Shown here: positions 1 to 64,000 of the stretch, one piece after another | Numbering within the stretch: position 1 is the first letter of the stretch | Layout: the number at the start of each line of letters is the position of its first letter | Assembly (NCBI RefSeq): GCF_020102855.1 | Contig: NZ_JADHZD010000001.1 | Span: 186,001 to 250,000, forward strand | Direction: 5' to 3' | Length of the DNA stretch: 64,000 nt | DNA from: Nocardioides lacusdianchii | GTDB taxonomy: Bacteria > Actinomycetota > Actinomycetes > Propionibacteriales > Nocardioidaceae | Notes under the pieces: model-generated | The model's database searches: none | What the model saw: only the letters and a program-made list of their open reading frames with translations | What the model was told of the DNA's origin: nothing | Program-made: the position numbers and the translations under genes

Positions 1-770
1 TTCTCCTCCACGAAGCCCTTGACCGCGTTCAGCGCGACCGACAGGTTCCTCGTCGCCGCGACGAGCTCCTCGCGCTCGCCCTCCAGCATGGTCGACACGT
101 CGGCGAGCGACTGGTTGAACTGCCGCACGGTCTGGTCGTTCTCGGCGAGCGTGGCCATGAAGCCGCCCAGCGCCTCCACCGACCCGAACAGCTCGTCGGA
201 GTTGCCCGCGAGCGTCGCGCTGAGCCGCGAGAAGTCCTTGATCGTCTGGCGGAAGGTCGTGCCCTGGCCGCCGAAGTTGTCGGCCGTGACGGAGAGCAGG
301 TCCGACAGCGCGCCGGTCCGGTTCGCCCCCCGCGGGCCGAGGGCCACGTTGAGGCGGTCGAGGCTGTCGTAGATCTGGTCGAGCTCCAGCGGCTCGGAGG
401 TCTGGTCGACGCTCAGCTCGGCCCCGTCGGCGAGCACCTCGCCGGTGCCGGAGTAGGCCGGCGTCAGCTGGACGTAGCGGTCGCCGACCACCGACGGCGC
501 GATGATGACGGCCCTGGCGTCGGCCGGCAGCTTCACCTCCTCGTCGTACGTCATCGTCACCGCGACGTCGGTGCCGGTGGGTTCGACCCGGGTCACCGTG
601 CCGACCGGCACGCCGAGGACGCGGACGTCGCTGCCCTCGTAGACGGAGATGGTGCGCGGGAAGTGGGCCACGACGGTCCGGGCGGTGTCGCCGCCGAGGA
701 CGCTGACGGCCGCCGCGACGACGAAGCCGAGCACGACGAGGGGGACGAGGAGGCGCTTCACGAGGTCCAT
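1..770 (-). CDS. MCE family protein, fourth of operon (MceD position), partial
   Basis: Incomplete: the gene starts with ATG at 770 and runs off the left edge, so only about 256 N-terminal codons are present. The N-terminus (MDLVKRLLVPLVVLG...) is a single signal-anchor helix, followed by an MCE/MlaD beta-barrel domain at about residues 38-115 (segments FPRTISVYEGSDVRVLGVPV and VVGDRYVQL) and then a long helical stretch typical of Mce proteins. Mce subunits form an extracytoplasmic conduit that delivers lipids or sterols to the MlaE-type permease. It begins 3 nt after the stop of the preceding mce gene, so it belongs to the same transcript. The position letter is inferred from gene order; the substrate cannot be told from sequence. 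Confidence 0.88.
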   Translation of the reverse strand, partial: MDLVKRLLVPLVVLGFVVAAAVSVLGGDTARTVVAHFPRTISVYEGSDVRVLGVPVGTVTRVEPTGTDVAVTMTYDEEVKLPADARAVIIAPSVVGDRYVQLTPAYSGTGEVLADGAELSVDQTSEPLELDQIYDSLDRLNVALGPRGANRTGALSDLLSVTADNFGGQGTTFRQTIKDFSRLSATLAGNSDELFGSVEALGGFMATLAENDQTVRQFNQSLADVSTMLEGEREELVAATRNLSVALNAVKGFVEE

Positions 771-773
771 GGG

Positions 774-1736
774 TCAGCCCACCTGCGGGACGGGAGGGAA
801 GTTGGCGATCCACGTGTCGAACCACGGACCGGTGCCGAGCGTGTTGGCGAAGACGCGGTAGAAGGGCGCCATCAGCCGCAGGCTGCTGTCGAGGTTGTCC
901 TCGTTCTTGTTGAGCACGGCGATGACGTTCTCCAGGTGCGCCAGTGCGGGCTTGAGGTCCTCGCGCGACTGGCGGATCAAGGTGGTCAGCTCCTTCGACA
1001 GCCGGGTGCTGGAGACGAGCAGGTCGTGGACGGCGTCGCGGCGCGCGACCAGCGCGCGGAACAGCACGTCGCTGTCCTCCATCAGCGCGATGATGTCCTC
1101 GTCGCGCTCGTCGAGGACCGTGGAGACCCGCTCGAGGTTGACCAGCAGGTTGTTGAGCTGGGTGTCCTTCTCGGCGATGTTGGCCGACAGGCGGCTCAGG
1201 CCGCTGAGCGCGCCGCGGAACTCGTCGGGGGTGTTGCGGGTCAGGTCGGCCAGCGTGGTCAGCGACTCGGCGAGCTGGTCGGTGTCGATCTGCTCCGAGG
1301 TCGAGGCCAGTCCCTCGAACGCCTCCACCACGTCGAAGGGCGACGACGTGCGCGCGGCCGGGATGGTCGCGCCCTCGTCGAGCTGGCCGCCACCGGCGGG
1401 CTCCAGCGCGAGGAACATCGATCCGAGGATCGTCTTGACCTTGATGGCGGCGCGGGTCTCAGGCCCGAAGGCGGCGGCGTCGTCGACCTTGAAGCTCACC
1501 CGCACCTCGTCACCGGCCAGCGCGATCTCGTCGACCTTGCCCACGCGTACGCCGGCGATGCGGACCTCGTCGTTGACCTTGAGCCCGCCCGCCTCGGTGA
1601 ACATCGCGTGGTAGGTGTCGCCGCCACCGATGACCGGCAGGTCGTCGGCGCGCAGCGCGGCGACCAGCACCATCGCCAGGACGACGAGGCTGACGGCCCC
1701 GACGACGACCGGGTTGCGCTCACGGAAGGGCTTCAT
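774..1736 (-). CDS. MCE family protein, third of operon (MceC position)
   Basis: 320 residues. One N-terminal membrane anchor (about residues 8-28, NPVVVGAVSLVVLAMVLVAA) precedes an MCE/MlaD domain (about 38-120, with AMFTEAGGLKVNDEVRIAGV) and a helical C-terminal region with regularly spaced Ser/Thr/Leu positions, as in other Mce proteins. I chose ATG 1736 because GAGGGG lies about 9 nt upstream and the anchor begins right after it; an in-frame ATG at 1814 would overlap the previous gene and add 26 Arg/Ser-rich residues that do not look like signal sequence. A 64-nt spacer separates it from the upstream mce gene, the largest gap inside this operon. Role: component of the lipid-import channel. 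Assignment to the family is secure, substrate unknown. Confidence 0.9.
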   Translation of the reverse strand: MKPFRERNPVVVGAVSLVVLAMVLVAALRADDLPVIGGGDTYHAMFTEAGGLKVNDEVRIAGVRVGKVDEIALAGDEVRVSFKVDDAAAFGPETRAAIKVKTILGSMFLALEPAGGGQLDEGATIPAARTSSPFDVVEAFEGLASTSEQIDTDQLAESLTTLADLTRNTPDEFRGALSGLSRLSANIAEKDTQLNNLLVNLERVSTVLDERDEDIIALMEDSDVLFRALVARRDAVHDLLVSSTRLSKELTTLIRQSREDLKPALAHLENVIAVLNKNEDNLDSSLRLMAPFYRVFANTLGTGPWFDTWIANFPPVPQVG

Positions 1737-1800
1737 GTCGGGGTCCCCTCGGCGTTGTTCGGAGGAGCGGAGCGGGGGAGAAGAACGGCGTGGGGTGACT

Positions 1801-2838
1801 TCATCCGAGATCACACCTGTCGGAGCCGGTGTTGTACTTCACCGGGAGCGAGACGTTGTTGGGCAGGTTGACCCGGCCCTGGAACTCGCAGAGGTAGAAG
1901 TTGAAGAACGAGCCGTAGATGGCGGTGCGTCCGATCTTGTTGAGCTTGATCGGCAGCACCTGCAGCGCCCGGTCGAGCTCGGCCTTGTTCTTGTCGATGT
2001 TGCCGGCGACGGTGCGCAGCTCCTTGATGTCCTTCACCAGGGGCTCGCGGATCCCGTCGATCAGCGACGCGGTCTCCACCGACAGCGTCGAGACCTCCTC
2101 CAGCGAGCCGAGGATCGCGAACCGGTCCTTCTTCAGCCCGCCCACGAGGGTGCGGAAGGACTGGATCAGGCGGGTGAGCTGCTTGTCGCGGTCGGCCACG
2201 TGGTCGAGCACGAGCGACAGGTTGTCGATCAGGTCCCCGATGACCTCGTCGCGGTCGGCGAGCGTCGAGGTGACCGAGGCGGTGTGGGCCAGCAGTCCCT
2301 CGAGGGTCCCGCCCTCGCCCTGGAACACCTGGATCAGCTCGTAGGACAGTTGGTTGACGTCCTCGGGCGACAGCGCCTGGAAGAGCGGCTTGAAGCCGTT
2401 GAAGAGCACCGTCAGGTCGAGCGCCGCGCGCGTCCGGGAGACCGGGATGGTCGCACCGTCGGGCAGGCGCTGGGTGTCGCCGACCTCCTGGGTCAGCGAG
2501 ATGTAGCGCTGGCCGACGAGGTTGCGGTAGCGGATGGCGGCGTTGGTGCCGCCGTTGACCGAGGTGTCGTCGTCGACGGAGAAGGTGACCAGTGCGCGGG
2601 AGCGGTCGATGATCTCGACCTCGCTCACCGTGCCGACCCGGACGCCCGCGACGCGGATGTCGTCGCCCTTGGTGACACCTGTGGCGTCGGTGAACTCCGC
2701 GCTGTACTCCCGCGACGAGCCGAAGCCCAGGTTGCCGATCGTCACCACTAGCACCGTGGTGGCGAGCGAGGTCACGACCACGAAGACCAGGAGCTTGACC
2801 AGGTCGATCGACGTCTTCTTGTCCAGCAGTCCTCTCAC
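1801..2838 (-). CDS. MCE family protein, second of operon (MceB position)
   Basis: 345 residues. Translation from GTG 2838 gives VRGLLDKKTSIDLVKLLVF..., a short basic leader and one signal-anchor helix, then an MCE domain (about residues 38-115; EFTDATGVTKGDDIRVAGVR and RYRNLVGQRYISL) and a long alpha-helical tail. The GTG overlaps the stop of the preceding mce gene by 4 nt (GTGA), which points to translational coupling and fixes the start better than longer in-frame extensions that would run through the upstream gene. C-terminal Cys residues (YLCEFQGR, SDRCDLG) may form a disulfide outside the membrane; this is inference. Part of the mce lipid/sterol import complex. Confidence 0.9.
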   Translation of the reverse strand: MRGLLDKKTSIDLVKLLVFVVVTSLATTVLVVTIGNLGFGSSREYSAEFTDATGVTKGDDIRVAGVRVGTVSEVEIIDRSRALVTFSVDDDTSVNGGTNAAIRYRNLVGQRYISLTQEVGDTQRLPDGATIPVSRTRAALDLTVLFNGFKPLFQALSPEDVNQLSYELIQVFQGEGGTLEGLLAHTASVTSTLADRDEVIGDLIDNLSLVLDHVADRDKQLTRLIQSFRTLVGGLKKDRFAILGSLEEVSTLSVETASLIDGIREPLVKDIKELRTVAGNIDKNKAELDRALQVLPIKLNKIGRTAIYGSFFNFYLCEFQGRVNLPNNVSLPVKYNTGSDRCDLG

Positions 2839-4109
2839 CGCAGCGACACCTCCGCCCCGCGGGCCATGGGTCCGACGAGCAGGACCCCCAGGTCGGGTAC
2901 GTCGTCCGCAGTGACGCCGAGGCCGGGTGCGAGCAGGGCCTTGAGCAGCGCCGACTCCTCGCGGCCGCCGACGAAGCCGGCGGCCGTCCCCGACCAGCCC
3001 GGGCCGACCCGGCTGGTGCCCTTGCCGGTGGGCTCGTCGACGCCGTCGACGAAGTCGGGCTGGTGGGTGACCGGGTTGCTCTGCGACCACGGCGGGTTCG
3101 GCAGGCGGCCGCAGTAGTAGCCGCGCTTGTCGCCGTAGATCGGTGCGTCCTGGGGTCCGTAGCCGCGGGGCTGGTTGGGCAGCGTCTCCAGCACGATGTG
3201 GAGGGTGAAGCCGCGGAACGCCTCTGCCTGGAGGTCGCCGGCACCCACGATGCCGCCGAGCAGGCAGGGGTAGCCCGGGGCGTAGCGCGCGAACACCTCG
3301 AGCTGCTCCGCGCCGAGGTCGGCAAGGCGCACCAGGTTGTCACCGTTGTCGCGGGTGAAGCGTTCGGCGACCGTCGACAGCTTGCTCACGTCGTTGAAGA
3401 GCGCCTTCAGCTTGTCCTCACGTCCCTCCAGCGTCGTGGTGGTCGTGATCGTGTTGCGCAGGATCGTCGCGACCTCGGGCAGCACGTCGGCGTACGTGTC
3501 GGAGACCTCTGCGGTCAGGCGCAGGTCCTCGATCAGCCCCGGGAGCTCGGGGTTGAAGCGGGTGAGGTAGCCGTCGAGGGTCTCCAGGCTCTCGCCGAGC
3601 TGCTCGCCGCGACCCTCGAGCGCCGTGGCGACGGCGTTCAGGGTCGTGTTGAGGTCGGCGGGCTGGACCGCGCGCAGGAGCGGGTAGAGGTCGCTGAGCA
3701 CCTGCTCGACCTCGATCGAGAGGTTCGTGCGCTCGATGACGTCGCCGTCGGCGATCGGCTCGGCGTCCGACCCGCCCTCGGGGACGATGAGCGAGACGAA
3801 CTTCTCGCCGAAGAGCGTCTTGGGCAGGATCGAGGCCGTCACGTCGCTCGGGACCTGGGTCGTGCGGTCCTGGTAGAGCCCGAGCGTGATGTCGGCGCCG
3901 TCCGCGGTGGGCTCGTAGTCGAGCACCTCGCCCACGATGACGCCCTTGATCTTGACGTCCGCGCGCTGGGGCAGCTGGAGGCCGATGCGCGAGGCCTTCA
4001 CGGTGACCTCGTCGTAGTCGCTGAACTTCTGCGTGAACACGCCGTAGGTCAGCCACACCGAGGCGAGCATCAGCACCAGGAAGACGATGCCGAGGGACTT
4101 GGTCCTCAT
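2835..4109 (-). CDS. MCE family protein, first of operon (MceA position)
   Basis: 424 residues from ATG 4109, which follows the permease stop by 5 nt. The N-terminus MRTKSLGIVFLVLMLASVW is a signal anchor; the MCE/MlaD domain spans about residues 38-115 (ASRIGLQLPQRADVKIKGV, FGEKFVSL). The helical region is followed by a longer C-terminal extension (from about 290) with Cys residues (GYPCLLGG, GYYCGRLPNPPW) and a Pro/Gly-rich end, characteristic of the MceA member of actinobacterial operons. Open reading continues upstream of 4109 but that stretch lies antiparallel-free inside the permease gene in another frame and is not MCE-like. Function: proximal subunit of the periplasmic-facing import conduit, coupled to the two permeases and the ATPase upstream. 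Confidence 0.9.
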   Translation of the reverse strand: MRTKSLGIVFLVLMLASVWLTYGVFTQKFSDYDEVTVKASRIGLQLPQRADVKIKGVIVGEVLDYEPTADGADITLGLYQDRTTQVPSDVTASILPKTLFGEKFVSLIVPEGGSDAEPIADGDVIERTNLSIEVEQVLSDLYPLLRAVQPADLNTTLNAVATALEGRGEQLGESLETLDGYLTRFNPELPGLIEDLRLTAEVSDTYADVLPEVATILRNTITTTTTLEGREDKLKALFNDVSKLSTVAERFTRDNGDNLVRLADLGAEQLEVFARYAPGYPCLLGGIVGAGDLQAEAFRGFTLHIVLETLPNQPRGYGPQDAPIYGDKRGYYCGRLPNPPWSQSNPVTHQPDFVDGVDEPTGKGTSRVGPGWSGTAAGFVGGREESALLKALLAPGLGVTADDVPDLGVLLVGPMARGAEVSLR

Positions 4110-4114
4110 CTGCC

Positions 4115-4939
4115 TCACCCCGCCAGCCGCACGGTCGTGGCCGCGCCCCAGATCGCCATGGACAGGAGCAGGTCGAGCACGTTGATCGCCACGATGCTGG
4201 TCCGCACGGCGCGGCCCACGGCGACGCCCACCCCGGCGGGACCGCCGGAGGCGTTGTAGCCGTGGTAGCAGTGGATGAGGATCACCGTCACCGCGAAGAC
4301 CAGGACCTTGCCGAAGGACCACAGCACGTCGCCCGGTGGCAGGAACGCGTTGAAGTAGTGGTCGTAGGTGCCCGGCGACTGGCCGTAGATCTGGGTCACC
4401 ACGAGCCGGCTCGCGAAGTAGGACGACAGCAGGCCCACGACGTAGAGCGGGATGATCGCGATCAGCCCACCGACGACGCGGGTGGCGACCAGGAACGGCA
4501 TCGACGGGATCGCCATCACCTCGAGCGCGTCGACCTCCTCCGAGATCCGCATCGCGCCGAGCTGGGCGGTGAAGCCGCAACCCACGGTGGCGGCGAGCGC
4601 GATCCCGGCCACCAGCGGGGCGATCTCACGGGTGTTGAAGTAGGCCGAGACGAAGCCGGCGAACGCCGCGGTGCCGAGCTGGTTGAGCGCGGCGTAGCCG
4701 GAGAGGCCCACCTGCGCACCCGTGAAGAAGGTCATGCCGATGATGACGCCGACCGTGCCGCCGATGACGGCGAGGGCGCCCGTGCCGAGGGTGACCTCGG
4801 CGAGGATCCGCATGATCTCGCGGGGGTAGCGGGCGATGGAGCGCGGGATCGCGCGCAGCACGCCGAGGTGGAAGGCGAGCTGCCCGCCGAGGGTGTCGAG
4901 CGAGGCCAGCGGCTTGGCGTAGACGTCCTTGAGAGCCAT
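4115..4939 (-). CDS. MlaE/YrbE-family ABC permease, second copy (YrbEB type)
   Basis: 274 residues, close to the usual 265-290 for the family. Several hydrophobic segments are visible (about 45-75, 90-120, 150-190, 205-230, 240-265). The conserved cytoplasmic coupling segment RISEEVDALEVMAIPSMPF (E-x-DAL-x-VM) contacts the ATPase. It starts with ATG 4939 one base before the stop of the first permease gene ends, and ends 5 nt before the mceA-position gene, so it is in one operon with the ATPase, its sister permease and the Mce subunits. The pair of non-identical permeases is the standard arrangement of actinobacterial mce loci and predicts a permease heterodimer. Confidence 0.93.
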   Translation of the reverse strand: MALKDVYAKPLASLDTLGGQLAFHLGVLRAIPRSIARYPREIMRILAEVTLGTGALAVIGGTVGVIIGMTFFTGAQVGLSGYAALNQLGTAAFAGFVSAYFNTREIAPLVAGIALAATVGCGFTAQLGAMRISEEVDALEVMAIPSMPFLVATRVVGGLIAIIPLYVVGLLSSYFASRLVVTQIYGQSPGTYDHYFNAFLPPGDVLWSFGKVLVFAVTVILIHCYHGYNASGGPAGVGVAVGRAVRTSIVAINVLDLLLSMAIWGAATTVRLAG

Positions 4940-4940
4940 G

Positions 4941-5732
4941 TCATCCGCCCTTCGGTGGGACGACCTGGAGGTAGATCATGCTGAGGACGAAGTTGGCCAC
5001 GAAGAGCAGCAGGAAGGTGATGACGACCGACTCGTTGACCGCGTCGCCGACTCCCTTCGGCCCTCCGTTGGCGTTCATCCCCTTGTAGGAGGCGACGATC
5101 GCGGCGATGAGCCCGAAGATGAGCGCCTTGATGAGGCCGATCCACAGGTCCGGCAGCTGGGCGAGCGCGGTGAAGCTGGCGAGGTAGGCGCCGGGCGTGC
5201 CGTCCTGGAGGATCACGTTGAAGACGTAGCCGCCCGCGACGCCCACGACGCTGACCATGCCGTTGAGGAAGAACGCGACGAGCATGCACGCCAGCACCCG
5301 CGGCACGACGAGCCGCTGGATCGGGTCGATGCCCAGCACCATCATCGCGTCGAGCTCCTCGCGGATCTTGCGTGCGCCGAGGTCGGCGGCGATCGCCGAG
5401 CCTCCCGCACCCGCGATCAGCAGGGCGGTGCCGATCGGTGCCGCCTGCTGGACCACCGCGAGGACCGACGCCGAGCCGGTGAAGGACTGGGCGCCGAACT
5501 GCTTGATCAACCCGCCCACCTGGAGCGCGATGACCGCGCCGAATGGGATGGCGACGAGGGCAGTGGGCACGATCGTCACCGACGCGATGAACCACGCCTG
5601 CTGGATGAACTCCCGCAGCTGGAAGGGACGTCGGAAGAGTCCGCGGAACACGTCGAGAGCGAAGGCGAACAGGTTGCCTGCGACGCCCACGGGCGCGAGG
5701 GCGCGCGAGGTCAGCGAGGTGGAGGTGGCCAC
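4941..5732 (-). CDS. MlaE/YrbE-family ABC permease, first copy (YrbEA type)
   Basis: 263 residues from GTG 5732 (VATSTSLTSRALAPVGV...). This start leaves a 2-nt gap to the ATPase stop; an in-frame GTG farther upstream would overlap that gene by about 80 nt. Hydrophobic segments alternate with the family's coupling motif KIREELDAMMVLGIDPIQ (EL/VDAM-x-VLGIDP), which is the best-conserved region in MlaE proteins. It forms the membrane part of the mce importer together with the adjacent permease. The two permeases differ clearly in sequence, so they are diverged paralogues, not a recent duplication. Confidence 0.92.
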   Translation of the reverse strand: MATSTSLTSRALAPVGVAGNLFAFALDVFRGLFRRPFQLREFIQQAWFIASVTIVPTALVAIPFGAVIALQVGGLIKQFGAQSFTGSASVLAVVQQAAPIGTALLIAGAGGSAIAADLGARKIREELDAMMVLGIDPIQRLVVPRVLACMLVAFFLNGMVSVVGVAGGYVFNVILQDGTPGAYLASFTALAQLPDLWIGLIKALIFGLIAAIVASYKGMNANGGPKGVGDAVNESVVITFLLLFVANFVLSMIYLQVVPPKGG

Positions 5733-5734
5733 GG

Positions 5735-6691
5735 TCAGGCTCCCGGGGCCAGGCCGGCGTTGCTGGACTCGAACGAGCCGGGCGGCGGGGTCACGCCGTG
5801 CTCGCGGCACCACTCCCCCGCGGGCCGCTGGCTGCGGCGCGGGATGCCGTTGGACGGGTCGAGCTGCAGCGGGATCGGCGGCAGCGGCGGGAGCTCCTGG
5901 CCGGCCTCGGCGGCGAGCTCGTCGGCGTCCTTCTCCTCGGACATGCCGATGGGGCCCACCTTCTGGGCGTTGAGGAACTGGCGCACCACGGGCTCCTCGG
6001 AGCTGAGCAGCTGCTCGCGGGGGCCGAACATCGCGAGGTGGCGGTGGTAGAGCAGTCCGATGTTGTCCGGCACGGTCCGCGCGGTGTTGATGTCGTGGGT
6101 GACGATGAGGAAGGTGGCGTCGATCTGGGCGTTGAGGTCGACGATCAGCTGGTTGAGGAACGCCGTACGCACCGGGTCGAGGCCGGAGTCGGGCTCGTCG
6201 AAGAGCACGATCTCGGGGTCGAGCACGAGCGCGCGGGCGAGTCCGGCACGCTTGCGCATGCCGCCGGAGATCTCGCCCGGGAGCTTGTCCTCGGCACCGA
6301 GGAGGCCGACGAGGTCCATCTTCTCCATGACGATCTCGCGGACCTCGGACTCGGACTTCCGGGTGTGCTCGCGCAACGGGAAGGCGACGTTGTCGTAGAG
6401 GTTCATCGAGCCGAACATCGCGCCGTCCTGGAACAGCACGCCGAACAGCTTGCGGATCTCGTAGAGGTCGCGCTCGGAGCAGCTCGCGATGTCGGTGCCC
6501 TCGATGAGGATCGAGCCCTTGTCGGGCTTGAGCAGTCCGATGAGCGTCTTGAGGAAGACCGACTTGCCGGTGCCCGACGGGCCGAGCATCACGCAGATCT
6601 CGCCGGCGGGGACGGTGAGGGTCACGTCGCCCCAGATGAGCTGCTTGCCGAACGACTTGGAGAGGTCGTTGACCTTGATCTCGACACCCAT
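5735..6691 (-). CDS. mkl: Mce-associated ABC transporter ATPase (Mkl/MlaF type)
   Basis: 318 residues. Walker A GPSGTGKS at 37-44, signature ISGGMRKRAGLARAL, Walker B IVLFDEPDSGLDP and a switch His (LIVTHDI) are all intact. The C-terminus (from about 255) carries an Asp/Glu-rich then Pro-rich extension beyond the MlaF core, as in actinobacterial Mkl. ATG 6691 is preceded by AGGAAGG at about 11 nt, and the conserved sheet begins directly after it, so the upstream in-frame ATG at 6766 was not used. It powers lipid import by the adjacent MlaE permeases and Mce subunits. In Mycobacterium mkl lies near rplJL but away from the mce operons; here it heads the mce operon itself. Confidence 0.93.
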   Translation of the reverse strand: MGVEIKVNDLSKSFGKQLIWGDVTLTVPAGEICVMLGPSGTGKSVFLKTLIGLLKPDKGSILIEGTDIASCSERDLYEIRKLFGVLFQDGAMFGSMNLYDNVAFPLREHTRKSESEVREIVMEKMDLVGLLGAEDKLPGEISGGMRKRAGLARALVLDPEIVLFDEPDSGLDPVRTAFLNQLIVDLNAQIDATFLIVTHDINTARTVPDNIGLLYHRHLAMFGPREQLLSSEEPVVRQFLNAQKVGPIGMSEEKDADELAAEAGQELPPLPPIPLQLDPSNGIPRRSQRPAGEWCREHGVTPPPGSFESSNAGLAPGA

Positions 6692-6720
6692 GTTGCGCGG
6701 ACCCCTTCCTCTCCCCGTCG

Positions 6721-6734
6721 CTACTCCTGAGTAG
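6721..6734. promoter_or_regulatory. Palindrome upstream of the mce operon, candidate operator
   Basis: CTACTC-CT-GAGTAG is a perfect 6-bp inverted repeat with a 2-bp spacer, 30 nt upstream of the mkl start and the only strong palindrome in the mkl-rplL gap apart from the terminator. Its position fits a repressor site for the mce operon; mce operons are commonly controlled by GntR- or TetR-type repressors. No regulator gene lies next to it in the window and no convincing -10/-35 pair was found here, so its role is inferred. Confidence 0.4.
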
Positions 6735-6839
6735 TCCAACGCGGCAGGACGCGGGAGGTTACGCACCGGGTGCGACGCTCGTCACGGACCGCGGCGGGGG
6801 CGGGGCCAGGGCCGGGGAAGGTGCCCTTGGAGACGCCAC

Positions 6840-6873
6840 AGGGCGGTCACCCCGGTGAAGGGGTGACCGCCCT
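6840..6873 (-). terminator. Intrinsic terminator-like hairpin after rplL
   Basis: A perfect 14-bp stem (AGGGCGGTCACCCC / GGGGTGACCGCCCT) with a 6-nt loop lies 44 nt beyond the rplL stop. There is no U-tract, which is usual in high-GC actinobacteria. It separates rplJL from the mce operon on the same strand, so mce should have its own promoter. Confidence 0.8.
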
Positions 6874-6917
6874 GGGCGGTCGACGGAGGGCCCGCGAGGG
6901 GCCCGTCCGTCAGTGGG

Positions 6918-7304
6918 TCACTTGACGGTGACGGTGGCGCCGGCGGCCTCGAGGGCCTCCTTCGCCTTGTCGGCCGAAGCCTTGTCGACCTTCTCGAGGA
7001 TCGCCTTCGGGGCGGCCTCGACGAGGTCCTTGGCCTCCTTGAGACCGAGGGAGGTCAGCGCGCGGACCTCCTTGATGACGTTGATCTTCTTGTCGCCGGC
7101 GGCCTCGAGGACGACGTCGAACTCGTCCTGCTCGGCAGCGGCCTCGCCACCGGCGGCCGGGGCGCCCGCGGCGGGGGCAGCGGCGACGGGGGCAGCGGCG
7201 GTGACGCCGAAGGTCTCCTCGAACTCCTTGACGAACTCGGAGAGCTCGATGAGGGTCATTTCCTTGAACGCGTCGAGCAGCTCGACGGTGGACAGCTTCG
7301 CCAT
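6918..7304 (-). CDS. rplL: 50S ribosomal protein L7/L12
   Basis: 128 residues, the normal length. The N-terminal dimerisation helix ([20 protein letters not shown]) is followed by an Ala/Gly hinge with [12 protein letters not shown] (about 45-60) and the C-terminal factor-binding domain [20 protein letters not shown] ... [11 protein letters not shown] ... AGATVTVK. It forms the ribosomal stalk bound to L10 and recruits translation GTPases. It lies 78 nt after rplJ on the same strand and is followed by a strong hairpin. No rpoB follows; the mce operon occupies the place where rpoBC is commonly found. Confidence 0.99.
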
Positions 7305-7382
7305 GGTGGCGGTTCCTTCCGATCTGAGACCCGTGCGTGCGCGCGGGTCAGGGGTTTCCAGGTGGTGTACGTCGGCCCGGTG

Positions 7383-8039
7383 TCAGGCGTCGGTGGACTC
7401 GGCGGCCTGGTCGGCCGCCTCGTCGGTCGCCTCGGCGTCGGGACCCGCGGGGGCCTCCTCGACCGGGGCGTCCTCGGCAGCCGGAGCAGCCGGCGTACCG
7501 GCACCACCTGCGAGGATCGAGGGGTCCTCGGTCGCCTTCGTCTCCAGGGCGCCGGCGAGCCGGGCGACCTGGGCGAGCGGGGCGTTGAGGAGGTAGACGG
7601 CCTGGGACAGCGAGGCGAGCATGCCGCCCGCGAGCTTGCCCAGCAGGACCTCACGCGACTCGAGATCGGCCAGCTTGGCGATCTCGGAAGCGTCGAGGGA
7701 CTTGCCGTCCAGGACACCGCCCTTGATGACAAGAGCGGGGTTTGCCTTGGCAAAGTCACGCAGACCCTTGGCGGCCTCGACCACGTCTCCATTGATGAAG
7801 GCGATGGCGGTGGGGCCGGTCAGCAGGTCGTCGAAGCCTTCGATGCCCACCTCGGTGGCGGCGATCTTGGCCAGCGTGTTCTTGACCACGGCGTAGTGGG
7901 CGTTCTCGCCGAGGGAGCGCCGCAGGTCCTGCAGCTGCTTCACGGTGAGACCGCGGTACTCGGTCAGCACAGCGCCGGCGGAATCGTTGAAGGACTCAAC
8001 GATCTCCGCAACGGCGGCAGTCTTTTCTGGCCGCGCCAT
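7383..8039 (-). CDS. rplJ: 50S ribosomal protein L10
   Basis: 218 residues, about 40 longer than the core protein. Residues 1-175 carry the L10 fold ([51 protein letters not shown]), and the end is a low-complexity Ala/Glu/Asp/Pro tail (about 178-218) of the kind found in several actinobacteria. L10 anchors L7/L12 dimers on 23S rRNA and autoregulates its own operon by binding the leader. ATG 8039 is preceded by GGAAGGAGACCCC. Operon: leader, rplJ, rplL. Confidence 0.98.
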
Positions 8040-8219
8040 GGGGTCTCCTTCCGGGGTTGACCACCGGCGTCCGGCCCACAGACGACGAACGCCCTGAGCA
8101 CAGGCTCAGGGCGTGGATGCGGCCGAGGCCGCTGCTCTGTCACCTGCGCCGGCCGTTCGCACTGCGAACCTTCAGTCACGGGCGAGGAGCTCGTGACAAC
8201 CTGCGGTCTTTGGTTTCGA
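8040..8219 (-). ncRNA. Ribosomal protein L10 leader (autoregulatory 5' UTR)
   Basis: The roughly 180-nt untranslated region before rplJ can fold into several stems: GCCCTGAG/CTCAGGGC at 8091-8112 with a 6-nt loop, and GTCACGGGC/GCTCGTGAC near 8175-8198. L10 leaders that bind L10(L12)4 and repress translation are established for this operon. The assignment rests on position, length and visible stems; I could not score it against the Rfam model. The 5' end is set from the promoter proposed at 8226-8255. Confidence 0.65.
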
Positions 8220-8225
8220 AGCCAG

Positions 8226-8255
8226 ACAGTACGCGTCGGGACCCGGGGCAGACAA
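8226..8255 (-). promoter_or_regulatory. Promoter of the rplJL operon
   Basis: On the minus strand TTGTCT (8250-8255) and TACTGT (8226-8231) are separated by 18 nt, a good match to the actinobacterial housekeeping-sigma consensus (TTGNNN, TANNNT). Transcription would start near 8219, giving the 180-nt leader. The site overlaps the upstream region of the plus-strand ATPase gene that starts at 8327. Confidence 0.6.
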
Positions 8256-8326
8256 ATCGGCGTCGCCGGCGGGGCAAACGGCCCAATCCGCTGCCGCGAC
8301 CGCCCCGACGCTGGTTCCATGGACGC

Positions 8327-9316
8327 GTGGATCACCAGCTCACGACCGTCGGGGCCTCACTGGCCCGGAGCGACGAACGCATGCTCACCGGCCGCAACGC
8401 CGCAGGCCGGGTCTGGAAGACCGGCTTCGTCGGCCTCGACCCGCTGATCGGCGGTGGGATGCGGGCAGGCTCGCTGGTGCTGCTGGCCGGGCCGCAGGGT
8501 CTCGGCAAGTCCACCTTCGCCCTCCAGGTCGCGCGCAACAACGCCGCGACCGGGCGGCCGGTCATCTTCTTCTCCTACGAGCACGACGCCGAGGACATCA
8601 CCCAGAAGCTCATCGCCATGGAGGCTGGTGAGCTCGACGAGTCCGACCAGGTGCGGGTCAACAGCATCCGGTCAATCTTCGACGACCTGTGGGTCAGCTC
8701 GCTCGAGCACCGCCTCGAGTCCGTGCCGTGCGGCGTCGAGGCACTCGCCCGGGTCTCGCACTACAGCGAGATGCTCTTCGTGCACCGCTCGACCGGGACC
8801 CGCACCGACCTCGCCGCGATCCAGAACGCCATCGAGGCCGTGCGCGAGCTGTCGGGCACGACCCCGCTCGTGATCGTCGACTACCTGCAGAAGGTGAAGA
8901 CCCAGCACCCGGACGAGGACGACAGCTCGACCGAGATCGTCGAGGGCCTCAAGGACCTCGCCATCGACATCAACGCCCCGGTGCTGGCGATCGCCGCGGC
9001 CGAGAAGGCGGCACTGCGCTCGGGCAAGCGGATGCGCGCGAGCGACCTGCGCGGCTCCAGCGCGCTGGCGTACGAGGCCGACGTCGTGCTGGTGCTGAAC
9101 AACAAGTTCGACATCGTCGCGCGCCACCACCTGACCTACGACCTCAGCAACGCCGAGCGGTTCCGTGACTTCGCCGTCCTCACGGTGGAGAAGAACCGCT
9201 TCGGGCGCGACGGCGTCGTGCTGCAGTTCCGGACCCGCTTCGACCAGGGCCGGTACGAGCACGAGGGCACCGAGGTCAAGGAGCAGCTGATCGACGAGCG
9301 CGTCTTCCGCGAGTGA
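8327..9316 (+). CDS. DnaB-like helicase C-terminal domain ATPase (RecA fold), no N-terminal domain
   Basis: About 329 residues from GTG 8327. It has a RecA/KaiC/DnaB core: Walker A GPQGLGKST, Walker B-like TPLVIVDYLQKVK, and the DnaB segment MRASDLRGSSALAYEADVVL followed by VEKNRFGRDGVV. A short start segment takes the place of the DnaB N-terminal dimerisation domain, so this is not the replicative helicase, which is about 450 residues. The role is unknown; DnaB-C-only proteins may load on DNA or act as KaiC-like ATPases. It is transcribed opposite to the flanking ribosomal genes and ends in a strong shared hairpin. Start uncertain: no clear Shine-Dalgarno; an in-frame ATG lies about 18 codons later at ERMLTGRN. 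Confidence 0.8.
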   Translation: MDHQLTTVGASLARSDERMLTGRNAAGRVWKTGFVGLDPLIGGGMRAGSLVLLAGPQGLGKSTFALQVARNNAATGRPVIFFSYEHDAEDITQKLIAMEAGELDESDQVRVNSIRSIFDDLWVSSLEHRLESVPCGVEALARVSHYSEMLFVHRSTGTRTDLAAIQNAIEAVRELSGTTPLVIVDYLQKVKTQHPDEDDSSTEIVEGLKDLAIDINAPVLAIAAAEKAALRSGKRMRASDLRGSSALAYEADVVLVLNNKFDIVARHHLTYDLSNAERFRDFAVLTVEKNRFGRDGVVLQFRTRFDQGRYEHEGTEVKEQLIDERVFRE

Positions 9317-9338
9317 GGCCCGCGAGCCCGCCGTGACG

Positions 9339-9381
9339 ACGAGGGGCGTACGCACTGGTGGTCAGTGCGTACGCCCCTCGT
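9339..9381. terminator. Bidirectional terminator, 19-bp perfect stem
   Basis: ACGAGGGGCGTACGCACTG pairs with its exact complement across a 5-nt loop. It lies between the 3' ends of the plus-strand ATPase gene and the minus-strand lipoprotein gene, so it can stop both transcripts. Confidence 0.9.
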
Positions 9382-9402
9382 GTCGCGCCGAGCCGGAGCG
9401 GG

Positions 9403-10266
9403 TCAGGCGCCGGGGAAGTCCTCGGTGACCTCGCTGGCCGGCGGGGCCTCGATCTCGACGTCGGTGCCGAAGTCGGAGTAGGTGCCCTCGGTGCTCGAGG
9501 TCGTGGGCTGGCCGCCGCCGACGGCGGGGACCTCGATGGTCTGGGCGAACTTGCGCGGCAGGTTGTCGGCGTCGACCCACATCTCGGTCACCAGCTCCTT
9601 CGGCAGCATGTCCGCCATCGCGGCGGGGAACTCCATGGCGGCGAGGTACTTCGCGGGGTCGAGGGTGATCCGGTAGTGGTTGGTGGCCACCCCGTCGACG
9701 TCCTCGGCCCCGACCAGCTCGAGCTTCTTGGGCTCCTCGAGGGCCTTGAACATCACCTCGGGGTCGGTGGCCTTGCCGATCATCCCGAAGAGCGAGTTCG
9801 GGTCGCTGAGGTCGATCTTGACCCACTTGTCGCCGGTGCCGAGCTCGGGCGACTTCATGTACATCGCCTGGCCCAGCAAGATCAGCTCCATCTGCTGCGC
9901 GCCGGTGCTCGAGGCCTTCATCTCGATGCCGTCGTCGCCGTAGCGCGCCTCGCCGGTCATGGTCTGGCCCTGGCCGGCGGCGTCGGTGACCGTCTCGAAG
10001 GTGAAGGTCTCCGCCTCGCGCATCGCCTCCATCACGGCCGGGTAGAAGTCCGCGGCCGACAGCTCGCTGGGCGCCTCGTCGCTGGACTCGTCGTCGGCGA
10101 CGGGCTCGTCGCCGGAGTCGTCGGCGCTGGTGTCGCTCGACTCGTCGGTCGCCGAGCTCGAGGAGTCCGAGGCGGAGTCGTCGCTGCTGCAGGCGGTGGC
10201 TCCCACGCCGATCGTCAGCACCAGGGCGGCGGAGCCGAGGCGGCGGGCAAGGGGCGTGAGGCGCAT
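9403..10266 (-). CDS. Secreted lipoprotein, LppX/LprG-like
   Basis: 287 residues from ATG 10266, preceded by AGGAGA at 6 nt; an ATG 15 nt upstream lacks this spacing. A signal peptide ends in a lipobox-like ATAC (Cys about 26), followed by a Ser/Asp/Glu-rich linker of about 50 residues and a domain of about 200 residues with alternating strands (DGIEMKASSTGAQQMELILL, AMYMKSPELGTGDKWVKIDL, VTEMWVDADNLPRKF). This pattern fits LppX/LprAFG or LolA-like lipid-binding lipoproteins. A role in moving lipids across the cell envelope is inferred from the fold only. It sits alone between rplA and the DnaB-C ATPase gene. Confidence 0.75.
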   Translation of the reverse strand: MRLTPLARRLGSAALVLTIGVGATACSSDDSASDSSSSATDESSDTSADDSGDEPVADDESSDEAPSELSAADFYPAVMEAMREAETFTFETVTDAAGQGQTMTGEARYGDDGIEMKASSTGAQQMELILLGQAMYMKSPELGTGDKWVKIDLSDPNSLFGMIGKATDPEVMFKALEEPKKLELVGAEDVDGVATNHYRITLDPAKYLAAMEFPAAMADMLPKELVTEMWVDADNLPRKFAQTIEVPAVGGGQPTTSSTEGTYSDFGTDVEIEAPPASEVTEDFPGA

Positions 10267-10381
10267 GGTGTCTCCTGACACGGACGAGGACGAGCGGCAA
10301 GCAGGGCGCTTGGTGCCTTCCTACCCGATGCTTCCACACCGAAACGCCGCGGCCGGACGGCAGCCCACCGGGACATGCAGA

Positions 10382-10417
10382 TCGGCCCGGCCACCCCGCG
10401 AGGGGGGACCGGGCCGA
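10382..10417 (-). terminator. Terminator after rplKA
   Basis: TCGGCCCGG pairs with CCGGGCCGA, with an inner C-rich/G-rich extension containing two mismatches and a GCGA loop. It starts 35 nt after the rplA stop. Confidence 0.75.
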
Positions 10418-10452
10418 CACGGCGGTCACGGACCCGTGGGGTCCGGCGAGGA

Positions 10453-11175
10453 TCAGGCCTGGTCGGCCTCGTCCTCCGACGCGACGTTCTTGATGCGGTT
10501 GGGGTCGACCTGGATGCCGGGGCCCATCGTCGTGGAGACGGTGATCTTCTTGATGTAGCGACCCTTGGAGCTGGCCGGCTTGAGCCGCAGCACCTCGTCG
10601 AGGGCAGCGGCGTAGTTCTCCGCGAGCTGGGCCTCGGAGAAGGACGCCTTGCCGATGATGAAGTGCAGGTTGGCGTGGCGGTCGACGCGGAACTCGATCT
10701 TGCCGCCCTTGATGTCCGTGACGGCCTTGGCGACGTCGGGGGTCACCGTGCCCGTCTTCGGGTTCGGCATGAGGGAGCGCGGGCCGAGGACGCGACCGAG
10801 GCGACCGACCTTGCCCATCATGTCGGGGGTCGCGACGACGGCGTCGAAGTCGAGCCAGCCGCCGGCGACCTTCTCGATCAGCTCGTCGCTGCCGACGAAC
10901 TCGGCGCCGGCCTCACGGGCGGCGTCGGCCTTGTCGCCGTTCGCGAACACGAGGACGCGGGCGGTCTTGCCGGTGCCGTGCGGGAGGTTGACGGTGCCGC
11001 GGACCATCTGGTCGGCCTTGCGCGGGTCGACACCCAGGCGCATGACGACGTCGAGGGTCTCGTCGAACTTCTTCTTGGAGCCGGACTTGGCGATCTTGAT
11101 GGCTGCCAGCGGGGCGTAGAGCTCGTCCTGGTCGAACGCCTCAGCCGCTGCGCGGTAGGTCTTGCTGCGCTGCAT
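10453..11175 (-). CDS. rplA: 50S ribosomal protein L1
   Basis: 240 residues. Landmarks are [20 protein letters not shown], the RNA-binding segments [20 protein letters not shown] and [20 protein letters not shown], and the C-terminal [16 protein letters not shown]1 binds the 23S rRNA stalk at the E-site and typically represses its own operon. It follows rplK by 62 nt on the same strand and ends with a terminator, giving an rplK-rplA transcription unit separate from rplJL. The C-terminus has a short acidic end (ASEDEADQA). Confidence 0.98.
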
Positions 11176-11237
11176 TGTCTTCTCGTTTCTGTGGTGCGAA
11201 GGATGTGGTCAGCGAGCCAGCGCGGCTCTCCCACGGA

Positions 11238-11666
11238 TCAGTCGGTCGTGATGCCCATCGAGCGGGCGGTGCCCTCGACGATCTTCATGGCGGCGTCGAT
11301 GTCGTTGGCGTTGAGGTCGGGGAGCTTGGTCGTCGCGATCTCGCGGACCTGGTCCTTGGTCAGCTTGCCGACCTTCTCCTTGTGCGGGACGCCGGAGCCC
11401 TTGGAGAGACCGGCGGCCTTCTTGATGAGCTCGGCGGCCGGAGGGGTCTTGGTGATGAACTCGAACGAGCGGTCCTCGTAGATGGTGATCTCGACGGGGA
11501 TCACGTTGCCGCGCATGGACTCGGTCTGGGCGTTGTAGGCCTTGCAGAAGTCCATGATGTTGACGCCGTGCGGGCCGAGCGCCGTACCGACCGGCGGGGC
11601 CGGGGTGGCCGAACCGGCCTGCAGCTGCACCTTGACGAGTGCGGCGATCTTCTTCTTGGGAGGCAT
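11238..11666 (-). CDS. rplK: 50S ribosomal protein L11
   Basis: 142 residues, standard length. N-terminal [18 protein letters not shown], the conserved [20 protein letters not shown] loop that contacts release factors and thiopeptide antibiotics, and the C-terminal rRNA-binding domain ([20 protein letters not shown]). It forms the GTPase-associated centre with 23S rRNA and L10/L12. It precedes rplA in one operon. ATG 11666 has a GAGAAAGAGAAGG purine stretch upstream as ribosome-binding site. Confidence 0.99.
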
Positions 11667-11778
11667 AGCCTTCTCTTTCTCTCATGTGGTCATGACGAGG
11701 GCACTTCGCCCCCTGCCACGGGTTGTCGCTACTGCATTGTCGCCCTGACTCGGGCTCACCGTGAAATTGAGCCTTCAC

Positions 11779-11843
11779 GGGTTTCGAGACGCGTCACCCG
11801 GTCGCTTGCTTCGCAGCGCGTCCGGGTCGACGCTCCTCAACCT
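11779..11843 (-). repeat. Dispersed palindromic repeat, variant copy
   Basis: Read on the minus strand it runs from GGTTGAGGAGCG to GCGTCTCGAAACCC, with an internal stem (ACCCGG/CCGGGT around a CGCT/AGCG hairpin). The layout, GGT-x-GAG at one end and TCTCGAAACC/TATCGAGACC at the other with a foldable centre, matches the copies at 16206-16274, 50282-50430 and 51284-51358, though this is the most diverged. Confidence 0.55.
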
Positions 11844-11854
11844 CTTCGCTGATC

Positions 11855-11876
11855 GGGATCGAGCAAGCTCGATCCC
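11855..11876 (-). terminator. Hairpin after nusG, probable terminator
   Basis: GGGATCGAGC/GCTCGATCCC is a perfect 10-bp inverted repeat with a 2-nt centre, 5 nt beyond the nusG stop codon. It may terminate the secE-nusG transcript before rplK. Confidence 0.6.
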
Positions 11877-11880
11877 GCGC

Positions 11881-12672
11881 TCAGACCTTCTGGATCTGGC
11901 TGAAGCTGAGCTCGACCGGGGTCTCGCGGCCGAAGATCTCGACGAGGGCCTTGACGCGCTGGGACTCGGCGTTGATCTCGGTGATCGTCGCGTGGAGCGT
12001 GGCGAACGGGCCGTCGACCACCATGACCGAGTCGGACACGTCGAAGTCGGCCACCTCGACCGGCTTGCGCGGGGTGGTGGAGGCGCCCTTCTCGCCGGAG
12101 GCGGCGGCCTCGGCCTCGGCGACGGCCACGACGGCGGGCGCCAACATGTCCTCGACCTCGCTCATGCTGAGCGGGACCGGCTGGTGGCTGTGGCCCACGA
12201 AGCCGGTGACCGACGGCGTGTGGCGAACGGCCGACCAGGACTCGTCGGTCAGGTCCATGCGGACCAGGACGTAGCCGGGGAGCACGGTGCGGGTGACCAT
12301 CTTGCGCTGGCCGTTCTTGATCTCCGCGACCTCCTCGGTGGGGACCACGATCTCGTGGATGTAGTCCTCCATGTTGAGGGAGATGATGCGGTTCTCGAGG
12401 TTGTGCTTGACCCGCTTCTCCATGCCGGAGTAGGTGTGCACGACGAACCAGTCGCCGGGCTTGGCCCACAGCTCGCGGCGGAACGCCTCGAGCGGGTCGT
12501 TCTCGTCGGGCTCGTCGTCGGAGCCGGACTCGTCCTCGGCGGACTCGTCCTCGGCGCTCGCGTCGGTCACGTCCTCGACCTCGACGGCGTCGTCGACGGC
12601 GCCCTCCGTGGTCGCCTCGTCGAGCGACTCGACCTGGTCGTCGACCTGGTCCACGTCATTGTTCTCAGACAC
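11881..12672 (-). CDS. nusG: Transcription termination/antitermination protein NusG
   Basis: 263 residues from GTG 12672, chosen because GGAG sits about 7 nt before it; longer in-frame readings exist. An acidic, Asp/Glu/Val-rich extension (about residues 1-60) precedes the NGN domain ([22 protein letters not shown] ... [12 protein letters not shown]) and the KOW domain ([18 protein letters not shown] ... [18 protein letters not shown]). Between NGN and KOW there is an Ala/Glu-rich linker. NusG binds RNA polymerase and connects it with Rho or the ribosome. It lies downstream of secE on the same strand, the common secE-nusG-rplK order. Confidence 0.97.
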
Positions 12673-12781
12673 GTCTTCACTCCGTACGTCGTTGCTGGTG
12701 GTCCGGTGCGGGACCGGGGCCGGGCTCACCCGGCGGGATCAGTGCGGCGGAACCGCTGCGGGACGCGCGCTGGTCAGCGGG

Positions 12782-13036
12782 TCACTGGGTGCCGCTGCCG
12801 GTGAAGACCTCGAAGACCAGCCTTCCGAAGGCCAGGTCGAGGAGCGTCACGATGGCCATCACGGCGATGACGAAGACCAGCACGACGAAGAAGTAGGTGA
12901 TGAGCTGCTGCTGGGTGGGCCACACCACCTTGCGGAGCTCGGCCACCACCTGGCGCAGGAACGTGACGGGGCTGGTGCGCCCACGGTCGTCGCCGCGCGA
13001 GTCGCGCCGGTCCTGAACCGCGTTGCCGTCGGCCAC
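12782..13036 (-). CDS. secE: Preprotein translocase subunit SecE
   Basis: 84 residues from GTG 13036, with AAGGTGG upstream. A charged N-terminal region (about 1-25) is followed by the amphipathic SecE motif VVAELRKVVWPTQQQL and one transmembrane helix (about 48-70, FFVVLVFVIAVMAIVTLLDL). SecE clamps SecY in the Sec translocon. It is transcribed with nusG, 109 nt downstream, and directly follows tRNA-Trp, the trpT-secE-nusG arrangement known from other actinobacteria. Long open frames that read through this gene and the tRNA are not genes. Confidence 0.96.
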   Translation of the reverse strand: MADGNAVQDRRDSRGDDRGRTSPVTFLRQVVAELRKVVWPTQQQLITYFFVVLVFVIAVMAIVTLLDLAFGRLVFEVFTGSGTQ

Positions 13037-13077
13037 GTTTCCCACCTTCGTCGTTGTTGCTGTGCAGTGTTTCCTCG

Positions 13078-13150
13078 CAGGGCACGAGGGACTTGAACCC
13101 CCAACCTTCGGTTTTGGAGACCGATGCTCTGCCAGTTGAGCTAGTGCCCT
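13078..13150 (-). tRNA. trpT: tRNA-Trp (anticodon CCA)
   Basis: 73 nt without encoded CCA. A 7-bp acceptor stem AGGGCAC/GTGCCCT, discriminator G, D-arm, anticodon loop CTCCAAA with CCA, and T-arm (GGTTCAAGTCC) are all present. It precedes secE by 41 nt on the same strand and may be processed from a shared transcript. Confidence 0.97.
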
Positions 13151-13263
13151 CCGGTGGTCCCGCCCCCGCGTTGACGGGGCATGCCGCAGCATGTGGTGAA
13201 ACCACCAATCGGGAAGCATACGGGGCGGGTCCAGCCTGCGTCGAACCGGCGGGGTCGCCCGCC

Positions 13264-13269
13264 TACGAT
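13264..13269 (+). promoter_or_regulatory. -10 box for a leaderless adenosine deaminase mRNA
   Basis: TACGAT lies 7 nt before ATG 13277, so the transcript would start at or next to the start codon. No Shine-Dalgarno is present upstream of the ATG. Confidence 0.5.
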
Positions 13270-13276
13270 TCGACCC

Positions 13277-14308
13277 ATGGCGGACCAGGGGGCACAGCAG
13301 CCGCGTGAGGTGTCGCGACTTCCCAAGGCGCACCTGCACCTGCACTTCACCGGCTCGATGCGCCACGGCACGCTGCTCGAGCTCGCCGAGCGCGACGGCA
13401 TCGTGCTCCCCGACTCGCTGGTGGAGGACTGGCCGCCGCTCCTCAGCGCCGCCGACGAGAAGGGCTGGTTCCGCTTCCAGCGCCTCTACGACGTGGCGCG
13501 CTCGGTGCTGCGCACGCCCGACGACGTACGCCGCCTGGTGCTCGAGGCGGCCGAGGACGACGTGCGCGACGGCGGGCGCTGGCTGGAGATCCAGGTCGAC
13601 CCGAGTGGCTACGCCGCGCGCTTCGGCGGCATCACCGAGTTCACCGACCTGGTGCTCGACTGCGTCCGGGACGCCTCCGAGCGCACCGGCCTGGGCATCG
13701 CGGTGGTGATCGCCGCCAACCGCACGCGCCACCCGCTCGATGCCCGCACCCTGGCGCGGCTCGCGGCGCAGTACGCCGGGCGCGGGGTGGTCGGCTTCGG
13801 GCTGTCCAACGACGAGCGGCGCGGGCGCACCGAGGACTTCGAGGGCGCCTTCCGGATCGCCGAGCGCGCGGGGCTGATGCTCGTGCCGCACGGCGGCGAG
13901 CTGCGCGGCCCCGACCACGTCCGCACCTGCCTCGAGCACCTTGGGGCGCAGCGGCTGGGGCACGGCGTACGCAGTGCGGAGGACCCCGACCTGCTCGACC
14001 GCCTGGTCGAGGCCGGCGTCGCGCTCGAGGTGTGCCCGGTCTCCAACGTCTCGCTCGGGGTTTACTCCGACCTCACCTCGGTGCCGCTCCCCCAGCTGCT
14101 GGCTGCCGGGGCGACGGTCGCGCTCGGCGCCGACGACCCGCTGCTCTTCGGCTCGCGCCTGGCCGGGCAGTACGCCACGATGCGTGCCGCCCACGACCTC
14201 GATGACGCCACCCTGGCCCGGCTCGCCGAGATGTCCTTCGCGGCCTCCCGGGCGCCGTCCGACGTGCTCGAGGCGGCTCGTCGCGACATCGCCACCTGGC
14301 TCGCCTGA
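13277..14308 (+). CDS. Adenosine deaminase-family protein
   Basis: 343 residues. The amidohydrolase metal motif KAHLHLHFTGS (His21/His23 region) is at the N-terminus, followed by GFGLSNDE, the catalytic-Glu/His region VPHGGELRGPDH (HAGE in canonical enzymes), QRLGHGVR and the metal Asp region LGADDPLLFG. These support a Zn-dependent purine nucleoside or adenine deaminase, acting in purine salvage. HGGE in place of HAGE and GADDP in place of (N)TDDP are small departures, so substrate preference (adenosine, adenine, or modified purine) is open. The gene lies divergent from tRNA-Trp and convergent with murB, with no partner genes. ATG 13277 fits the leaderless -10 box 7 nt upstream. Confidence 0.85.
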   Translation: MADQGAQQPREVSRLPKAHLHLHFTGSMRHGTLLELAERDGIVLPDSLVEDWPPLLSAADEKGWFRFQRLYDVARSVLRTPDDVRRLVLEAAEDDVRDGGRWLEIQVDPSGYAARFGGITEFTDLVLDCVRDASERTGLGIAVVIAANRTRHPLDARTLARLAAQYAGRGVVGFGLSNDERRGRTEDFEGAFRIAERAGLMLVPHGGELRGPDHVRTCLEHLGAQRLGHGVRSAEDPDLLDRLVEAGVALEVCPVSNVSLGVYSDLTSVPLPQLLAAGATVALGADDPLLFGSRLAGQYATMRAAHDLDDATLARLAEMSFAASRAPSDVLEAARRDIATWLA

Positions 14309-14312
14309 GACG

Positions 14313-15365
14313 TCAGAGCGAACAGCCGACGGTGACCGGCTCGTTGACCAGGCGGACGCCGAAGCGGGCCTCGACGCCGTCGCGCACCTCGCGGGCGAGG
14401 GCGAGCAGCTCCTCGGTGGTGGCGCCGCCGCGGTTGGTGAGGGCGAGGGTGTGCTTGGTGGACAGCGCCACCCGCTCCCCCGCGGACCCGCTGACGTAGC
14501 CCTTGCCGAAGCCGGCGTGCTCGATGAGCCAGGCGGCGCTCGACTTCACCGTGCCGTCGGGCTGCTCCCAGCGGGGTGCGGCGTCGGGAAGCGCGGCGGC
14601 CTGCTCGGGCGTGAGGAAGGGGTTGGTGAAGAACGACCCCGCGCTCCACGTGTCGTGGTCACCCGGGTCGAGCACCATGCCCTTGCCGGCCCGCAGGGCC
14701 AGCACCGCGTCGCGTACGTCGGCCAGGGGGGCGCGCTCGCCGACCTCGACGCCGAGGTGGCGGGCGAGCTCGGCGTACTCCACCGGGGCGGCCAGCGCGC
14801 CGACGCGCAGCTGGAAGGTCACCTCGAGGACGAGGTAGCGGCCGGGGTCGGCCTTGAAGCGGCTGTGGCGGTAGCCGAAGCCGCAGTCCCCCGCGGCGAA
14901 GGTGCGCTGGGTGCGCTCGACGCGGTCCCAGGTGCGGACCCGGGAGATGGTCTGGGAGACGTCCTGGCCGTAGGCGCCGACGTTCTGGATCGGCGTCGAG
15001 CCGACCGCGCCGGGGATGCCGGACAGCGCCTCGATGCCGGACCAGCCGCGCGCGACGGCCCGGGCGACGAGCGCGTCCCAGTCCTCGCCCGCGGCGACCC
15101 TGACCTCGACTCCTCCGCACTGGGGGCCTGCGTCGACGTCGTCGGGCTCGGCGTGCACGCCGGTCGTGGCGACCTGGACGACGAGACCGTCGAAGCCGTC
15201 GTCGGCGACGACCAGGTTGGAGCCGCCTGCCAGGACGAGGACCGGGGTCCCGGCGGCGTCGGCGTCCGCGACGGCGGTGACCAGCTCGGCCTCGGTGGTC
15301 GCGCGCACCCACGAGCGGCCGGGGCCGCCGAGGCGGAACGTCGTGTGGTCGCGCAGGTCAGGCAC
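14313..15365 (-). CDS. murB: UDP-N-acetylmuramate dehydrogenase MurB
   Basis: 350 residues from GTG 15365, which overlaps the upstream MaoC gene by 8 nt. An FAD-binding PCMH-type domain carries TTFRLGGPGRSWVRA, VLVLAGGSNLVVAD and LSGIPGAVGSTPIQNVGAYG; the C-terminal domain has WSAGSFFTNPFL (catalytic Ser region), SSAAWLIEHAGFGKGY and LALTNRGGATTEELLAL. It reduces UDP-GlcNAc-enolpyruvate to UDP-MurNAc in peptidoglycan synthesis. The length and lack of a loop between domains indicate a type I-like enzyme. Co-transcription with two MaoC-type dehydratase genes is the same arrangement seen in Streptomyces. Confidence 0.97.
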   Translation of the reverse strand: MPDLRDHTTFRLGGPGRSWVRATTEAELVTAVADADAAGTPVLVLAGGSNLVVADDGFDGLVVQVATTGVHAEPDDVDAGPQCGGVEVRVAAGEDWDALVARAVARGWSGIEALSGIPGAVGSTPIQNVGAYGQDVSQTISRVRTWDRVERTQRTFAAGDCGFGYRHSRFKADPGRYLVLEVTFQLRVGALAAPVEYAELARHLGVEVGERAPLADVRDAVLALRAGKGMVLDPGDHDTWSAGSFFTNPFLTPEQAAALPDAAPRWEQPDGTVKSSAAWLIEHAGFGKGYVSGSAGERVALSTKHTLALTNRGGATTEELLALAREVRDGVEARFGVRLVNEPVTVGCSL

Positions 15366-15762
15366 GGATCGTGGCCTCGCGCACCACGGCCTTGGGCATG
15401 CCCAGCACCTTCTGGCCCCCGCAGGTGACTTCGAGGGCGAGGGTGACCAGGCCGTCGGCCACCGACTTCACGGTGCCGGCGACCACGACGTCCGCGCCGC
15501 CCTCGGCGGGCACGACGACGGGGCTGGTGAACTTCGCGCCGAGGTCCACGACCTCCGCACCACCGGTCCACTCCGCGACCGCCCGGCCGACCAGCGCCAA
15601 GGTGTACATCCCGTGGGCGATGACGCCGGGCAGGCCGACGCTGCGCGCCACGTCCTCGTCCTGGTGGATCGGGTTGTGGTCGCCGCTGGCCTCCGCGTAG
15701 GCGACGAGGTCGGCGCGGGTGATCGTGAAGGTCTTCACCGGGAGGCTGTCGCCGGGGTTCAT
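15358..15762 (-). CDS. MaoC/HadB-like (R)-hydratase/dehydratase subunit
   Basis: 134 residues from ATG 15762, which overlaps the stop of the preceding gene (ATGA). The hydratase-2 catalytic motif is complete in YAEASGDHNPIHQDEDVARS (Asp-x-Asn-x2-His), followed by GLPGVIAHGMYTLALVGRAV. This single-hotdog protein is homologous to HadB, the catalytic subunit of the mycobacterial (3R)-hydroxyacyl-ACP dehydratase. It is coupled to the HadA-like subunit, so a heterodimer is likely. The organism shows no sign of mycolic acid synthesis here, so the substrate is probably a hydroxyacyl-ACP/CoA of ordinary fatty acid or polyketide metabolism; this is inference. Confidence 0.88.
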   Translation of the reverse strand: MNPGDSLPVKTFTITRADLVAYAEASGDHNPIHQDEDVARSVGLPGVIAHGMYTLALVGRAVAEWTGGAEVVDLGAKFTSPVVVPAEGGADVVVAGTVKSVADGLVTLALEVTCGGQKVLGMPKAVVREATIRA

Positions 15763-16166
15763 GCGGCACCTCCGGCGGAGTGGACGAGCGTGGCCTTGCC
15801 GGTGCACACGACCGCCCCCGTGGCGTCGGCGATCTCGCTGGCGGTGGCGATGATGTCGGCGCCGCCGATCTGGCGCAGGCCGGTCACGGTGAGCGTCGCG
15901 GTCAGCTCGTCGCCCGGCACGAGAGGGCGGGCGTAGGCGAAGCGCTGCTCGCCGTGGACGATGCGGTGCAGGTCGATCTGCTCGGCGTCGAGGAAGGCCT
16001 GCATGGCGTCGAAGGCGAGCACGATCGGGAAGGTCGGCGGGACCACGGAGCCGGCGTCGCCGGGGTGTCCCACGGCTGCGGCGAAGGCGCTGACGCGCTC
16101 GGGGGTCACGGTGAGGGGGGCCGGCGCGGGGAACTCGCGCCCCACCAGGGAGGGGTCGACGGGCAT
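15759..16166 (-). CDS. FAS1-like/HadA-type dehydratase partner (UPF0336 type)
   Basis: 135 residues. Hotdog-fold protein MPVDPSLVGREFPAPAPLTV ... HRIVHGEQRFAYARPLVPGDELTATL, the typical sequence of the non-catalytic HadA/HadC-like subunit that holds the acyl chain. It lacks the Asp-x-Asn-x2-His motif. It overlaps the HadB-like gene by 4 nt and is the first gene of a hadA-hadB-murB unit. A -10 box (TAGGGT) 6 nt before ATG 16166 indicates a leaderless transcript starting here, independent of rpmG. Confidence 0.88.
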   Translation of the reverse strand: MPVDPSLVGREFPAPAPLTVTPERVSAFAAAVGHPGDAGSVVPPTFPIVLAFDAMQAFLDAEQIDLHRIVHGEQRFAYARPLVPGDELTATLTVTGLRQIGGADIIATASEIADATGAVVCTGKATLVHSAGGAA

Positions 16167-16172
16167 GTCACG

Positions 16173-16178
16173 ACCCTA
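16173..16178 (-). promoter_or_regulatory. -10 box for a leaderless hadA-like/hadB-like/murB mRNA
   Basis: Minus-strand TAGGGT ends 6 nt before ATG 16166, placing the expected +1 on the start codon. Confidence 0.5.
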
Positions 16179-16205
16179 GCCGGGAGCGACGCAGTCGCAC
16201 ACGGC

Positions 16206-16274
16206 GTGGGTCGGGAGGTCGAGTGGCCCCGCGGCTGAGCTCGCGAAGCCGCGACGGGGCGTATCGAGACCCAC
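16206..16274 (+). repeat. Dispersed palindromic repeat, intergenic copy
   Basis: The unit contains GGTCGAGTGGCC and ends GGGGCGTATCGAGACCC. It can form a nested hairpin: GTGGGTC/GACCCAC outside, GCCCCGCGGCT with AGCCGC..CGGGGC inside. The end sequence matches copies at 50282-50430 and 51284-51358. It lies between rpmG and the hadA-like gene and may also act as the rpmG terminator. Confidence 0.7.
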
Positions 16275-16336
16275 GACCCTAGAACACACATCGACCCGCC
16301 CGAGAGTCTCGGACGGGTCGGCGGTGACGAAGAACG

Positions 16337-16507
16337 TCAGCGGGTCTCGCGGTGCGCGGTGTGCGCGCGGCAGCGCGGGCAGAACTTCTTCAGCTCGATC
16401 CGGTCGGGATCGTTGCGACGGTTCTTCTTGGTGATGTAGTTGCGCTCCTTGCACTCCGTGCACGCGAGCGTGATCTTGGGGCGAACGTCAGAGCTCTTGC
16501 TGGCCAT
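16337..16507 (-). CDS. rpmG: 50S ribosomal protein L33
   Basis: 56 residues from ATG 16507, with AAGGA 6 nt upstream. The sequence [20 protein letters not shown] ... [17 protein letters not shown] has two CxxC pairs (Cys16/19 and 43/46), so this is the zinc-binding (C+) form. Actinobacteria often carry a C- paralogue induced by zinc starvation elsewhere. It lies 55 nt after tRNA-Met on the same strand, downstream of tRNA-Thr, so a tRNA-Thr/tRNA-Met/rpmG transcript is likely. The order rpmG-hadA-hadB matches Mycobacterium. Confidence 0.97.
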
Positions 16508-16562
16508 GGGAGATCCTTGGGTTGCGGGTGGTGCGGAGTGGAGCTGGATGAGATTTCGGTGG

Positions 16563-16636
16563 TAGCGGGGGCGGGACTCGAACCCGCGACACCACGATTA
16601 TGAGCCGTGTGCTCTAACCACCTGAGCTACCCCGCC
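16563..16636 (-). tRNA. tRNA-Met (anticodon CAT, elongator type)
   Basis: 74 nt, with CCA encoded at 16560-16562. The anticodon loop is CTCATAA, the T-arm CGCGGGTTCGAGTCCCGC. The acceptor stem GGCGGGG/CCCCGCT has a G1-U72 wobble. The stem and D-arm are not those of initiator tRNA (no three G-C pairs next to the anticodon loop). Confidence 0.93.
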
Positions 16637-16672
16637 GCGGAGGTCCGACCACCCGGAGGAGATCAGACCCAG

Positions 16673-16745
16673 AGCCCCTTTACGGAATCGAACCGTAGAC
16701 CTTCTCCTTACCATGGAGACGCTCTGCCGACTGAGCTAAAGGGGC
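16673..16745 (-). tRNA. tRNA-Thr (anticodon GGT)
   Basis: 73 nt with a 7-bp acceptor stem GCCCCTT/AAGGGGC, anticodon stem TCTCC/GGAGA enclosing ATGGTAA, and T-loop GGTTCGATTCC. It reads ACC/ACU codons. It is the first RNA of the tRNA-Thr/tRNA-Met/rpmG unit. Confidence 0.96.
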
Positions 16746-16756
16746 AACGACGGAGA

Positions 16757-16785
16757 ACGATACACATGCGCCGTCACGATGAGAA
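16757..16785 (-). promoter_or_regulatory. Promoter of the tRNA-Thr/tRNA-Met/rpmG unit
   Basis: Minus-strand TTCTCA (16780-16785) and TATCGT (16757-16762) are 17 nt apart. The predicted start near 16750 is only a few bases before the tRNA 5' end. Confidence 0.5.
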
Positions 16786-16803
16786 ATCGGCTCCCGAACG
16801 CCC

Positions 16804-18210
16804 TCATCCGGCCTGGATCCGGGGCCATCCGACGGCCTCCTCGAGCTCGTAGGCCAGGCCCAGGAGCCGGGCCTCGCGGCCCGCTCCGGCGCCCAGCATC
16901 ATGCCCTGCGGCAGGCCCGCGGAGGTGGTCGCCAGGGGCAGCGAGACGGCCGGTTCGCCGGTCGCGTTCTGCAGCGGCGTGAAGGCGACCCAGTCCATCA
17001 GCCGGCCCATGATCTCGTCGTAGTCCTGGTCGGGGCGCAGGTGTCCCACGCGCGGCGTCTCGGTGGCCAGCGTCGGCGTGAGGGTGATGTCGTACGTCGC
17101 CCGGTGGCGCGCGGCGAGGCGCTGCGAGCTGCGCAGCACGGCGATGGAGAACGGCTGCTTGTGCAGGTTGCGGGCGGCGTGACGGGCCAGGCCGAGGGTG
17201 AGGTTGTCGAGGCGGGTCGGATCGAAGGTGGGGCCGAAGTCCTTCTTGCCCCTCCGCGCGATCACGAGCGCGAGCATCGACCAGAAGCGGACGAAGTGCT
17301 CGGGGAAGCTGGCCGGGACGGGGTTGTCGACCTCCTCGACGTGGTGCCCGAGGGACTGGAGCAGCTCGGCGGTGCGCAGGGTGAGCTCGCGGACCTCGGG
17401 ACTGCAGTCGCGGCCGATGCCCTGGGTCACCACCGCGACCCGCAGCCGGGCCCGGCTCGGCCGGGTGACGTCGCCGACCGGCGCCAGGAGCGGGTTGCGC
17501 CAGACCTTCTCGGCCTCGCGGTAGAACGCGGCCGTGTCGCGCACGCTGCGGGTCAGCACGCCGTCGGAGACGATGCGCACCGGCATGTCCCGCATCATCC
17601 GGTCCTGCGCGAGCCGCCCCCGCGTCGGCTTGAGGCCGACGAGGCCGTTGACCGCAGCCGGGATGCGGATCGATCCACCGCCGTCGTTGGCGTGGGCGAT
17701 GGGCACCGCACCGGCGGCAACCAGGGCGGCGGACCCCGCGGACGACGCACCGGCGTAGTGGTCGGGGTTCCAGGGCGAGCGCACCGGCCCCAGGCGTACG
17801 TGGTCGGCGGCGCCGGAGAAGCCGAACTCCGAGAGCTGGGTCTTGCCGAGCGGGACCAGGCCCGTGGCGAGGTACATCCGGGCGAAGTCTCCGTCGGCGC
17901 GCTGCGGCTCGGCGGTGAACGCGTCGCTGCCGTGCTGGGTGGGCATCCCGGCGACGTCGACGTTGTCCTTGACGAAGGTCGGCACCCCCGCGAAGAAGCC
18001 GCCGCGCGGGTGGCGGGCCTCCTCGCGCGCGCGGTCGTAGGCGGCGTACGCCACTGCACCGAGCGCGGCGTCGACCTGCTGGGTGCGGGCGATGGCCGCC
18101 TCGACCACCTCGGGCACCGAGACCAGCCCGTCGCGGAGCGCCGCCACCAGCCCGGTGGCGTCGAGGTCGGTCAGGGCGTCGCCGGCGGAGAAGGCGTGCA
18201 CGCGGTCCAT
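16804..18210 (-). CDS. Amidase (amidase signature family)
   Basis: 468 residues. The Ser-cisSer-Lys triad is visible: Lys81 in FAGVPTFVKDNVDVAG, cis-Ser near 156-157 in HYAGASSAGSAALVA, and nucleophile Ser180 in NDGGGSIRIPAAVNGLVGLK. The C-terminal part ends VGWPRIQAG. The enzyme hydrolyses a carboxamide; the substrate (aryl or aliphatic amide, or 6-aminohexanoate-type) cannot be told. The cis-Ser loop reads GASSAGSA where most members have GGSSGGSA. The gene is monocistronic between tRNA-Thr and tag. A -10 box, TAGTCT, lies 6 nt before ATG 18210, implying a leaderless mRNA. Confidence 0.9.
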   Translation of the reverse strand: MDRVHAFSAGDALTDLDATGLVAALRDGLVSVPEVVEAAIARTQQVDAALGAVAYAAYDRAREEARHPRGGFFAGVPTFVKDNVDVAGMPTQHGSDAFTAEPQRADGDFARMYLATGLVPLGKTQLSEFGFSGAADHVRLGPVRSPWNPDHYAGASSAGSAALVAAGAVPIAHANDGGGSIRIPAAVNGLVGLKPTRGRLAQDRMMRDMPVRIVSDGVLTRSVRDTAAFYREAEKVWRNPLLAPVGDVTRPSRARLRVAVVTQGIGRDCSPEVRELTLRTAELLQSLGHHVEEVDNPVPASFPEHFVRFWSMLALVIARRGKKDFGPTFDPTRLDNLTLGLARHAARNLHKQPFSIAVLRSSQRLAARHRATYDITLTPTLATETPRVGHLRPDQDYDEIMGRLMDWVAFTPLQNATGEPAVSLPLATTSAGLPQGMMLGAGAGREARLLGLAYELEEAVGWPRIQAG

Positions 18211-18216
18211 CCGGGG

Positions 18217-18222
18217 AGACTA
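18217..18222 (-). promoter_or_regulatory. -10 box for a leaderless amidase mRNA
   Basis: Minus-strand TAGTCT with 6 nt to ATG 18210; there is no Shine-Dalgarno in between. Confidence 0.5.
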
Positions 18223-18265
18223 GCCAGCCCACGGTGCGGGCGACAGGACCCGTCCGCGGCGACGG

Positions 18266-18850
18266 TCAGCCGGAGCAGCCGCGCCGGTGGCACCCCTCGA
18301 GGTGGTCGTCGACGAGGCCGATGGCCTCCATCAGGGCGTACATCGTGGTGGGCCCGACGTGCGCGAAGCCCGCCTTCTTCAGCGCCTTCGACAGCGCGAC
18401 CGACTCGGGCGAGGTGGTGGGCACGTCGGCGGTGGTGCGTGGCGGTGGTCCGGGCTCGGGCCGGAAGGACCAGATGAAGGACTCCAGGCCGCCGTCGGCC
18501 CGCAGGGCGATCGTGGCGCGGGCGTTGGCGATGGCGGCGTCGACCTTGCGCCGGTTGCGCACGATGCCGGCGTCGGCCATCAGCCGCTCGATGTCGGCCG
18601 GCCCGAACGCGGCGACGACATCGGCGTCGAAGCCGGCGAAGGCCTCGCGGAAGCGCGGCCGCTTGTTGAGGATGGTCAGCCACGAGAGTCCGGACTGGAA
18701 GGCCTCGAGGGTGAGCCGCTCGAGGTGGGCGCTCTCCCCCGACACCCGCATCCCCCACTCCGTGTCGTGGTAGGCCGTGTTGACGCGGTCGCCGGCTCCC
18801 CACGGGCAGCGCGCGACGCCGTCCGCGCCGACGACGGCTCCGGCACTCAC
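18266..18850 (-). CDS. tag: DNA-3-methyladenine glycosylase I
   Basis: 194 residues from GTG 18850. It carries the TAG signature: Cys near the start in ARCPWG, NTAYHDTEWG, LTLEAFQSGLSWLTILNKR, PTTMYALMEAIGLVDDHLEGC, and the C-terminal His/Cys pair of the zinc snap (HLEGCHRRGC). The enzyme removes 3-methyladenine from alkylated DNA. It starts 5 nt after the pirin stop, so the two genes are co-transcribed. Confidence 0.95.
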   Translation of the reverse strand: MSAGAVVGADGVARCPWGAGDRVNTAYHDTEWGMRVSGESAHLERLTLEAFQSGLSWLTILNKRPRFREAFAGFDADVVAAFGPADIERLMADAGIVRNRRKVDAAIANARATIALRADGGLESFIWSFRPEPGPPPRTTADVPTTSPESVALSKALKKAGFAHVGPTTMYALMEAIGLVDDHLEGCHRRGCSG

Positions 18851-18855
18851 CGCGG

Positions 18856-19797
18856 TCAGTGCCTCAGCTTGAGGCGGACGTTGGGCAGGCCGGGGGCCGG
18901 GATCGGCGGGAGGTCGAGGTCGACCACGCCGAAGCGCCCGGCGGCGATGGACGTGCCCGCGTCGACGACCTCGCCGTCGGCGGTGATCTGGTCCTGCCAC
19001 TCCTCGCGGAAGCCCACGATCTCCTCGTGGGTGCGACCGATGAAGTTCCACCACATGACGATCGCCTCGCCGAACGGCGGCCCGCCCAGCAGCAGCAGGC
19101 GCGACTCCTCGAGCGCGGTGATCGTGAGGGACGTACGCCCCTCGGCGACGTGGGCGAGGTCGCTGGGCTTGACCTCGGTGCCGTCCACCTCGACGAGGCC
19201 GACGTCGAGGAGCACGCCGTGCTCGAAGGTCGCGTCGACCTCGACCTCGAGGCTCCGGCCGGGCGCCAGCATCAGCTCGGCGCCCAGCAGGGGCGTGTGG
19301 GTGTGGACCGGCGAGCTCGCGCCGAGCAGGGAGCCGATGAAGACCCGTGCCTCCCAGCCGGGGCCGCGCACCGACTCCGGCGCGAAGTGCTCGAAGCCGG
19401 GGTCGCAGTGGCGGGTGGCGTCGGGCAGCGCGATCCAGAGCTGGGCGCCGTGGAGCACGGTGGTGTCGGGCGTGGAGACCTCGGTGTGGCTGATCCCCCG
19501 GCCGGCCGTCATCAGGTTGAGCTCACCCGGGCGCACTGTCGCGAGGCTGCCGACGGAGTCGCGGTGCTCGAGCTCGCCGCCGAAGAGCCAGCTCGCGGTC
19601 TGCAGGCCGGTGTGCGGGTGCGCGGGCAGCACCATCCCGCCCGTCTCGTCGACCTCGTCGGGCCCGTAGTGGTCGACGAAGCACCAGGCGCCGATGAGTG
19701 ACCGGTGCCGCTGCGGGAGCGTGCGTCGTACGCGCATGGCCCGGGGACCTCCGAGAGGGACCTCGCGCGGGGAGAGCACGTCGATCTGCGTGGTCAT
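18856..19797 (-). CDS. Pirin family protein
   Basis: 313 residues from ATG 19797. Bicupin with the pirin N-terminal signature GAWCFVDHYGPDEV ... HPHTGLQTASWLFGGELEHRDS and TAGRGISHTE, whose His and Glu residues bind iron. Some pirins have quercetinase activity and others act as redox-sensing cofactors, so the role is not fixed by sequence. The C-terminal cupin includes GPPFGEAIVMWWNFIGRTHEEI. It is upstream of tag in a two-gene unit; TACGGT 8 nt before the ATG suggests a near-leaderless transcript. Confidence 0.93.
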   Translation of the reverse strand: MTTQIDVLSPREVPLGGPRAMRVRRTLPQRHRSLIGAWCFVDHYGPDEVDETGGMVLPAHPHTGLQTASWLFGGELEHRDSVGSLATVRPGELNLMTAGRGISHTEVSTPDTTVLHGAQLWIALPDATRHCDPGFEHFAPESVRGPGWEARVFIGSLLGASSPVHTHTPLLGAELMLAPGRSLEVEVDATFEHGVLLDVGLVEVDGTEVKPSDLAHVAEGRTSLTITALEESRLLLLGGPPFGEAIVMWWNFIGRTHEEIVGFREEWQDQITADGEVVDAGTSIAAGRFGVVDLDLPPIPAPGLPNVRLKLRH

Positions 19798-19805
19798 CGC
19801 TCGCC

Positions 19806-19811
19806 ACCGTA
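19806..19811 (-). promoter_or_regulatory. -10 box for the pirin-tag unit
   Basis: Minus-strand TACGGT lies 8 nt before ATG 19797, consistent with a transcript starting at or 1-2 nt before the start codon. Confidence 0.4.
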
Positions 19812-19838
19812 CCCGTACGGGTGAATCCGCGGGGCGGC

Positions 19839-22256
19839 TCAGCTCAGGTGGTGGGGGTGGTCGTCGCGGAGCGAGCCGGAGTCCTGGTCGGGCGAGCCGT
19901 GCGAGTCGGTGTGCCCGTCGCCCTCGCCCGGCCGGTCGAGCCGCACGACGATGGACTTGTAGACCGGCTGGTTGCTCTTCTCCGCCGTGGAGTCCAGCGG
20001 GACGAGCGGATTGGCCTCCGGGTAGTAGGCCGCGACGCAGCCGCGCGGCTGGTCGTAGGGGACGACCCGGAAGGACCGCGCGTAGCGCTCCACCCCGTCG
20101 CGCCACTCACTGACCAGGTCGACCAGGTCGCCCTCGGCGTAGCCCAGGTCGCGCAGGTCGTCGGGGTTGACGAAGACGACCCGGCGCCCGCCCTTGACGC
20201 CGCGGTAGCGGTCGTCGAGGCCGTAGATCGTGGTGTTGAACTGGTCGTGCGAGCGCATCGACTGGAGCAGGAAGCGCCCACGCGGCACGTCAAGCACGTC
20301 GAGGGGCGTCGCGGTGATGACCGCCCGCCCGCTCGGGGTCTCGAAGACCCGGTTGTCCCGCGGCGGGTGCGGCAGCACGAACCCGCCCGGCTCGTCGACC
20401 TTCTCGTCGTACGACGCGCAGCCGGGCACGACACGTGCGATCCGGCGGCGGATCTCGCTGTAGTCCTCGCGGAAGGCCGCCCACGGGACCGGCGAGTCCT
20501 CTCCGAGCGTGGCCAGGGCGAGGGAGCAGACGATGTCGACCTCGGACCGCACGTGCTCCGACGGCGGGTCGAGGGGCCCGCGCGAGGCGTGCACGGCCGA
20601 CATCGAGTCCTCGACCGTCACCCGCTGCACGCGACCGCCGGTGAGGTCCTTCTCGCTGCGACCGAGGGCGGGCAGGATCAGCGCCTCGCCGCCGTGCACG
20701 ACGTGCGAGCGGTTGAGCTTGGTGGAGACGTGGACGGTCAGCGCGGCGTTGCGCATCGCGGCCTCGGTGGCCTCGGTGTCGGGGGCAGCCCCGACGAAGT
20801 TGCCGCCCATGCCGAAGAAGACCCGGATCTTGCCGTCGCGCAGCGCCTGGATGGAGCCGACGGTGTCGAGGCCGTGCTCGCGGGGCGGCTCGAAGCCGAA
20901 CTCGTCGCGGATCGCGTCGAGGAAGTGGTCGGGCACCCGCTCCCAGATGCCCATGGTCCGGTCGCCCTGCACGTTGGAGTGCCCGCGCACCGGGCACACC
21001 CCCGCGCCGGGCTTGCCGATGTTGCCCTGGAGGAGGGCGACGTTGACGATCTCCTTGATCGTGCCCACCGCGTTGTGGTGCTGGGTGATGCCCATCGCCC
21101 AGCAGGTGATGGTGGCCGGCGACTCCGCGATCATCCGGGCCGCCTCGGTGACCTGCTCGCGGGTGAGGCCGGTGGAGGCCTCGACCTTGTCCCAGTCGAG
21201 GTCGGCGACGTGCTCGACGTAGGCGTCGTAGCCGGTCGTGTACTGCTCGAGGAAGTCGTGGTCGACCGCGTCCCACTCGACCAGCAGCGCGCCGACGGCC
21301 TGGAAGAAGGCGAGGTCGCCGTTGAGCCGGATCGGCAGGTGCAGGTCGGCCAGCGCGGTGCCGACCGTCATGCCCTTGGCGTTCTGCGGGTTCTTGAAGC
21401 GGACCAGGCCCGCCTCCTGGAGCGGGTTGATCGAGATGATGCGGGCCCCGCGGGACTTCGCCTCCTCCAGCGCCGACAGCATCCGCGGGTGGTTGGTGCC
21501 GGGGTTCTGCCCGACCACCAGCAGGAGCTTGGCCTGGTGGATGTCCTCGAGGCTGACCGACCCCTTGCCGATGCCGATCGTGTCCACGAGCGCGGAGCCG
21601 GACGACTCGTGGCACATGTTCGAGCAGTCAGGCAGGTTGTTGGTGCCGAGCGAGCGCACGAAGAGCTGGTAGACGAAGGCAGCCTCGTTGGAGGTCTTGC
21701 CGGAGGTGTAGAAGGTGGCCTGGTCGGGGTGGTCCAGGCGCTTCAGGTGCCCGGCGATGGTCGCGTAGGCGTCGTCCCAGGAGATCGGCGTGTAGTGCGT
21801 GGCACCGGGTCGCAGCACCATCGGCTCGGTGATGCGGCCCTGCTTGCCCAGCCAGAACTCGGTGCGACCGGCGAGGTCCTCCACCGAGTGGGTGGCGAAG
21901 AACTCGCGGTCGAGCAGCTGGCGGGTGGCCTCCTCCGCGACGGCCTTGGCGCCGTTCTCGCAGAACTCCGCCGCATGCCGGTGCCCGGGCGCGGGGTCCG
22001 GCCACGCACAGCCCTGGCAGTCGAAGCCGTCGACCTGGTTGAGGCGGGTCAGCGTCGACGCGGTGCGGCGTACGCCCATCTGGCCGATGGCGCGTCGCAT
22101 GGCCACCGCGACGGCGGTGACGCCGGCGGCGGCGTGGGCCGTCGACTCGACCTCGACCTCCTTCTCGTCGATGTCGCGGGTGGGCACCTGCCGGGCCTCG
22201 TTGCGGAGGCGGGCGGGCACGTCTCGCAGCTGGGAGAGAAGCGTCACCCGGCCCAT
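19839..22256 (-). CDS. FdhF/YdeP family molybdopterin oxidoreductase
   Basis: 805 residues. The sequence aligns by eye with E. coli YdeP through VDGFDCQGCAWPDP, FCENGAKAVAEE, TFYTSGKTSNEAAF, NNLPDCSNMCHESSG, VVGQNPGTNHPRML and RGARIISINPLQE, then a C-terminal molydopterin-dinucleotide domain (VFVNPDDLRDLGYAEGDLVD). It is about 45 residues longer than YdeP, mostly at the N-terminus, where the start is uncertain (internal ATGs such as MRRAIGQMG). The family is related to formate dehydrogenase H but its reaction is not established. It has the two Cys of CQGC but no full four-Cys cluster motif at the N-terminus. Divergent from an Old Yellow Enzyme gene; no FdhD is in the window. Confidence 0.9.
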   Translation of the reverse strand: MGRVTLLSQLRDVPARLRNEARQVPTRDIDEKEVEVESTAHAAAGVTAVAVAMRRAIGQMGVRRTASTLTRLNQVDGFDCQGCAWPDPAPGHRHAAEFCENGAKAVAEEATRQLLDREFFATHSVEDLAGRTEFWLGKQGRITEPMVLRPGATHYTPISWDDAYATIAGHLKRLDHPDQATFYTSGKTSNEAAFVYQLFVRSLGTNNLPDCSNMCHESSGSALVDTIGIGKGSVSLEDIHQAKLLLVVGQNPGTNHPRMLSALEEAKSRGARIISINPLQEAGLVRFKNPQNAKGMTVGTALADLHLPIRLNGDLAFFQAVGALLVEWDAVDHDFLEQYTTGYDAYVEHVADLDWDKVEASTGLTREQVTEAARMIAESPATITCWAMGITQHHNAVGTIKEIVNVALLQGNIGKPGAGVCPVRGHSNVQGDRTMGIWERVPDHFLDAIRDEFGFEPPREHGLDTVGSIQALRDGKIRVFFGMGGNFVGAAPDTEATEAAMRNAALTVHVSTKLNRSHVVHGGEALILPALGRSEKDLTGGRVQRVTVEDSMSAVHASRGPLDPPSEHVRSEVDIVCSLALATLGEDSPVPWAAFREDYSEIRRRIARVVPGCASYDEKVDEPGGFVLPHPPRDNRVFETPSGRAVITATPLDVLDVPRGRFLLQSMRSHDQFNTTIYGLDDRYRGVKGGRRVVFVNPDDLRDLGYAEGDLVDLVSEWRDGVERYARSFRVVPYDQPRGCVAAYYPEANPLVPLDSTAEKSNQPVYKSIVVRLDRPGEGDGHTDSHGSPDQDSGSLRDDHPHHLS

Positions 22257-22343
22257 CCTGCCTCGGGGGTGGTGCCCGGCACACCGCCCGGAGGGGTCCT
22301 ACCGGTCGGAATACCCGGGCGCGGGCCCCTGTTGGCGCCTGTC

Positions 22344-23438
22344 GTGCCCTCCCTCCTCGATCCCCTGACCCTCGGTGCCGTGACGACGCAGAACCGCGTC
22401 CTGATGGCACCGCTCACCCGGATGCGGGCCGCGGTCCCCGGCGACGTCCCCAACGACCTGATGGCCGAGTACTACGTGCAGCGGGCCAGCGCCGGCCTGC
22501 TGATCAGCGAGGGCACCCAGATCAGCCCCGAGGGCAAGGGATACATGGACACCCCGGGCATCCACAGCGACGAGCAGGTCGCCGGGTGGCGCCGCGTCAC
22601 CGACGCCGTCCACGAGGCCGGCGGCCTGATCGCGGCGCAGCTGTGGCACGTCGGCCGGGTCTCCCACGAGTCCTTCCACGACGGCGCGCTTCCGGTGTCG
22701 GCCAGCGCCGGGCCCTACCGCAACCGCACGACCGTGCGCGGCGAGGACGGGCGCCCGACGCGCGTGGCGTGCCCGGTGCCGCGGGCGCTGCGGACCGAGG
22801 AGATCCCGCGCGTCGTGGAGGACTACCGCCGCGCGACCGTCAACGCCCGCGAGGCCGGCTTCGACCTCGTCGAGATCCACGGCGCCCACGGCTACCTCCT
22901 CCACCAGTTCCTCGCCGCGGACAGCAACCTGCGCACCGACTCGTACGGCGGCTCGCTGGTCAACCGCGCACGGCTGATGCTCGAGGTCACCGACGCGGTC
23001 GTCGACGCGTGGTCCGCGGACCGGGTCGCGATCCGGATCTCGCCGATCGGTTCCTTCAACGGCACCTCCGACCCCGAGGGTGCCGAGGCAGGGCTCCACG
23101 TGGCCCGCGAGCTGGGCCGCCGCGACCTGGCCTTCCTCCACCTCTCCGAGCCCGACTGGGCCGGCGGCCCCGAGCTCGACGACGACTACCGCCGGGCGCT
23201 GCGCGAGGCCCACCCCGGACCCATCGTCGGCGCCGGCGGCTACGACCGCGCCAAGGCCGACCGCCTGATCGGCGCCGGACTCGTCGACGCCGCGGCGTTC
23301 GGTCGCACCTTCATCGCCAACCCCGACCTGCCGCGGCGACTGGCCGAGGACCTGCCGCTCAACGAGCAGCGACCGGAGTCGTTCTACGGCGGCGACGCCG
23401 AGGGCTACACCGACTACCCGGCGTACGGCGCCGCGTGA
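22344..23438 (+). CDS. Alkene reductase, Old Yellow Enzyme family
   Basis: 364 residues from GTG 22344. The FMN TIM barrel is clear: LGAVTTQNRVLMAPLTRMRA, AAQLWHVGRVSH, IPRVVEDYRRATVNAREAGF, substrate-binding His179/His182 in VEIHGAHGYLLHQF, RTDSYGGSLVNRARLMLEV and GAGGYDRAKADRLIGAG. It resembles NemA/xenobiotic reductases that use NADPH to reduce activated C=C bonds or nitro compounds. The gene starts 87 nt from the divergent YdeP-like gene and is monocistronic. A longer open frame upstream is antisense to that gene and was not used. Confidence 0.94.
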   Translation: MPSLLDPLTLGAVTTQNRVLMAPLTRMRAAVPGDVPNDLMAEYYVQRASAGLLISEGTQISPEGKGYMDTPGIHSDEQVAGWRRVTDAVHEAGGLIAAQLWHVGRVSHESFHDGALPVSASAGPYRNRTTVRGEDGRPTRVACPVPRALRTEEIPRVVEDYRRATVNAREAGFDLVEIHGAHGYLLHQFLAADSNLRTDSYGGSLVNRARLMLEVTDAVVDAWSADRVAIRISPIGSFNGTSDPEGAEAGLHVARELGRRDLAFLHLSEPDWAGGPELDDDYRRALREAHPGPIVGAGGYDRAKADRLIGAGLVDAAAFGRTFIANPDLPRRLAEDLPLNEQRPESFYGGDAEGYTDYPAYGAA

Positions 23439-23483
23439 GGCCGCTCACGGTCAATTGCATCGTGGCGACCGGGTGAGAGCGCC

Positions 23484-23489
23484 TAGGGT
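23484..23489 (+). promoter_or_regulatory. -10 box upstream of the ABC exporter operon
   Basis: TAGGGT lies 10 nt before ATG 23500, implying a transcript with a leader of at most a few bases. Confidence 0.35.
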
Positions 23490-23499
23490 CGGGCACGAC

Positions 23500-25383
23500 A
23501 TGCAGGACTACCCACCCCGGATCGCGACGTTCTTCACCGGCACCGACGACGCACCCACGCCGGACCCCGACACCCGGTCGCCAGCGGCGTTCCTGCGATG
23601 GGTGCTGGGCCGCCAGAAGGCGCTGATCGCGCTCTCGTCACTCTGCTACGCCCTGTGGTTCCTGCCGATGACGCTCGGCCCCTGGATCTTCGGCCGCGCC
23701 GTGGACGAGGGCATCGTCGGCGGCTCGGAGCGGGCGCTGGCCGGGTGGGCCGCGCTCCTGCTGCTCGTGGTGGTGATCGGCGGCGTCTTCGGCATCGTGT
23801 CGCACACGCTGGTCGTGCGGAGCTGGCTGGTGAGCCTCTACGGCACGCTCGAGATGGTCACCCGCAAGGTCGCGCAGATGGGCCACGTGCTGCCACGCCG
23901 CTCCCCCACCGGCGAGGTGCTGAGCGTGGCCTCGAGCGACTCCGACGAGTTCGGCGCGCTCACCGAGATCCTCGCGCGCACCGTGGGGCAGCTGGTGTCC
24001 TACCTGACCGTCGCCTTCATCGTGCTGACCATGTCGTGGCAGCTCGGTCTGCTCACCCTGGTCGCGGCGCCCCTGCTGGTCGGCGCCGCCCTGCCGCTCC
24101 TGCGCCCGCTGCACCGACGCCAGCAGGTCGAGCGCTCGCGCACCTCCGAGCTCACCTCGCTGGCCACCGACATCGTGGCCGGCCTCCGCATCCTGCGGGG
24201 CATCGGCGGCGAGCAGACCTTCGGCGCCAACTACGCGCGCCAGTCGCAGTCGGCCCGGCGCGCCGGGATCTCGGCCGGCATCTGGCAGGCGGCCGTCGAG
24301 GCCGTCGGCGTGCTCTTCTCCGGCCTCTTCCTCGTGAGCCTGGTGTGGCTCGGCACCCGCCAGGTCCGCGAGGGCGCGCTCAGCGTGGGCGAGCTGATCA
24401 CCTTCCTGGGCTACGGCCTCTTCATGGTCGGCCCGATCCGCACCTTCTTCGAGTTCGTGCAGAAGGGCACCCGCTCGCTGGTGAGCGCCCGCAAGGCGAT
24501 CGCGATCTTCGAGCAGCGCCCGCCCTGGCGCGATCCCGCGCAGCCGGTCGCCCTCGACGGATCCGCCGCCCTGCACGACTCCGCCAGCGGCCTCACCGTC
24601 GAGCCGGGCCGGCTGACCGTGGTCGTCAGCGCCGTCCCGGAGCAGAGCGCTGCGTTGGCCGACCGCCTCGGGCGCTACCTCCCGGCCGACACCGAGCCGG
24701 TCCCCGCCGAGGGCGAGGAGGGCGCGCGCGGTCGGGCGGCCCGCCAGGCCCGTGCCGCCCGGGCGCTCGAGCGGGCCCGGATCGCCGCCCTCGACGAGGA
24801 GCGCGCCGGCAACGACTGGGGCGTCACCCTCGGCGGGATCGACCTGGCCCGCGCCGGGCTCGACGACGTACGCCGCCAGGTGCTGGTCAGCGACACCGGC
24901 AGCCAGCTCTTCGCCGGCACCCTGCAGGACGCCGTCGACCCGCACGGCCGGCTCACCCGTGAGCAGGCCGAGCATGCGCTGCGCGTGGCCAACGCCGAGG
25001 ACGTCTACGACGCGCTGCCCGAGGGCTGGCAGGGCGAGCTCGACGAGCGCGGCCGCGGCCTGTCCGGCGGGCAGCGGCAACGCGTGGTCCTCGCCCGCGC
25101 CGTCGCGGCGGACCCGCCGGTGCTGGTGCTGGTCGAGCCCACCTCCGCCGTCGACGCCCACACCGAGGCGCGCATCGCCGAGCGCGTCGCCGTGACCCGC
25201 TCGGGTCGCACCACCGTCGTCATGACCGTCTCCCCGCTCTGGCTCCACCACGCCGACCACGTCGTGCTGCTGCACGACGGCACCGTCGTGGCCGAGGGCG
25301 CGCACGCCGACCTGCTGGCCGGCAACGACGACTACCGCCGCGTGGTCGCCCGCGCGCTCGACGACGAGGAGGTGGTCCGATGA
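23500..25383 (+). CDS. ABC exporter half-transporter with degenerate nucleotide site, subunit 1
   Basis: 627 residues. A six-helix type IV (ABCB-like) membrane domain (about 40-330) is joined to an NBD (about 355-620). The NBD has no Walker A: the place of GxxGxGKS (about 374-385) reads VVVSAVPEQSAA. In Walker B the Asp is Val545 (VLVLVEPTSAVD) while Glu546 remains. The signature is intact, GLSGGQRQR (LSGGQ at 521-525). A charged Glu/Arg/Ala insertion (about 398-435) lies in the helical region. This subunit cannot bind ATP in the usual way but can complete the site of its partner. It overlaps the partner gene by ATGA. Substrate unknown. Confidence 0.92.
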   Translation: MQDYPPRIATFFTGTDDAPTPDPDTRSPAAFLRWVLGRQKALIALSSLCYALWFLPMTLGPWIFGRAVDEGIVGGSERALAGWAALLLLVVVIGGVFGIVSHTLVVRSWLVSLYGTLEMVTRKVAQMGHVLPRRSPTGEVLSVASSDSDEFGALTEILARTVGQLVSYLTVAFIVLTMSWQLGLLTLVAAPLLVGAALPLLRPLHRRQQVERSRTSELTSLATDIVAGLRILRGIGGEQTFGANYARQSQSARRAGISAGIWQAAVEAVGVLFSGLFLVSLVWLGTRQVREGALSVGELITFLGYGLFMVGPIRTFFEFVQKGTRSLVSARKAIAIFEQRPPWRDPAQPVALDGSAALHDSASGLTVEPGRLTVVVSAVPEQSAALADRLGRYLPADTEPVPAEGEEGARGRAARQARAARALERARIAALDEERAGNDWGVTLGGIDLARAGLDDVRRQVLVSDTGSQLFAGTLQDAVDPHGRLTREQAEHALRVANAEDVYDALPEGWQGELDERGRGLSGGQRQRVVLARAVAADPPVLVLVEPTSAVDAHTEARIAERVAVTRSGRTTVVMTVSPLWLHHADHVVLLHDGTVVAEGAHADLLAGNDDYRRVVARALDDEEVVR

Positions 25384-27305
25384 CCACCGACCTGCTCGCC
25401 ACCTCCGCCGAGACGTGGCGCGACCGCACCATCGACCCGCCGGTGATCCCCGACGAGCTGCGCCTGCCCGGGCACGGCAGTCCCCGCGAGCGCAACCGCG
25501 CCCTGTGGCAGCGCCACGAGCTGCGCCGCCAGCGCGCCGAGGACGTCTACGCCGCCTCCCGCAACCCGGTGCGCGGCTGGCCGGTCTCGGGCAACCGCGC
25601 GGTGCTCACCTTCTTCCGCGACCTCGTCCGCAGCCGCAAGGGCTCCTTCGCGCTGATGGTCGCCCTCAACGCGCTCGCCGCCGGCGCGGCACTCGTCGTG
25701 CCCCGCCTCCTCGGCTCGCTGGTCAACCGGGTGCAGGCGCAGGGCGCAGCAGTGGAGGGGCTCGACGCCATCGCGCTGGCGGTGGTGGGCGTGGTCGTCC
25801 TCCAGTCGCTCCTCACCTTCGGCGCCCAGCGCACCTCGACCCACTTCGGCCAGGACCTGCTGGCCTCGGCGCGCGAGTACGTCGTCGACACGATCCTGCG
25901 CCTGCCCGTGGGGCGCGTCGAGGGCGCGAGCACCGGCGACCTCGTCACCCGCGTCACCCGTGACGTCGGCACGATGGCCCGCTCGGTGCAGTGGGGCGTG
26001 CCCCGGCTGCTGATCTCGCTGATGACGGTCCTGCTCTCCGTCGTGGCGATGATGCTCAACTCCGTCGTGCTGGCCCTGCCGGCGCTGCTGGTCTTCGCGC
26101 TGTGCACCCCGGCGGTGCGCACCTATCTGCGGCGCGCGCCGAAGGCGTACATCACCGAGGGCGCGACCTACTCCCGGATCAACACCACCCTCACCGAGAC
26201 GGTGGAGGGCGCCCGCACCGTCGAGGCACTGCACCTCTCCGGCGCCCGGGTGCGCGCGGGCAGCGACGACATCGAGGTCTCCGCGCAGGCCGAGCGCTAC
26301 GGCATGACCCTGCGCAACGTGCTCTTCGCCGCGCTCAACGCCGCCTTCCAGGTGCCGCAGGTGGTCACGCTCGTCGTGGGCGCCTACGGCTACTCCCGCG
26401 GCTGGGTGGACCTGGGCCAGATCACCGCCGCGATGCTGTACGTCGTCGCGCTGAGCGAGCCGCTCGACGCCGTCATCGGCGAGGTCGACCGGCTCCAGGT
26501 GGGTGCCGCGTCGACCAGCCGTCTGCTCGGCATCGCCGAGGTGCCGCCCGACCGCGAGCCCGGCGACCGGCTCCCCGACGGGGTCGAGCTGGTGGGTGAG
26601 GACCTGCGCTTCGCCTACCGCGAGGGCCACGACGTGCTCCACGGCGTCGACCTGCACCTCGCCGTCGGCGAGCGGCTGGCCGTCGTCGGTCCGAGCGGGT
26701 CGGGCAAGTCCACGCTCGGCCGCCTGCTGGCCGGCATCAACCGCCCCCGCACCGGGACCGCGCGCGTCGGCGGCGTCGACCTCGTCGACCTGCCGCTGGA
26801 GGTGCTGCGCGTCGAGGTCGCGCTGGTGACCCAGGAGCACCACGTCTTCATCGGCTCGGTGCGCGACAACATCGTGCTGGCCCGGGAGGACTCCACCGAC
26901 GACGACGTCCACGAGGCGCTGCGGGCGGTCGGCTCCCTCGCCTGGGTCGAGCGGCTGCCCGACGGCCTCGACACCCTCATCGGGTCGGGCCGCTTCGCCC
27001 TCACCCCGGCCCAGGCCCAGCAGGTCGCGCTCGCGCGCCTGATCATCGCGGACCCGCACACGCTGGTCCTCGACGAGGCGACCTCGCTGATCGACCCGCG
27101 GACCGCGCGCACCCTCGAGGGGTCGATGAACAACCTCCTCGAGGGCCGCACCGTCGTCGCGATCGCGCACCGGCTCCACACCGCGCACGACGCCGACCGC
27201 ATCGCCGTGGTGATCGACGGCCGGATCGTCGAGCTGGGCAGCCATGACGAGCTGCTCGCCCTCGACGGGGAGTACGCCGACCTCTGGCACGCCTGGACCT
27301 CCTGA
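25380..27305 (+). CDS. ABC exporter half-transporter, catalytic subunit 2
   Basis: 641 residues. An N-terminal extension of about 70 residues rich in Arg/Glu precedes the six-helix domain (about 80-370) and an NBD with Walker A GPSGSGKST at 437-445 and Walker B LVLDEATSLID (Asp565, Glu566), plus AIAHRLHT as the switch His. Its signature is lost: LTPAQAQQVALARL (541 onward) replaces LSGGQ. Its Walker motifs pair with the intact signature of subunit 1, so a heterodimer should have exactly one competent ATP site. Genes of this kind export drugs, lipids or peptides; no substrate clue is present. Confidence 0.93.
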   Translation: MTTDLLATSAETWRDRTIDPPVIPDELRLPGHGSPRERNRALWQRHELRRQRAEDVYAASRNPVRGWPVSGNRAVLTFFRDLVRSRKGSFALMVALNALAAGAALVVPRLLGSLVNRVQAQGAAVEGLDAIALAVVGVVVLQSLLTFGAQRTSTHFGQDLLASAREYVVDTILRLPVGRVEGASTGDLVTRVTRDVGTMARSVQWGVPRLLISLMTVLLSVVAMMLNSVVLALPALLVFALCTPAVRTYLRRAPKAYITEGATYSRINTTLTETVEGARTVEALHLSGARVRAGSDDIEVSAQAERYGMTLRNVLFAALNAAFQVPQVVTLVVGAYGYSRGWVDLGQITAAMLYVVALSEPLDAVIGEVDRLQVGAASTSRLLGIAEVPPDREPGDRLPDGVELVGEDLRFAYREGHDVLHGVDLHLAVGERLAVVGPSGSGKSTLGRLLAGINRPRTGTARVGGVDLVDLPLEVLRVEVALVTQEHHVFIGSVRDNIVLAREDSTDDDVHEALRAVGSLAWVERLPDGLDTLIGSGRFALTPAQAQQVALARLIIADPHTLVLDEATSLIDPRTARTLEGSMNNLLEGRTVVAIAHRLHTAHDADRIAVVIDGRIVELGSHDELLALDGEYADLWHAWTS

Positions 27306-27319
27306 GGTCCTGCTGCGCG

Positions 27320-27369
27320 GCGGTGCGTGAGGCAGGTTCTCGGCGCTCGGAACCTGTCCTGCTCACCGC
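27320..27369. terminator. Convergent terminator, imperfect hairpin
   Basis: CAGGTTC (27333-27339) pairs with GAACCTG (27350-27356), and GCGGTG (27320-27325) with CACCGC (27364-27369). It separates the 3' ends of the ABC exporter operon and the zwf-GH15-MFS operon. Confidence 0.6.
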
Positions 27370-27378
27370 TGCTCCGCG

Positions 27379-28608
27379 TCAGGCAGTCACGCGATCCGCA
27401 CGCGTCGCGGAGAGGTGCCAGCGCCAGCACGCCCAGCCCAGCAGCACGCACACCGCGGCTGCCACGGCGAAGCCGAGGACCGAGCGCCCGGCGTACGGGG
27501 CGAGCAGGGCCGCGCTGGCGGCGTTGAACACGAGCGTCACGAACGACCCCGCCGACATGACCGCGCCCCGACGGGTCGGGACGAGGTCGAGCATCAGCAG
27601 CTGGATGTTGGGGAAGGCCAGGCCGTTGCCGAGCGCGACCAGCGCGACCCCCGCTGCCGCCCACGGCAGCACCTCGCCCGCCGGCGTCAGCGCGACGACG
27701 ATCCCCAGCAGCGCTCCCGCGCCGCTCACGGCGTAGCCGACGGACACCAGCTGGGTGCTGGTCACCAGCCGGCCCAGCCGACCGCTCAGCACCGAGCCCA
27801 CCACCATCGCCCCGATCATCGGCACGAACAGCTTCCAGAAGTCGAGCTCGCCCTCCCCCAGCAGGTCGACGACGAAGATCGCCGCGCCGCCGATGTAGAG
27901 GAACTGCGCGCCGAAGACGAGCGTGCCGGCCCAGGCCATCCGGTGGAAGGCGGGCACGGACACGACGGCCAGGAGACCCGCGACGACCTCGCCGACCGCC
28001 AGCGGGACCCGGCGCTCGGGCGGGTGGCTCTCGGGGAGCAAGGCGATCGACCCGGCGAGGAGGAGGACCGCGAGCGCCGCCATGAACCAGAAGACCGTCT
28101 GCCAGGGCCCGACCTGCACCAGCAGCCCGCCGACGACCGGGGCGATCGCGGGCGCCAGCCCGAAGATCACCGCGACCTGGCTCATCATCCGCTGCGCCTC
28201 GACGCCGTCGAACAGGTCACGGATGATCGTGCGGCTCACGATCGTCGAGCCGCCGGCGGCCAGCCCCTGCACCACCCGGCCGACCAGCAGCCACTCCAGC
28301 GTCGGCGCGAAGGCGCACGCGACGGACGCGACGGCGTACGCCGCGAGCGACCACACGATCACCGGCTTGCGGCCGATCGCGTCGGACAGCGGTCCGTGGA
28401 AGATGCTCATCGCCGCGAAGGCCAGCATGTAGGCCGTGACGACGAGCTGGAGCTCCCCGGCCGTGACGTCGAGGGCCTCGCCCATCTGCGCGAACGCCGG
28501 GAAGGGCGTGTCGATGCTGAACGGGCCGATCATCGACAGCATCGCCAGGACCAGCGGGATCAGCGCCAGGGTGCGGGCGGCCGGACGGGTGGCCGGCGCG
28601 GAGGTCAT
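27379..28608 (-). CDS. Bcr/CflA family multidrug efflux MFS transporter
   Basis: 409 residues with about 12 hydrophobic segments. Family motifs include FSIDTPFPAFAQMGEALDVT, MSIFHGPLSDAIGRKPVIVW (MFS motif A) and GRVVQGLAAGGSTIVSRTII (drug:H+ antiporter motif), as in Bcr and CflA. It exports drugs or small metabolites with the proton gradient. It overlaps the GH15 gene by ATGA, making it the last gene of a zwf-GH15-MFS unit; this coupling to sugar metabolism is odd for a drug pump and could mean it exports a sugar-related product (inference). Confidence 0.9.
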   Translation of the reverse strand: MTSAPATRPAARTLALIPLVLAMLSMIGPFSIDTPFPAFAQMGEALDVTAGELQLVVTAYMLAFAAMSIFHGPLSDAIGRKPVIVWSLAAYAVASVACAFAPTLEWLLVGRVVQGLAAGGSTIVSRTIIRDLFDGVEAQRMMSQVAVIFGLAPAIAPVVGGLLVQVGPWQTVFWFMAALAVLLLAGSIALLPESHPPERRVPLAVGEVVAGLLAVVSVPAFHRMAWAGTLVFGAQFLYIGGAAIFVVDLLGEGELDFWKLFVPMIGAMVVGSVLSGRLGRLVTSTQLVSVGYAVSGAGALLGIVVALTPAGEVLPWAAAGVALVALGNGLAFPNIQLLMLDLVPTRRGAVMSAGSFVTLVFNAASAALLAPYAGRSVLGFAVAAAVCVLLGWACWRWHLSATRADRVTA

Positions 28609-30440
28609 GCGTCGAGGCTACGGTCCAGGTTGATCACGGCGCTGATCAGGCCGAGGTGGGTGAAGCCCTGGGGGAAGTTGCCGAGCTGCTCACCGTTGAG
28701 GCCGACCTGCTCGGCGTACTGCCCGAGGTGGTTGGCGTAGGTGAACATCTTCTCCAGCGCCAGCCGGGCGTCGTCGAGACGACCGGCGCGGGTCAGCGCC
28801 TCGACGTACCAGAACGAGCAGAGCGAGAAGGTGCCCTCGCCGTCGGCGCCGCCCTCGACCCCGTCGTCGAAGGTGTCGGCGTCGTAGCGCAGCACCAGGC
28901 TGTCGGAGACCAGGCGCTCCTCGACGAGCGCGAGGGTGGAGAGGAAGCGCGGGTCGTCCGGCGCGAGCATCTTCACCATCGGCATCAACAGCGTCCCGGC
29001 GTCGAGCACGTCGCCACCCTCGAAAGCCGTGAAGGCGCCGAGCTCGTCGTTCCAGCACTCGGTCATGACGCGCTCGTAGATCGCGTCGCGGGTCGCAGCG
29101 AGCTCGGTGAGGTCACCCGGCAGCCCGCGCCGCCGCGCGACGCGCATCATCCGCTCGACGGCGACCCAGCTCATCACCAGTGACGTGGTGTGGGTCCGCG
29201 GCTCGCCCCGGATCTCCCACATGCCGGCGTCGGGTCGCTCCCAGTTGTCCATCAGCCACGACACGATCCGACGCAGGTCGGTCCACGCGTCGTGGCTGAT
29301 GCCCCGCCCGTGCTTGTCGAAGAGGTAGACCGAGTCGATCAGCTCGCCGTAGACGTCGAGCTGGAGCTGGTCGACCGCGCCGTTGCCGACCCGCACCGGG
29401 CGTGAGCCGCGGTGTCCGGCGAGGTGGTCGAGCTCGCGCTCGTGGGGGATGGCGCCGTCGAGGTCGTAGAGCACCCGCAGCGGGCCGAGCTCCTCCGTGT
29501 CGACGCCGTCGTCGGCGGCCTCGCCGAGCCGCTCGGACAGGAAGCGGACGAAGGCCGAGGCCTCGTCGGTGAAGCCGAGGCGCAGGAGCGCGTAGACGCT
29601 GAACGCGGCGTCGCGCACCCAGACGTAGCGGTAGTCCCAGTTGCGGGTGCCACCGATGTGCTCGGGCAGGCTCGTGGTGGGCGCGGCGATGATGCCGCCG
29701 CTCGGCTCGTGGCACAGCAGCTTGAGGGTGAGCGCCGAGCGGTCGACCCACTCGCGCCAGCGGCCGGTGTAGGTGCTCTGCGCGAGCCAGCCTCGCCAGA
29801 ACCCGGCCGTGGCGTCGAAGAGCTCGTCCACGTCGGCCTCGCTGCATCCCCGGGCCGGCTCGCCGGGGGCGAGGACCTCGAGCACGAAGAGGGCGGACTC
29901 GCCGGTGCGCAGCGCGACGTGCGCCGTCGCGGCGTGGTCGGCGACCTCCACGTCCACCGTGCTCGAGAGTGCGAGGTGCACGTCGCCGTCGGCGAAGCGC
30001 ACGACGTCGTCCTCGGTGGACAGCTCGGGCATGGTCGTCGCGTAGTCGGGACGCGGCGACATCGCCATGGTGAGCTCGACGCAGCCACGCAGCCCCACCA
30101 CGCGGCGTACGAGCCGTTGGCGGTGGTCGGGGTCGTGCGCGCGCAGCACCGGCATGAAGTCCTGGACCTCCACCACGCCCTGCTCGGTCATGAAGCGGGT
30201 GACGAGGATGTTGGTCTCGGGGTGGTAGTACTGCTGGCTGCGCGCCTCCTCGTCGTCGGGCCCCAGCCGCCACGAGCCGGCATCGGGGTCGAGGATCGAG
30301 GCGAAGACGCTGGGGGCGTCGAAGCGACCGGGGCAGAACCAGTCGATGGTGCCGTCGGTGGCCACCAGGGCCGCTGTGCGCAGGTCGCCGACCAGGCCGT
30401 GGTCGGCGATCGACGGCCCGTCGGGGCGCTCAGCCCGCAT
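28605..30440 (-). CDS. Glycoside hydrolase family 15 protein (trehalase/glucoamylase type)
   Basis: 611 residues from ATG 30440, which overlaps zwf by 11 nt. An N-terminal beta-sandwich ([40 protein letters not shown]) precedes the (alpha/alpha)6 barrel with [40 protein letters not shown] and [19 protein letters not shown], typical of actinobacterial GH15. Characterised relatives are trehalases and glucoamylases; coupling to glucose-6-phosphate dehydrogenase fits release of glucose for the pentose phosphate pathway. There is no signal peptide, so it acts in the cytoplasm. The exact substrate is not settled by sequence. Confidence 0.92.
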
Positions 30441-31863
30441 CGGCCGCGTCCCGGCCGAGCCGCCACCCGCCGGGCGGCAGGTCGAGCGCCTCCCGCGGTC
30501 CCCACGACTCCCGGTCGTACGGCAACGGGTCGGGTCGGTCGTCGAGGACGGGCTGGCAGACCTCCCACAGCCGGCGCGTCTCGTCGGCGTGGGCGAAGAG
30601 GGTGTGGTCGTCGTGCAGCACGTCGAGCAGCAGCCGCTCGTAGGCCTCGAGCGGCTCGTCGTGGGGCAGCTCCTCGCCGAGGTCGAGTCGCATCGTGGCC
30701 GGCGCGAGCTCCATCTCGGGGCCGGGGCGCTTGCCGAGGAGCTCGACGTGCACCTGGGCCTCGTCGGTGAGCTCGAGGACGAGCTCGTCGGGCTCGAGGC
30801 CGGCACCGAAGACCGTGGAGTCGGGCTGGCGGAAGCGCAGGGTGACCGTGCGGCGGGTCTCGGCCATCGCCTTGCCGGTGCGCAGGTGGAAGGGGACGTC
30901 ACGCCACCGGTCGTTGTCGACCCAGGCCTCGAGCGCCACGTAGGTCTCGACGGTCGAGTCCGCGTCGACGTCGTCCTCGTCGTGGTAGCCGTCGTACTGC
31001 CCCAGCACGACCCGTGCGGGGTCGAGCGGGCGTACGGCGTCGAAGACCTCGGCCCGCGCGCGGCGCACGGCGCTGGCCGACCACTCGCCCGGGTCCTCCA
31101 GCGCCACCGCACCGAGGATCTGGAACAGGTGGGTGGAGACCATGTCGCGCAGCGCGCCGGTGGACTCGTAGAACGAGCCGCGGCCCTCCATCGCCAGCGT
31201 CTCGGGGACGTCGACCTGCACCGAGGCGATGCTGCGCCGGTCCCAGGCCGGCTCGAAGAGCGCGTTGGCGAAGCGCAGGGCCAGCAGGTTCTGCACGGCT
31301 TCCTTGCCGAGGAAGTGGTCGATGCGGAAGACCTGGTCCTCGTCGAAGACCTCGTGCACGTCGTGGTCGAGCTCCTCGAACGACTCGAGGTCGAGCCCGA
31401 AGGGCTTCTCGATCACCAGCCGCGCGCGCTCGGCGAGGCCCTCGCGGCCGAGCATGGCGACCATCCCGGACATCGCGGTGGGCGGCACGGAGAGGTAGAC
31501 CAGACGGCGTACGCCGTCACCGAGGGACTCCTCGACCTCGCGCACCCGAGCGGCCAGGTCGGCCCCGTCGTCGGCGTCGGAGGTCTCGAAGGAGGTGCGC
31601 TCGAGCAGGTCGCGGGCGACCGACTCGTCGAGGTCGTCCACGCTGTCACGCAGGCCGCCGAGGACCTCGTCGCGGAACTCCTCGTCGGTGCCCGGCGAGT
31701 GGCGCCCGCTGCCGATGACGGCGTACTCCTCCGGCAGCCGGCCGGCCGCGGCGAGGCGGTAGAGGCCGGGGAAGAGCTTGCGCGCCGCGAGGTCCCCGCG
31801 GGCGCCGAAGAGGAGGAAGACGTAGGGCGGCAGGTCGGGGTCGGCGGACCCGGTGCTGGTCAT
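30430..31863 (-). CDS. zwf: Glucose-6-phosphate dehydrogenase
   Basis: 477 residues. The N-terminal Rossmann motif is [20 protein letters not shown], the active-site segment [20 protein letters not shown], and the C-terminal domain has [20 protein letters not shown]. Catalyses glucose-6-phosphate to 6-phosphogluconolactone with NAD(P). GARGDLA replaces the common GASGDLA in the coenzyme loop. It lacks the opcA-tal-tkt neighbours of the usual actinobacterial zwf operon, so it may be a second copy paired with GH15. TAGCGT 6 nt before ATG 31863 predicts a leaderless mRNA. Confidence 0.95.
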
Positions 31864-31869
31864 GGCGCC

Positions 31870-31875
31870 ACGCTA
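31870..31875 (-). promoter_or_regulatory. -10 box for a leaderless zwf mRNA
   Basis: Minus-strand TAGCGT lies 6 nt before ATG 31863, in the short gap after hmgA. Confidence 0.5.
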
Positions 31876-31902
31876 ACGACCCACCCGAAGGGCGGGCCCG
31901 GC

Positions 31903-33135
31903 TCAGGAGTTGCTGAAGACCGCCGGTCCGCCGTCCTCGCCGGACGCACCTCCCGACGGACCGGGACCAGGGCCCGCCCAGGTCCAGGCGTACGCCGGGT
32001 CCTCCACGGCCAGTCCGCCCTCGCCCAGCTCCAGCGGGGCGAAGGTGTCGACCATGACCGCGGACTCGTCGAAGTAGTCGGCACCCAGGCTCGCCTCGAT
32101 GGCGCTGGGCTGCGGGCCGTGGGCGTGGCCACCGGGGTGCAGGCTGATCGAGCCGAGGTTGATCCCCGAGCCCTTGCGCGCCTCGTAATCGCCGCCGACG
32201 TAGAACATGACCTCGTCGGAGTCGACGTTGGAGTGGTAGTAGGGCACCGGGATGGCGAGGTCGTGGTAGTCGACCTTGCGGGGCAGGAAGTTGCAGATCA
32301 CGAAGTTCCACCCCTCGAAGACCTGGTGCACCGGCGGCGGCTGGTGGACCTTGCCGGTGATCGGCATGTAGTCCTCGATGTTGAACGTGTAGGGGTAGAG
32401 GCACCCGTCCCAGCCCACCACGTCGAAGGGGTGGGTGGCGTAGGTGAGCCGGGTGCCGACGACGCCCGCACTCGTGCGGTGCTTGACCAGCACCTCGACG
32501 TCGGTGCCCTCGGCCTGGTGCGTCTCGGCGGGGCCGTGGAGGTCGCGCTCGCAGTAGGGCGCGTGCTCGAGGAGCTGGCCGAAGCGCGAGAGGTAGCGCT
32601 TGGGCGGGTGGATGTGGGAGTTGGCCTCGATGGCGTAGAGGCGCGACGGCTCGGCCGGGACCCAGCGGTGGTCGGTGGCGCGCGGGATCACGACGTAGTC
32701 GCCGGTCCGGTAGGCCACGACGCCGAAGACGGTCTCGACCGTGCCCGAGCCGGACTCGACGTAGACGCACTCGTCGCCGATGGCGTTGCGGTAGAGCGGG
32801 GACGGATCGGTGCCCGTGACGACGTAGGCGATACGGACGTCGTTGTTGCCGAGCACCAGGCGGCGCCCCTCGACCGGGCAGGTGCCGGTCTCGAGGTCGT
32901 GCAGCTTCAGGTGCCGTGGCTTGAGCGGGTGGTTGGGCGTGCGCGACTGGTCGGCGAGCTCCCAGACCTGGCTGTCGGTGATCGCGCTCGGCACGCCGCG
33001 GCGGTAGAGCAGGGAGGAGTCGGAGGAGAACCCCTCCTCGCCCATCAGCTCCTCACGGAAGAGGTGGCCGTCCTCGTCGCGCATCTGCGTGTGGCGCTGG
33101 CGTGGCAGCCGGCCAAGGGCTCGGTAGTGGGCCAT
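31903..33135 (-). CDS. hmgA: Homogentisate 1,2-dioxygenase
   Basis: 410 residues from ATG 33135, with AGGAG 8 nt upstream. Recognisable segments are GDECVYVESGSGTVETVFG, VIPRATDHRW, WDGCLYPYTFNIEDYMPITG, NFLPRKVDYHDLAIPVPYYH and the iron-site end ISLHPGGHAHGPQPSAIEAS. It opens the ring of homogentisate to 4-maleylacetoacetate in tyrosine/phenylalanine breakdown. It is divergent from an unknown gene and fumarylacetoacetase, with a shared palindromic control region. The end (from about 385) is a Gly/Pro-rich tail. Confidence 0.96.
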   Translation of the reverse strand: MAHYRALGRLPRQRHTQMRDEDGHLFREELMGEEGFSSDSSLLYRRGVPSAITDSQVWELADQSRTPNHPLKPRHLKLHDLETGTCPVEGRRLVLGNNDVRIAYVVTGTDPSPLYRNAIGDECVYVESGSGTVETVFGVVAYRTGDYVVIPRATDHRWVPAEPSRLYAIEANSHIHPPKRYLSRFGQLLEHAPYCERDLHGPAETHQAEGTDVEVLVKHRTSAGVVGTRLTYATHPFDVVGWDGCLYPYTFNIEDYMPITGKVHQPPPVHQVFEGWNFVICNFLPRKVDYHDLAIPVPYYHSNVDSDEVMFYVGGDYEARKGSGINLGSISLHPGGHAHGPQPSAIEASLGADYFDESAVMVDTFAPLELGEGGLAVEDPAYAWTWAGPGPGPSGGASGEDGGPAVFSNS

Positions 33136-33153
33136 GACGGTCGCTCCTGTCTT

Positions 33154-33180
33154 CCGATTATCGGACGCAGGCGTCCGCTA
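33154..33180. promoter_or_regulatory. Overlapping palindromes in the hmgA/fah divergent promoter
   Basis: TATCGGACGC-AG-GCGTCCGCTA (33159-33180) is a 10-bp inverted repeat with one mismatch, and CCGATTATCGG (33154-33164) overlaps its left end. The site sits about -22 to -43 relative to the predicted plus-strand start and just upstream of hmgA. It is well placed for an IclR- or MarR-type regulator of homogentisate breakdown; no regulator gene is in the window. Confidence 0.6.
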
Positions 33181-33189
33181 TCTGGTGGC

Positions 33190-33195
33190 TAGAGT
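33190..33195 (+). promoter_or_regulatory. -10 box for a leaderless unknown-gene/fah mRNA
   Basis: TAGAGT ends 6 nt before GTG 33202, so the expected +1 is the G of the start codon. Confidence 0.55.
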
Positions 33196-33201
33196 AGCCC
33201 C

Positions 33202-34059
33202 GTGGTCCCCTCCCCTGCACCTGCCGAATCCGCCCAGTGGCGCGGTCTCGTCGACGACGCCGCGATCTTCCCGCCCGGTGACGTCCCGCTCCACGACGCG
33301 ACGGCGTCGTGGGGCGCCCGCAGCGGGGAGTGGTACGCCGACCTCGTCGGGACCTTCGTGCTCAAGGACACCGACGTGCCGCTGGTCCGCGGCTTCGGCG
33401 CGCCGCTGTCGGTCGTGGTGACCGGCGGTGCCGGGCAGGTCGCCGGCCCCCTCGGTGCCGCCGCGCGCCTGGGCCTCGAGGTCGCCGCACTGGAGATCGC
33501 GCTGCGCGACCCCGACGACCTCGCCGGCAACGTACGCCGGGTGGTGGCCGCGCTGGACCACGCCCGCGACGAGGGCACGCTCGCCGACGACGTACGCGTC
33601 CACGTCGAGGTCCCCGGACCGGTCACCCCCGCCTGGCTCGCCGCCGCCGACGAGGTGGCCGCGGCCGACCTCCGGCTCAAGCTGCGGCTGGGTCACGTCG
33701 ACCACGACCTGGTGCCCGACGAGGCGACGGTGGCCTCCTGGATCGACGCGACCCTGGACCGCGAGACACCGTTCAAGGGCACCGCCGGCCTGCACCGCGC
33801 CGTGCGCCACGACCCCGAGGACGGAGGCATGCACGGCTTCCTCAACGTCCTGGTCGCCACCCAGGTGCTCTGGGACGGTGGCTCCGTCGCCGACGCGACC
33901 GACGCCCTGCGCCAGCGAGACGGCGAGGCGCTCGCCGCGACCGACATCGGTTCGGCGCGCCGCTGGTTCACCTCGTTCGGCTCCTGCTCGGTGACCGAGC
34001 CCCTCGACGACCTGGTCGCGCTCGGCCTGCTCACCCCCCACCCCGCGGAGGACTCATGA
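33202..34059 (+). CDS. Uncharacterised protein of the homogentisate pathway operon
   Basis: 285 residues from GTG 33202; I do not recognise a named family. It has no signal peptide or membrane segment. Alternating strand/helix pattern (PLSVVVTGG, LEVAALEIAL, VRVHVEVPG, LRLKLRLGHV) and ETPFKGTAGLHRAVRHD, then MHGFLNVLVATQVLW, suggest a beta/alpha barrel. There is one Cys, near the C-terminus in WFTSFGSCSVTEPLDDL. It overlaps fumarylacetoacetase by ATGA and is divergent from hmgA. The pathway step between the two, maleylacetoacetate isomerisation, has no gene here; the usual enzyme uses glutathione, which actinobacteria generally lack. A glutathione-independent isomerase role is a hypothesis from context only. 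Confidence 0.85.
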   Translation: MVPSPAPAESAQWRGLVDDAAIFPPGDVPLHDATASWGARSGEWYADLVGTFVLKDTDVPLVRGFGAPLSVVVTGGAGQVAGPLGAAARLGLEVAALEIALRDPDDLAGNVRRVVAALDHARDEGTLADDVRVHVEVPGPVTPAWLAAADEVAAADLRLKLRLGHVDHDLVPDEATVASWIDATLDRETPFKGTAGLHRAVRHDPEDGGMHGFLNVLVATQVLWDGGSVADATDALRQRDGEALAATDIGSARRWFTSFGSCSVTEPLDDLVALGLLTPHPAEDS

Positions 34060-35276
34060 CCCACCACGCCACCACCTGGGTGCCCGGCGCCGCCGGCTCC
34101 GGCTTCGACGTCGACCACCTCCCCTACGGCGTCTTCGCGCGCTCCGGCGAGCACCCGCGCGTCGCGGTCCGGATCGGCGACCAGGTGCTCGACCTCAGCA
34201 TCGTGGCGGCCGCCGACATGGTCGACACCCACGCGCTCTTCGACCAGCCCACGCTGAACCCCTTCATGGCGGCCGGGCCGACGGTGTGGGAGTCGACGCG
34301 CGCCTGGGTCACCGGGCTGCTGACCGACGAGACCGAGCGCGACCTCGTTGAGCCCGCCCTCTCGCCGGTGGACTCGGTGCGGATGCTGATGCCCTTCACC
34401 GTCGGCGACTACGTCGACTTCTACGCCTCCGAGCACCACGCCTCCAACGTCGGGCGGATGTTCCGCCCCGACGCCGAGCCGCTGCTGCCCAACTGGAAGC
34501 ACCTCCCCGTCGGCTACCACGGCCGCTCCGGCACCGTCGTGGTCTCGGGCACCGACGTCGTACGCCCCTGCGGGCAGCGCAAGGCGCCCGACGCCGACCG
34601 GCCGACCTACGGCCCGTCGGCGCGCCTCGACATCGAGGCCGAGCTCGGCTTCGTCGTCGGCGTCCCCTCGGCGATCGGTGAGCGCGTCGCGACCGCCGAC
34701 TTCGCCCGCCACACCTTCGGCGTCGTCGGCCTCAACGACTGGTCGGCGAGGGACGTCCAGGCGTGGGAGTACGTCCCGCTCGGCCCGTTCCTCGGCAAGT
34801 CGTTCGCGACCTCGATCAGCGCCTGGGTCACCCCGCTCGCGGCGCTCGACGCGGCCTGGACCGAGCTGCCCGGCCAGGACGACCCGGAGGTGCTCGACTA
34901 CCTCCGCGTCGAGGGCCCTGCCGGTCTCGACATCGAGGTCGAGGTGGTGCTCGACGGCGAGGTCGTCGCCCGCCCGCCCTACCGCACGATGTACTGGTCG
35001 CCCGCGCAGATGCTGGCCCACACGACCGTCAACGGTGCGAGCGTGCGCACCGGAGACCTCTGGGGCTCCGGCACCGTGTCAGGACCGGAGCGCGACCAGC
35101 GCGGGTCGCTGCTCGAGCTGAGCTGGGGCGGCAAGGAGCCCTTCACCGTCGCCGGCCGCGAGCGGACCTTCCTCGAGGACGGCGACGAGGTGACCCTGCG
35201 CTACACCGCGCCCGGCACGGGCGGGGGCCGGATCTCGCTCGGCGAGGTCACGGGCCGCATCCTCCCGGCCCGCTGA
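34056..35276 (+). CDS. fahA: Fumarylacetoacetase
   Basis: 406 residues. N-terminal SH3-like domain (LPYGVFARSGEHPRVAVRIG), then the FAH barrel with metal ligands in VGDYVDFYASEHHASNVG (Asp), ARLDIEAELGFVVG (Glu-x-Glu) and GLNDWSARDVQAWEYVPLGP (Asp); PNWKHLPVGYHGRSGTVV is the catalytic His/substrate loop. It splits fumarylacetoacetate into fumarate and acetoacetate, the last step of tyrosine breakdown. The ATG overlaps the preceding gene by ATGA, so translation is coupled. Confidence 0.96.
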   Translation: MTHHATTWVPGAAGSGFDVDHLPYGVFARSGEHPRVAVRIGDQVLDLSIVAAADMVDTHALFDQPTLNPFMAAGPTVWESTRAWVTGLLTDETERDLVEPALSPVDSVRMLMPFTVGDYVDFYASEHHASNVGRMFRPDAEPLLPNWKHLPVGYHGRSGTVVVSGTDVVRPCGQRKAPDADRPTYGPSARLDIEAELGFVVGVPSAIGERVATADFARHTFGVVGLNDWSARDVQAWEYVPLGPFLGKSFATSISAWVTPLAALDAAWTELPGQDDPEVLDYLRVEGPAGLDIEVEVVLDGEVVARPPYRTMYWSPAQMLAHTTVNGASVRTGDLWGSGTVSGPERDQRGSLLELSWGGKEPFTVAGRERTFLEDGDEVTLRYTAPGTGGGRISLGEVTGRILPAR

Positions 35277-35327
35277 CGGCAAGGCTCCCGTCGGGGTCCG
35301 TTCACCCGGTTGCGCCACCGTGCGCAC

Positions 35328-36509
35328 ATGCGCATCGCCCAGCTGGCCAACTTCGTCGGACCTGCGTCGGGGGGCATGCGCACCGCGCTGCGCGCCCTGG
35401 GGGCGGGATACGTGGAGGCCGGCTGCCGCCGCCTGCTCGTCGTACCCGGCCCCGAGGACGCCCGCACGTCCGGACCGATGGGCGACGTCGTCCAGCTCCG
35501 CGCGCCCCGGGTCGGCGGCGGCTACCGGCTGATCGTCGAGCCGTGGCGCGTCATCGAGGTGCTCGAGGAGTGGGGGCCGACGTCGATCGAGCTGAGCGAC
35601 AAGTCGACGCTGCTGCCGGTGGCGCGCTGGGCTCGCCGCAGCGGTGTCGGCTCGGTGCTGCTCTCGCACGAGCGCCTCGACGACATGCTGGCCCTACGCA
35701 CCGGCCTCGACGCCACGTCCAAGGTGTCGGCGGGGCTGCTCAACCGGCTGCTGGTGCGCAGCGTCGACACGGTCGTGGTCACCTCTGCCTACGCCCGGGA
35801 CGAGTTCGCCACGGTCGCCGCGGCGGCGGGCTGCCCCGTCGTACGCGTCCCGCTGGGGGTCGACCTCGCCACCTTCCGGCCGCACCGACGCCCACGGGTC
35901 GATGAGCTGCGGCTGGTGCACGCCGGGCGGCTGTCGCGGGAGAAGAGCCCGCACCTCGCGGTCGCCACGGCTGTCGAGCTGCACCGTCGCGGGGTCCCGC
36001 TGCGCCTGGACGTCTACGGCGTCGGGCCGCACCGCGACGAGCTCGTCGAGCTCGCCGGCGACGCGCCGGTGCGGTTCCGCGGCTACGTCGACTCCCCTGC
36101 CCGGCTGAGCCGCGCGCTGGCCCACGCCGACGTGGCGCTGAGCGTCTGCCCCGGCGAGACCTTCGGCCTGGCCGTGCTCGAGGCGCTGGCCTCGGGCACG
36201 CCGGTCGTGACCGCCGACCGGGGCGGGGCGCGTGAGCTGGTCGACGAGGCCTCCGGAGGCTGGGGCGCCCCCGTGGCGGGAGCGCTCGCGGACACGGTGC
36301 TCGAGGTCGCGGCACGCCCGGTGGCGGCGCGCCGGGCTGCTGCCCGCGCGCGTGCCGAGCGCTACCCCTGGTCGGCCACGGTCGGCTCCCTGCTGGACGT
36401 CCACTCGTCGGTGGCGATGCCGTCGAGCCGCTCGCGGGCCCGACGCGTCGCCAGCAGCAGCACCGCGACCGCTGCCACGACCAGCGACCCGATCACGATC
36501 GCCAGGTAG
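35328..36509 (+). CDS. Glycosyltransferase family 4, GDP-mannose-dependent type
   Basis: 393 residues from ATG 35328 (MRIAQLANFVGPASGGMRTA). GT-B fold with the GT4 nucleotide-sugar site: LRLVHAGRLSREKSPHLAVA and CPGETFGLAVLEALASGTPVV (E-x7-E). It resembles mycobacterial MgtA/PimB-type mannosyltransferases that build lipomannan and glycolipid anchors. The last 45 or so codons (Ser/Arg/Thr-rich) overlap 148 nt antiparallel with the 3' end of the mptB-like gene, and are likely non-conserved read-through. Neighbouring another mannosyltransferase supports a cell-envelope mannan role (inference). Confidence 0.88.
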   Translation: MRIAQLANFVGPASGGMRTALRALGAGYVEAGCRRLLVVPGPEDARTSGPMGDVVQLRAPRVGGGYRLIVEPWRVIEVLEEWGPTSIELSDKSTLLPVARWARRSGVGSVLLSHERLDDMLALRTGLDATSKVSAGLLNRLLVRSVDTVVVTSAYARDEFATVAAAAGCPVVRVPLGVDLATFRPHRRPRVDELRLVHAGRLSREKSPHLAVATAVELHRRGVPLRLDVYGVGPHRDELVELAGDAPVRFRGYVDSPARLSRALAHADVALSVCPGETFGLAVLEALASGTPVVTADRGGARELVDEASGGWGAPVAGALADTVLEVAARPVAARRAAARARAERYPWSATVGSLLDVHSSVAMPSSRSRARRVASSSTATAATTSDPITIAR

Positions 36510-37936
36510 GCGCCGTGCAGCGATGAGTCCATCGGCGCCACCAGCCCGGCGACGAGCGACACCGAGACCAGGGCGCCGCTCGCGCCGCGGCCGAGGCGCT
36601 GCACGGCCAGGAACGGCACGACCCACAGGAAGTACCAGAGGTGGACCACCGGACTGAGGGCGACGGTCGCTGCCGTGACGAGCGCCACCGCCCGGACAGC
36701 CTCGCGCGGGTCGCCGACCGGCAGGCGCAGCAGCGCCCACCCGGCGACCCCGACCGCGCCCACCTGGGCGACCAGGCGCACCAGTCCGAGGAAGGCCGCG
36801 TCCGGGGTGCCGAGCCCGACCCACGCGGCCACGAGGTCCAGCCAGCCGCCGACCAGCGTCGGCAGCGACAGCGGCGTGTTCACCGTGCCGGGGACACCCA
36901 GGGCGCCGATCCACCCGACGCCGAGGCCCCACACCACGCCGGGCCCGACGAGGGCGAGGACCGCGACGGCAGCCACCCGAGCCCCGTGCCGCGTCCGCGC
37001 GAGGAGACCCGCCGCCGGCGCGGTCAGCAGCACCACGGCCACGCAGACCAGTCCCCCGGGCAGCTTCACCCCGGCCGCCAGCCCGCCGAGCACCGCACCC
37101 GCCACCCACCCGTGGTCCCGGGCGACGACCAGCGCGGCCGCCATCAGGCCCACCATGAGCAGGTCGTTGTGCAGCCCCGCGACACCGTTGGCGACCATCA
37201 GCGGGGAGGCCAGCACCACGCAGGAGGCGAGCGCCGGGTTGGCGCCGCACCAGCGCGCCAGCCGCGGCACCGCCCACGCCAGGAGAACGAGCCCGACCAG
37301 CGCCATCCCCCGGTGCGCGACGACCAGCAGCCACGGGTCGGACGTGAGGCCCGCGGCGAGGTCACCCCCGATCAGCGGGACCGGGCCGTACGGCGCCGGC
37401 GTGCCCATCCAGCGCGGGTCCACGCCCTCGACGATCGGGCCGGGGACCGAGCGCGGGCCGACCAGCATCCACGGCCCGTGCTCGTAGGGCGAGATGCCGC
37501 GGTGGGTGAGCGTGCCCTGGGCGGCGTACGACCAGCCGTCGCGGGAGAACAGCGGCGGGGCCAGCACGAGCGGCAGCGACCAGGCCACGGTCGCCGCGCG
37601 CACCGTGGCGAGGACGTCCGTCTGCCCGGCCTCCTCGGTGCGCGCGGCCACCCGGCACAGCCGCAGCCATGCCGACGCCAGCAGGCCGAGCCCGAGGAGC
37701 ACCACGACGAGACCGGCCATCCGGCCGGGCGCGGTGCCGCGAAGCAGCTGCAGCAGGTCGACGTCCGCCACCACGGCACTCTCGGGCAGGGTCGCGACCA
37801 CCAGCCCGCCGAGCAGGACCAGCACGCTGCCGACGACTCCCCGTGAGATCACGTTGCGGACCGTAGGGCCCGCCCGCGACCGCGAACTGACCGCGTGGTG
37901 AACAACGTCTGACCCCTCGACCACGCGCGGCGCCAC
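36362..37936 (-). CDS. mptB: Polyprenol-phosphomannose-dependent alpha-1,6-mannosyltransferase, MptB-like
   Basis: 524 residues with about 12-13 transmembrane segments, a GT-C fold. The first external loop has PPLFSRDGWSYAAQGTLTHR then GISPYEHGP, matching the acidic loop (SRD-x-YSYAAQG) of MptB. It adds mannose from polyprenyl-phosphate mannose to a lipomannan core outside the membrane. Start uncertain: GTG 37936 or GTG 37924. It is convergent with the GT4 gene, with 3' ends overlapping 148 nt, and divergent from the phosphodiesterase gene. Confidence 0.85.
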   Translation of the reverse strand: MAPRVVEGSDVVHHAVSSRSRAGPTVRNVISRGVVGSVLVLLGGLVVATLPESAVVADVDLLQLLRGTAPGRMAGLVVVLLGLGLLASAWLRLCRVAARTEEAGQTDVLATVRAATVAWSLPLVLAPPLFSRDGWSYAAQGTLTHRGISPYEHGPWMLVGPRSVPGPIVEGVDPRWMGTPAPYGPVPLIGGDLAAGLTSDPWLLVVAHRGMALVGLVLLAWAVPRLARWCGANPALASCVVLASPLMVANGVAGLHNDLLMVGLMAAALVVARDHGWVAGAVLGGLAAGVKLPGGLVCVAVVLLTAPAAGLLARTRHGARVAAVAVLALVGPGVVWGLGVGWIGALGVPGTVNTPLSLPTLVGGWLDLVAAWVGLGTPDAAFLGLVRLVAQVGAVGVAGWALLRLPVGDPREAVRAVALVTAATVALSPVVHLWYFLWVVPFLAVQRLGRGASGALVSVSLVAGLVAPMDSSLHGAYLAIVIGSLVVAAVAVLLLATRRARERLDGIATDEWTSSREPTVADQG

Positions 37937-37949
37937 CCTTCCGCGGTCC

Positions 37950-37955
37950 TAGGCT
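37950..37955 (+). promoter_or_regulatory. -10 box for a leaderless phosphodiesterase mRNA
   Basis: TAGGCT lies 6 nt before GTG 37962. Confidence 0.5.
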
Positions 37956-37961
37956 GAGGCC

Positions 37962-38876
37962 GTGAAGCAGCTGGGCCAGTACGCCGCACCGCGCCACGTC
38001 GTCGCGCATCTCTCCGACCCGCACCTCATCGGGGGCGGCGGGCTGCACCACGGCGTGATCGACAACGTCGCCCAGCTGCACCGCGCCCTCGACCGGCTCG
38101 CTGCCGTGAGCCCGGCCCCACAGGCCCTCGTCTTCACCGGCGACCTGGCCGACCGTGCCGAGCCCGACGCCTACGCGACGCTGCGCTCGATCGTCGAGCC
38201 GGCCGCGGCCGCGATGGGCGCGGTCGTGGTGTGGACGATGGGCAACCACGACGAGCGCGCCCCCTTCGCGCGCGGCCTCTTCGACTCCGACGACGACGGC
38301 CCGCAGGACCGGGTGCACGAGGTCGACGGGCTGCGCATCGTCGCCCTCGACACCAGCGTCCCGGGCCACCACCACGGTGACCTCGGTGCCGAGCAGCTCG
38401 CGTGGCTCGCCGACGTCCTGGCGACTCCTGCCGAGCACGGGACGCTGCTCGCCATGCACCACCCGCCGATGCCGCTGCCCATGCTGCGCGCCGCCGAGCT
38501 GATCGAGCTGCACGACCAGCAGGCGCTCGCCGAGGTCATCACCGGCGCCAGAGGCGACGTGCGCGGCATCCTCGCCGGCCACCTCCACCTGTCGACGTGG
38601 TCGACCTTCGCCGGCGTGCCGGTGTCGGTGGCCTCGGCCAGCTGCTACACCAGCGACCCGGCACCGGTGGACCGCTTCGTCTCGGGCGTCGACGCCAACC
38701 AGGCCTTCACCATGGTGCACGCCTACGACGACCGCCTCGTGCACACCCTGGTCCCGCTCGAGCGCGGCACCGAGGTCAGCCACCTCGGCTCCGACGTCGC
38801 CGAGGCCCTCGAGGGTGTGCCGCTGGAGCAGGCCCGCGAGCTCGCCTCGTCCAAGACCTCCCGCTTCAACAGCTAG
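37962..38876 (+). CDS. Class III cyclic-nucleotide phosphodiesterase/metallophosphoesterase (CpdA-like)
   Basis: 304 residues. All five metallophosphoesterase motifs are present: VAHLSDPHLIGG (D-x-H), VFTGDLADRAEP (GDxxD), WTMGNHDERAP (GNHD/E), LLAMHHPPMP and ILAGHLHLST (GHxH). This set and length match the cAMP phosphodiesterase family including Icc/CpdA and mycobacterial Rv0805. It binds two metal ions in the cytoplasm. A C-terminal extension (about 250-304) resembles the region that in Rv0805 affects membrane association. The next gene, a histidine phosphatase, starts 8 nt after its stop. Confidence 0.9.
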   Translation: MKQLGQYAAPRHVVAHLSDPHLIGGGGLHHGVIDNVAQLHRALDRLAAVSPAPQALVFTGDLADRAEPDAYATLRSIVEPAAAAMGAVVVWTMGNHDERAPFARGLFDSDDDGPQDRVHEVDGLRIVALDTSVPGHHHGDLGAEQLAWLADVLATPAEHGTLLAMHHPPMPLPMLRAAELIELHDQQALAEVITGARGDVRGILAGHLHLSTWSTFAGVPVSVASASCYTSDPAPVDRFVSGVDANQAFTMVHAYDDRLVHTLVPLERGTEVSHLGSDVAEALEGVPLEQARELASSKTSRFNS

Positions 38877-38884
38877 GACCCCCT

Positions 38885-39565
38885 GTGCGACTCCTCCTCA
38901 TGCGCCACGGCCAGACCCACGCCAACGTCTCCGGCGAGCTCGACACCGCCCATCCCGGGGTGGACCTGACCGACCTCGGGCGCGCCCAGGCCGCGGCCGC
39001 CGCGAGGGCGCTCGCCGACGAGCACCTCGACGCGGTCTACGTCTCCAGCCGCGTGCGTACGCACCAGACCGCGGCGCCGACCGCCGAGGACCGCGGCCTC
39101 GACCTGACCGTGGTCGACGGGCTCGAGGAGATCGCGGCGGGCGACGTCGAGATGCGCAGCGACCACGACGCGGTCGCGGGCTACATCGGCAGCGTCGCGA
39201 CCTGGCTCGAGGGCGACCTCACCCACCGGATGCCCGGCGGGGAGACGGGTGAGGAGTTCCTGGCCCGCTTCGACGCCGCGGTGCGACGCATCGTCGACGC
39301 CGGCCACCGCGCCGCCCTCGTCGTCAGCCACGGCGCCGCGCTCCGGACGTGGGTCTCCACGCGCATGGAGCCGCACCCCGACGCTCCGCCCGCGCACCAG
39401 CCGCTGCACAACACGGCCCTGATCGTCCTCGAGGGAGACCACGAGTCCGGCTGGCGGATGGTGTCGTGGCAGGGGCACCCGGTCGGCGGCGACTACCTGG
39501 AGGATCCGTCCGCCGAGGACCCCACCGGCGACCTGGACTCCGACGACGACGGCGAGATCGGCTAG
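38885..39565 (+). CDS. Histidine phosphatase family protein
   Basis: 226 residues from GTG 38885. Catalytic LLLMRHGQTHANVSGELDT (RHG), second Arg in VYVSSRVRTHQTAAPTAE, proton donor Glu in GGETGEEF, and second His in ALVVSHGAALRTW. This is the phosphoglycerate mutase-like branch 1. Substrate unknown. It has an acidic C-terminal tail (DPSAEDPTGDLDSDDDGEIG). It follows the phosphodiesterase by 8 nt and overlaps the convergent MFS gene by 4 nt (CTAG, both stops). Confidence 0.9.
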   Translation: MRLLLMRHGQTHANVSGELDTAHPGVDLTDLGRAQAAAAARALADEHLDAVYVSSRVRTHQTAAPTAEDRGLDLTVVDGLEEIAAGDVEMRSDHDAVAGYIGSVATWLEGDLTHRMPGGETGEEFLARFDAAVRRIVDAGHRAALVVSHGAALRTWVSTRMEPHPDAPPAHQPLHNTALIVLEGDHESGWRMVSWQGHPVGGDYLEDPSAEDPTGDLDSDDDGEIG

Positions 39566-40902
39566 ACGCCCTCGGTCCCGATCCCGGGGTGCACGAAGAG
39601 CCGGCCGGCCTTCATCTGCTCGACCGAGCCCGGGTGGACCCGGGCGAGGTGGGCGAGGCCGCGCCGCCGGTAGCGCAGCGTCTGCACGATGCCGAAGGCC
39701 CAGAAGACGTACTGCACCGACATCGCCAGCTTGTAGTCACCCAGCGTGTAGGACCCCATGCCACCGGACGCGGACAGGTCGAGCACGACGCCGATGAGCG
39801 CCATCGTCAGCAGTGAGGCGGTGAAGCCGCCGACGTTGACCAGGCCGTTGGCGCGACCGGTCTCGTGCGGCGGGGTGAAGGAGCGCGCCAGGTCGAAGCC
39901 GACCATCGCGGCCGGTCCCCCGCTGGCGGTCGCGAACGCCATCACCACGACGAGCCAGCCCGGGGCCACACCGGGCCACAGCAGGACCGCGGTCCACGGC
40001 ACGACCATCGCGATGACGATGCCGACCACGATCCACGAGCGGTAGTAGGGAAGCCGCGCCACGAGCCGCGCGGTGGCCAGCCCGCTCACGACCGCCCAGG
40101 CCGTCATCGCCATCAGGAGGGTGCTCGCCCCGCTCGTCGACCAGCCGAGGCCCTGGACGAGGAAGGGGTAGCCCCACAGCAGCGCAAAGACGGTGGCGGA
40201 GAACTGCGAGACGAAGTGCGACCACATGCCGAGCCGGGTGCCGGGGTTGCCCCACACCGTCCGCACCGACAGCGCGAGCGCGCGGAGCTTGATGGCCACG
40301 ACGTCGCTGCGGCGGTAGGGCGAGTCCTTAACCAGCGCGAGCACCGCCACCAGCAGCACCACGCCGATGCTCGAGGTCAGCGCGAAGGCGCCGGTCCAGC
40401 CGAGCTCGTGGAGGAGGTACGACAGGGGGCCGGCCGCCGCGATCGCGCCGAGCTGGCCCGACAGGCCGGTGAGCTGGGTGACCATCGGGCCCTGGCGGAC
40501 CAGGAACCAGACCGTGACCAGGCGGATCACGCTGACGAAGACCATCGCGTCCCCCGCGCCGACCACGGCGCGCGCGGCCACCGCGGCCGGAAAGGACTCC
40601 ACGAAGGCGAAGCCGAGCTGCCCCACCGTCATCAGCACCAGACCGGTGATGAGCATCGCGCGGGAGCCGTAGCGATCGAGCAGCACGCCGACCGGCACCT
40701 GCATGCCGGCGTAGACGACGAGCTGGAGGACGGTGAACGTCGCCAGGCTGGTGGCGTTGATGTCGAAGCGGTCGGCCGCGACGATGCCGGCGACGCCGAG
40801 CGAGCTGCGGTGGAAGACCGCCAGCACGTAGACCGCGAGCGCGACGAACCAGATCACCCAGGCCCGTCGCTGACCGATGTCGTGGATCTGCTCCCGGGTC
40901 AC
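39562..40902 (-). CDS. MFS transporter of the sugar cluster
   Basis: 446 residues from GTG 40902, overlapping the kinase stop by 4 nt. About 12 hydrophobic segments; MFS motif A-like VGVLLDRYGSRAMLI between helices 2 and 3, and FTPPHETGRANGLVNVGG in the second half, as in sugar-phosphate/anion cation symporter relatives. It is the last gene of the AGE epimerase-PfkB kinase-MFS unit, so it may import the sugar they process; alternatively it is a general metabolite/H+ symporter. The C-terminus has a soluble tail. Confidence 0.85.
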   Translation of the reverse strand: MTREQIHDIGQRRAWVIWFVALAVYVLAVFHRSSLGVAGIVAADRFDINATSLATFTVLQLVVYAGMQVPVGVLLDRYGSRAMLITGLVLMTVGQLGFAFVESFPAAVAARAVVGAGDAMVFVSVIRLVTVWFLVRQGPMVTQLTGLSGQLGAIAAAGPLSYLLHELGWTGAFALTSSIGVVLLVAVLALVKDSPYRRSDVVAIKLRALALSVRTVWGNPGTRLGMWSHFVSQFSATVFALLWGYPFLVQGLGWSTSGASTLLMAMTAWAVVSGLATARLVARLPYYRSWIVVGIVIAMVVPWTAVLLWPGVAPGWLVVVMAFATASGGPAAMVGFDLARSFTPPHETGRANGLVNVGGFTASLLTMALIGVVLDLSASGGMGSYTLGDYKLAMSVQYVFWAFGIVQTLRYRRRGLAHLARVHPGSVEQMKAGRLFVHPGIGTEGV

Positions 40903-41855
40903 TCCTCGTCCGCTTCGGGAGTCGTGCCCAGGGCGGCCGAGAGCTCGGCGCGCGACGGCGGGTCCGCCCCGGGGCGCGAGACGTTGATGGCGGCGCCGAT
41001 GGCAGCCGTGGTCACGACGCCCAGCACGTCGCGGTCCGACAGCGCACGCAGCGCACCGGCCGCGTCGGCGCCGTGGACACCGAGGGCGATGAAGGCGTCG
41101 ACCAGCACGCCGCTGAAGGTGTCGCCGGCCCCGACGGTGTCGGCCACGCGCACCGGGACCCCGGGCACCTCGAGCGTCGTGCCGTCGTGGCGTACGGCGA
41201 CCGCGCCCTCGCCGCCGCGGGTGACCACGACGAGCCCCGGGCCCGCTGCGGCCCAGCGCGTGGCGGTGGTGACGGGGTCGTGGCCGGGGTGCAGCCAGTC
41301 GAGGTCCTCGTCGCTGACCTTGACCAGGTCGGACAGCGCGACCAGCTCCTCCACGCGGGCGACGGGGCCGGTGCGGTCCGGCGTGATGGCCGGGCGGGCG
41401 TTGGGGTCGAGGGAGACGAGCGCGCGGCCGCGGTGGGCGCGCACGGCATCGAGGACCGCGTCGGCGCCGGGGTCGAGCACGGTCGCGATCGAGCCGACGT
41501 GCAGGACGTCGCAGGACTCCTCCGGGACGGCCGGGAGGTCCCAGTCGAGGTCGAAGACGTAGCTCGCGGCACCCGAGTCGTCGAGGGTGACCTCGGCGCT
41601 CGACGTACGCCCGCTGCCGGTGGGCTGCGCGAGCACGGTCACGTTGCTGGCCTCGAGCCAGGTGCGGACGAGCTCACCGCGCGCGTCGTCGCCGAGCAGC
41701 GTGACGAGGCGTACGTCGCGCTGGAGCCGACCGAGGGTGATCGCGACGTTGGCGGGACTGCCGCCGGGCAGGTCGCGAGGGGTGCCCCCGGCGTCGGGGA
41801 CCACGTCGATGAGCGCCTCGCCGACGACGAGGATGCGCGGCTGGGCGTCCGTCAT
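40899..41855 (-). CDS. PfkB-family carbohydrate kinase, fructokinase-like
   Basis: 318 residues from ATG 41855. N-terminal GEALIDVVPDAGGTPRDLPG with GGSPANVAITLGRL (PfkB signature 1), and C-terminal VRVADTVGAGDTFSGVLVDA (signature 2; catalytic Asp in GAGD). This pattern fits bacterial fructokinases. It lies 7 nt after an AGE-family isomerase and upstream of an MFS gene. Together they could convert mannose to fructose and then fructose-6-phosphate; a ribokinase or sulfofructose kinase role is less likely as no aldolase gene is nearby. Confidence 0.9.
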   Translation of the reverse strand: MTDAQPRILVVGEALIDVVPDAGGTPRDLPGGSPANVAITLGRLQRDVRLVTLLGDDARGELVRTWLEASNVTVLAQPTGSGRTSSAEVTLDDSGAASYVFDLDWDLPAVPEESCDVLHVGSIATVLDPGADAVLDAVRAHRGRALVSLDPNARPAITPDRTGPVARVEELVALSDLVKVSDEDLDWLHPGHDPVTTATRWAAAGPGLVVVTRGGEGAVAVRHDGTTLEVPGVPVRVADTVGAGDTFSGVLVDAFIALGVHGADAAGALRALSDRDVLGVVTTAAIGAAINVSRPGADPPSRAELSAALGTTPEADEE

Positions 41856-41862
41856 GGACCCA

Positions 41863-43092
41863 TCATGCCGGTGCCGGCCCGGGTGCCGACAGGGCCACCG
41901 CCCGGGCGAGACCGGGCGCGAGCGGGAGCCGCGGGAGGAGGGTGGCCTGGACCGCGTGGTAGAGGTCGGGCTTGCCGGGCCACACCGACGACTGCGGCCG
42001 GTTGGACGGGTCGAGCTCGTGGTGCCACGACCCCCGCTCGGCGTCGCGGACGTGCTCGACGACGTAGCGCCACCAGGCGGCGTACAGCTCGGCGTAGCGC
42101 TCCTCGCCGGTGCGTCGGTGGAGCGCCGCGGCGGCCGCGATGCCCTCGGCGGCCACCCAGTGCATCCGCTGTCGCACGACGGGCGTGCCGTCCCAGTCGG
42201 TGGTGTAGACGAAGCCCGGTGCGCCGTCGACGTCCCAGCCGTCGGCCACGGCGCGGTCGAAGAGGGCGCGCGAGGTGTCGAGCAGTCCGGCCGGGGCCCG
42301 GTCGCCGAGCGACGCCTCGACGTGCAGCAGCAGCCTCGACCACTCCAGTCCGTGCCCGATCGTCGCGCCGTAGGGCTTGAACGGGTCGTCGGGCCGGTCG
42401 CGGTTGAGATCCAGGTCGGGTGTCCAGTCGGGGCCGAAGTGCTCGGGCAGGCGGGCGTCGTGCGCTGCCGCCAGACCCACGACGTACGCCGCGACGCGGC
42501 CCGCCCGCTCGTGCCAGCGCGGATCACCCGTCGCGTCGCCGGCCGCGAGCATCGCCTCCACGGAGTGCATGGCGGCGTTGAGCCCGCGGTAGGGCGCGGG
42601 CGTGGTCCAGCCGCGGTCCCGCTCGTCGACCACCAGACCGGTCGACTCGTCCCAGAAGTGCTGCCCGAGGACGTCGAGCGCCTCGGAGAGGAGGTCGTCG
42701 GCGCCCGGAAGACCGGCCACGACCGCCGTCGAGCCGGCGAGCACGACGAAGGCGTGGTCGTAGCACGACTTCGCGGTCCCGACCGGGGAGCCGGTGGCGT
42801 CGACCGCGGTGAACCACCCGCCGTGCTCGGCGTCGCGCAGCGTCGTACGCAGCCCGTCGAGGGCAGCCCCGGCGATATCGGCGCAGCCGTCGTGGCCGAG
42901 CAGCGCGCCCAGGCCGAAGACGTGGACGGTGCGGCTCGTGATCCACGTGTGCACCGGTCGCGACAGGTCCGGCCTGCCGTCGTCGTCGAGCCAGGCGGCT
43001 CCGCCCAGGGGATGGACGACGTGGCGCCCGAAGTCGAGGAGGCGACGGCACTCGGCGTCGAGCCACGCAGCGTCGGGAGGGGCGATGTCCAT
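41863..43092 (-). CDS. AGE-family sugar epimerase/isomerase (D-mannose isomerase-like)
   Basis: 409 residues from ATG 43092 (MDIAPPDAAWLDAECRRLLD); a GTG at 43110 is an alternative. The (alpha/alpha)6 barrel motifs include TYDHAF-like KSCYDHAFVVLA, PAPYRGLNAAMHSVEAMLAA, GATIGHGLEWSRLLL and QRMHWVAAEGIAAAAAL, where His residues catalyse the aldose-ketose shift. It resembles mannose isomerases and sulfoquinovose isomerase YihS more than GlcNAc 2-epimerases. First gene of a unit with a PfkB kinase and MFS transporter. It starts only 18 nt after the tRNA-Tyr terminator hairpin. Confidence 0.88.
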   Translation of the reverse strand: MDIAPPDAAWLDAECRRLLDFGRHVVHPLGGAAWLDDDGRPDLSRPVHTWITSRTVHVFGLGALLGHDGCADIAGAALDGLRTTLRDAEHGGWFTAVDATGSPVGTAKSCYDHAFVVLAGSTAVVAGLPGADDLLSEALDVLGQHFWDESTGLVVDERDRGWTTPAPYRGLNAAMHSVEAMLAAGDATGDPRWHERAGRVAAYVVGLAAAHDARLPEHFGPDWTPDLDLNRDRPDDPFKPYGATIGHGLEWSRLLLHVEASLGDRAPAGLLDTSRALFDRAVADGWDVDGAPGFVYTTDWDGTPVVRQRMHWVAAEGIAAAAALHRRTGEERYAELYAAWWRYVVEHVRDAERGSWHHELDPSNRPQSSVWPGKPDLYHAVQATLLPRLPLAPGLARAVALSAPGPAPA

Positions 43093-43110
43093 GCGGTGAG
43101 TCAAATGCAC

Positions 43111-43138
43111 GAGACCCCCGCCTGTCGACGGGGGTCTC
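43111..43138 (-). terminator. Terminator of tRNA-Tyr
   Basis: GAGACCCCCG pairs perfectly with CGGGGGTCTC around an 8-nt loop, starting 17 nt after the tRNA 3' end on the minus strand. Confidence 0.85.
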
Positions 43139-43155
43139 GCCCTGGACTCGTCCAG

Positions 43156-43237
43156 TGGCAGGTAGAGGATTCGAACCTCTGTAGGCGTTGCCGGCTGATT
43201 TACAGTCAGCTCCCTTTGGCCGCTCGGGCAACCTGCC
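43156..43237 (-). tRNA. tRNA-Tyr (anticodon GTA)
   Basis: 82 nt, class II with a long variable arm. Acceptor GGCAGGT/ACCTGCC, discriminator A, anticodon loop CTGTAAA, T-arm GAGGTTCGAATCCTC. It is transcribed from its own promoter and followed by a hairpin. Confidence 0.96.
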
Positions 43238-43249
43238 GGGCCGTGCGGA

Positions 43250-43279
43250 ACAATAGCAAGGCACGGACTTCACTACGAA
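43250..43279 (-). promoter_or_regulatory. Promoter of tRNA-Tyr
   Basis: Minus-strand TTCGTA (43274-43279) and TATTGT (43250-43255) with an 18-nt spacer; the start would lie about 6 nt before the mature 5' end. Confidence 0.5.
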
Positions 43280-43319
43280 TCGCCGGGGCGCCACCACGAG
43301 GCCCCACTAGGAGGCACAC

Positions 43320-43811
43320 ATGGCTGACTCGAGCTTCGACATCGTGAGCAAGCTGGACCGCCAGGAGGTCGACAACGCCCTGAGCCAGGCAGCCCGCGAG
43401 ATCGCGACCCGCTTCGACTTCAAGGGCACCGGAGCGAGCATCGAGTGGAAGGGCGAGAAGGCGATCGAGATCACCGCCTCCGCCGACGACCGCGCGAGCG
43501 CCGTGCTCAGCGTCTTCCAGGACAAGCTCATCAAGCGCAACCAGAGCCTGAAGATCCTCGACACCTCCGAGCCACGCCAGTCCGGCCAGGTCTCGAAGAT
43601 CGACATCGCGCTCAAGGAGGGCATCACCTCCGAGGACGCCAAGAAGATCTCCAAGCTGATCCGCGACGAGGGCCCCAAGGGCGTCAAGGCGCAGGTGCAG
43701 GGCGAGGAGCTGCGGGTCTCGTCGAAGAAGCGCGACGACCTCCAGGCCGTCCAGCAGCTGGTGAAGTCGCAGGACTACGACTTCGCGGTGCAGTTCACCA
43801 ACTACCGCTGA
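43320..43811 (+). CDS. YajQ family cyclic di-GMP/nucleotide-binding protein
   Basis: 163 residues, the full family length. [60 protein letters not shown] and [18 protein letters not shown] are near-invariant stretches. Xanthomonas and Pseudomonas YajQ bind cyclic di-GMP and alter transcription; the role in actinobacteria is not known. ATG 43320 has a strong AGGAGG 6 nt upstream, one of the best ribosome-binding sites in the window. Divergent from tRNA-Tyr. Confidence 0.96.
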
Positions 43812-43933
43812 GCCACGCCCAGGAGCCGGTCGTGGTCCGCACCGAGTGGCGGGGCGCATCGGAACCCGATGTGGTCGCTCGATCGCGACCACCTGTCCCT
43901 TCTCCATCCCTCACCACAGCCGGAGGTGGTCGC

Positions 43934-44674
43934 GTGAGCGACACGACGACAGTGACGACCGCAGTGACGACCGCAGTCATGTTCGACCTCGACGGGACGC
44001 TCCTGGACCATGTCGGGGCCTCCGACGCAGCCGTTCTGGACGCGGTGGCCGAGAGCTGGCTGCCCGGCCGCCCGGTCGCGCCCGACGAGGTGCTCGCGGA
44101 GTGGGCACGGCTCGAGGCGCTGCACATGGGTGAGTACCTCGCCGGCACGATCGACTTCGCCGAGCAGCGCCGGCGCCGGCTGCGGGGGCTGCTCGCAGCG
44201 CTCGGTGACGACCGCCCGTACGACGACGACGGCGCCGACGCAGCGTTCACCGCCTATCTCTCCGCCTACGAGGCGAACTGGCGCGCCTTCGACGACGTCG
44301 AGCCCACGCTCGGCGCGCTCGCTCGACTCGGCGTCCCCTACGCCGTCTTGACCAACGGGGATCGCGACCAGCAGCTGGCCAAGGCCGCGACCCTGCGGCT
44401 GCCCGACGGCGTGCGCGTCCTCACACCAGCGGACGTGGGCGCGGCCAAGCCCTCGGCCACGGCCTTCACCGTGGCGTGCGAGTCGCTGGGGTGGGTCCGC
44501 GACCGCGTGCTCTACGTGGGCGACAACCCCGATGCGGACGCACGGGGGAGCCGCGCGGCCGGGCTCAACGCCTGCTGGCTCAACCGCACCGACCACGCGT
44601 CGCCGTTCCAGCCGGCGGAGGGCATCACCGAGATCAAGCGCCTGGGCGAGCTGGTCGGTCTGCTGCGCGGCTGA
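43934..44674 (+). CDS. HAD family hydrolase
   Basis: 246 residues from GTG 43934, preceded by GGAGG. HAD motif I is VMFDLDGTLLDHVGASD, motif II VLTNGDRD, motif III Lys in AAKPSATAF and motif IV YVGDNPDADARGSRAAG. A cap domain lies between I and II (about 30-110), making it a C1-type phosphatase like phosphoglycolate or pyrimidine 5'-nucleotidases (YjjG). Substrate unknown. A 12-bp tandem duplication (GTGACGACCGCA) encodes TTAV twice just before motif I. Confidence 0.9.
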   Translation: MSDTTTVTTAVTTAVMFDLDGTLLDHVGASDAAVLDAVAESWLPGRPVAPDEVLAEWARLEALHMGEYLAGTIDFAEQRRRRLRGLLAALGDDRPYDDDGADAAFTAYLSAYEANWRAFDDVEPTLGALARLGVPYAVLTNGDRDQQLAKAATLRLPDGVRVLTPADVGAAKPSATAFTVACESLGWVRDRVLYVGDNPDADARGSRAAGLNACWLNRTDHASPFQPAEGITEIKRLGELVGLLRG

Positions 44675-44942
44675 CGCGCGCTCGAGAGCGACGACTGCCG
44701 CGCAGCTCACCAGCTGTCGCCGAGGCCGGCGGCGCGGCCCGTTCAGCTGGGCCGCACCGCCGGCACTTCGTAGGTCGGGGGGCACCTGTCACGTCCTGGG
44801 GGGAACCGATCGGGTGACGGGAGATCGACCGACCGGGTGCGACAGGTGCTCCCCTGCGACGCCTTTCGCATCCCTACTGCACACGAGACGGCTCCACCCG
44901 ACGGGCATGACGCAGAATCGGTGACCGAATCTGCGCCCGGTC
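44675..44942. other. Intergenic region between convergent HAD and cobalamin-domain genes
   Basis: 268 bases without a supported gene. It holds the terminator at 44725-44764 and a 13-bp repeat of the cobalamin-gene end (TCACCAGCTGTCG at about 44707-44719 and 44944-44956). Nothing else was recognised. Confidence 0.6.
44725..44764. terminator. Strong hairpin terminator after the HAD gene
   Basis: GCCGGCGGCGCGGCCC pairs with GGGCCGCACCGCCGGC at 15 of 16 positions around an 8-nt loop, 50 nt after the HAD stop. It may also stop the opposing transcript. Confidence 0.85.
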
Positions 44943-45599
44943 TCACCAGCTGTCGGTGATCTTCGTGAGCGCGCCGACGAGGAAGACCACGGCGCGCACC
45001 GGGTTGTCGGGCAGCGGGACCGCGCCGATCTCGGCCACCGCCTGGTCGTCAGCGCCGCGGCCCGCGGCGTAGAGCGCGCAGTCCTGGGCGAGGCGACGCA
45101 GCGACGACGCGTGCGCGGTGAAGGCGGTGGGCCGGGTCGCGGCCAGCACGACCGCGTCCGCGCCCGTCACGCGGGACGCGGCGAGGATCGCGGGGATCGG
45201 GGTGTCGGCGCCCAGGAAGCGGGCGCGGACCCCGCGCTCGCGCAGCATCAGCGCCACGCACAGCAGCACCAGGTCGTGGCGCTCGCCGGGCGGGCAGGCC
45301 AGCAGCACCACGGGCGAGGGAGCGGACGCGTCCTCGAGCACCTGCTGCGGAGGGACCGCCGTCAGCGCAGACAGGGTGCGGCGCAGCATGTCGGTGACGA
45401 AGTGCTCGTGTGCCACGGACAGGGTGCCGGCCTCCCAGCGGTCGCCGACCTCGCGGAGGAACGGCAGCACGACACCCGTGACGGCCCCTGACAGTGGCAC
45501 GTCCCACAACAGCCGTGCGATGGCAACCTCCGCAGCCTCCGCGTCGAAGGTCTCGACCGCGGCCCAGAGCTCGTCCGCCGTCGTCGTCGTGGTGTCCAC
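44943..45599 (-). CDS. Stand-alone cobalamin-binding domain protein, CarH-like photosensory module
   Basis: 218 residues from GTG 45599. An N-terminal four-helix cap (about 1-85) contains W55-x9-E65-H66 (DRWEAGTLSVAHEHFVTDML), the motif that contacts the adenosyl group in CarH light sensors. The Rossmann domain (about 93-200) has PPGERHDL, with Glu106-x-His108 at the place of the cobalt-ligand motif ExHxxG/DxHxxG; the Gly is Val. No MerR-type HTH is present, so it cannot bind DNA like CarH. It may be a partner-dependent light/B12 sensor. Divergent from korA. TAGCGT 6 nt before the GTG suggests a leaderless mRNA. Confidence 0.85.
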   Translation of the reverse strand: MDTTTTTADELWAAVETFDAEAAEVAIARLLWDVPLSGAVTGVVLPFLREVGDRWEAGTLSVAHEHFVTDMLRRTLSALTAVPPQQVLEDASAPSPVVLLACPPGERHDLVLLCVALMLRERGVRARFLGADTPIPAILAASRVTGADAVVLAATRPTAFTAHASSLRRLAQDCALYAAGRGADDQAVAEIGAVPLPDNPVRAVVFLVGALTKITDSW

Positions 45600-45605
45600 A
45601 GGCGC

Positions 45606-45611
45606 ACGCTA
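45606..45611 (-). promoter_or_regulatory. -10 box for a leaderless cobalamin-domain mRNA
   Basis: Minus-strand TAGCGT lies 6 nt before GTG 45599. Confidence 0.5.
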
Positions 45612-45779
45612 GTGGCTGCGGGCCGGGCGCGCGCCCCAACGGCGTACGCCCTCACCCCTCGGGGCGCCCACCCGACCGAGGCCGTCCGGCATGACCCCTG
45701 TCACACCACAGGCGTGGAGGTCGTCCCACAGGGCAGGAAGGCCCGGTCGGCGCTGGACCGGCGGCTATCGTCTCTGCTT
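45612..45779. other. Divergent control region, cobalamin-domain gene and korAB
   Basis: About 170 bases without a gene. It includes a short inverted repeat CCTGT-N6-ACAGG (45697-45712) and the korA -10 box at 45766-45771. No riboswitch-like cobalamin box was recognised. Confidence 0.45.
45766..45771 (+). promoter_or_regulatory. -10 box for the korAB operon
   Basis: TATCGT lies 8 nt before GTG 45780, implying a leaderless or nearly leaderless transcript. Confidence 0.45.
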
Positions 45780-47705
45780 GTGGTAGCACCCGAAAAAGAG
45801 GTCAAGCAGCTCGACCGCGTCATCATCCGGTTCGCGGGCGACTCCGGCGACGGCATGCAGCTCACCGGAGACCGGTTCACCCAGGAGACCGCGGCCTTCG
45901 GCAACGACCTGGTAACGCTCCCCAACTTCCCGGCCGAGATCCGCGCGCCCCAGGGCACGCTCCCGGGCGTGTCGTCGTTCCAGGTGCACTTCGCCGACCA
46001 CGACATCCTCACCGCGGGCGACGCCCCCGACGTGCTGGTCGCGATGAACCCCGCCGCGCTGCGCGCCAATCTCGGCGACCTGCCCAAGGGCGCGACGATC
46101 ATCGTGGACACCCACGACTTCACCGCGCGCAACCTCACCAAGGCCGGCTACACCGAGAACCCCCTCGACGGCGACACCCTCGCGGAGTACGCCCTCCACA
46201 CCGTCGACCTCACCGGGATGACGATCGAGGCGGTCAAGGAGTTCGGGCTCTCCCGCAAGGACGCCTCGCGCGCCAAGAACATGTTCGCCCTCGGGCTGCT
46301 GTCGTGGATGTACGGCCGCCCGACCGAGACGACCAACGCCTTCCTGGCCAAGCGCTTCGCGAAGGTGCCCGACATCCGCGACGCCAACGTCGCGGCCTTC
46401 AAGGCAGGCTGGAACTTCGGCGAGACCACCGAGGCCTTCGTCGTCCGCTACGAGATCAAGCCCGCCAAGATGGCACCGGGCCACTACCGCAACATCACCG
46501 GCAACCTGGCCCTGTCCTACGGCCTCATCGCCGGTGGCGTGCAGTCGGGGCTGTCGGTCTTCCTGGGCTCCTACCCGATCACCCCGGCCTCCGACATCCT
46601 CCACGAGCTCAGCAAGCACAAGGGCTTCGGCGTGACGACGTTCCAGGCCGAGGACGAGATCGCCGGCGTCGGTGCCGCGATCGGCGCCTCCTTCGCCGGA
46701 CAGCTCGGCGTCACCACGACGTCCGGTCCCGGTGTCGCGCTGAAGTCCGAGGCGGTCGGCCTCGCGGTGATGACCGAGCTGCCGCTCGTCGTCGTCGACG
46801 TCCAGCGCGGAGGCCCCTCGACCGGGCTGCCCACCAAGACCGAGCAGGCCGACCTGATGCAGGCGATGTTCGGCCGCAACGGCGAGGCGCCCGTGCCGAT
46901 CGTGGCACCACAGTCCCCCGGTGACTGCTTCGCAGCCGCCGTGGAGGCAGTGCGCATCGCCGTCACCTACCGCACCCCGGTGATGCTGCTCTCCGACGGC
47001 TACCTCGCCAACGGCTCCGAGCCGTGGCGGATCCCGGGGCTCGACGAGCTGCCGACGATCGACCCGGACTTCGCCACCGAGAAGAACCAGGGCTCGGGCG
47101 ACGACGCCGAGTTCTGGCCCTACCTCCGCGACGAGGCCACGCTGGCGCGCCCGTGGGCGATCCCGGGCACCCCCGGCCTCGAGCACCGCATCGGCGGCCT
47201 CGAGAAGGGCGACGGGCACGGCAACATCTCCTACGACCCCGCCAACCACGACTTCATGGTCCGCACCCGCCAGGCCAAGGTGGACCGGATCGCCGACTCG
47301 CTGCCGCCGCTCGAGGTCGACGACCCCACGGGCGACGCCAAGGTGCTCGTGCTGGGCTGGGGATCGACGTACGGCCCCATCGGCGCCGGCGTACGCCGCG
47401 TGCGCAAGGCCGGCTACCACGTCGCGCAGGCGCACCTGCGCCACCTGAACCCCTTCCCGAACGACCTCGGTGAGGTGCTGAAGCGCTACGACAAGGTGCT
47501 GGTGCCCGAGATGAACCTCGGCCAGCTCTCGCTGCTGCTGCGCGCGAAGTACCTCGTCGACGTCGTCGGCTACAACGAGGTCCGCGGCCTGCCCCTCAAG
47601 GCGGCCGTGCTCGCCGACGTGATCGGCGGCCTCGTCGCCGATGCCGAGGGCATCGACGTCGACCTCACCCCCGCGTCCATCCAGCAGGAGAGCCACGATG
47701 ACTGA
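45780..47705 (+). CDS. korA: 2-oxoglutarate:ferredoxin oxidoreductase subunit alpha
   Basis: 641 residues from GTG 45780 (VVAPEKEVKQLDRVIIRFAG). The gamma domain (about 15-200: RFAGDSGDGMQLTGDRF, NPAALRANLGDLP) is fused to the alpha domain (about 225 on: GNLALSYGLIAGGVQSGLSV, GSYPITPASDIL, TTSGPGVALKSEAVGLAVM, DVQRGGPSTGLPTKTEQADL), as in mycobacterial KorA. With KorB it converts 2-oxoglutarate to succinyl-CoA with ferredoxin, working in aerobes and allowing TCA flux independent of the dehydrogenase complex. It overlaps korB by 8 nt. Confidence 0.96.
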   Translation: MVAPEKEVKQLDRVIIRFAGDSGDGMQLTGDRFTQETAAFGNDLVTLPNFPAEIRAPQGTLPGVSSFQVHFADHDILTAGDAPDVLVAMNPAALRANLGDLPKGATIIVDTHDFTARNLTKAGYTENPLDGDTLAEYALHTVDLTGMTIEAVKEFGLSRKDASRAKNMFALGLLSWMYGRPTETTNAFLAKRFAKVPDIRDANVAAFKAGWNFGETTEAFVVRYEIKPAKMAPGHYRNITGNLALSYGLIAGGVQSGLSVFLGSYPITPASDILHELSKHKGFGVTTFQAEDEIAGVGAAIGASFAGQLGVTTTSGPGVALKSEAVGLAVMTELPLVVVDVQRGGPSTGLPTKTEQADLMQAMFGRNGEAPVPIVAPQSPGDCFAAAVEAVRIAVTYRTPVMLLSDGYLANGSEPWRIPGLDELPTIDPDFATEKNQGSGDDAEFWPYLRDEATLARPWAIPGTPGLEHRIGGLEKGDGHGNISYDPANHDFMVRTRQAKVDRIADSLPPLEVDDPTGDAKVLVLGWGSTYGPIGAGVRRVRKAGYHVAQAHLRHLNPFPNDLGEVLKRYDKVLVPEMNLGQLSLLLRAKYLVDVVGYNEVRGLPLKAAVLADVIGGLVADAEGIDVDLTPASIQQESHDD

Positions 47706-48804
47706 CCTGGGACTTCCCGCACTCCGCTCCGGCACCGAGTCGGTCCCCACGACCGACGAGAAGCAGACGGGCAAGGACTTCACCTCCGACCAGGAGGTGC
47801 GCTGGTGCCCCGGCTGCGGCGACTACGCCGTGCTCAAAGCCGTGCAGTCCTTCCTGCCCGACCTCGGCCTGCGACGCGAGAACATCGTCTTCGTCTCCGG
47901 CATCGGGTGCTCGTCGCGGTTCCCCTACTACCTCGACACCTACGGCATGCACTCGATCCACGGCCGTGCGCCGACGATCGCGACCGGCATCGCCACGGCC
48001 CGTGAGGACCTCTCGGTGTGGGTCGTCACCGGCGACGGCGACGCGCTGTCGATCGGCGGCAACCACCTGATCCACACGCTGCGCCGCAACGTGAACATGA
48101 CGATCCTGCTGTTCAACAACCGGATCTACGGGCTCACCAAGGGGCAGTACTCCCCCACCTCGGAGACCGGCAAGGTCACCAAGTCGACGCCGATGGGCTC
48201 GCTCGACCACCCGTTCAACCCGGTGTCCCTCGCGCTCGGCGCCGAGGCGACCTTCGTGGCCCGCACCATCGACTCCGACCGCAAGCACCTCACCTCGGTG
48301 CTCGCGGCCGCCGCCGCGCACCGCGGCACGTCGCTGGTCGAGATCTACCAGAACTGCCCGATCTTCAACGACGGCGCCTTCGACGCCATCAAGTCGCCCG
48401 ACACCAAGGCCGACGCGATCATCCCGCTCGTCCACGGCGAGCCGGTGCTCTTCGGCGCCCCGCTCGAGGACGGTCGCGGCGCGAAGGCGCTGGTGCGCGA
48501 CGAGGAGACCGGTGGCGTGAAGGTCGTCGCGACGGCCGACGTCGCCGCCGAGGACATCCTCGTGCACGACGCGCACAACCCGGACCCGACGATGGCGTTC
48601 GCGATCTCGCGACTGACCGACTCGGGCTACCTCAACACCTCGCCGATCGGCATCTTCCGCCAGGTCCAGCGCCCGACGTACGACGACGCGGCGCGCGAGC
48701 AGGTCGCCTCCGCGACCACCGTGCCCGGAGACGACGACGCCGCCGACCGTTCCGCGCGGCTGGCGGCACTGATCGGCGGCGGCGACACCTGGACGATCCT
48801 CTGA
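47698..48804 (+). CDS. korB: 2-oxoglutarate:ferredoxin oxidoreductase subunit beta
   Basis: 368 residues from ATG 47698. Cys residues for the [4Fe-4S] cluster lie in VRWCPGCGDYAVL and GIGCSSRFPYYLDTYG; the thiamine diphosphate site is VVTGDGDALSIGGNHLIH with the Asn loop ILLFNNRIYGLTKGQYSPTS. The third Cys is probably that in EIYQNCPIFNDG. No ferredoxin gene lies beside it. The extended C-terminus (about 300-368) matches other actinobacterial KorB proteins. Confidence 0.96.
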   Translation: MTDLGLPALRSGTESVPTTDEKQTGKDFTSDQEVRWCPGCGDYAVLKAVQSFLPDLGLRRENIVFVSGIGCSSRFPYYLDTYGMHSIHGRAPTIATGIATAREDLSVWVVTGDGDALSIGGNHLIHTLRRNVNMTILLFNNRIYGLTKGQYSPTSETGKVTKSTPMGSLDHPFNPVSLALGAEATFVARTIDSDRKHLTSVLAAAAAHRGTSLVEIYQNCPIFNDGAFDAIKSPDTKADAIIPLVHGEPVLFGAPLEDGRGAKALVRDEETGGVKVVATADVAAEDILVHDAHNPDPTMAFAISRLTDSGYLNTSPIGIFRQVQRPTYDDAAREQVASATTVPGDDDAADRSARLAALIGGGDTWTIL

Positions 48805-48847
48805 GCCCTCCCTCACAGGAGGCTCAGGGGATCACCCCGGCGGAGGA

Positions 48848-49258
48848 TCACTTGAAGTAGAGGGTCCAGACCTTGCCCTTGGTGTTGCCGAACCCGTTGG
48901 AGTGGTCGACCTTCGAGCGCCACTTCCAGCGGCCCTTCTCGGGCGCGTAGATGCGGGTCTTGAAGACGCCGGCGTCATCGGTCTTGATCTTCTTGACCGT
49001 CTTCCACTTGCAGGTGCCGCACTTCTTCTTGAGGATCTTCACCTTCTGGTTCGCGTAGGGCAGCAGGGTGCCGTCGAGCTGCGGCTCCATCACGCTGCCC
49101 TTGAGCTTGAAGGCGTTGTAGGACACCTGCTTGTTGCCCGGCGGCGTCTCGTCGATGATGCGCTCGGGCAGCGAGCCGGCGGTGGCACCGGTGCTGAGCG
49201 CACCGGTCATGAGCAGTGCGGCCACGAAGGCCGCCAGGACGGCGCGGAAGACCCGCAT
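48848..49258 (-). CDS. Small secreted protein, unknown function
   Basis: 136 residues from ATG 49258, with GGGGGAG about 7 nt upstream. A signal peptide (MRVFRAVLAAFVAALLMTGA, likely cut after ATA near 29) precedes a basic domain with predicted beta strands (QKVKILKKKCGTCKWKTVKK, GVFKTRIYAPEKGRWKWRSK) ending in VWTLYFK. One CxxC pair (KCGTCKW) may form a disulfide. The pattern resembles an immunoglobulin-like/carboxypeptidase-regulatory fold module of actinobacterial exoproteins; I do not recognise a family. Convergent with korB. Confidence 0.75.
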   Translation of the reverse strand: MRVFRAVLAAFVAALLMTGALSTGATAGSLPERIIDETPPGNKQVSYNAFKLKGSVMEPQLDGTLLPYANQKVKILKKKCGTCKWKTVKKIKTDDAGVFKTRIYAPEKGRWKWRSKVDHSNGFGNTKGKVWTLYFK

Positions 49259-49346
49259 GTTGAACTCCCCCTCGAGAGACGATGTCTGGACGTGCGGCAC
49301 GGGGTCCCGACCCCGAGCCCCCTCATCGTAGGCGACGGGTCCGCCC

Positions 49347-49352
49347 TAGACT
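49347..49352 (+). promoter_or_regulatory. -10 box for a leaderless rarD mRNA
   Basis: TAGACT lies 6 nt before GTG 49359. Confidence 0.5.
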
Positions 49353-49358
49353 CCCTGA

Positions 49359-50267
49359 GTGCCAGAAAGCCGTCGCGGCCTGATCCTCGGCGCCCTGGCC
49401 TACACCCTCTGGGGCACCTTCCCGCTCTACTGGACGCTGCTCGAGCCCGGCGGCGCCGTCGAGATCCTGGCGCACCGCATCGTCTGGTCGCTGCTGACCA
49501 TGGTGCTGATCCTCGTGCTGTGGCACCGGGTCGACCAGCTCAAGGCCCTGCTGCGCGACCGCCGCAAGCTCCTGCTCATCAGTGGCGCGGCTGTGGTCAT
49601 CTCGGTCAACTGGGGTGGCTACATCTGGGGCGTCAACAACGGGCGGGTCGTCGAGACGTCGCTGGGCTACTTCATCAACCCGCTCGTCACCGTGCTCATG
49701 GGCGTGCTGGTCCTGGGTGAGCGGCTGCGCCGGCTGCAGTGGGTCGCGATGGGCATGGCCTTCATCGCGGTCGTCGTGCTGGCCATCGACTACGGGCGTC
49801 CGCCGTGGGTGGCGCTCGTGCTCGCCTTCTCCTTCGGCACCTACGGACTGCTGAAGAAGCAGGCGGGCGTCGGTGCGGTCGAGAGCATCACCCTCGAGAC
49901 CCTCGTGCTCGCCCCCATCGCGATGGCGTACGTCGCGTGGCTGGTCGCAACGAGCGAGTCCAACTTCGGCTCGCACGGCCTCGGCCACGCGCTGCTCTTC
50001 ACCACCACCGGCATCATCACCGCGATCCCCCTGATGCTCTTCGGCGCAGCGGCGATCCGGGTGTCGATGGTGTCGCTCGGGCTGCTGCAGTACCTCGCGC
50101 CGACCATCCAGTTCGCGCTCGGCATCCTGGTCTTCGAGGAGGCCATGCCCGCCAGCCGCTGGATCGGTTTCGGCCTGGTGTGGGTCGCGCTCGTGATGTT
50201 CACCGTCGAGGCGCTCAACCACCGCCGCCGCCAGCTGCGGCTGGTGGCCCACGCCAGCGCCGCCTGA
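49359..50267 (+). CDS. rarD: EamA/RarD family transporter
   Basis: 302 residues with ten hydrophobic segments in two EamA repeats. RarD signatures are GALAYTLWGTFPLYWTLL, EILAHRIVWSLL, NWGGYIWGVNNGRVVETSLG and YFINPLVTVLMGVLVLGERL. RarD proteins are linked to chloramphenicol sensitivity in proteobacteria; the transported metabolite is unknown. Monocistronic; its downstream region is filled by short repeats. The start GTG fits the -10 box 6 nt upstream. Confidence 0.93.
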   Translation: MPESRRGLILGALAYTLWGTFPLYWTLLEPGGAVEILAHRIVWSLLTMVLILVLWHRVDQLKALLRDRRKLLLISGAAVVISVNWGGYIWGVNNGRVVETSLGYFINPLVTVLMGVLVLGERLRRLQWVAMGMAFIAVVVLAIDYGRPPWVALVLAFSFGTYGLLKKQAGVGAVESITLETLVLAPIAMAYVAWLVATSESNFGSHGLGHALLFTTTGIITAIPLMLFGAAAIRVSMVSLGLLQYLAPTIQFALGILVFEEAMPASRWIGFGLVWVALVMFTVEALNHRRRQLRLVAHASAA

Positions 50268-50281
50268 CCGCCCTCCCTCGT

Positions 50282-50430
50282 CGGGAGTCGAGTATCCGAG
50301 CGAGCTCCTGTCCGTCGGTGGTCGAGTAGCCGAGCGGACCCTCCATCTTCGGTGGTCGAGTAGCCGAGGGACCTCCCATCTTCGGTGGTCGAGTAGCCGG
50401 AGCGAGGGACGAGCGCAGGCGTATCGAGAC
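50282..50430 (+). repeat. Tandem array of the dispersed palindromic repeat (33-34 bp period)
   Basis: Four units start near 50282, 50316, 50350 and 50383. Each begins CGGTGGTCGAGTAGCCGAG or a variant (the first reads GGAGTCGAGTATCCGAG). The first three are truncated and spaced by CCATCTT-type linkers; only the last runs on to GGCGTATCGAGACC, the full end seen at 16206-16274 and 51284-51358. It fills the rarD-HNH gap and lies 27 nt before the HNH promoter. Confidence 0.8.
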
Positions 50431-50456
50431 CCCACCTCACTGTCGGACCCCTTCCC

Positions 50457-50462
50457 TAGACT
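50457..50462 (+). promoter_or_regulatory. -10 box for a leaderless HNH endonuclease mRNA
   Basis: TAGACT lies 7 nt before ATG 50470; it is the same hexamer as at rarD. Confidence 0.5.
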
Positions 50463-50469
50463 CGAACGC

Positions 50470-51930
50470 ATGATCGAGATGCTGGAAGCAGGCGCAGAGG
50501 CCGGGGCAGACGCCCTCGGCCCGGCAGCCCTGCTCGCCTCGATCCGCTCAGCCCGGTCTGCTGAGGACGCTGCCGCCGCGGAGCAGCTCGACCTCGCCGC
50601 CCGGTGGGCTGACCTCCACCCGCCGGAGTCCATCCACTCCGCCGCATCGTTCACCGTGGCGGGGTGCGAGCACGAGGAGCCGATCGCCGGACCCGGTACG
50701 CCGCTGGTCGCTGAGTTCTGCGTCGCCGAGCTCGGCACCGTCCTGGGCATCACGAGCGTGTCGGCGAAGAAGCTCATCGGCCATGCCCTCGAGCTCCGCC
50801 ACCGCCTCCCACGCCTGTGGGCGCAGGTCCACGCCGGATCAGTTCCTGCCTGGCGCGCCCGGGCCGTCGCGGAGATCACCATCCACTCCACCCCGGCGCT
50901 GACGGTCGAGGCGGCGCGGTTCGTCGACGCCCAGGTCGCCGCCGTCGCGGGGAAGATCGGTCCCGCGCAGCTGGACCGCCTCGTCGCGGAGACCATCAAG
51001 CGCTACGACCTCGCTACCGTCGACCCGGCCGCTGACCCGGAGGACGGGTACCTCCACGTCGACCCGCGCCACGTCACGATCCACGACGAGAACGTCCACT
51101 TCGCCGGGACCGTACGGCTCGAGGCTGAGATCGACCTTGCCGACGGCCTCGACGTCCACCAGGCACTCGCCCACGGGGCCGCGACGCAGAAGGCCCTCGG
51201 GTCCGAGTTGCCGCTCGACGCACGCAGGGCGAAGGCGCTGGGTGACCTCGCCCGGACGCAGACCGCGCTTGACCTCCACGATTCTGCTGGTGGTCGACTG
51301 GCAAGTGACTCTGCTGGTGGTCGAGTAGCCGGTGAGGAACGAGCCGGCGTATCGAGACCCGACCTCCCCGCCGCCCGGGAGGTCGTCCTCCACGCCCACT
51401 TCGATGCCAGCCTGTCCGGCGACACCACGGCCTTCGCTCCCACCGGGCGGCTCGAAGAAGGCCAGCGCCTCCTTCTGCTCGACCAGCTCAGGTCCTGGTG
51501 CCGCGATTCGCGGACGCAGATCACGGTCGAGCCGGTCATCGACCTCAACCAGGAGAAGTCCGCGCCGGGCTACGAGATCCCGGACCGGATCCGCGAGCAC
51601 GTGGTCCTCCGAGATCGCACCTGCGTGTTCCCATTCTGCGGGCGCCCCGCGCGGGGGTGCGACGTCGACCACGTCATCGAGTACGACCACGACGCCGAAG
51701 CAGAAGGCCGACCTCAGCCCGGACCCACGGAGACCGAGAACCTGGGCGCGCTGTGCCGGTTCCACCACCGCCTCAAGACCCACTCCGCCTGGCGCTACGA
51801 CATGGTCACGCCCGGAATCTTCGAGTGGACCTCACCCCACGGCCACCGCTACCGCCGCGACCACACCGGCACCACCGCACTCGACCCACCCGACCCCGGC
51901 CCACCCCGGATCCCGCCACCCCGAAGATGA
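50470..51930 (+). CDS. DUF222 domain HNH endonuclease (13E12-repeat family)
   Basis: 486 residues. The DUF222 region (about 20-275) contains VAELGTVLGITSVSAKKLIG and HAGSVPAWRARAVAEI; the HNH domain (about 375-440) contains VVLRDRTCVFPFCGRPARGC, DVDHVIEYDHDAEAEGRPQP and TENLGALCRFHHRLKTHSAW with Cys pairs and the HH/N catalytic motif. Such multicopy genes are common in actinobacteria, sometimes next to mobile repeats. Between the domains, about residues 272-297 come from a dispersed repeat: a 9-residue unit DSAGGRLAS/DSAGGRVAG occurs twice in frame. DNA target unknown. Confidence 0.9.
   Translation: MIEMLEAGAEAGADALGPAALLASIRSARSAEDAAAAEQLDLAARWADLHPPESIHSAASFTVAGCEHEEPIAGPGTPLVAEFCVAELGTVLGITSVSAKKLIGHALELRHRLPRLWAQVHAGSVPAWRARAVAEITIHSTPALTVEAARFVDAQVAAVAGKIGPAQLDRLVAETIKRYDLATVDPAADPEDGYLHVDPRHVTIHDENVHFAGTVRLEAEIDLADGLDVHQALAHGAATQKALGSELPLDARRAKALGDLARTQTALDLHDSAGGRLASDSAGGRVAGEERAGVSRPDLPAAREVVLHAHFDASLSGDTTAFAPTGRLEEGQRLLLLDQLRSWCRDSRTQITVEPVIDLNQEKSAPGYEIPDRIREHVVLRDRTCVFPFCGRPARGCDVDHVIEYDHDAEAEGRPQPGPTETENLGALCRFHHRLKTHSAWRYDMVTPGIFEWTSPHGHRYRRDHTGTTALDPPDPGPPRIPPPRR
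51284..51358 (+). repeat. Dispersed repeat inserted in frame in the HNH gene
   Basis: CTGCTGGTGGTCGA occurs at 51284 and again at 51311 (27-bp period); the second copy continues GTAGCCGGTGAGGAACGAGCCGGCGTATCGAGACC-like to 51358, matching the intergenic repeat end. The reading frame stays open, adding about 25 residues between DUF222 and HNH. Confidence 0.8.
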
Positions 51931-51942
51931 CCCCACCCCGCA

Positions 51943-51967
51943 CCCCGTCAGCCACGAGTTGACGGGG
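51943..51967. terminator. Hairpin after the HNH gene
   Basis: CCCCGTCA/TGACGGGG, an 8-bp stem with a 9-nt loop, sits between the convergent HNH and MFS genes. Confidence 0.7.
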
Positions 51968-51991
51968 CCACAAGCACGTTCGCTGACCCGT

Positions 51992-53233
51992 TCACGGCTC
52001 TTCTGCGAGACGGCTCGACAGCTCGGGCTCGATCTTCAACAGCCACGCGGTGTAGGCCGCGCATCCGGTGAAGACGAGTCCGGCGATGCCGAAGGGCGCG
52101 GCAAGCCCGCCGACGGAGGCGACCGGACCCGCGAGGCCGGCTCCCACGACGAGGCCCGTGAGTCCTGACAGCTTGAACAGGCTGTTCTGTCGTCCGCGCA
52201 TGGCATCGGGCACCAACCGCTGCCGCAGCGACACGACGCAGATGTTCCAGACCGTCACGTGGAAGATGTAGCCGGCCAGCAGGAGCGCTGCGAGGTAGGG
52301 GTTCGCGGTGAGGAAGATCCCCAGCATCGTGATCGCGCCCAGGGCGAGGGCGGACGGGACCAGGCGCCTGTACCCGAGGACCCTCCTCATCCTGGCGGTC
52401 GAGAAGGAGGCGAGCAGTCCCCCGAGCGAGGACACTGCGAGGATCCAGCCGTAGCCGACGGGGGTGACGCCCAGCGTCTCCGTGGCGTACAGCACGATGA
52501 TCGAGAACGTCATCATGTAGGCGACGCTGGCGAGGCCACCGGTGATCGCCAGCCCGCGCAGCAGCGGTTCGCCGCGGATCCACGCGGCACCGGCCGCCGC
52601 GTCACGCCAGATCGAGGCGCCCTTGCCCGCCGCCCCCGGGGCGGCTAGAGGTCGCGTCTGTCGCGGGATGGCCAGGAACATGAGCCCGGCCGCGGCGTAC
52701 AGGGCTCCCGTGGCGGCGAGGGGCGTGGCGACGGCGAGGGCGAACAGGAAGCCTCCGAGCGGGGGGCCGACGAACTCGTCGGCGACCAGCTGCGCGGTGG
52801 CGATCCGTCCGTTCGCGCGATCCAGGTCGTCCGGCTCGACGAGGTCCGGCAAGACAGAGATGGCGGCATTGTCGGCGGCGATCTCCATGACCCCGACCAG
52901 GGCGAACGCGGCGTAGAGAAGGAGCAACGACTCCAGCCCGACCGCGAAGGCCAAGGACAGCGCGAGGAGGATGAGGCCCCTCAGCACGTTCGGCAGCCAC
53001 ATGAGGAGTCGTCGGTCCACCCGGTCGACGACCACGCCGACGGGAACGACCAACAGCATCCGAGCTGCGGAGTACGTCAATGCCAGCCCGGCGATCGCCG
53101 TCGGGTTCGTGGTGAGGGAGGTGGCGACGAGCGGGATCGCCACGAAGGCGACGCCGTCGCCCAGGTTGCCCGCTGCGTTGCCCGACCACAGCCACCGGAA
53201 GTCGCGCCCGAGCGAGGACATGGAGTGGAACAT
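51992..53233 (-). CDS. MFS transporter, enterobactin exporter/MFS_3-like
   Basis: 413 residues, about 12 hydrophobic segments. N-terminal SSLGRDFRWLWSGNAAGNLG and GDGVAFVAIPL, motif VPVGVVVDRVDRRLLMWLPN, and DLVEPDDLDRANGRIATAQ with VGPPLGGFLFALA are typical of the EntS-like group. Substrate unknown; it may export a siderophore or drug. ATG 53233 or the internal ATG 12 nt later could be the start. Its promoter was not seen; the 2H-type gene ends 14 nt... upstream on the same strand, so both probably belong to the nuo-downstream transcript or a separate unit. Confidence 0.87.
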   Translation of the reverse strand: MFHSMSSLGRDFRWLWSGNAAGNLGDGVAFVAIPLVATSLTTNPTAIAGLALTYSAARMLLVVPVGVVVDRVDRRLLMWLPNVLRGLILLALSLAFAVGLESLLLLYAAFALVGVMEIAADNAAISVLPDLVEPDDLDRANGRIATAQLVADEFVGPPLGGFLFALAVATPLAATGALYAAAGLMFLAIPRQTRPLAAPGAAGKGASIWRDAAAGAAWIRGEPLLRGLAITGGLASVAYMMTFSIIVLYATETLGVTPVGYGWILAVSSLGGLLASFSTARMRRVLGYRRLVPSALALGAITMLGIFLTANPYLAALLLAGYIFHVTVWNICVVSLRQRLVPDAMRGRQNSLFKLSGLTGLVVGAGLAGPVASVGGLAAPFGIAGLVFTGCAAYTAWLLKIEPELSSRLAEEP

Positions 53234-53247
53234 CTACCGGCGGCCCG

Positions 53248-53940
53248 TCAACCGACCAGGTCGACGCTGTGCCACGGCTCCATCGCCATGTGGCGCCGTC
53301 CGCCGCCCTCGGTGTAGCGGAACCGCGTGAGCGTGAGTGCGTCGAGCACCACGTCGTGGCCGAGGGACGACCTGCGCGTGCCCGCCCAGTCGACCAGGCC
53401 CGGGACATCAAGGACGGACGCCGCGAAGTGCACGACGCTGGCGTACCAGATGTCGCGCTCTCCCCACTGGTCCTCGAACCAGGAGAGCGGGCCGAGCGCG
53501 GCGCGGAGGCGCCGCATCAGCTCCCACGGCTCGTCGCCGCTCGGCTCGGCCTGGACCATGACCGCACTGGCGGTCAGCGTCACGCCGGTCAGGCACAGCC
53601 GCACTGGCGGGCACGCCCGACCCACCTCCTCCAGCGCAGCGACCCACTCGGCGCTGATGGGGTCCTGCGGGGCAGCGGCCTCGCGGTAGGGCTCCAGCGC
53701 TCGCACGGTGAGGTGGCTGGCGTCCGACCGACCGGTCTCGAAGTGATCGGGACCGGCGAGAGCCAGCGCCTCCCGCATCACCCCGACCAGCACCTCGCGC
53801 GCCGCCTCGTCCGGGATGCCGACCACGCTGACGGGCCAGCGACCGCCGTCGACGGGCGGCTCGTCCTGGCGGTGGTCGCCGGCGAGCAGCGCGGGGACCG
53901 CCTCGTCGTACAGCCGGTCGAAGACCGGGTTGCTGGGCAC
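53248..53940 (-). CDS. 2'-5' RNA ligase/2H phosphoesterase-like protein
   Basis: 230 residues from GTG 53940, 4 nt after the polyprenyl synthase stop. The first H-x-T motif is SDASHLTVRALEPY; the second is degenerate, ASVVHFAASV (His-Phe-Ala). The order and about 100-residue spacing of the motifs fit the 2H superfamily, but it is longer than ThpR, and Ala in place of the second Thr/Ser leaves activity uncertain. It follows the nuo operon and polyprenyl synthase and precedes an MFS gene. Confidence 0.65.
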   Translation of the reverse strand: MPSNPVFDRLYDEAVPALLAGDHRQDEPPVDGGRWPVSVVGIPDEAAREVLVGVMREALALAGPDHFETGRSDASHLTVRALEPYREAAAPQDPISAEWVAALEEVGRACPPVRLCLTGVTLTASAVMVQAEPSGDEPWELMRRLRAALGPLSWFEDQWGERDIWYASVVHFAASVLDVPGLVDWAGTRRSSLGHDVVLDALTLTRFRYTEGGGRRHMAMEPWHSVDLVG

Positions 53941-53944
53941 GGGG

Positions 53945-54943
53945 TCAGGCGGAGCGGTTGGCCACGATGTCGGCGAACGACTCCAGCGCCTCGCGCACGG
54001 GGCCGGGGTCGAGCACCTCGAGCAGCTTCTTGGCCTGCGCAGCCTGGCCGAGGACGTAGTCACGGGCCTGCACCATGGCCGGGTGCGCCCGCAGCAGGGC
54101 GAGGGCCTCGGCGTGCTCGGCGTCGTCGGTGAGCGGGCGGCCCAGGAGCTCGAGCAGGCGGGCGTCGGCCGGGTCGGTCGAGGCCTGCGCCATCAGCACG
54201 GGGAGGGTGGGTACGCCCTCGCGGAGGTCGGTGCCGGGCGTCTTGCCCGAGGTGTCGGACTCCGAGGCGATGTCGAGGATGTCGTCGGAGAGCTGGAAGG
54301 CCGAGCCGACGATCTCGCCGTAGGCGCTCAGCGCCTCCACGACCTCCTCGCGGGCACCGGCGAACATCGCGCCGTAGCGCGCGGACGTCGCGATGAGGGA
54401 CCCGGTCTTGCCGGCCACGACCTCGAGGTAGTGGGCGAGCGGGTCCTCCCCCGGCTCCGGCTTCACGGTCTCGAGGATCTGACCCTCGACCAGGCGGGTG
54501 AAGGTGCGCGCCTGGATGCGTACGGCATCGGGGCCGAGGTCGGCGGTCAGCTCCGAGGAGCGGCCGAAGAGGAAGTCGCCGGCGAGGATCGCGACGTGGT
54601 TGTCCCAGCGGGCGTTGGCCGTGTCGGCCCCGCGACGCAGGGCCGCCTCGTCCATGACGTCGTCGTGGTAGAGCGAGGCCACGTGGGTGAGCTCCACGAC
54701 GCACGCGGCCGTCTCCACCTCGTCGGCCTCCGGGTGCGGGCCGACCTCCGAGGCGAGCAGCACCAGCAGCGGCCGGAAGCGCTTGCCGCCGGCCATCATC
54801 AGGTGCGTGGCGGCCCGCGTGACGTACGGCGTACGGCTGCGGCAGTGGCCTTCGAGCAGCTCCTCGATGCGCGTCAGGCGGCCGACCAGCCGCTGCTCGA
54901 GCGCGGCGTCGACGACGGGCAGTGCGAGGGGCGAGTCGGTCAC
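53945..54943 (-). CDS. Polyprenyl diphosphate synthase
   Basis: 332 residues from GTG 54943, overlapping the nuoN stop by GTGA. First Asp-rich motif in SLYHDDVMDEAALRRG (DDxxD), second in FQLSDDILDIASESD (DDxxD), with MMAGGKRFRPLLVLLASE and GKTGSLIATSARYGA. It elongates farnesyl or geranylgeranyl diphosphate with IPP to the long isoprenoid tail of menaquinone. The family (E-type heptaprenyl/nonaprenyl) is clear, but chain length cannot be read. Translational coupling to NADH dehydrogenase genes supports the quinone role. Confidence 0.93.
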   Translation of the reverse strand: MTDSPLALPVVDAALEQRLVGRLTRIEELLEGHCRSRTPYVTRAATHLMMAGGKRFRPLLVLLASEVGPHPEADEVETAACVVELTHVASLYHDDVMDEAALRRGADTANARWDNHVAILAGDFLFGRSSELTADLGPDAVRIQARTFTRLVEGQILETVKPEPGEDPLAHYLEVVAGKTGSLIATSARYGAMFAGAREEVVEALSAYGEIVGSAFQLSDDILDIASESDTSGKTPGTDLREGVPTLPVLMAQASTDPADARLLELLGRPLTDDAEHAEALALLRAHPAMVQARDYVLGQAAQAKKLLEVLDPGPVREALESFADIVANRSA

Positions 54944-56532
54944 CTGATGAATTCTCCTGCAACCCCCGCCAGGTCGAGCACCGGGCCCGGGATGACGCCC
55001 AGGACGAGGGTCAGCGCAGCGCCCACGGCGATGGTCGTCGCGGTCAGGACCGACGGGTAGGCCACGCTCGGGCCGGCCCCGACGGGCTCGTCGAAGTACA
55101 TGACCTTGATGACCCGGACGTAGAGGAAGGCCGCCACGATGCTGGCGAGCACGGCCGCCACGACCACCGGCCAGGCGCCTGCGGCGAGGGCCGCGGAGAA
55201 CACCGCGAGCTTGCCGACGAAGCCGGACGTGAGCGGGATGCCTGCCATCGCGAGGAGGAAGAAGGCGAAGACCGCCGCCACCACGGGCGACTCCTTGCCG
55301 AGCCCGGCCCACCGGTCGATGGCCGTCGTCTCGCCGCCGCTGTCCCGCACCAGGCTGACGACGGCGAAGGCGCCGATCGTCGCGAAGCCGTAGGTGACGA
55401 GGTAGAAGAGCACCGCCTGGAGCGAGGTGATCTCGCCGACCGCGAGCTGGTCGGAGGCCTGGACGCCCAGCACGCCGGTCAGGATGAAGCCGGTGTGCGC
55501 GACCGAGGAGTAGGCCAGCAGCCGCTTGATGTCGCTCTGCGTGATGGCGAGCGCCGCTCCGACGAACATCGACAGGATCGCGATGATCCACAGCATCGGC
55601 TGCCACGACCAGCGGTCGGCACCGAGGGCGACGTAGAACAGGCGCATCAGCGCACCGAAGGCGGCCACCTTGGTGCCGGCGGACATGAAGGCCACCACAG
55701 GAGTCGGCGCGCCCTGGTAGACGTCGGGCGTCCACGCCTGGAAGGGCACCGCGCCGACCTTGAAGAGCAGGCCGACCGAGAGCAGTCCGGTGCCGATGAG
55801 CAGGAGGCTGGAGCTGCCGACGTCGTTGCGCACGGCCTCGTTGATGGCCGCGAAGTCCATGGACCCGGCGTAGCCGTAGAGGAGCGCCGCGCCGTAGAGG
55901 AAGAAGCCCGAGGAGAAGGCGCCGAGCAGGAAGTACTTGAGCGCGGCCTCCTGGCTCAGCAGGCGACGGCGCCGGGCGAGACCGCTCAGGAGGTAGAGCG
56001 GGAGCGACAGCACCTCGAGGCCGACGAACATCGTCAGCAGGTCGTTGGCCGCGGGGAACAGCATCATCCCGAAGACCGCGAACATCATGAGCGGGTAGAC
56101 CTCGGTGTGCTCGCTGTTGGCCGCGATCGCCGCGGTCTCCGCGTCGGTGCCCGGCACCGTGGCCGCCTGACCGGCGAAGGCGGAGACGCCGCCGTCGAGG
56201 TGGCGCTCGGCGAACAGCAGCACGCCGGCGATCGCCAGCGACAGCACCAGGCCCCAGATGAACAGGCTCGGTCCGTCGACGGCGATCGTGCCGCCCACGG
56301 CGAGGATGCCGCGAGCCGCGCCGTCGTCGTACGACTGGACGTCACGGGCCACGAGCACGACGCCGACCAGGGCGCCGACGAGGCCGAGCAGGGCCACCGT
56401 GACCTGGGCGGTGTAGCGCACCGCGCGAGGCGCGAAGGCCTCGATGACGACTCCGAGGCAGGCGACACCGAAGACCGCCAGCAGGGGCCAGAGCTCGAAG
56501 TACTGGATGCTCGGCTTCACGAACTCGGTCAC
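54940..56532 (-). CDS. nuoN: NADH-quinone oxidoreductase subunit N
   Basis: 530 residues from GTG 56532, overlapping nuoM by GTGA. Antiporter-like complex I subunit with about 14 helices. SLPLYLLSGLARRRRLLSQE, FKVGAVPFQAWTPDVYQGAP and SDIKRLLAYSSVAHTGFIL contain the conserved Lys and Glu/His of proton channels. It is the last complex I gene in the operon. The membrane location and proton pumping are family knowledge. Confidence 0.97.
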   Translation of the reverse strand: MTEFVKPSIQYFELWPLLAVFGVACLGVVIEAFAPRAVRYTAQVTVALLGLVGALVGVVLVARDVQSYDDGAARGILAVGGTIAVDGPSLFIWGLVLSLAIAGVLLFAERHLDGGVSAFAGQAATVPGTDAETAAIAANSEHTEVYPLMMFAVFGMMLFPAANDLLTMFVGLEVLSLPLYLLSGLARRRRLLSQEAALKYFLLGAFSSGFFLYGAALLYGYAGSMDFAAINEAVRNDVGSSSLLLIGTGLLSVGLLFKVGAVPFQAWTPDVYQGAPTPVVAFMSAGTKVAAFGALMRLFYVALGADRWSWQPMLWIIAILSMFVGAALAITQSDIKRLLAYSSVAHTGFILTGVLGVQASDQLAVGEITSLQAVLFYLVTYGFATIGAFAVVSLVRDSGGETTAIDRWAGLGKESPVVAAVFAFFLLAMAGIPLTSGFVGKLAVFSAALAAGAWPVVVAAVLASIVAAFLYVRVIKVMYFDEPVGAGPSVAYPSVLTATTIAVGAALTLVLGVIPGPVLDLAGVAGEFIR

Positions 56533-58016
56533 TGGGGACCACCCTCCTGGCCGATGCCCACGCTCGCGAGCGAGTCCTGGACGAACGGGTTGATGACGTC
56601 GAGCAGCGGCATCGGGTAGAAGCCGAACAGCACGAGCGCGAGCAGCAGCGGGGCGAGGATGCCGACCTCACGCCGGTCGAGGTCGGGCACCACGGCGGCG
56701 CCCTCGCGACCGGGGCCGGTCATCGTGCGCTGGTACATCCAGAGCGCGTAGAACGCGGCCAGGACGATGGCGAGCACCGCCACCGATCCGACCAGCCAGT
56801 GGTGGTCGAAGGCGGCGATGATGACCATCATCTCGGACACGAACGGCGACAGCCCGGGCAGGCCGGCGGCAGCGAGGCCGCCGACGAGGAAGAAGCCCGC
56901 GAGGACCGGGGCGGCCTTCTCGACGCCGCCCATCTCGCGGATGGACGCCGTGCCGGTGCGGCGGATCAGGAACCCGGCCACCAGGAACATCAGCGCGGTC
57001 GCGATGCCGTGGTTGACCATGTAGAGGATCGCGCCGGCGCTGCCGGTCGAGCTGAAGACGAAGATGCCCAGCACGATGAAGCCGAAGTGCGAGAGCGACG
57101 TGAGGCCGATCAGGCGGAGCACGTCGTCCTGGCCGATCGCCACGAGCGCGCCGTAGATGATCGAGATCAGCGCGAGCACCACCACGACAGGCGTGGCCCA
57201 CTGCGACGCGTCGGGCAGCAGCCCGAGGCAGAAGCGGAGCATGCCGAACGTGCCGATCTTGTCGAGGATGCAGACCAGCAGCACCGAGGTGCCCGTGGTC
57301 GCCTTCTCCGTCGTGTCGGCCAGCCAGGTGTGCACCGGGAACATCGGCGCCTTGATCGCGAAGGCGATGAAGAAGCCCACGAACAGCCAGCGCTGCGTGA
57401 CCGGGTCGATGTCGATCGCGGCGAGGTCGCTGATGAGGAAGCTCGGGTTGCCGGCGTCGGCGGAGACGACGTAGAGGCCGATCACCGAGGCGAGCATGAT
57501 CAGTCCGCCGGCGAGCTGGTAGATCAGGAACTTGGTCGCCGCACGGCCGCGCCCGGCGCGACCGAAACCGCCGATGAGGAAGTAGGCCGGGATGAGCGTG
57601 GCCTCGAAGACGACGTAGAAGAGCAGCACGTCGGTGGCGGTGAAGACCGCCAGCGACATCGCCTCGAGGGCGAGGGTCCAGGCGAAGAACGCCTTGGCGC
57701 CGCTGTTGCCCGGCTCGTCGGACTCCTTCCAGCCGGCGAGCAGCACGATCGGCACCAGCACGACGGTCAGCAGCACCATCAGCAGGCCGAGGCCGTCGAC
57801 GCCGAGGGCGTAGTGCACCCCGAGGGACTCGATCCACACGTGGGTCTCGGTGAGCTGCATGCCGCCGCCCACGTCGTAGCGAGTGGCGGTGACGACGCCC
57901 GCGAGCAGGGTCGCGGCCGCGAAGCCGAGGCCGACCAGTCGGGCGAGCGCGCCGGGCACGAAGGCCGTGACGACCGCGCCGAGGAGCGGCAGCAGAATGA
58001 GAACTGTGAGCATCAT
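56529..58016 (-). CDS. nuoM: NADH-quinone oxidoreductase subunit M
   Basis: 495 residues from ATG 58016, overlapping nuoL by ATGA. About 14 helices with [20 protein letters not shown] (Glu in helix 5), [20 protein letters not shown] and [20 protein letters not shown]. Antiporter-like subunit of complex I. An open frame through the upstream gene to 59894 is accidental. Confidence 0.97.
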
Positions 58017-59992
58017 CCGAGGTTCACCGCCAGGAGGGCCAGGACGACCAGCAGGGCCCCGGCGAGGAGGGACAGGGCGTAGGAGCGGACGAAGCCGTTC
58101 TGGACGCGGCGCAGCGTGGAGCTGAGCCCACCGACGGCGGCGGACCCGCCCTCGACGGCGCCGTCGACGCCGACCCGGTCGAAGGTGGCCAGGCCACCGA
58201 CGAGCGAGGCGCCGGGACGCACCACGACGGCGTCGTTGATCGCGTCGCCGTAGAGGTCGGCACGGGCCGCACGGGTCGCGAAGGACACGTCCTGCGGGGC
58301 CTCGCGCGGGATCTCCCGCCTGCCGACGAGGAACCAGGCAGCGGCGACGCCGATCGCGACCACCGCGGTGATGATCAGCGTGATCACGATGGCGGGCAGC
58401 GGGGGCTCGTGGTGCTCCACGGTCCCGGTGACCGGCTCGAGCCACTTCTTGATCCAGTCGCCGAGCAGCAGCACGCCACCGAGGACCGAGAGCGCCGCCA
58501 GCACGATGAGCGGGAACGTCATCACCTTCGGCGACTCGTGCGGGTGCACGTCCTTGGCCCAGCGCTTCTCGGTGAAGAACGTCATCAGCATCAGCCGGGT
58601 CATGTAGAACGCGGTGATGCCGGCGCCGAGCAGGGCGAGCAGCCCGACGAAGAGGTTCTCGGCGAGCGCGGTCTCGATGATCCGGTCCTTGGACCAGAAG
58701 CCGGAGAAGCCCGGGAAGCCGATGATCGCGAGGTAGCCCATGGCGAAGGTGAGGAACGTGACCGGCATCGCCTTGCGCAGCGCGCCGTAGTGGCGCATGT
58801 CGACGTCGTCGTTCATGCCGTGCATCACCGATCCGGCTCCCAGGAACATGTTGGCCTTGAAGAAGCCGTGGGTGAGCAGGTGGAAGATCGCGTAGGGGTA
58901 GCCGGCCGGACCGAGGCCCGCGGCCAGCATCATGTAGCCGATCTGGCTCATCGTCGAGCCGGCGAGCGCCTTCTTGATGTCGTCCTTCGCGCAGCCGAGG
59001 ATCGCACCCCACAGGAGCGTGACGGTCGCGACGACGACCACCGCGGTCTGCGCGACCGGGGTGAGCTCGTAGATGAAGTTGGACCGGACCACGAGGTAGA
59101 CGCCGGCGGTGACCATGGTCGCCGCGTGGATCAGGGCCGAGACAGGGGTCGGGCCCTCCATCGCGTCGAGCAGCCAGGCCTGCAGCGGGACCTGCGCGGA
59201 CTTGCCGCAGGCACCGAGGAGGAGCAGCAGGCCGAGGGCGTTGAGCGTGCCCTGGTCGGCCTCGCCGGCCACCTCGCTGACCGCGGCGAAGTCGGTGGTG
59301 CCGAAGGTGGCGAACATCAGGGCGATCGCCAGCGAGAGGCCGATGTCGCCCACGCGGTTGATGACGAAGGCCTTCTTGGCCGCGGCGGCGGCCGACGGCT
59401 TGTGCTGCCAGAAGCCGATGAGCAGGTACGACGCCAGGCCGACGCCCTCCCAGCCCAGGAACAGGCCGACGAAGTTCGCCGAGAGGATCAGCGTCAGCAT
59501 CGCCGCGACGAAGAGGTTGAGGTAGCCGAAGAACCGGCGACGTCGCGGGTCGTGCTCCATGTAGCCGATGGCGTAGACGTGGATCAGCGAGCCGACACCG
59601 GTGATGAGCAGCAGGAACAGCGCGGCGAGCGGGTCGTAGAGCAGGTCCATGCCGACGCTGATCGTCGCCGTCTCGAACCACGTCCAGAGCTGCTGGCCGA
59701 TCTGGCGCTCCTCCTCGCCGCGACCGAGCAGCGAGACGAACAGGACCAGGCTGAGCACGAAGGACGCCACCGAGGTGGCGGTGCCGAGCAGGTGGCCGTG
59801 CTTGTCGACGGCCTCCTTGAGGGAGCCCTTGAGGAAGGGCGCCACGCCGAGCAGCAGGAACGCGCCGAGCAGCGGCAGCGCGATGACCAGCCACAGCAGG
59901 TCGAACACTCCACCGGCACCGGCGTCGGGTGCGACGACCGGGATCTCGGTGCCTTCGGCTGCGCGAAGGACCGACTGGGACAACAGGTTCAC
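58013..59992 (-). CDS. nuoL: NADH-quinone oxidoreductase subunit L
   Basis: 659 residues from GTG 59992. The largest antiporter-like subunit, with the characteristic C-terminal lateral helix. Motifs include [60 protein letters not shown] and [20 protein letters not shown]. It starts 10 nt after nuoK ends. About 15 helices; proton pumping by established homology. Confidence 0.98.
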
Positions 59993-60002
59993 GAGCTCTC
60001 CC

Positions 60003-60296
60003 TCAGTACTTCAGCAGGCTGGCGTCGTCGACCGAGGCCGAGCGTCGGGTGCGGAAGATGGTCATGATGATCGCGAGCCCGATCACGACCTCGGCAGCAG
60101 CCACCACCATCACGAAGAAGGCGGTGATCTGGCCGTCGAGGTTGCCGTGCTGCTTGGCGAAGGCGACGAAGGCGAGGTTGCAGGCGTTGAGCATCAGCTC
60201 CACGCACATGAACACCACGATCGCGTTGCGACGGGTGAGGACACCCACGCAGCCGATGGTGAAGAGGATCGCCGACAGGACGATGTACTGGGTCAC
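60003..60296 (-). CDS. nuoK: NADH-quinone oxidoreductase subunit K
   Basis: 97 residues from GTG 60296, overlapping nuoJ by GTGA. Three transmembrane helices; [20 protein letters not shown] and [19 protein letters not shown] each carry a conserved membrane Glu (in CVELMLN and AAAEVVIG) in the E-channel. The usual length is about 100. Confidence 0.97.
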
Positions 60297-61138
60297 TTCT
60301 CCTCGCCCTTCTGCACGTCCTCTTCGGTGTGCGCCGGCGCGCCGGCCTTGCCGGAGGTCTCGGGCATCGTGGTCGGGTCGCTGTGCCCGTCCAGGCCGCC
60401 GATCTGACGGCGTACGTCGTCGATGTCGTCGGCGAGCGCAGGGGCCGAGCGAACGGTGCCGCGGGCGGCCAGGACCCGGGACACCGACGACTCGGCGGCG
60501 GTGCCGTCGGGCAGCAGGGCCGGGGTGTCGACCGCGTTGTGGCGGGCGTAGACACCGGGCGAGGGCAGCGGACCGAGGTGCTTGCCGTGCTCGGCGTAGT
60601 CACGCATGCGCTGCGCCGCGAGGTCGGCCTGGCCGAGCTTCGGGGTGAGGCGCTCGCGGTGGGCGAGCACCATCGCACCGAGCGCGGCGGTGATGAGCAG
60701 CGCGCTGGTGGCCTCGAAGGCGAAGACGTACTTGCTGAACAGGATGTTGGCGATGGCCGGGACGTTGCCGCCGGCGTTGGCCTCGTCGAGGCCCACCACG
60801 GCGCCGAAGGTGACCTGGCTGATCCCGACGACCAGGACGGTGCCGAAGAGCAGGCCCAGGACGACGGCCATGACCCGCTGGCCGCGGATCGTCTCGACGG
60901 TGGAGTCGGAGGCGTCGACGCCGATCAGCATCATCACGAAGAGGAACAGCATGAGGATGGCGCCGGTGTAGACGATGATCTGCACCGCGAAGAGGAACGG
61001 TGCGTCGAGCACGGCGTAGAGGACCGCCAGGCTGATCATCACGACCGCGAGCAGCAGCGCGGCGTGCACTGCCTTGCGGACGAACAGGATGCCGAGCGCC
61101 GCCGCCACCATGATCGGTGCGAGGAGCCAGAAGGTCAT
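60293..61138 (-). CDS. nuoJ: NADH-quinone oxidoreductase subunit J
   Basis: 281 residues from ATG 61138, overlapping nuoI by ATGA. The membrane part (about 1-170) has [20 protein letters not shown], the conserved NuoJ segment. A hydrophilic C-terminal tail of about 105 residues (from about 175) exceeds the typical 165-200 length of NuoJ outside actinobacteria and is cytoplasmic by prediction. Confidence 0.96.
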
Positions 61139-61677
61139 CGCGTGGTCCCCCTGTAGTAGTCGCCGTCGTCGTCGCCGAGGCGCATCGGGTGCGGCGGCTG
61201 CTCCATGCCGGGCAGCAGCGGGGCGAGCAGGTCGGACTTCTCGTAGATCAGGTCGGCGCGGTTGTCGTCGGCCAGCTCGTACTCGTTGGTCATCGTCAGC
61301 GCGCGGGTCGGGCACGCCTCGATGCACAGCCCGCACAGGATGCAGCGCAGGTAGTTGATCTGGTAGACGCGGCCGTAGCGCTCGCCGGGGCTGAAGCGCT
61401 CGTCCTCCGTGTTGGAGGCACCCTCGACGTAGATCGCGTCGGCCGGACAGGCCCACGCGCACAGCTCGCAGCCGATGCACTTCTCCAGCCCGTCGGGCCA
61501 GCGGTTGAGCTGGTGCCGACCGTGGAAGCGCGGCGCCGTGGGGAGCTTCTCGAACGGGTACTGCTCGGTCACGACCTTCTTGAACATCGTCCGGAAGGTG
61601 ACGCCGAACCCCGCGATCGGGTCCCAGACGCGCTGCTTGGCCCCCTCCGGGCTGGTGGGGTCCTGGGACTCACTCAT
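61135..61677 (-). CDS. nuoI: NADH-quinone oxidoreductase subunit I
   Basis: 180 residues. Two [4Fe-4S] motifs of the 8Fe ferredoxin fold are present: [20 protein letters not shown] and [20 protein letters not shown], clusters N6a and N6b, which pass electrons to quinone. N-terminal segment ([19 protein letters not shown]) lies on the membrane arm. ATG 61677 overlaps the nuoH stop by 8 nt. Confidence 0.98.
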
Positions 61678-63007
61678 GGTTCTCCTCCGCTGCAGCGGTG
61701 ACGGTGGTGCGGCCCGACGCGAACGTCAGCGGCGCGGCGCCGCCGCGTACGGCACCGCCCTGCGGCATCGGCGGGACGGGGAAGCCGCCCGCGAACGCGT
61801 CCTGGGGCTCGCGGTCGGCCTCGACCGGCGCCTCCTCGTCCTTGTCGCCGTCGCCCAGGAACATCAGGCCGACGGTGATGACGAGCAGGACCGCGATCGC
61901 GGCCACGAGGTAGGTGCGGTTGATGTCGCCCTCGAGCGAGATGACGCGGATGGTGGCGACGGCCACGATCCAGGCCAGGGAGACCGGGATCAGGACCTTC
62001 CAGCCCAGCGCCATGAACTGGTCGTAGCGCATGCGGGGCAGCGAGCCGCGCAGCCAGACGAACATGAAGATGAAGATGAAGACCTTGCCGAAGAACCACA
62101 GCAGCGGCCAGTAGCCGGAGTTGGCGCCGGCCCAGACGTGCTCGATGCCCCACGGCGCGGCCCAGCCGCCGAGGAAGAGCGTGGTGGCGATGGCCGACAC
62201 GGTCGCGAGGTTGATGTACTCGGCCAGGAAGAACAGCGCGAACTTCAGGCTGGAGTACTCGGTGTGGAAGCCGCCGACCAGCTCACCCTCCGCCTCGGGG
62301 AGGTCGAAGGGCGCACGGTTGGTCTCGCCGACCATGGAGATGACGTAGATGACGAAGGACGGCAGCAGGATCAGGCCGAACCACAGGTCGTCCTGGGCGG
62401 CGACGATCTCCGAGGTCGACATCGATCCGGCGTAGAGGAAGACCGCGACGAGCGCCAGGCCCATCGCGACCTCGTAGGAGATCATCTGCGCGCTCGAGCG
62501 CAGGCCGCCGAGCAGCGAGTAGGTCGAGCCCGAGGACCAGCCGCCGAGCACGATGCCGTAGATCCCGATCGAGGCGATGGCGAGCATGAAGAGCACGGCC
62601 ACGGGCATGTCGGTGAGCTGCAGCGGCGTGCGCTCGCCGAAGAAGTTGACCTCCGGGCCGAGCGGGATGACCGCCCACGTCACGAAGGCCGGCACCACGG
62701 CGATGACCGGCGCGAGCAGGAAGACGACCTTGTCGGCCGCCTTGGGGACGATGTCCTCCTTCAGCGCCAGCTTCACGCCGTCCGCGAGCGACTGGAGCAG
62801 GCCGAAGGGGCCGTGCACGTTGGGGCCGACGCGGTGCTGCATGCGGGCCACGACGCGGCGCTCGAACCAGATGTTGAAGAGCGTCAGCAGCACCAGGATC
62901 AGGAAGATGAAGACCGCCTTGAGGACGATCACCCACCACGGGTCCTGACCGAACTGGGCGAGGTCCGCGTCGGGCAGCGAGGCTGCCAGCGGCGAGATGG
63001 CCATCAC
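61670..63007 (-). CDS. nuoH: NADH-quinone oxidoreductase subunit H
   Basis: 445 residues, longer than the usual 325-420 because of a Pro/Gly-rich cytoplasmic tail (about 380-445). Quinone-site motifs include [40 protein letters not shown] and [23 protein letters not shown] 63007 overlaps nuoG by GTGA; ATG 63004 is an alternative. Eight transmembrane helices, forming the quinone chamber with NuoB and NuoD. Confidence 0.97.
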
Positions 63008-64000
63008 TTGGCTCCCTTCACGATCACCGAGGAGCCCGGCGAGGCGAGATCGGCGAGGACACCCCGGCCGACGGAGCGGGCCGGGACCCAGACCACGTCG
63101 TCGGGGAGGTCGGCGACCACCACCGGCAGCGTGATGCTGCCGCGGTCGCCGGAGAGGGTGGCGACCGGGTCCTGGCCGGCGTCGAGCATGCCGAACACCG
63201 ACTCGTACGTCGCGCGGCTCACGCGCGCCACGGGCGTGCGGGCGGTGGCGCGCAGGTGCGCCTCACCGTCCTGCATCGACCCGAGGTCGATCAGCTGCTT
63301 CCAGGACGCGAGGGCGAGCGCACCGGCCTTCGCCTTCGGCGCCTTCGGTGCCTTGCCGGCATCGAGCGCCGGGCGGGCGCCGTCCCACGGGCCGAGGGCC
63401 TGCATCTCCGCGCGCACCTGCTCCACCGTGCGGAAGCCGAGCGGGCGGCCGAGCTCGTCGGCGATCCCCGACAGCACGCGCAGGTCCGGCAGGGACGCGG
63501 GGTTGCTGAAGACGGCGACGAAGTCGCGGGTGCGGGCGTCCCACGTCACGAAGGTGCCGGACTTGTCGGTGACCGGCGCGACCGGGAGCACCACGTCGGC
63601 GGCGCGGGTCACGTCGGTCTCCCGCAGCTCGAGGCTGACCACGAAGCCGGCCGCGCCGAGGGCGGCGCGGAAAGCGGCAGGGTCCGCGGTGTCGTCGGGG
63701 TCGACTCCGGCGACCACGAGGCCGCCGAGGTCGCCCTTGGCGAGTGCGGCGACGATGGCGTTGCCGTCGCGACCGACCTTGGCAGGCAGCGAGTCCACAC
63801 CCCACGCGGCGGCCAGGTCGACCCGGGCCGACGCCTCGGTGACGGGCCGACCGCCGGGCAGCAGGTTGGGCAGCGCGCCGGCCTCGACCGCACCGCGGTC
63901 ACCGGCACGACGCGGCACCCAGGCGAGCCGGGCGCCGGTGCTGCGGGCGAGCTCGACCGCGGCGGTCAGCGCTCCGTGGGTCTGCGCGAGGCGCTCGCCG
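63004..64000 (-). CDS. nuoG: NADH-quinone oxidoreductase subunit G, C-terminal part
   Basis: Partial: the 5' end lies beyond the right edge. The roughly 330 residues present match the molybdopterin-oxidoreductase-like C-terminal half of NuoG, with [60 protein letters not shown] and a final domain ending SSVIVKGAK. The iron-sulfur N-terminal half is not in view. An Ala/Lys-Pro-rich hinge ([10 protein letters not shown]) lies at about 110 residues from the end. It is the upstream-most gene seen, coupled to nuoH by GTGA; nuoA-F are expected beyond the window. Confidence 0.93.

Follow-up and report, generated by a model that had tools for sequence, protein, structure and literature searches.

An unnamed protein family with a predicted TIM barrel, linked to fumarylacetoacetase in Nocardioides, as a candidate glutathione-independent maleylacetoacetate isomerase

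Glutathione-independent isomerisation of maleylpyruvate has been reported biochemically for gram-positive bacteria, including B. megaterium, since the 1980s, and glutathione-independent isomerisation of homogentisate products is likewise known from gram-positives, so the question of the responsible gene is an old one. Many tyrosine-degrading bacteria are without the customary glutathione-using enzyme of the penultimate step. Actinobacteria, as well as the bacilli and cyanobacteria that harbour the plasmids described below, seem to degrade tyrosine and homogentisate with no glutathione-dependent isomerase of the textbook kind. In actinobacteria, maleylpyruvate, a closely analogous substrate, is isomerised by the mycothiol-dependent MDMPI, according to work cited in PMC6498646. 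Homogentisate supports growth of Rhodococcus ruber Chol-4, whose hmg cluster as described names hmgR, hmgA and hmgB and no isomerase (PMC6498646). A proteomic study of R. globerulus grown on phenylalanine or 2-hydroxyphenylacetate reports HmgA and HmgB and names no isomerase (PMC11889516). Here we describe a gene, called X in this work, in a window of 64,000 nucleotides (the whole stretch of DNA that was analysed) from Nocardioides lacusdianchii. We propose, with a probability of roughly 60%, that X is a glutathione-independent maleylacetoacetate (MAA) isomerase of a new family and a non-orthologous replacement for MaiA/GSTZ. If X is this enzyme, a missing step of aromatic catabolism would be filled across three phyla, and an annotation marker as well as a non-GST isomerase for study would be gained.

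The gene lies between homogentisate 1,2-dioxygenase (HGD) and fumarylacetoacetase (FAH) genes, with the following features in the window:

31903 to 33135, minus strand: divergent HGD, 410 aa, head-to-head with X (PF04209/PF20510)
33153 to 33177, unstranded: two overlapping inverted repeats, a probable operator common to HGD and X-FAH
33190 to 33195, plus strand: -10-like hexamer TAGAGT, 6 nt upstream of the X start codon GTG, with hexamer and position kept in most aligned Nocardioides loci
33202 to 34059, plus strand: gene X, a 285-aa protein with a GTG start and no internal stop; unnamed family, candidate glutathione-independent MAA isomerase with a predicted TIM barrel (on the open reading frame, linkage and model)
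34056 to 35276, plus strand: FAH, 406 aa, coupled to X (TIGR01266, 438.2 bits; PF01557, PF09298)

An earlier reading of this DNA, made from the letters alone (the sequence-only reading), had described X as an unrecognised gene for a protein with one Cys, coupled to fumarylacetoacetase, and these descriptions agree with our results. X has no family match in Pfam or NCBIfam, and a sequence search of the PDB returned chance matches alone and no relative; homology to a known enzyme of unrelated function, which that reading had named as a possible counter-argument, was found by none of these sequence searches. When the Pfam-A/NCBIfam scans were extended to 19 members of the family, a weak match to CbiZ appeared in 2 of the 19 homologues (E 1e-4); it was rejected, being absent from the window protein, whose predicted fold is a TIM barrel. 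No paper naming X was found in a search of the openly licensed literature, and the plasmid annotations examined label it "hypothetical protein". X is not a chance open reading frame: it is present in 80 of 98 Nocardioides genomes sampled, the genus being assigned from named loci that are nearly identical, and also outside the phylum. The protein contains exactly one Cys, C262, and the end of X overlaps the start of FAH in an ATGA (33202-34059 and 34056-35276), which makes translational coupling plausible.

The downstream gene is indeed a fumarylacetoacetase, passing the NCBIfam equivalog TIGR01266 with 438.2 bits against a cut-off of 375.3. The upstream gene, read before as a plain hmgA of the same cluster, needs a qualification on both counts. 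It fails the equivalog TIGR01015 (62.5 bits against a cut-off of 510.75) but matches PF04209 and PF20510, and was therefore classed as a divergent HGD; it is shorter, and its alignment to the human enzyme (1EY2, E 1.4e-9) spans the C-terminal region in which human HGD has its iron ligands. It lies upstream of X, but on the opposite strand and divergently transcribed, so that it does not form one operon with X-FAH. Further along the minus strand, a long ORF at 28605-31863 ends in a probable glycoside-hydrolase-15-like protein, after an ORF resembling glucose-6-phosphate dehydrogenase (477 aa, 30430-31863); both were named by eye.

HGD and X are separated by 66 bp (33136-33201) constituting a divergent promoter region. 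The inverted repeats, TCCGATTATCGGA at 33153-33165 and CGGACGCAGGCGTCCG at 33162-33177, are kept in sequence and spacing in most of the Nocardioides loci where HGD and X are divergent, which suggests that one operator may govern HGD and X-FAH jointly. The position of the TAGAGT hexamer suggests that the X-FAH transcript may be leaderless; a sigma-70 consensus scan of the promoter region gave no promoter and did not pick up TAGAGT.

The host genome has 4-hydroxyphenylpyruvate dioxygenase (HPPD), HGD and FAH. The sequence-only reading had proposed looking for maiA elsewhere in the genome and comparing the occurrence of X with that of the pathway genes, and both comparisons came out on its side. 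The best match to maiA (TIGR01262) in the whole host genome scored 11.7 bits, where the cut-off stands at 171, and none of 296 actinobacterial genomes carried maiA above the cut-off. In the phylum sample, FAH passed its cut-off in 29 genomes, of which 15 carried X; among the 267 others X occurred in 1, a broken contig. One of the 15 (G355) holds a degenerate copy, which was found with the broader A4 profile and missed by the Nocardioides-only profile. Among the 98 Nocardioides genomes, intact X, defined by the presence of all of E136, K160, R162, K192, H198 and C262, was found in 71 of 84 FAH-positive and 0 of 14 FAH-negative genomes; three FAH-negative genomes retain a copy of X, and the conserved residues are lost in all of them. 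The Fisher p-values of the two comparisons (2e-16 for the phylum and 6e-10 for Nocardioides) overstate the evidence because related genomes are not independent, but the direction is clear. Many Actinomycetota (e.g. G103, G110, G125 and G139) carry a divergent HGD-like cupin, with about 30-104 bits to TIGR01015, without FAH, and these cupins may act on another substrate.

The linkage was examined in 88 loci, comprising 79 named Actinomycetota genome loci and nine on plasmids. In 78 of them the gene directly 3' of X, in the same orientation, is FAH, and HGD adjoins X in most. Two further loci end at a contig edge before FAH could show, and in two Nocardia loci HGD adjoins X with FAH close by on the opposite strand. 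HGD is divergent from X in Nocardioides and Kribbella, while HGD-X-FAH is co-directional in Rhodococcus, Amycolatopsis and Kitasatospora; the gene order thus changes and the association stays. In a type genome of R. ruber (L121), X is located between HGD and FAH. Five Kitasatospora/Streptomyces loci (L086, L094, L095, L099 and L103) have an intact-looking X with neither HGD nor FAH within 8 kb, its neighbours being an amino acid permease, an S41 peptidase, GDSL lipases and ArsR-like regulators.

Beyond Actinomycetota the family was traced by a search of annotated plasmids, so that the other phyla rest on the plasmid collection. Plasmids of Priestia aryabhattai and P. megaterium carry the order hppD - X - fahA - aminotransferase - HGD - amino acid permease, a compact and apparently complete tyrosine degradation operon (L156, 6738-14407; L279) in which the aminotransferase is annotated hisC and which an Lrp/AsnC regulator adjoins. 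On a plasmid of the cyanobacterium Kovacikia, HGD-HPPD is divergent to X-FAH, with HGD and HPPD named from the sequence by eye. A Tsukamurella plasmid has hppD-HGD-X-fahA, and Rhodococcus and Pseudonocardia plasmids have HGD-X-FAH. Apart from the isomerase, the Priestia, Kovacikia and Tsukamurella sets contain every named enzyme leading from 4-hydroxyphenylpyruvate to fumarate and acetoacetate, and they include no unassigned enzyme-like gene other than X. This isomerase slot left for X is the strongest single argument for our reading. Since the HPPD-HGD-X-FAH sets leave only the isomerase step, a role as the pathway isomerase is clearly better supported than the other role offered in the sequence-only reading, that of a pathway accessory.

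The AlphaFold2 model of X (55 sequences; pLDDT 93.7, pTM 0.91) is a single alpha/beta barrel, with residues 6-280 aligned to TIM barrels, so the earlier description of the protein as barrel-like was borne out by the structure prediction and fold search that it had called for. Foldseek returned mixed TIM-barrel families with a best E of about 2e-4. After re-alignment with VIA-align, deoxyribose-phosphate aldolases (DERA) ranked at the top (Z 14.8-14.0), the nearest solved fold being 1n7k_A (Z 14.8, rmsd 3.1 over 206 residues), and homocitrate synthases followed within about one Z unit. The most conserved residues are D18, P24-P25, E98, E136, K160, R162, K192, T194, G196, H198, R202, H211-G212, N215, G260 and C262, and the conserved charged and nucleophilic side chains among them are of the kind that enzymes typically have. 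The residues that matter for the chemistry proposed below are encoded as follows:

33679 to 33681, plus strand: K160 codon, in the motif K-x-R-x-G-G on strand 158-162, sixth by count; invariant in alignment A3 and above 90% in A4
33775 to 33777, plus strand: K192 codon, in the motif F-K-x-T-A-G-L-H on strand 191-194, seventh by count; invariant in alignment A4 and above 90% in A3
33985 to 33987, plus strand: C262 codon, in the motif F-G-S-C-S directly behind the final strand (256-261); invariant in alignment A3, above 90% in A4, and disappearing together with K192 in degenerate copies

The fold search raises the question of whether X is itself a DERA-type enzyme of unrelated metabolism that hitch-hikes with FAH. 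DERA is the nearest fold (Z 14.8), and in a comparison of X with actinobacterial DERA by hhalign the weak local match (E 0.23, 21 columns) sets K192 on the second DERA lysine. That profile comparison is not significant, so the family was not filed as DERA; neither X nor the family members match a DERA profile in Pfam or NCBIfam, the host genome carries its own DERA, and intact X tracks FAH in genomes and across phyla. Such a hitch-hiker is hardly credible.

The main rival to the isomerase reading is that X acts on metabolites of the homogentisate pathway in another way, for example by cleaving or hydrolysing MAA or the toxic side products maleylacetone and succinylacetone, while the isomerisation is spontaneous or is carried out elsewhere. 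A retro-aldol or beta-diketone reaction would suit an aldolase-like barrel, and the nearest folds are class I aldolases, with two lysines conserved in X. X is also dispensable in some genomes with HGD and FAH, as an auxiliary step would be, and a glutathione-dependent nonenzymatic bypass is named in the title of a study of MAAI-deficient mice (Fernandez-Canon 2002, cited in PMC11457941). On the other hand, X sits among the enzymes of the flanking steps in minimal operons of three phyla, where no other candidate isomerase is present. We consider an auxiliary role of this kind unlikely.

The dispensability of X was seen in several groups. HGD is immediately followed by FAH, with X missing, in seven Nocardioides genomes and in G332 of family f4 (loci L142, from G332, and L209-L216). 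In eight genomes of one genus, probably Streptomyces, classical hmgA and FAH are present and no X was detected; there the conserved gene downstream of the classical hmgA, considered as a mycothiol-type isomerase, turned out to be a GntR/UTRA regulator. Three members of genus g132 differ in this respect, G259 having an intact X, G355 a ruined one and G344 none, and a ruined copy stands beside FAH in G355 and in five Nocardioides genomes. The degenerate branch in Nocardioides (L255, L256, L257, L270, L272, L273, L276, L277 and L219) is stripped of almost all the active-site residues (DDAxFPP, K160, K192, H198 and C262) and retains scaffold stretches, e.g. VVTGGAGQVAGP and RDxDDxAGNxRRxxAA; five of these copies adjoin FAH, and others accompany an intact X as a second copy. 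The branch may represent either a pseudoenzyme or a decay series.

Since X is absent or ruined in some genomes with HGD and FAH, it is replaceable and not obligatory, and genomes without it need another isomerase or a spontaneous thiol-catalysed route. A natural reason for its dispensability would be that MAA isomerises non-enzymatically with low-molecular thiols, and the bypass in the mouse title cited above is of this type. Another possible substitute is one of the MDMPI_N proteins, many of which are encoded in these genomes, with eight in the host. The cases without X lower our confidence in the isomerase reading and favour no other specific role of X.

These MDMPI_N proteins also allow a reading in which isomerisation is the work of a mycothiol-dependent DinB/MDMPI protein whose gene lies elsewhere, with X as a non-catalytic partner that stabilises HGD/FAH or serves them as a scaffold. 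Any of the eight could be such an enzyme, MDMPI handling maleylpyruvate in actinobacteria (cited in PMC6498646), and the persistence of six FAH-adjacent copies of X without active-site residues hints at a non-catalytic role or at decay. None of the eight genes, however, is in the HGD/FAH cluster of the window, conservation of the active-site-like residues of X extends over three phyla, which would be needless for a scaffold, and the X family also occurs in organisms that do not use mycothiol. We judge this arrangement distinctly improbable.

Returning to X as the isomerase, the analysis shows the open reading frame, its linkage, the lack of maiA and a predicted TIM-barrel fold, and the activity is our inference. 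HGD would open homogentisate to MAA, X would turn the cis double bond of MAA to trans with no need for glutathione, and FAH, coupled to X, would hydrolyse the fumarylacetoacetate to fumarate and acetoacetate. We infer two alternative chemistries for X, a Schiff base or an internal Cys. The conserved K160/K192, on adjacent strands, could react with the conjugated C4 ketone to give an iminium/dienamine and thereby loosen the C2-C3 double bond; alternatively, the near-invariant C262 could add to the double bond by Michael addition as an internal stand-in for glutathione. The conserved R162, R202 and H198 would bind the carboxylates. That a class I aldolase-like barrel with amine catalysis by K160 or K192 explains glutathione-independent homogentisate catabolism in the three phyla concerned (Actinomycetota, Bacillota and some Cyanobacteriota) is possible but rather doubtful; if true, the chemistry would be unlike that of the known thiol-dependent MAA and maleylpyruvate isomerases. 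The sequence-only reading had left a mycothiol-dependent and a thiol-free isomerase side by side. The linkage favours its isomerase of the pathway, and the mycothiol link as such is not favoured: because family members are found in Bacillota and Cyanobacteriota as well, users of other thiols, a thiol-free or internal-thiol mechanism fits better.

Compared with known systems, X is nearest in fold to DERA/DeoC (TIGR00126), a class I aldolase, and both have a (beta/alpha)8 barrel. The two lysines of X, K160 and K192, are conserved on the strands that are sixth and seventh by count, and the Schiff-base lysines of DERA presumably sit on strands six and seven. The identity is about 10-15%, a level at which a sequence relationship is not demonstrable; the X motifs DDAxFPP, KxRxGG, FKxTAGLH, HGFLN and FGSCS are specific to X, and the genomic context differs too. 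Maleate cis-trans isomerase, of the Asp/Glu racemase superfamily, uses an active-site Cys, and one mechanism proposed for C262 has an internal Cys act as the Michael nucleophile; the enzyme belongs to a different family. MDMPI (PF11716, DinB-like) is actinobacterial like X and would share with it a glutathione-independent cis-trans isomerisation, which for X is a proposal. It differs in predicted fold, PF11716 (Pfam) has no match in X or in 18 homologues, and X occurs also outside mycothiol producers. MaiA/GSTZ (TIGR01262), a zeta-class glutathione transferase, has a GST fold with an N-terminal thioredoxin-like domain, whereas X shows no sequence match to TIGR01262 and is modelled as a TIM barrel with no glutathione-binding region; what X would share with MaiA is the proposed reaction and the slot between HGD and FAH.
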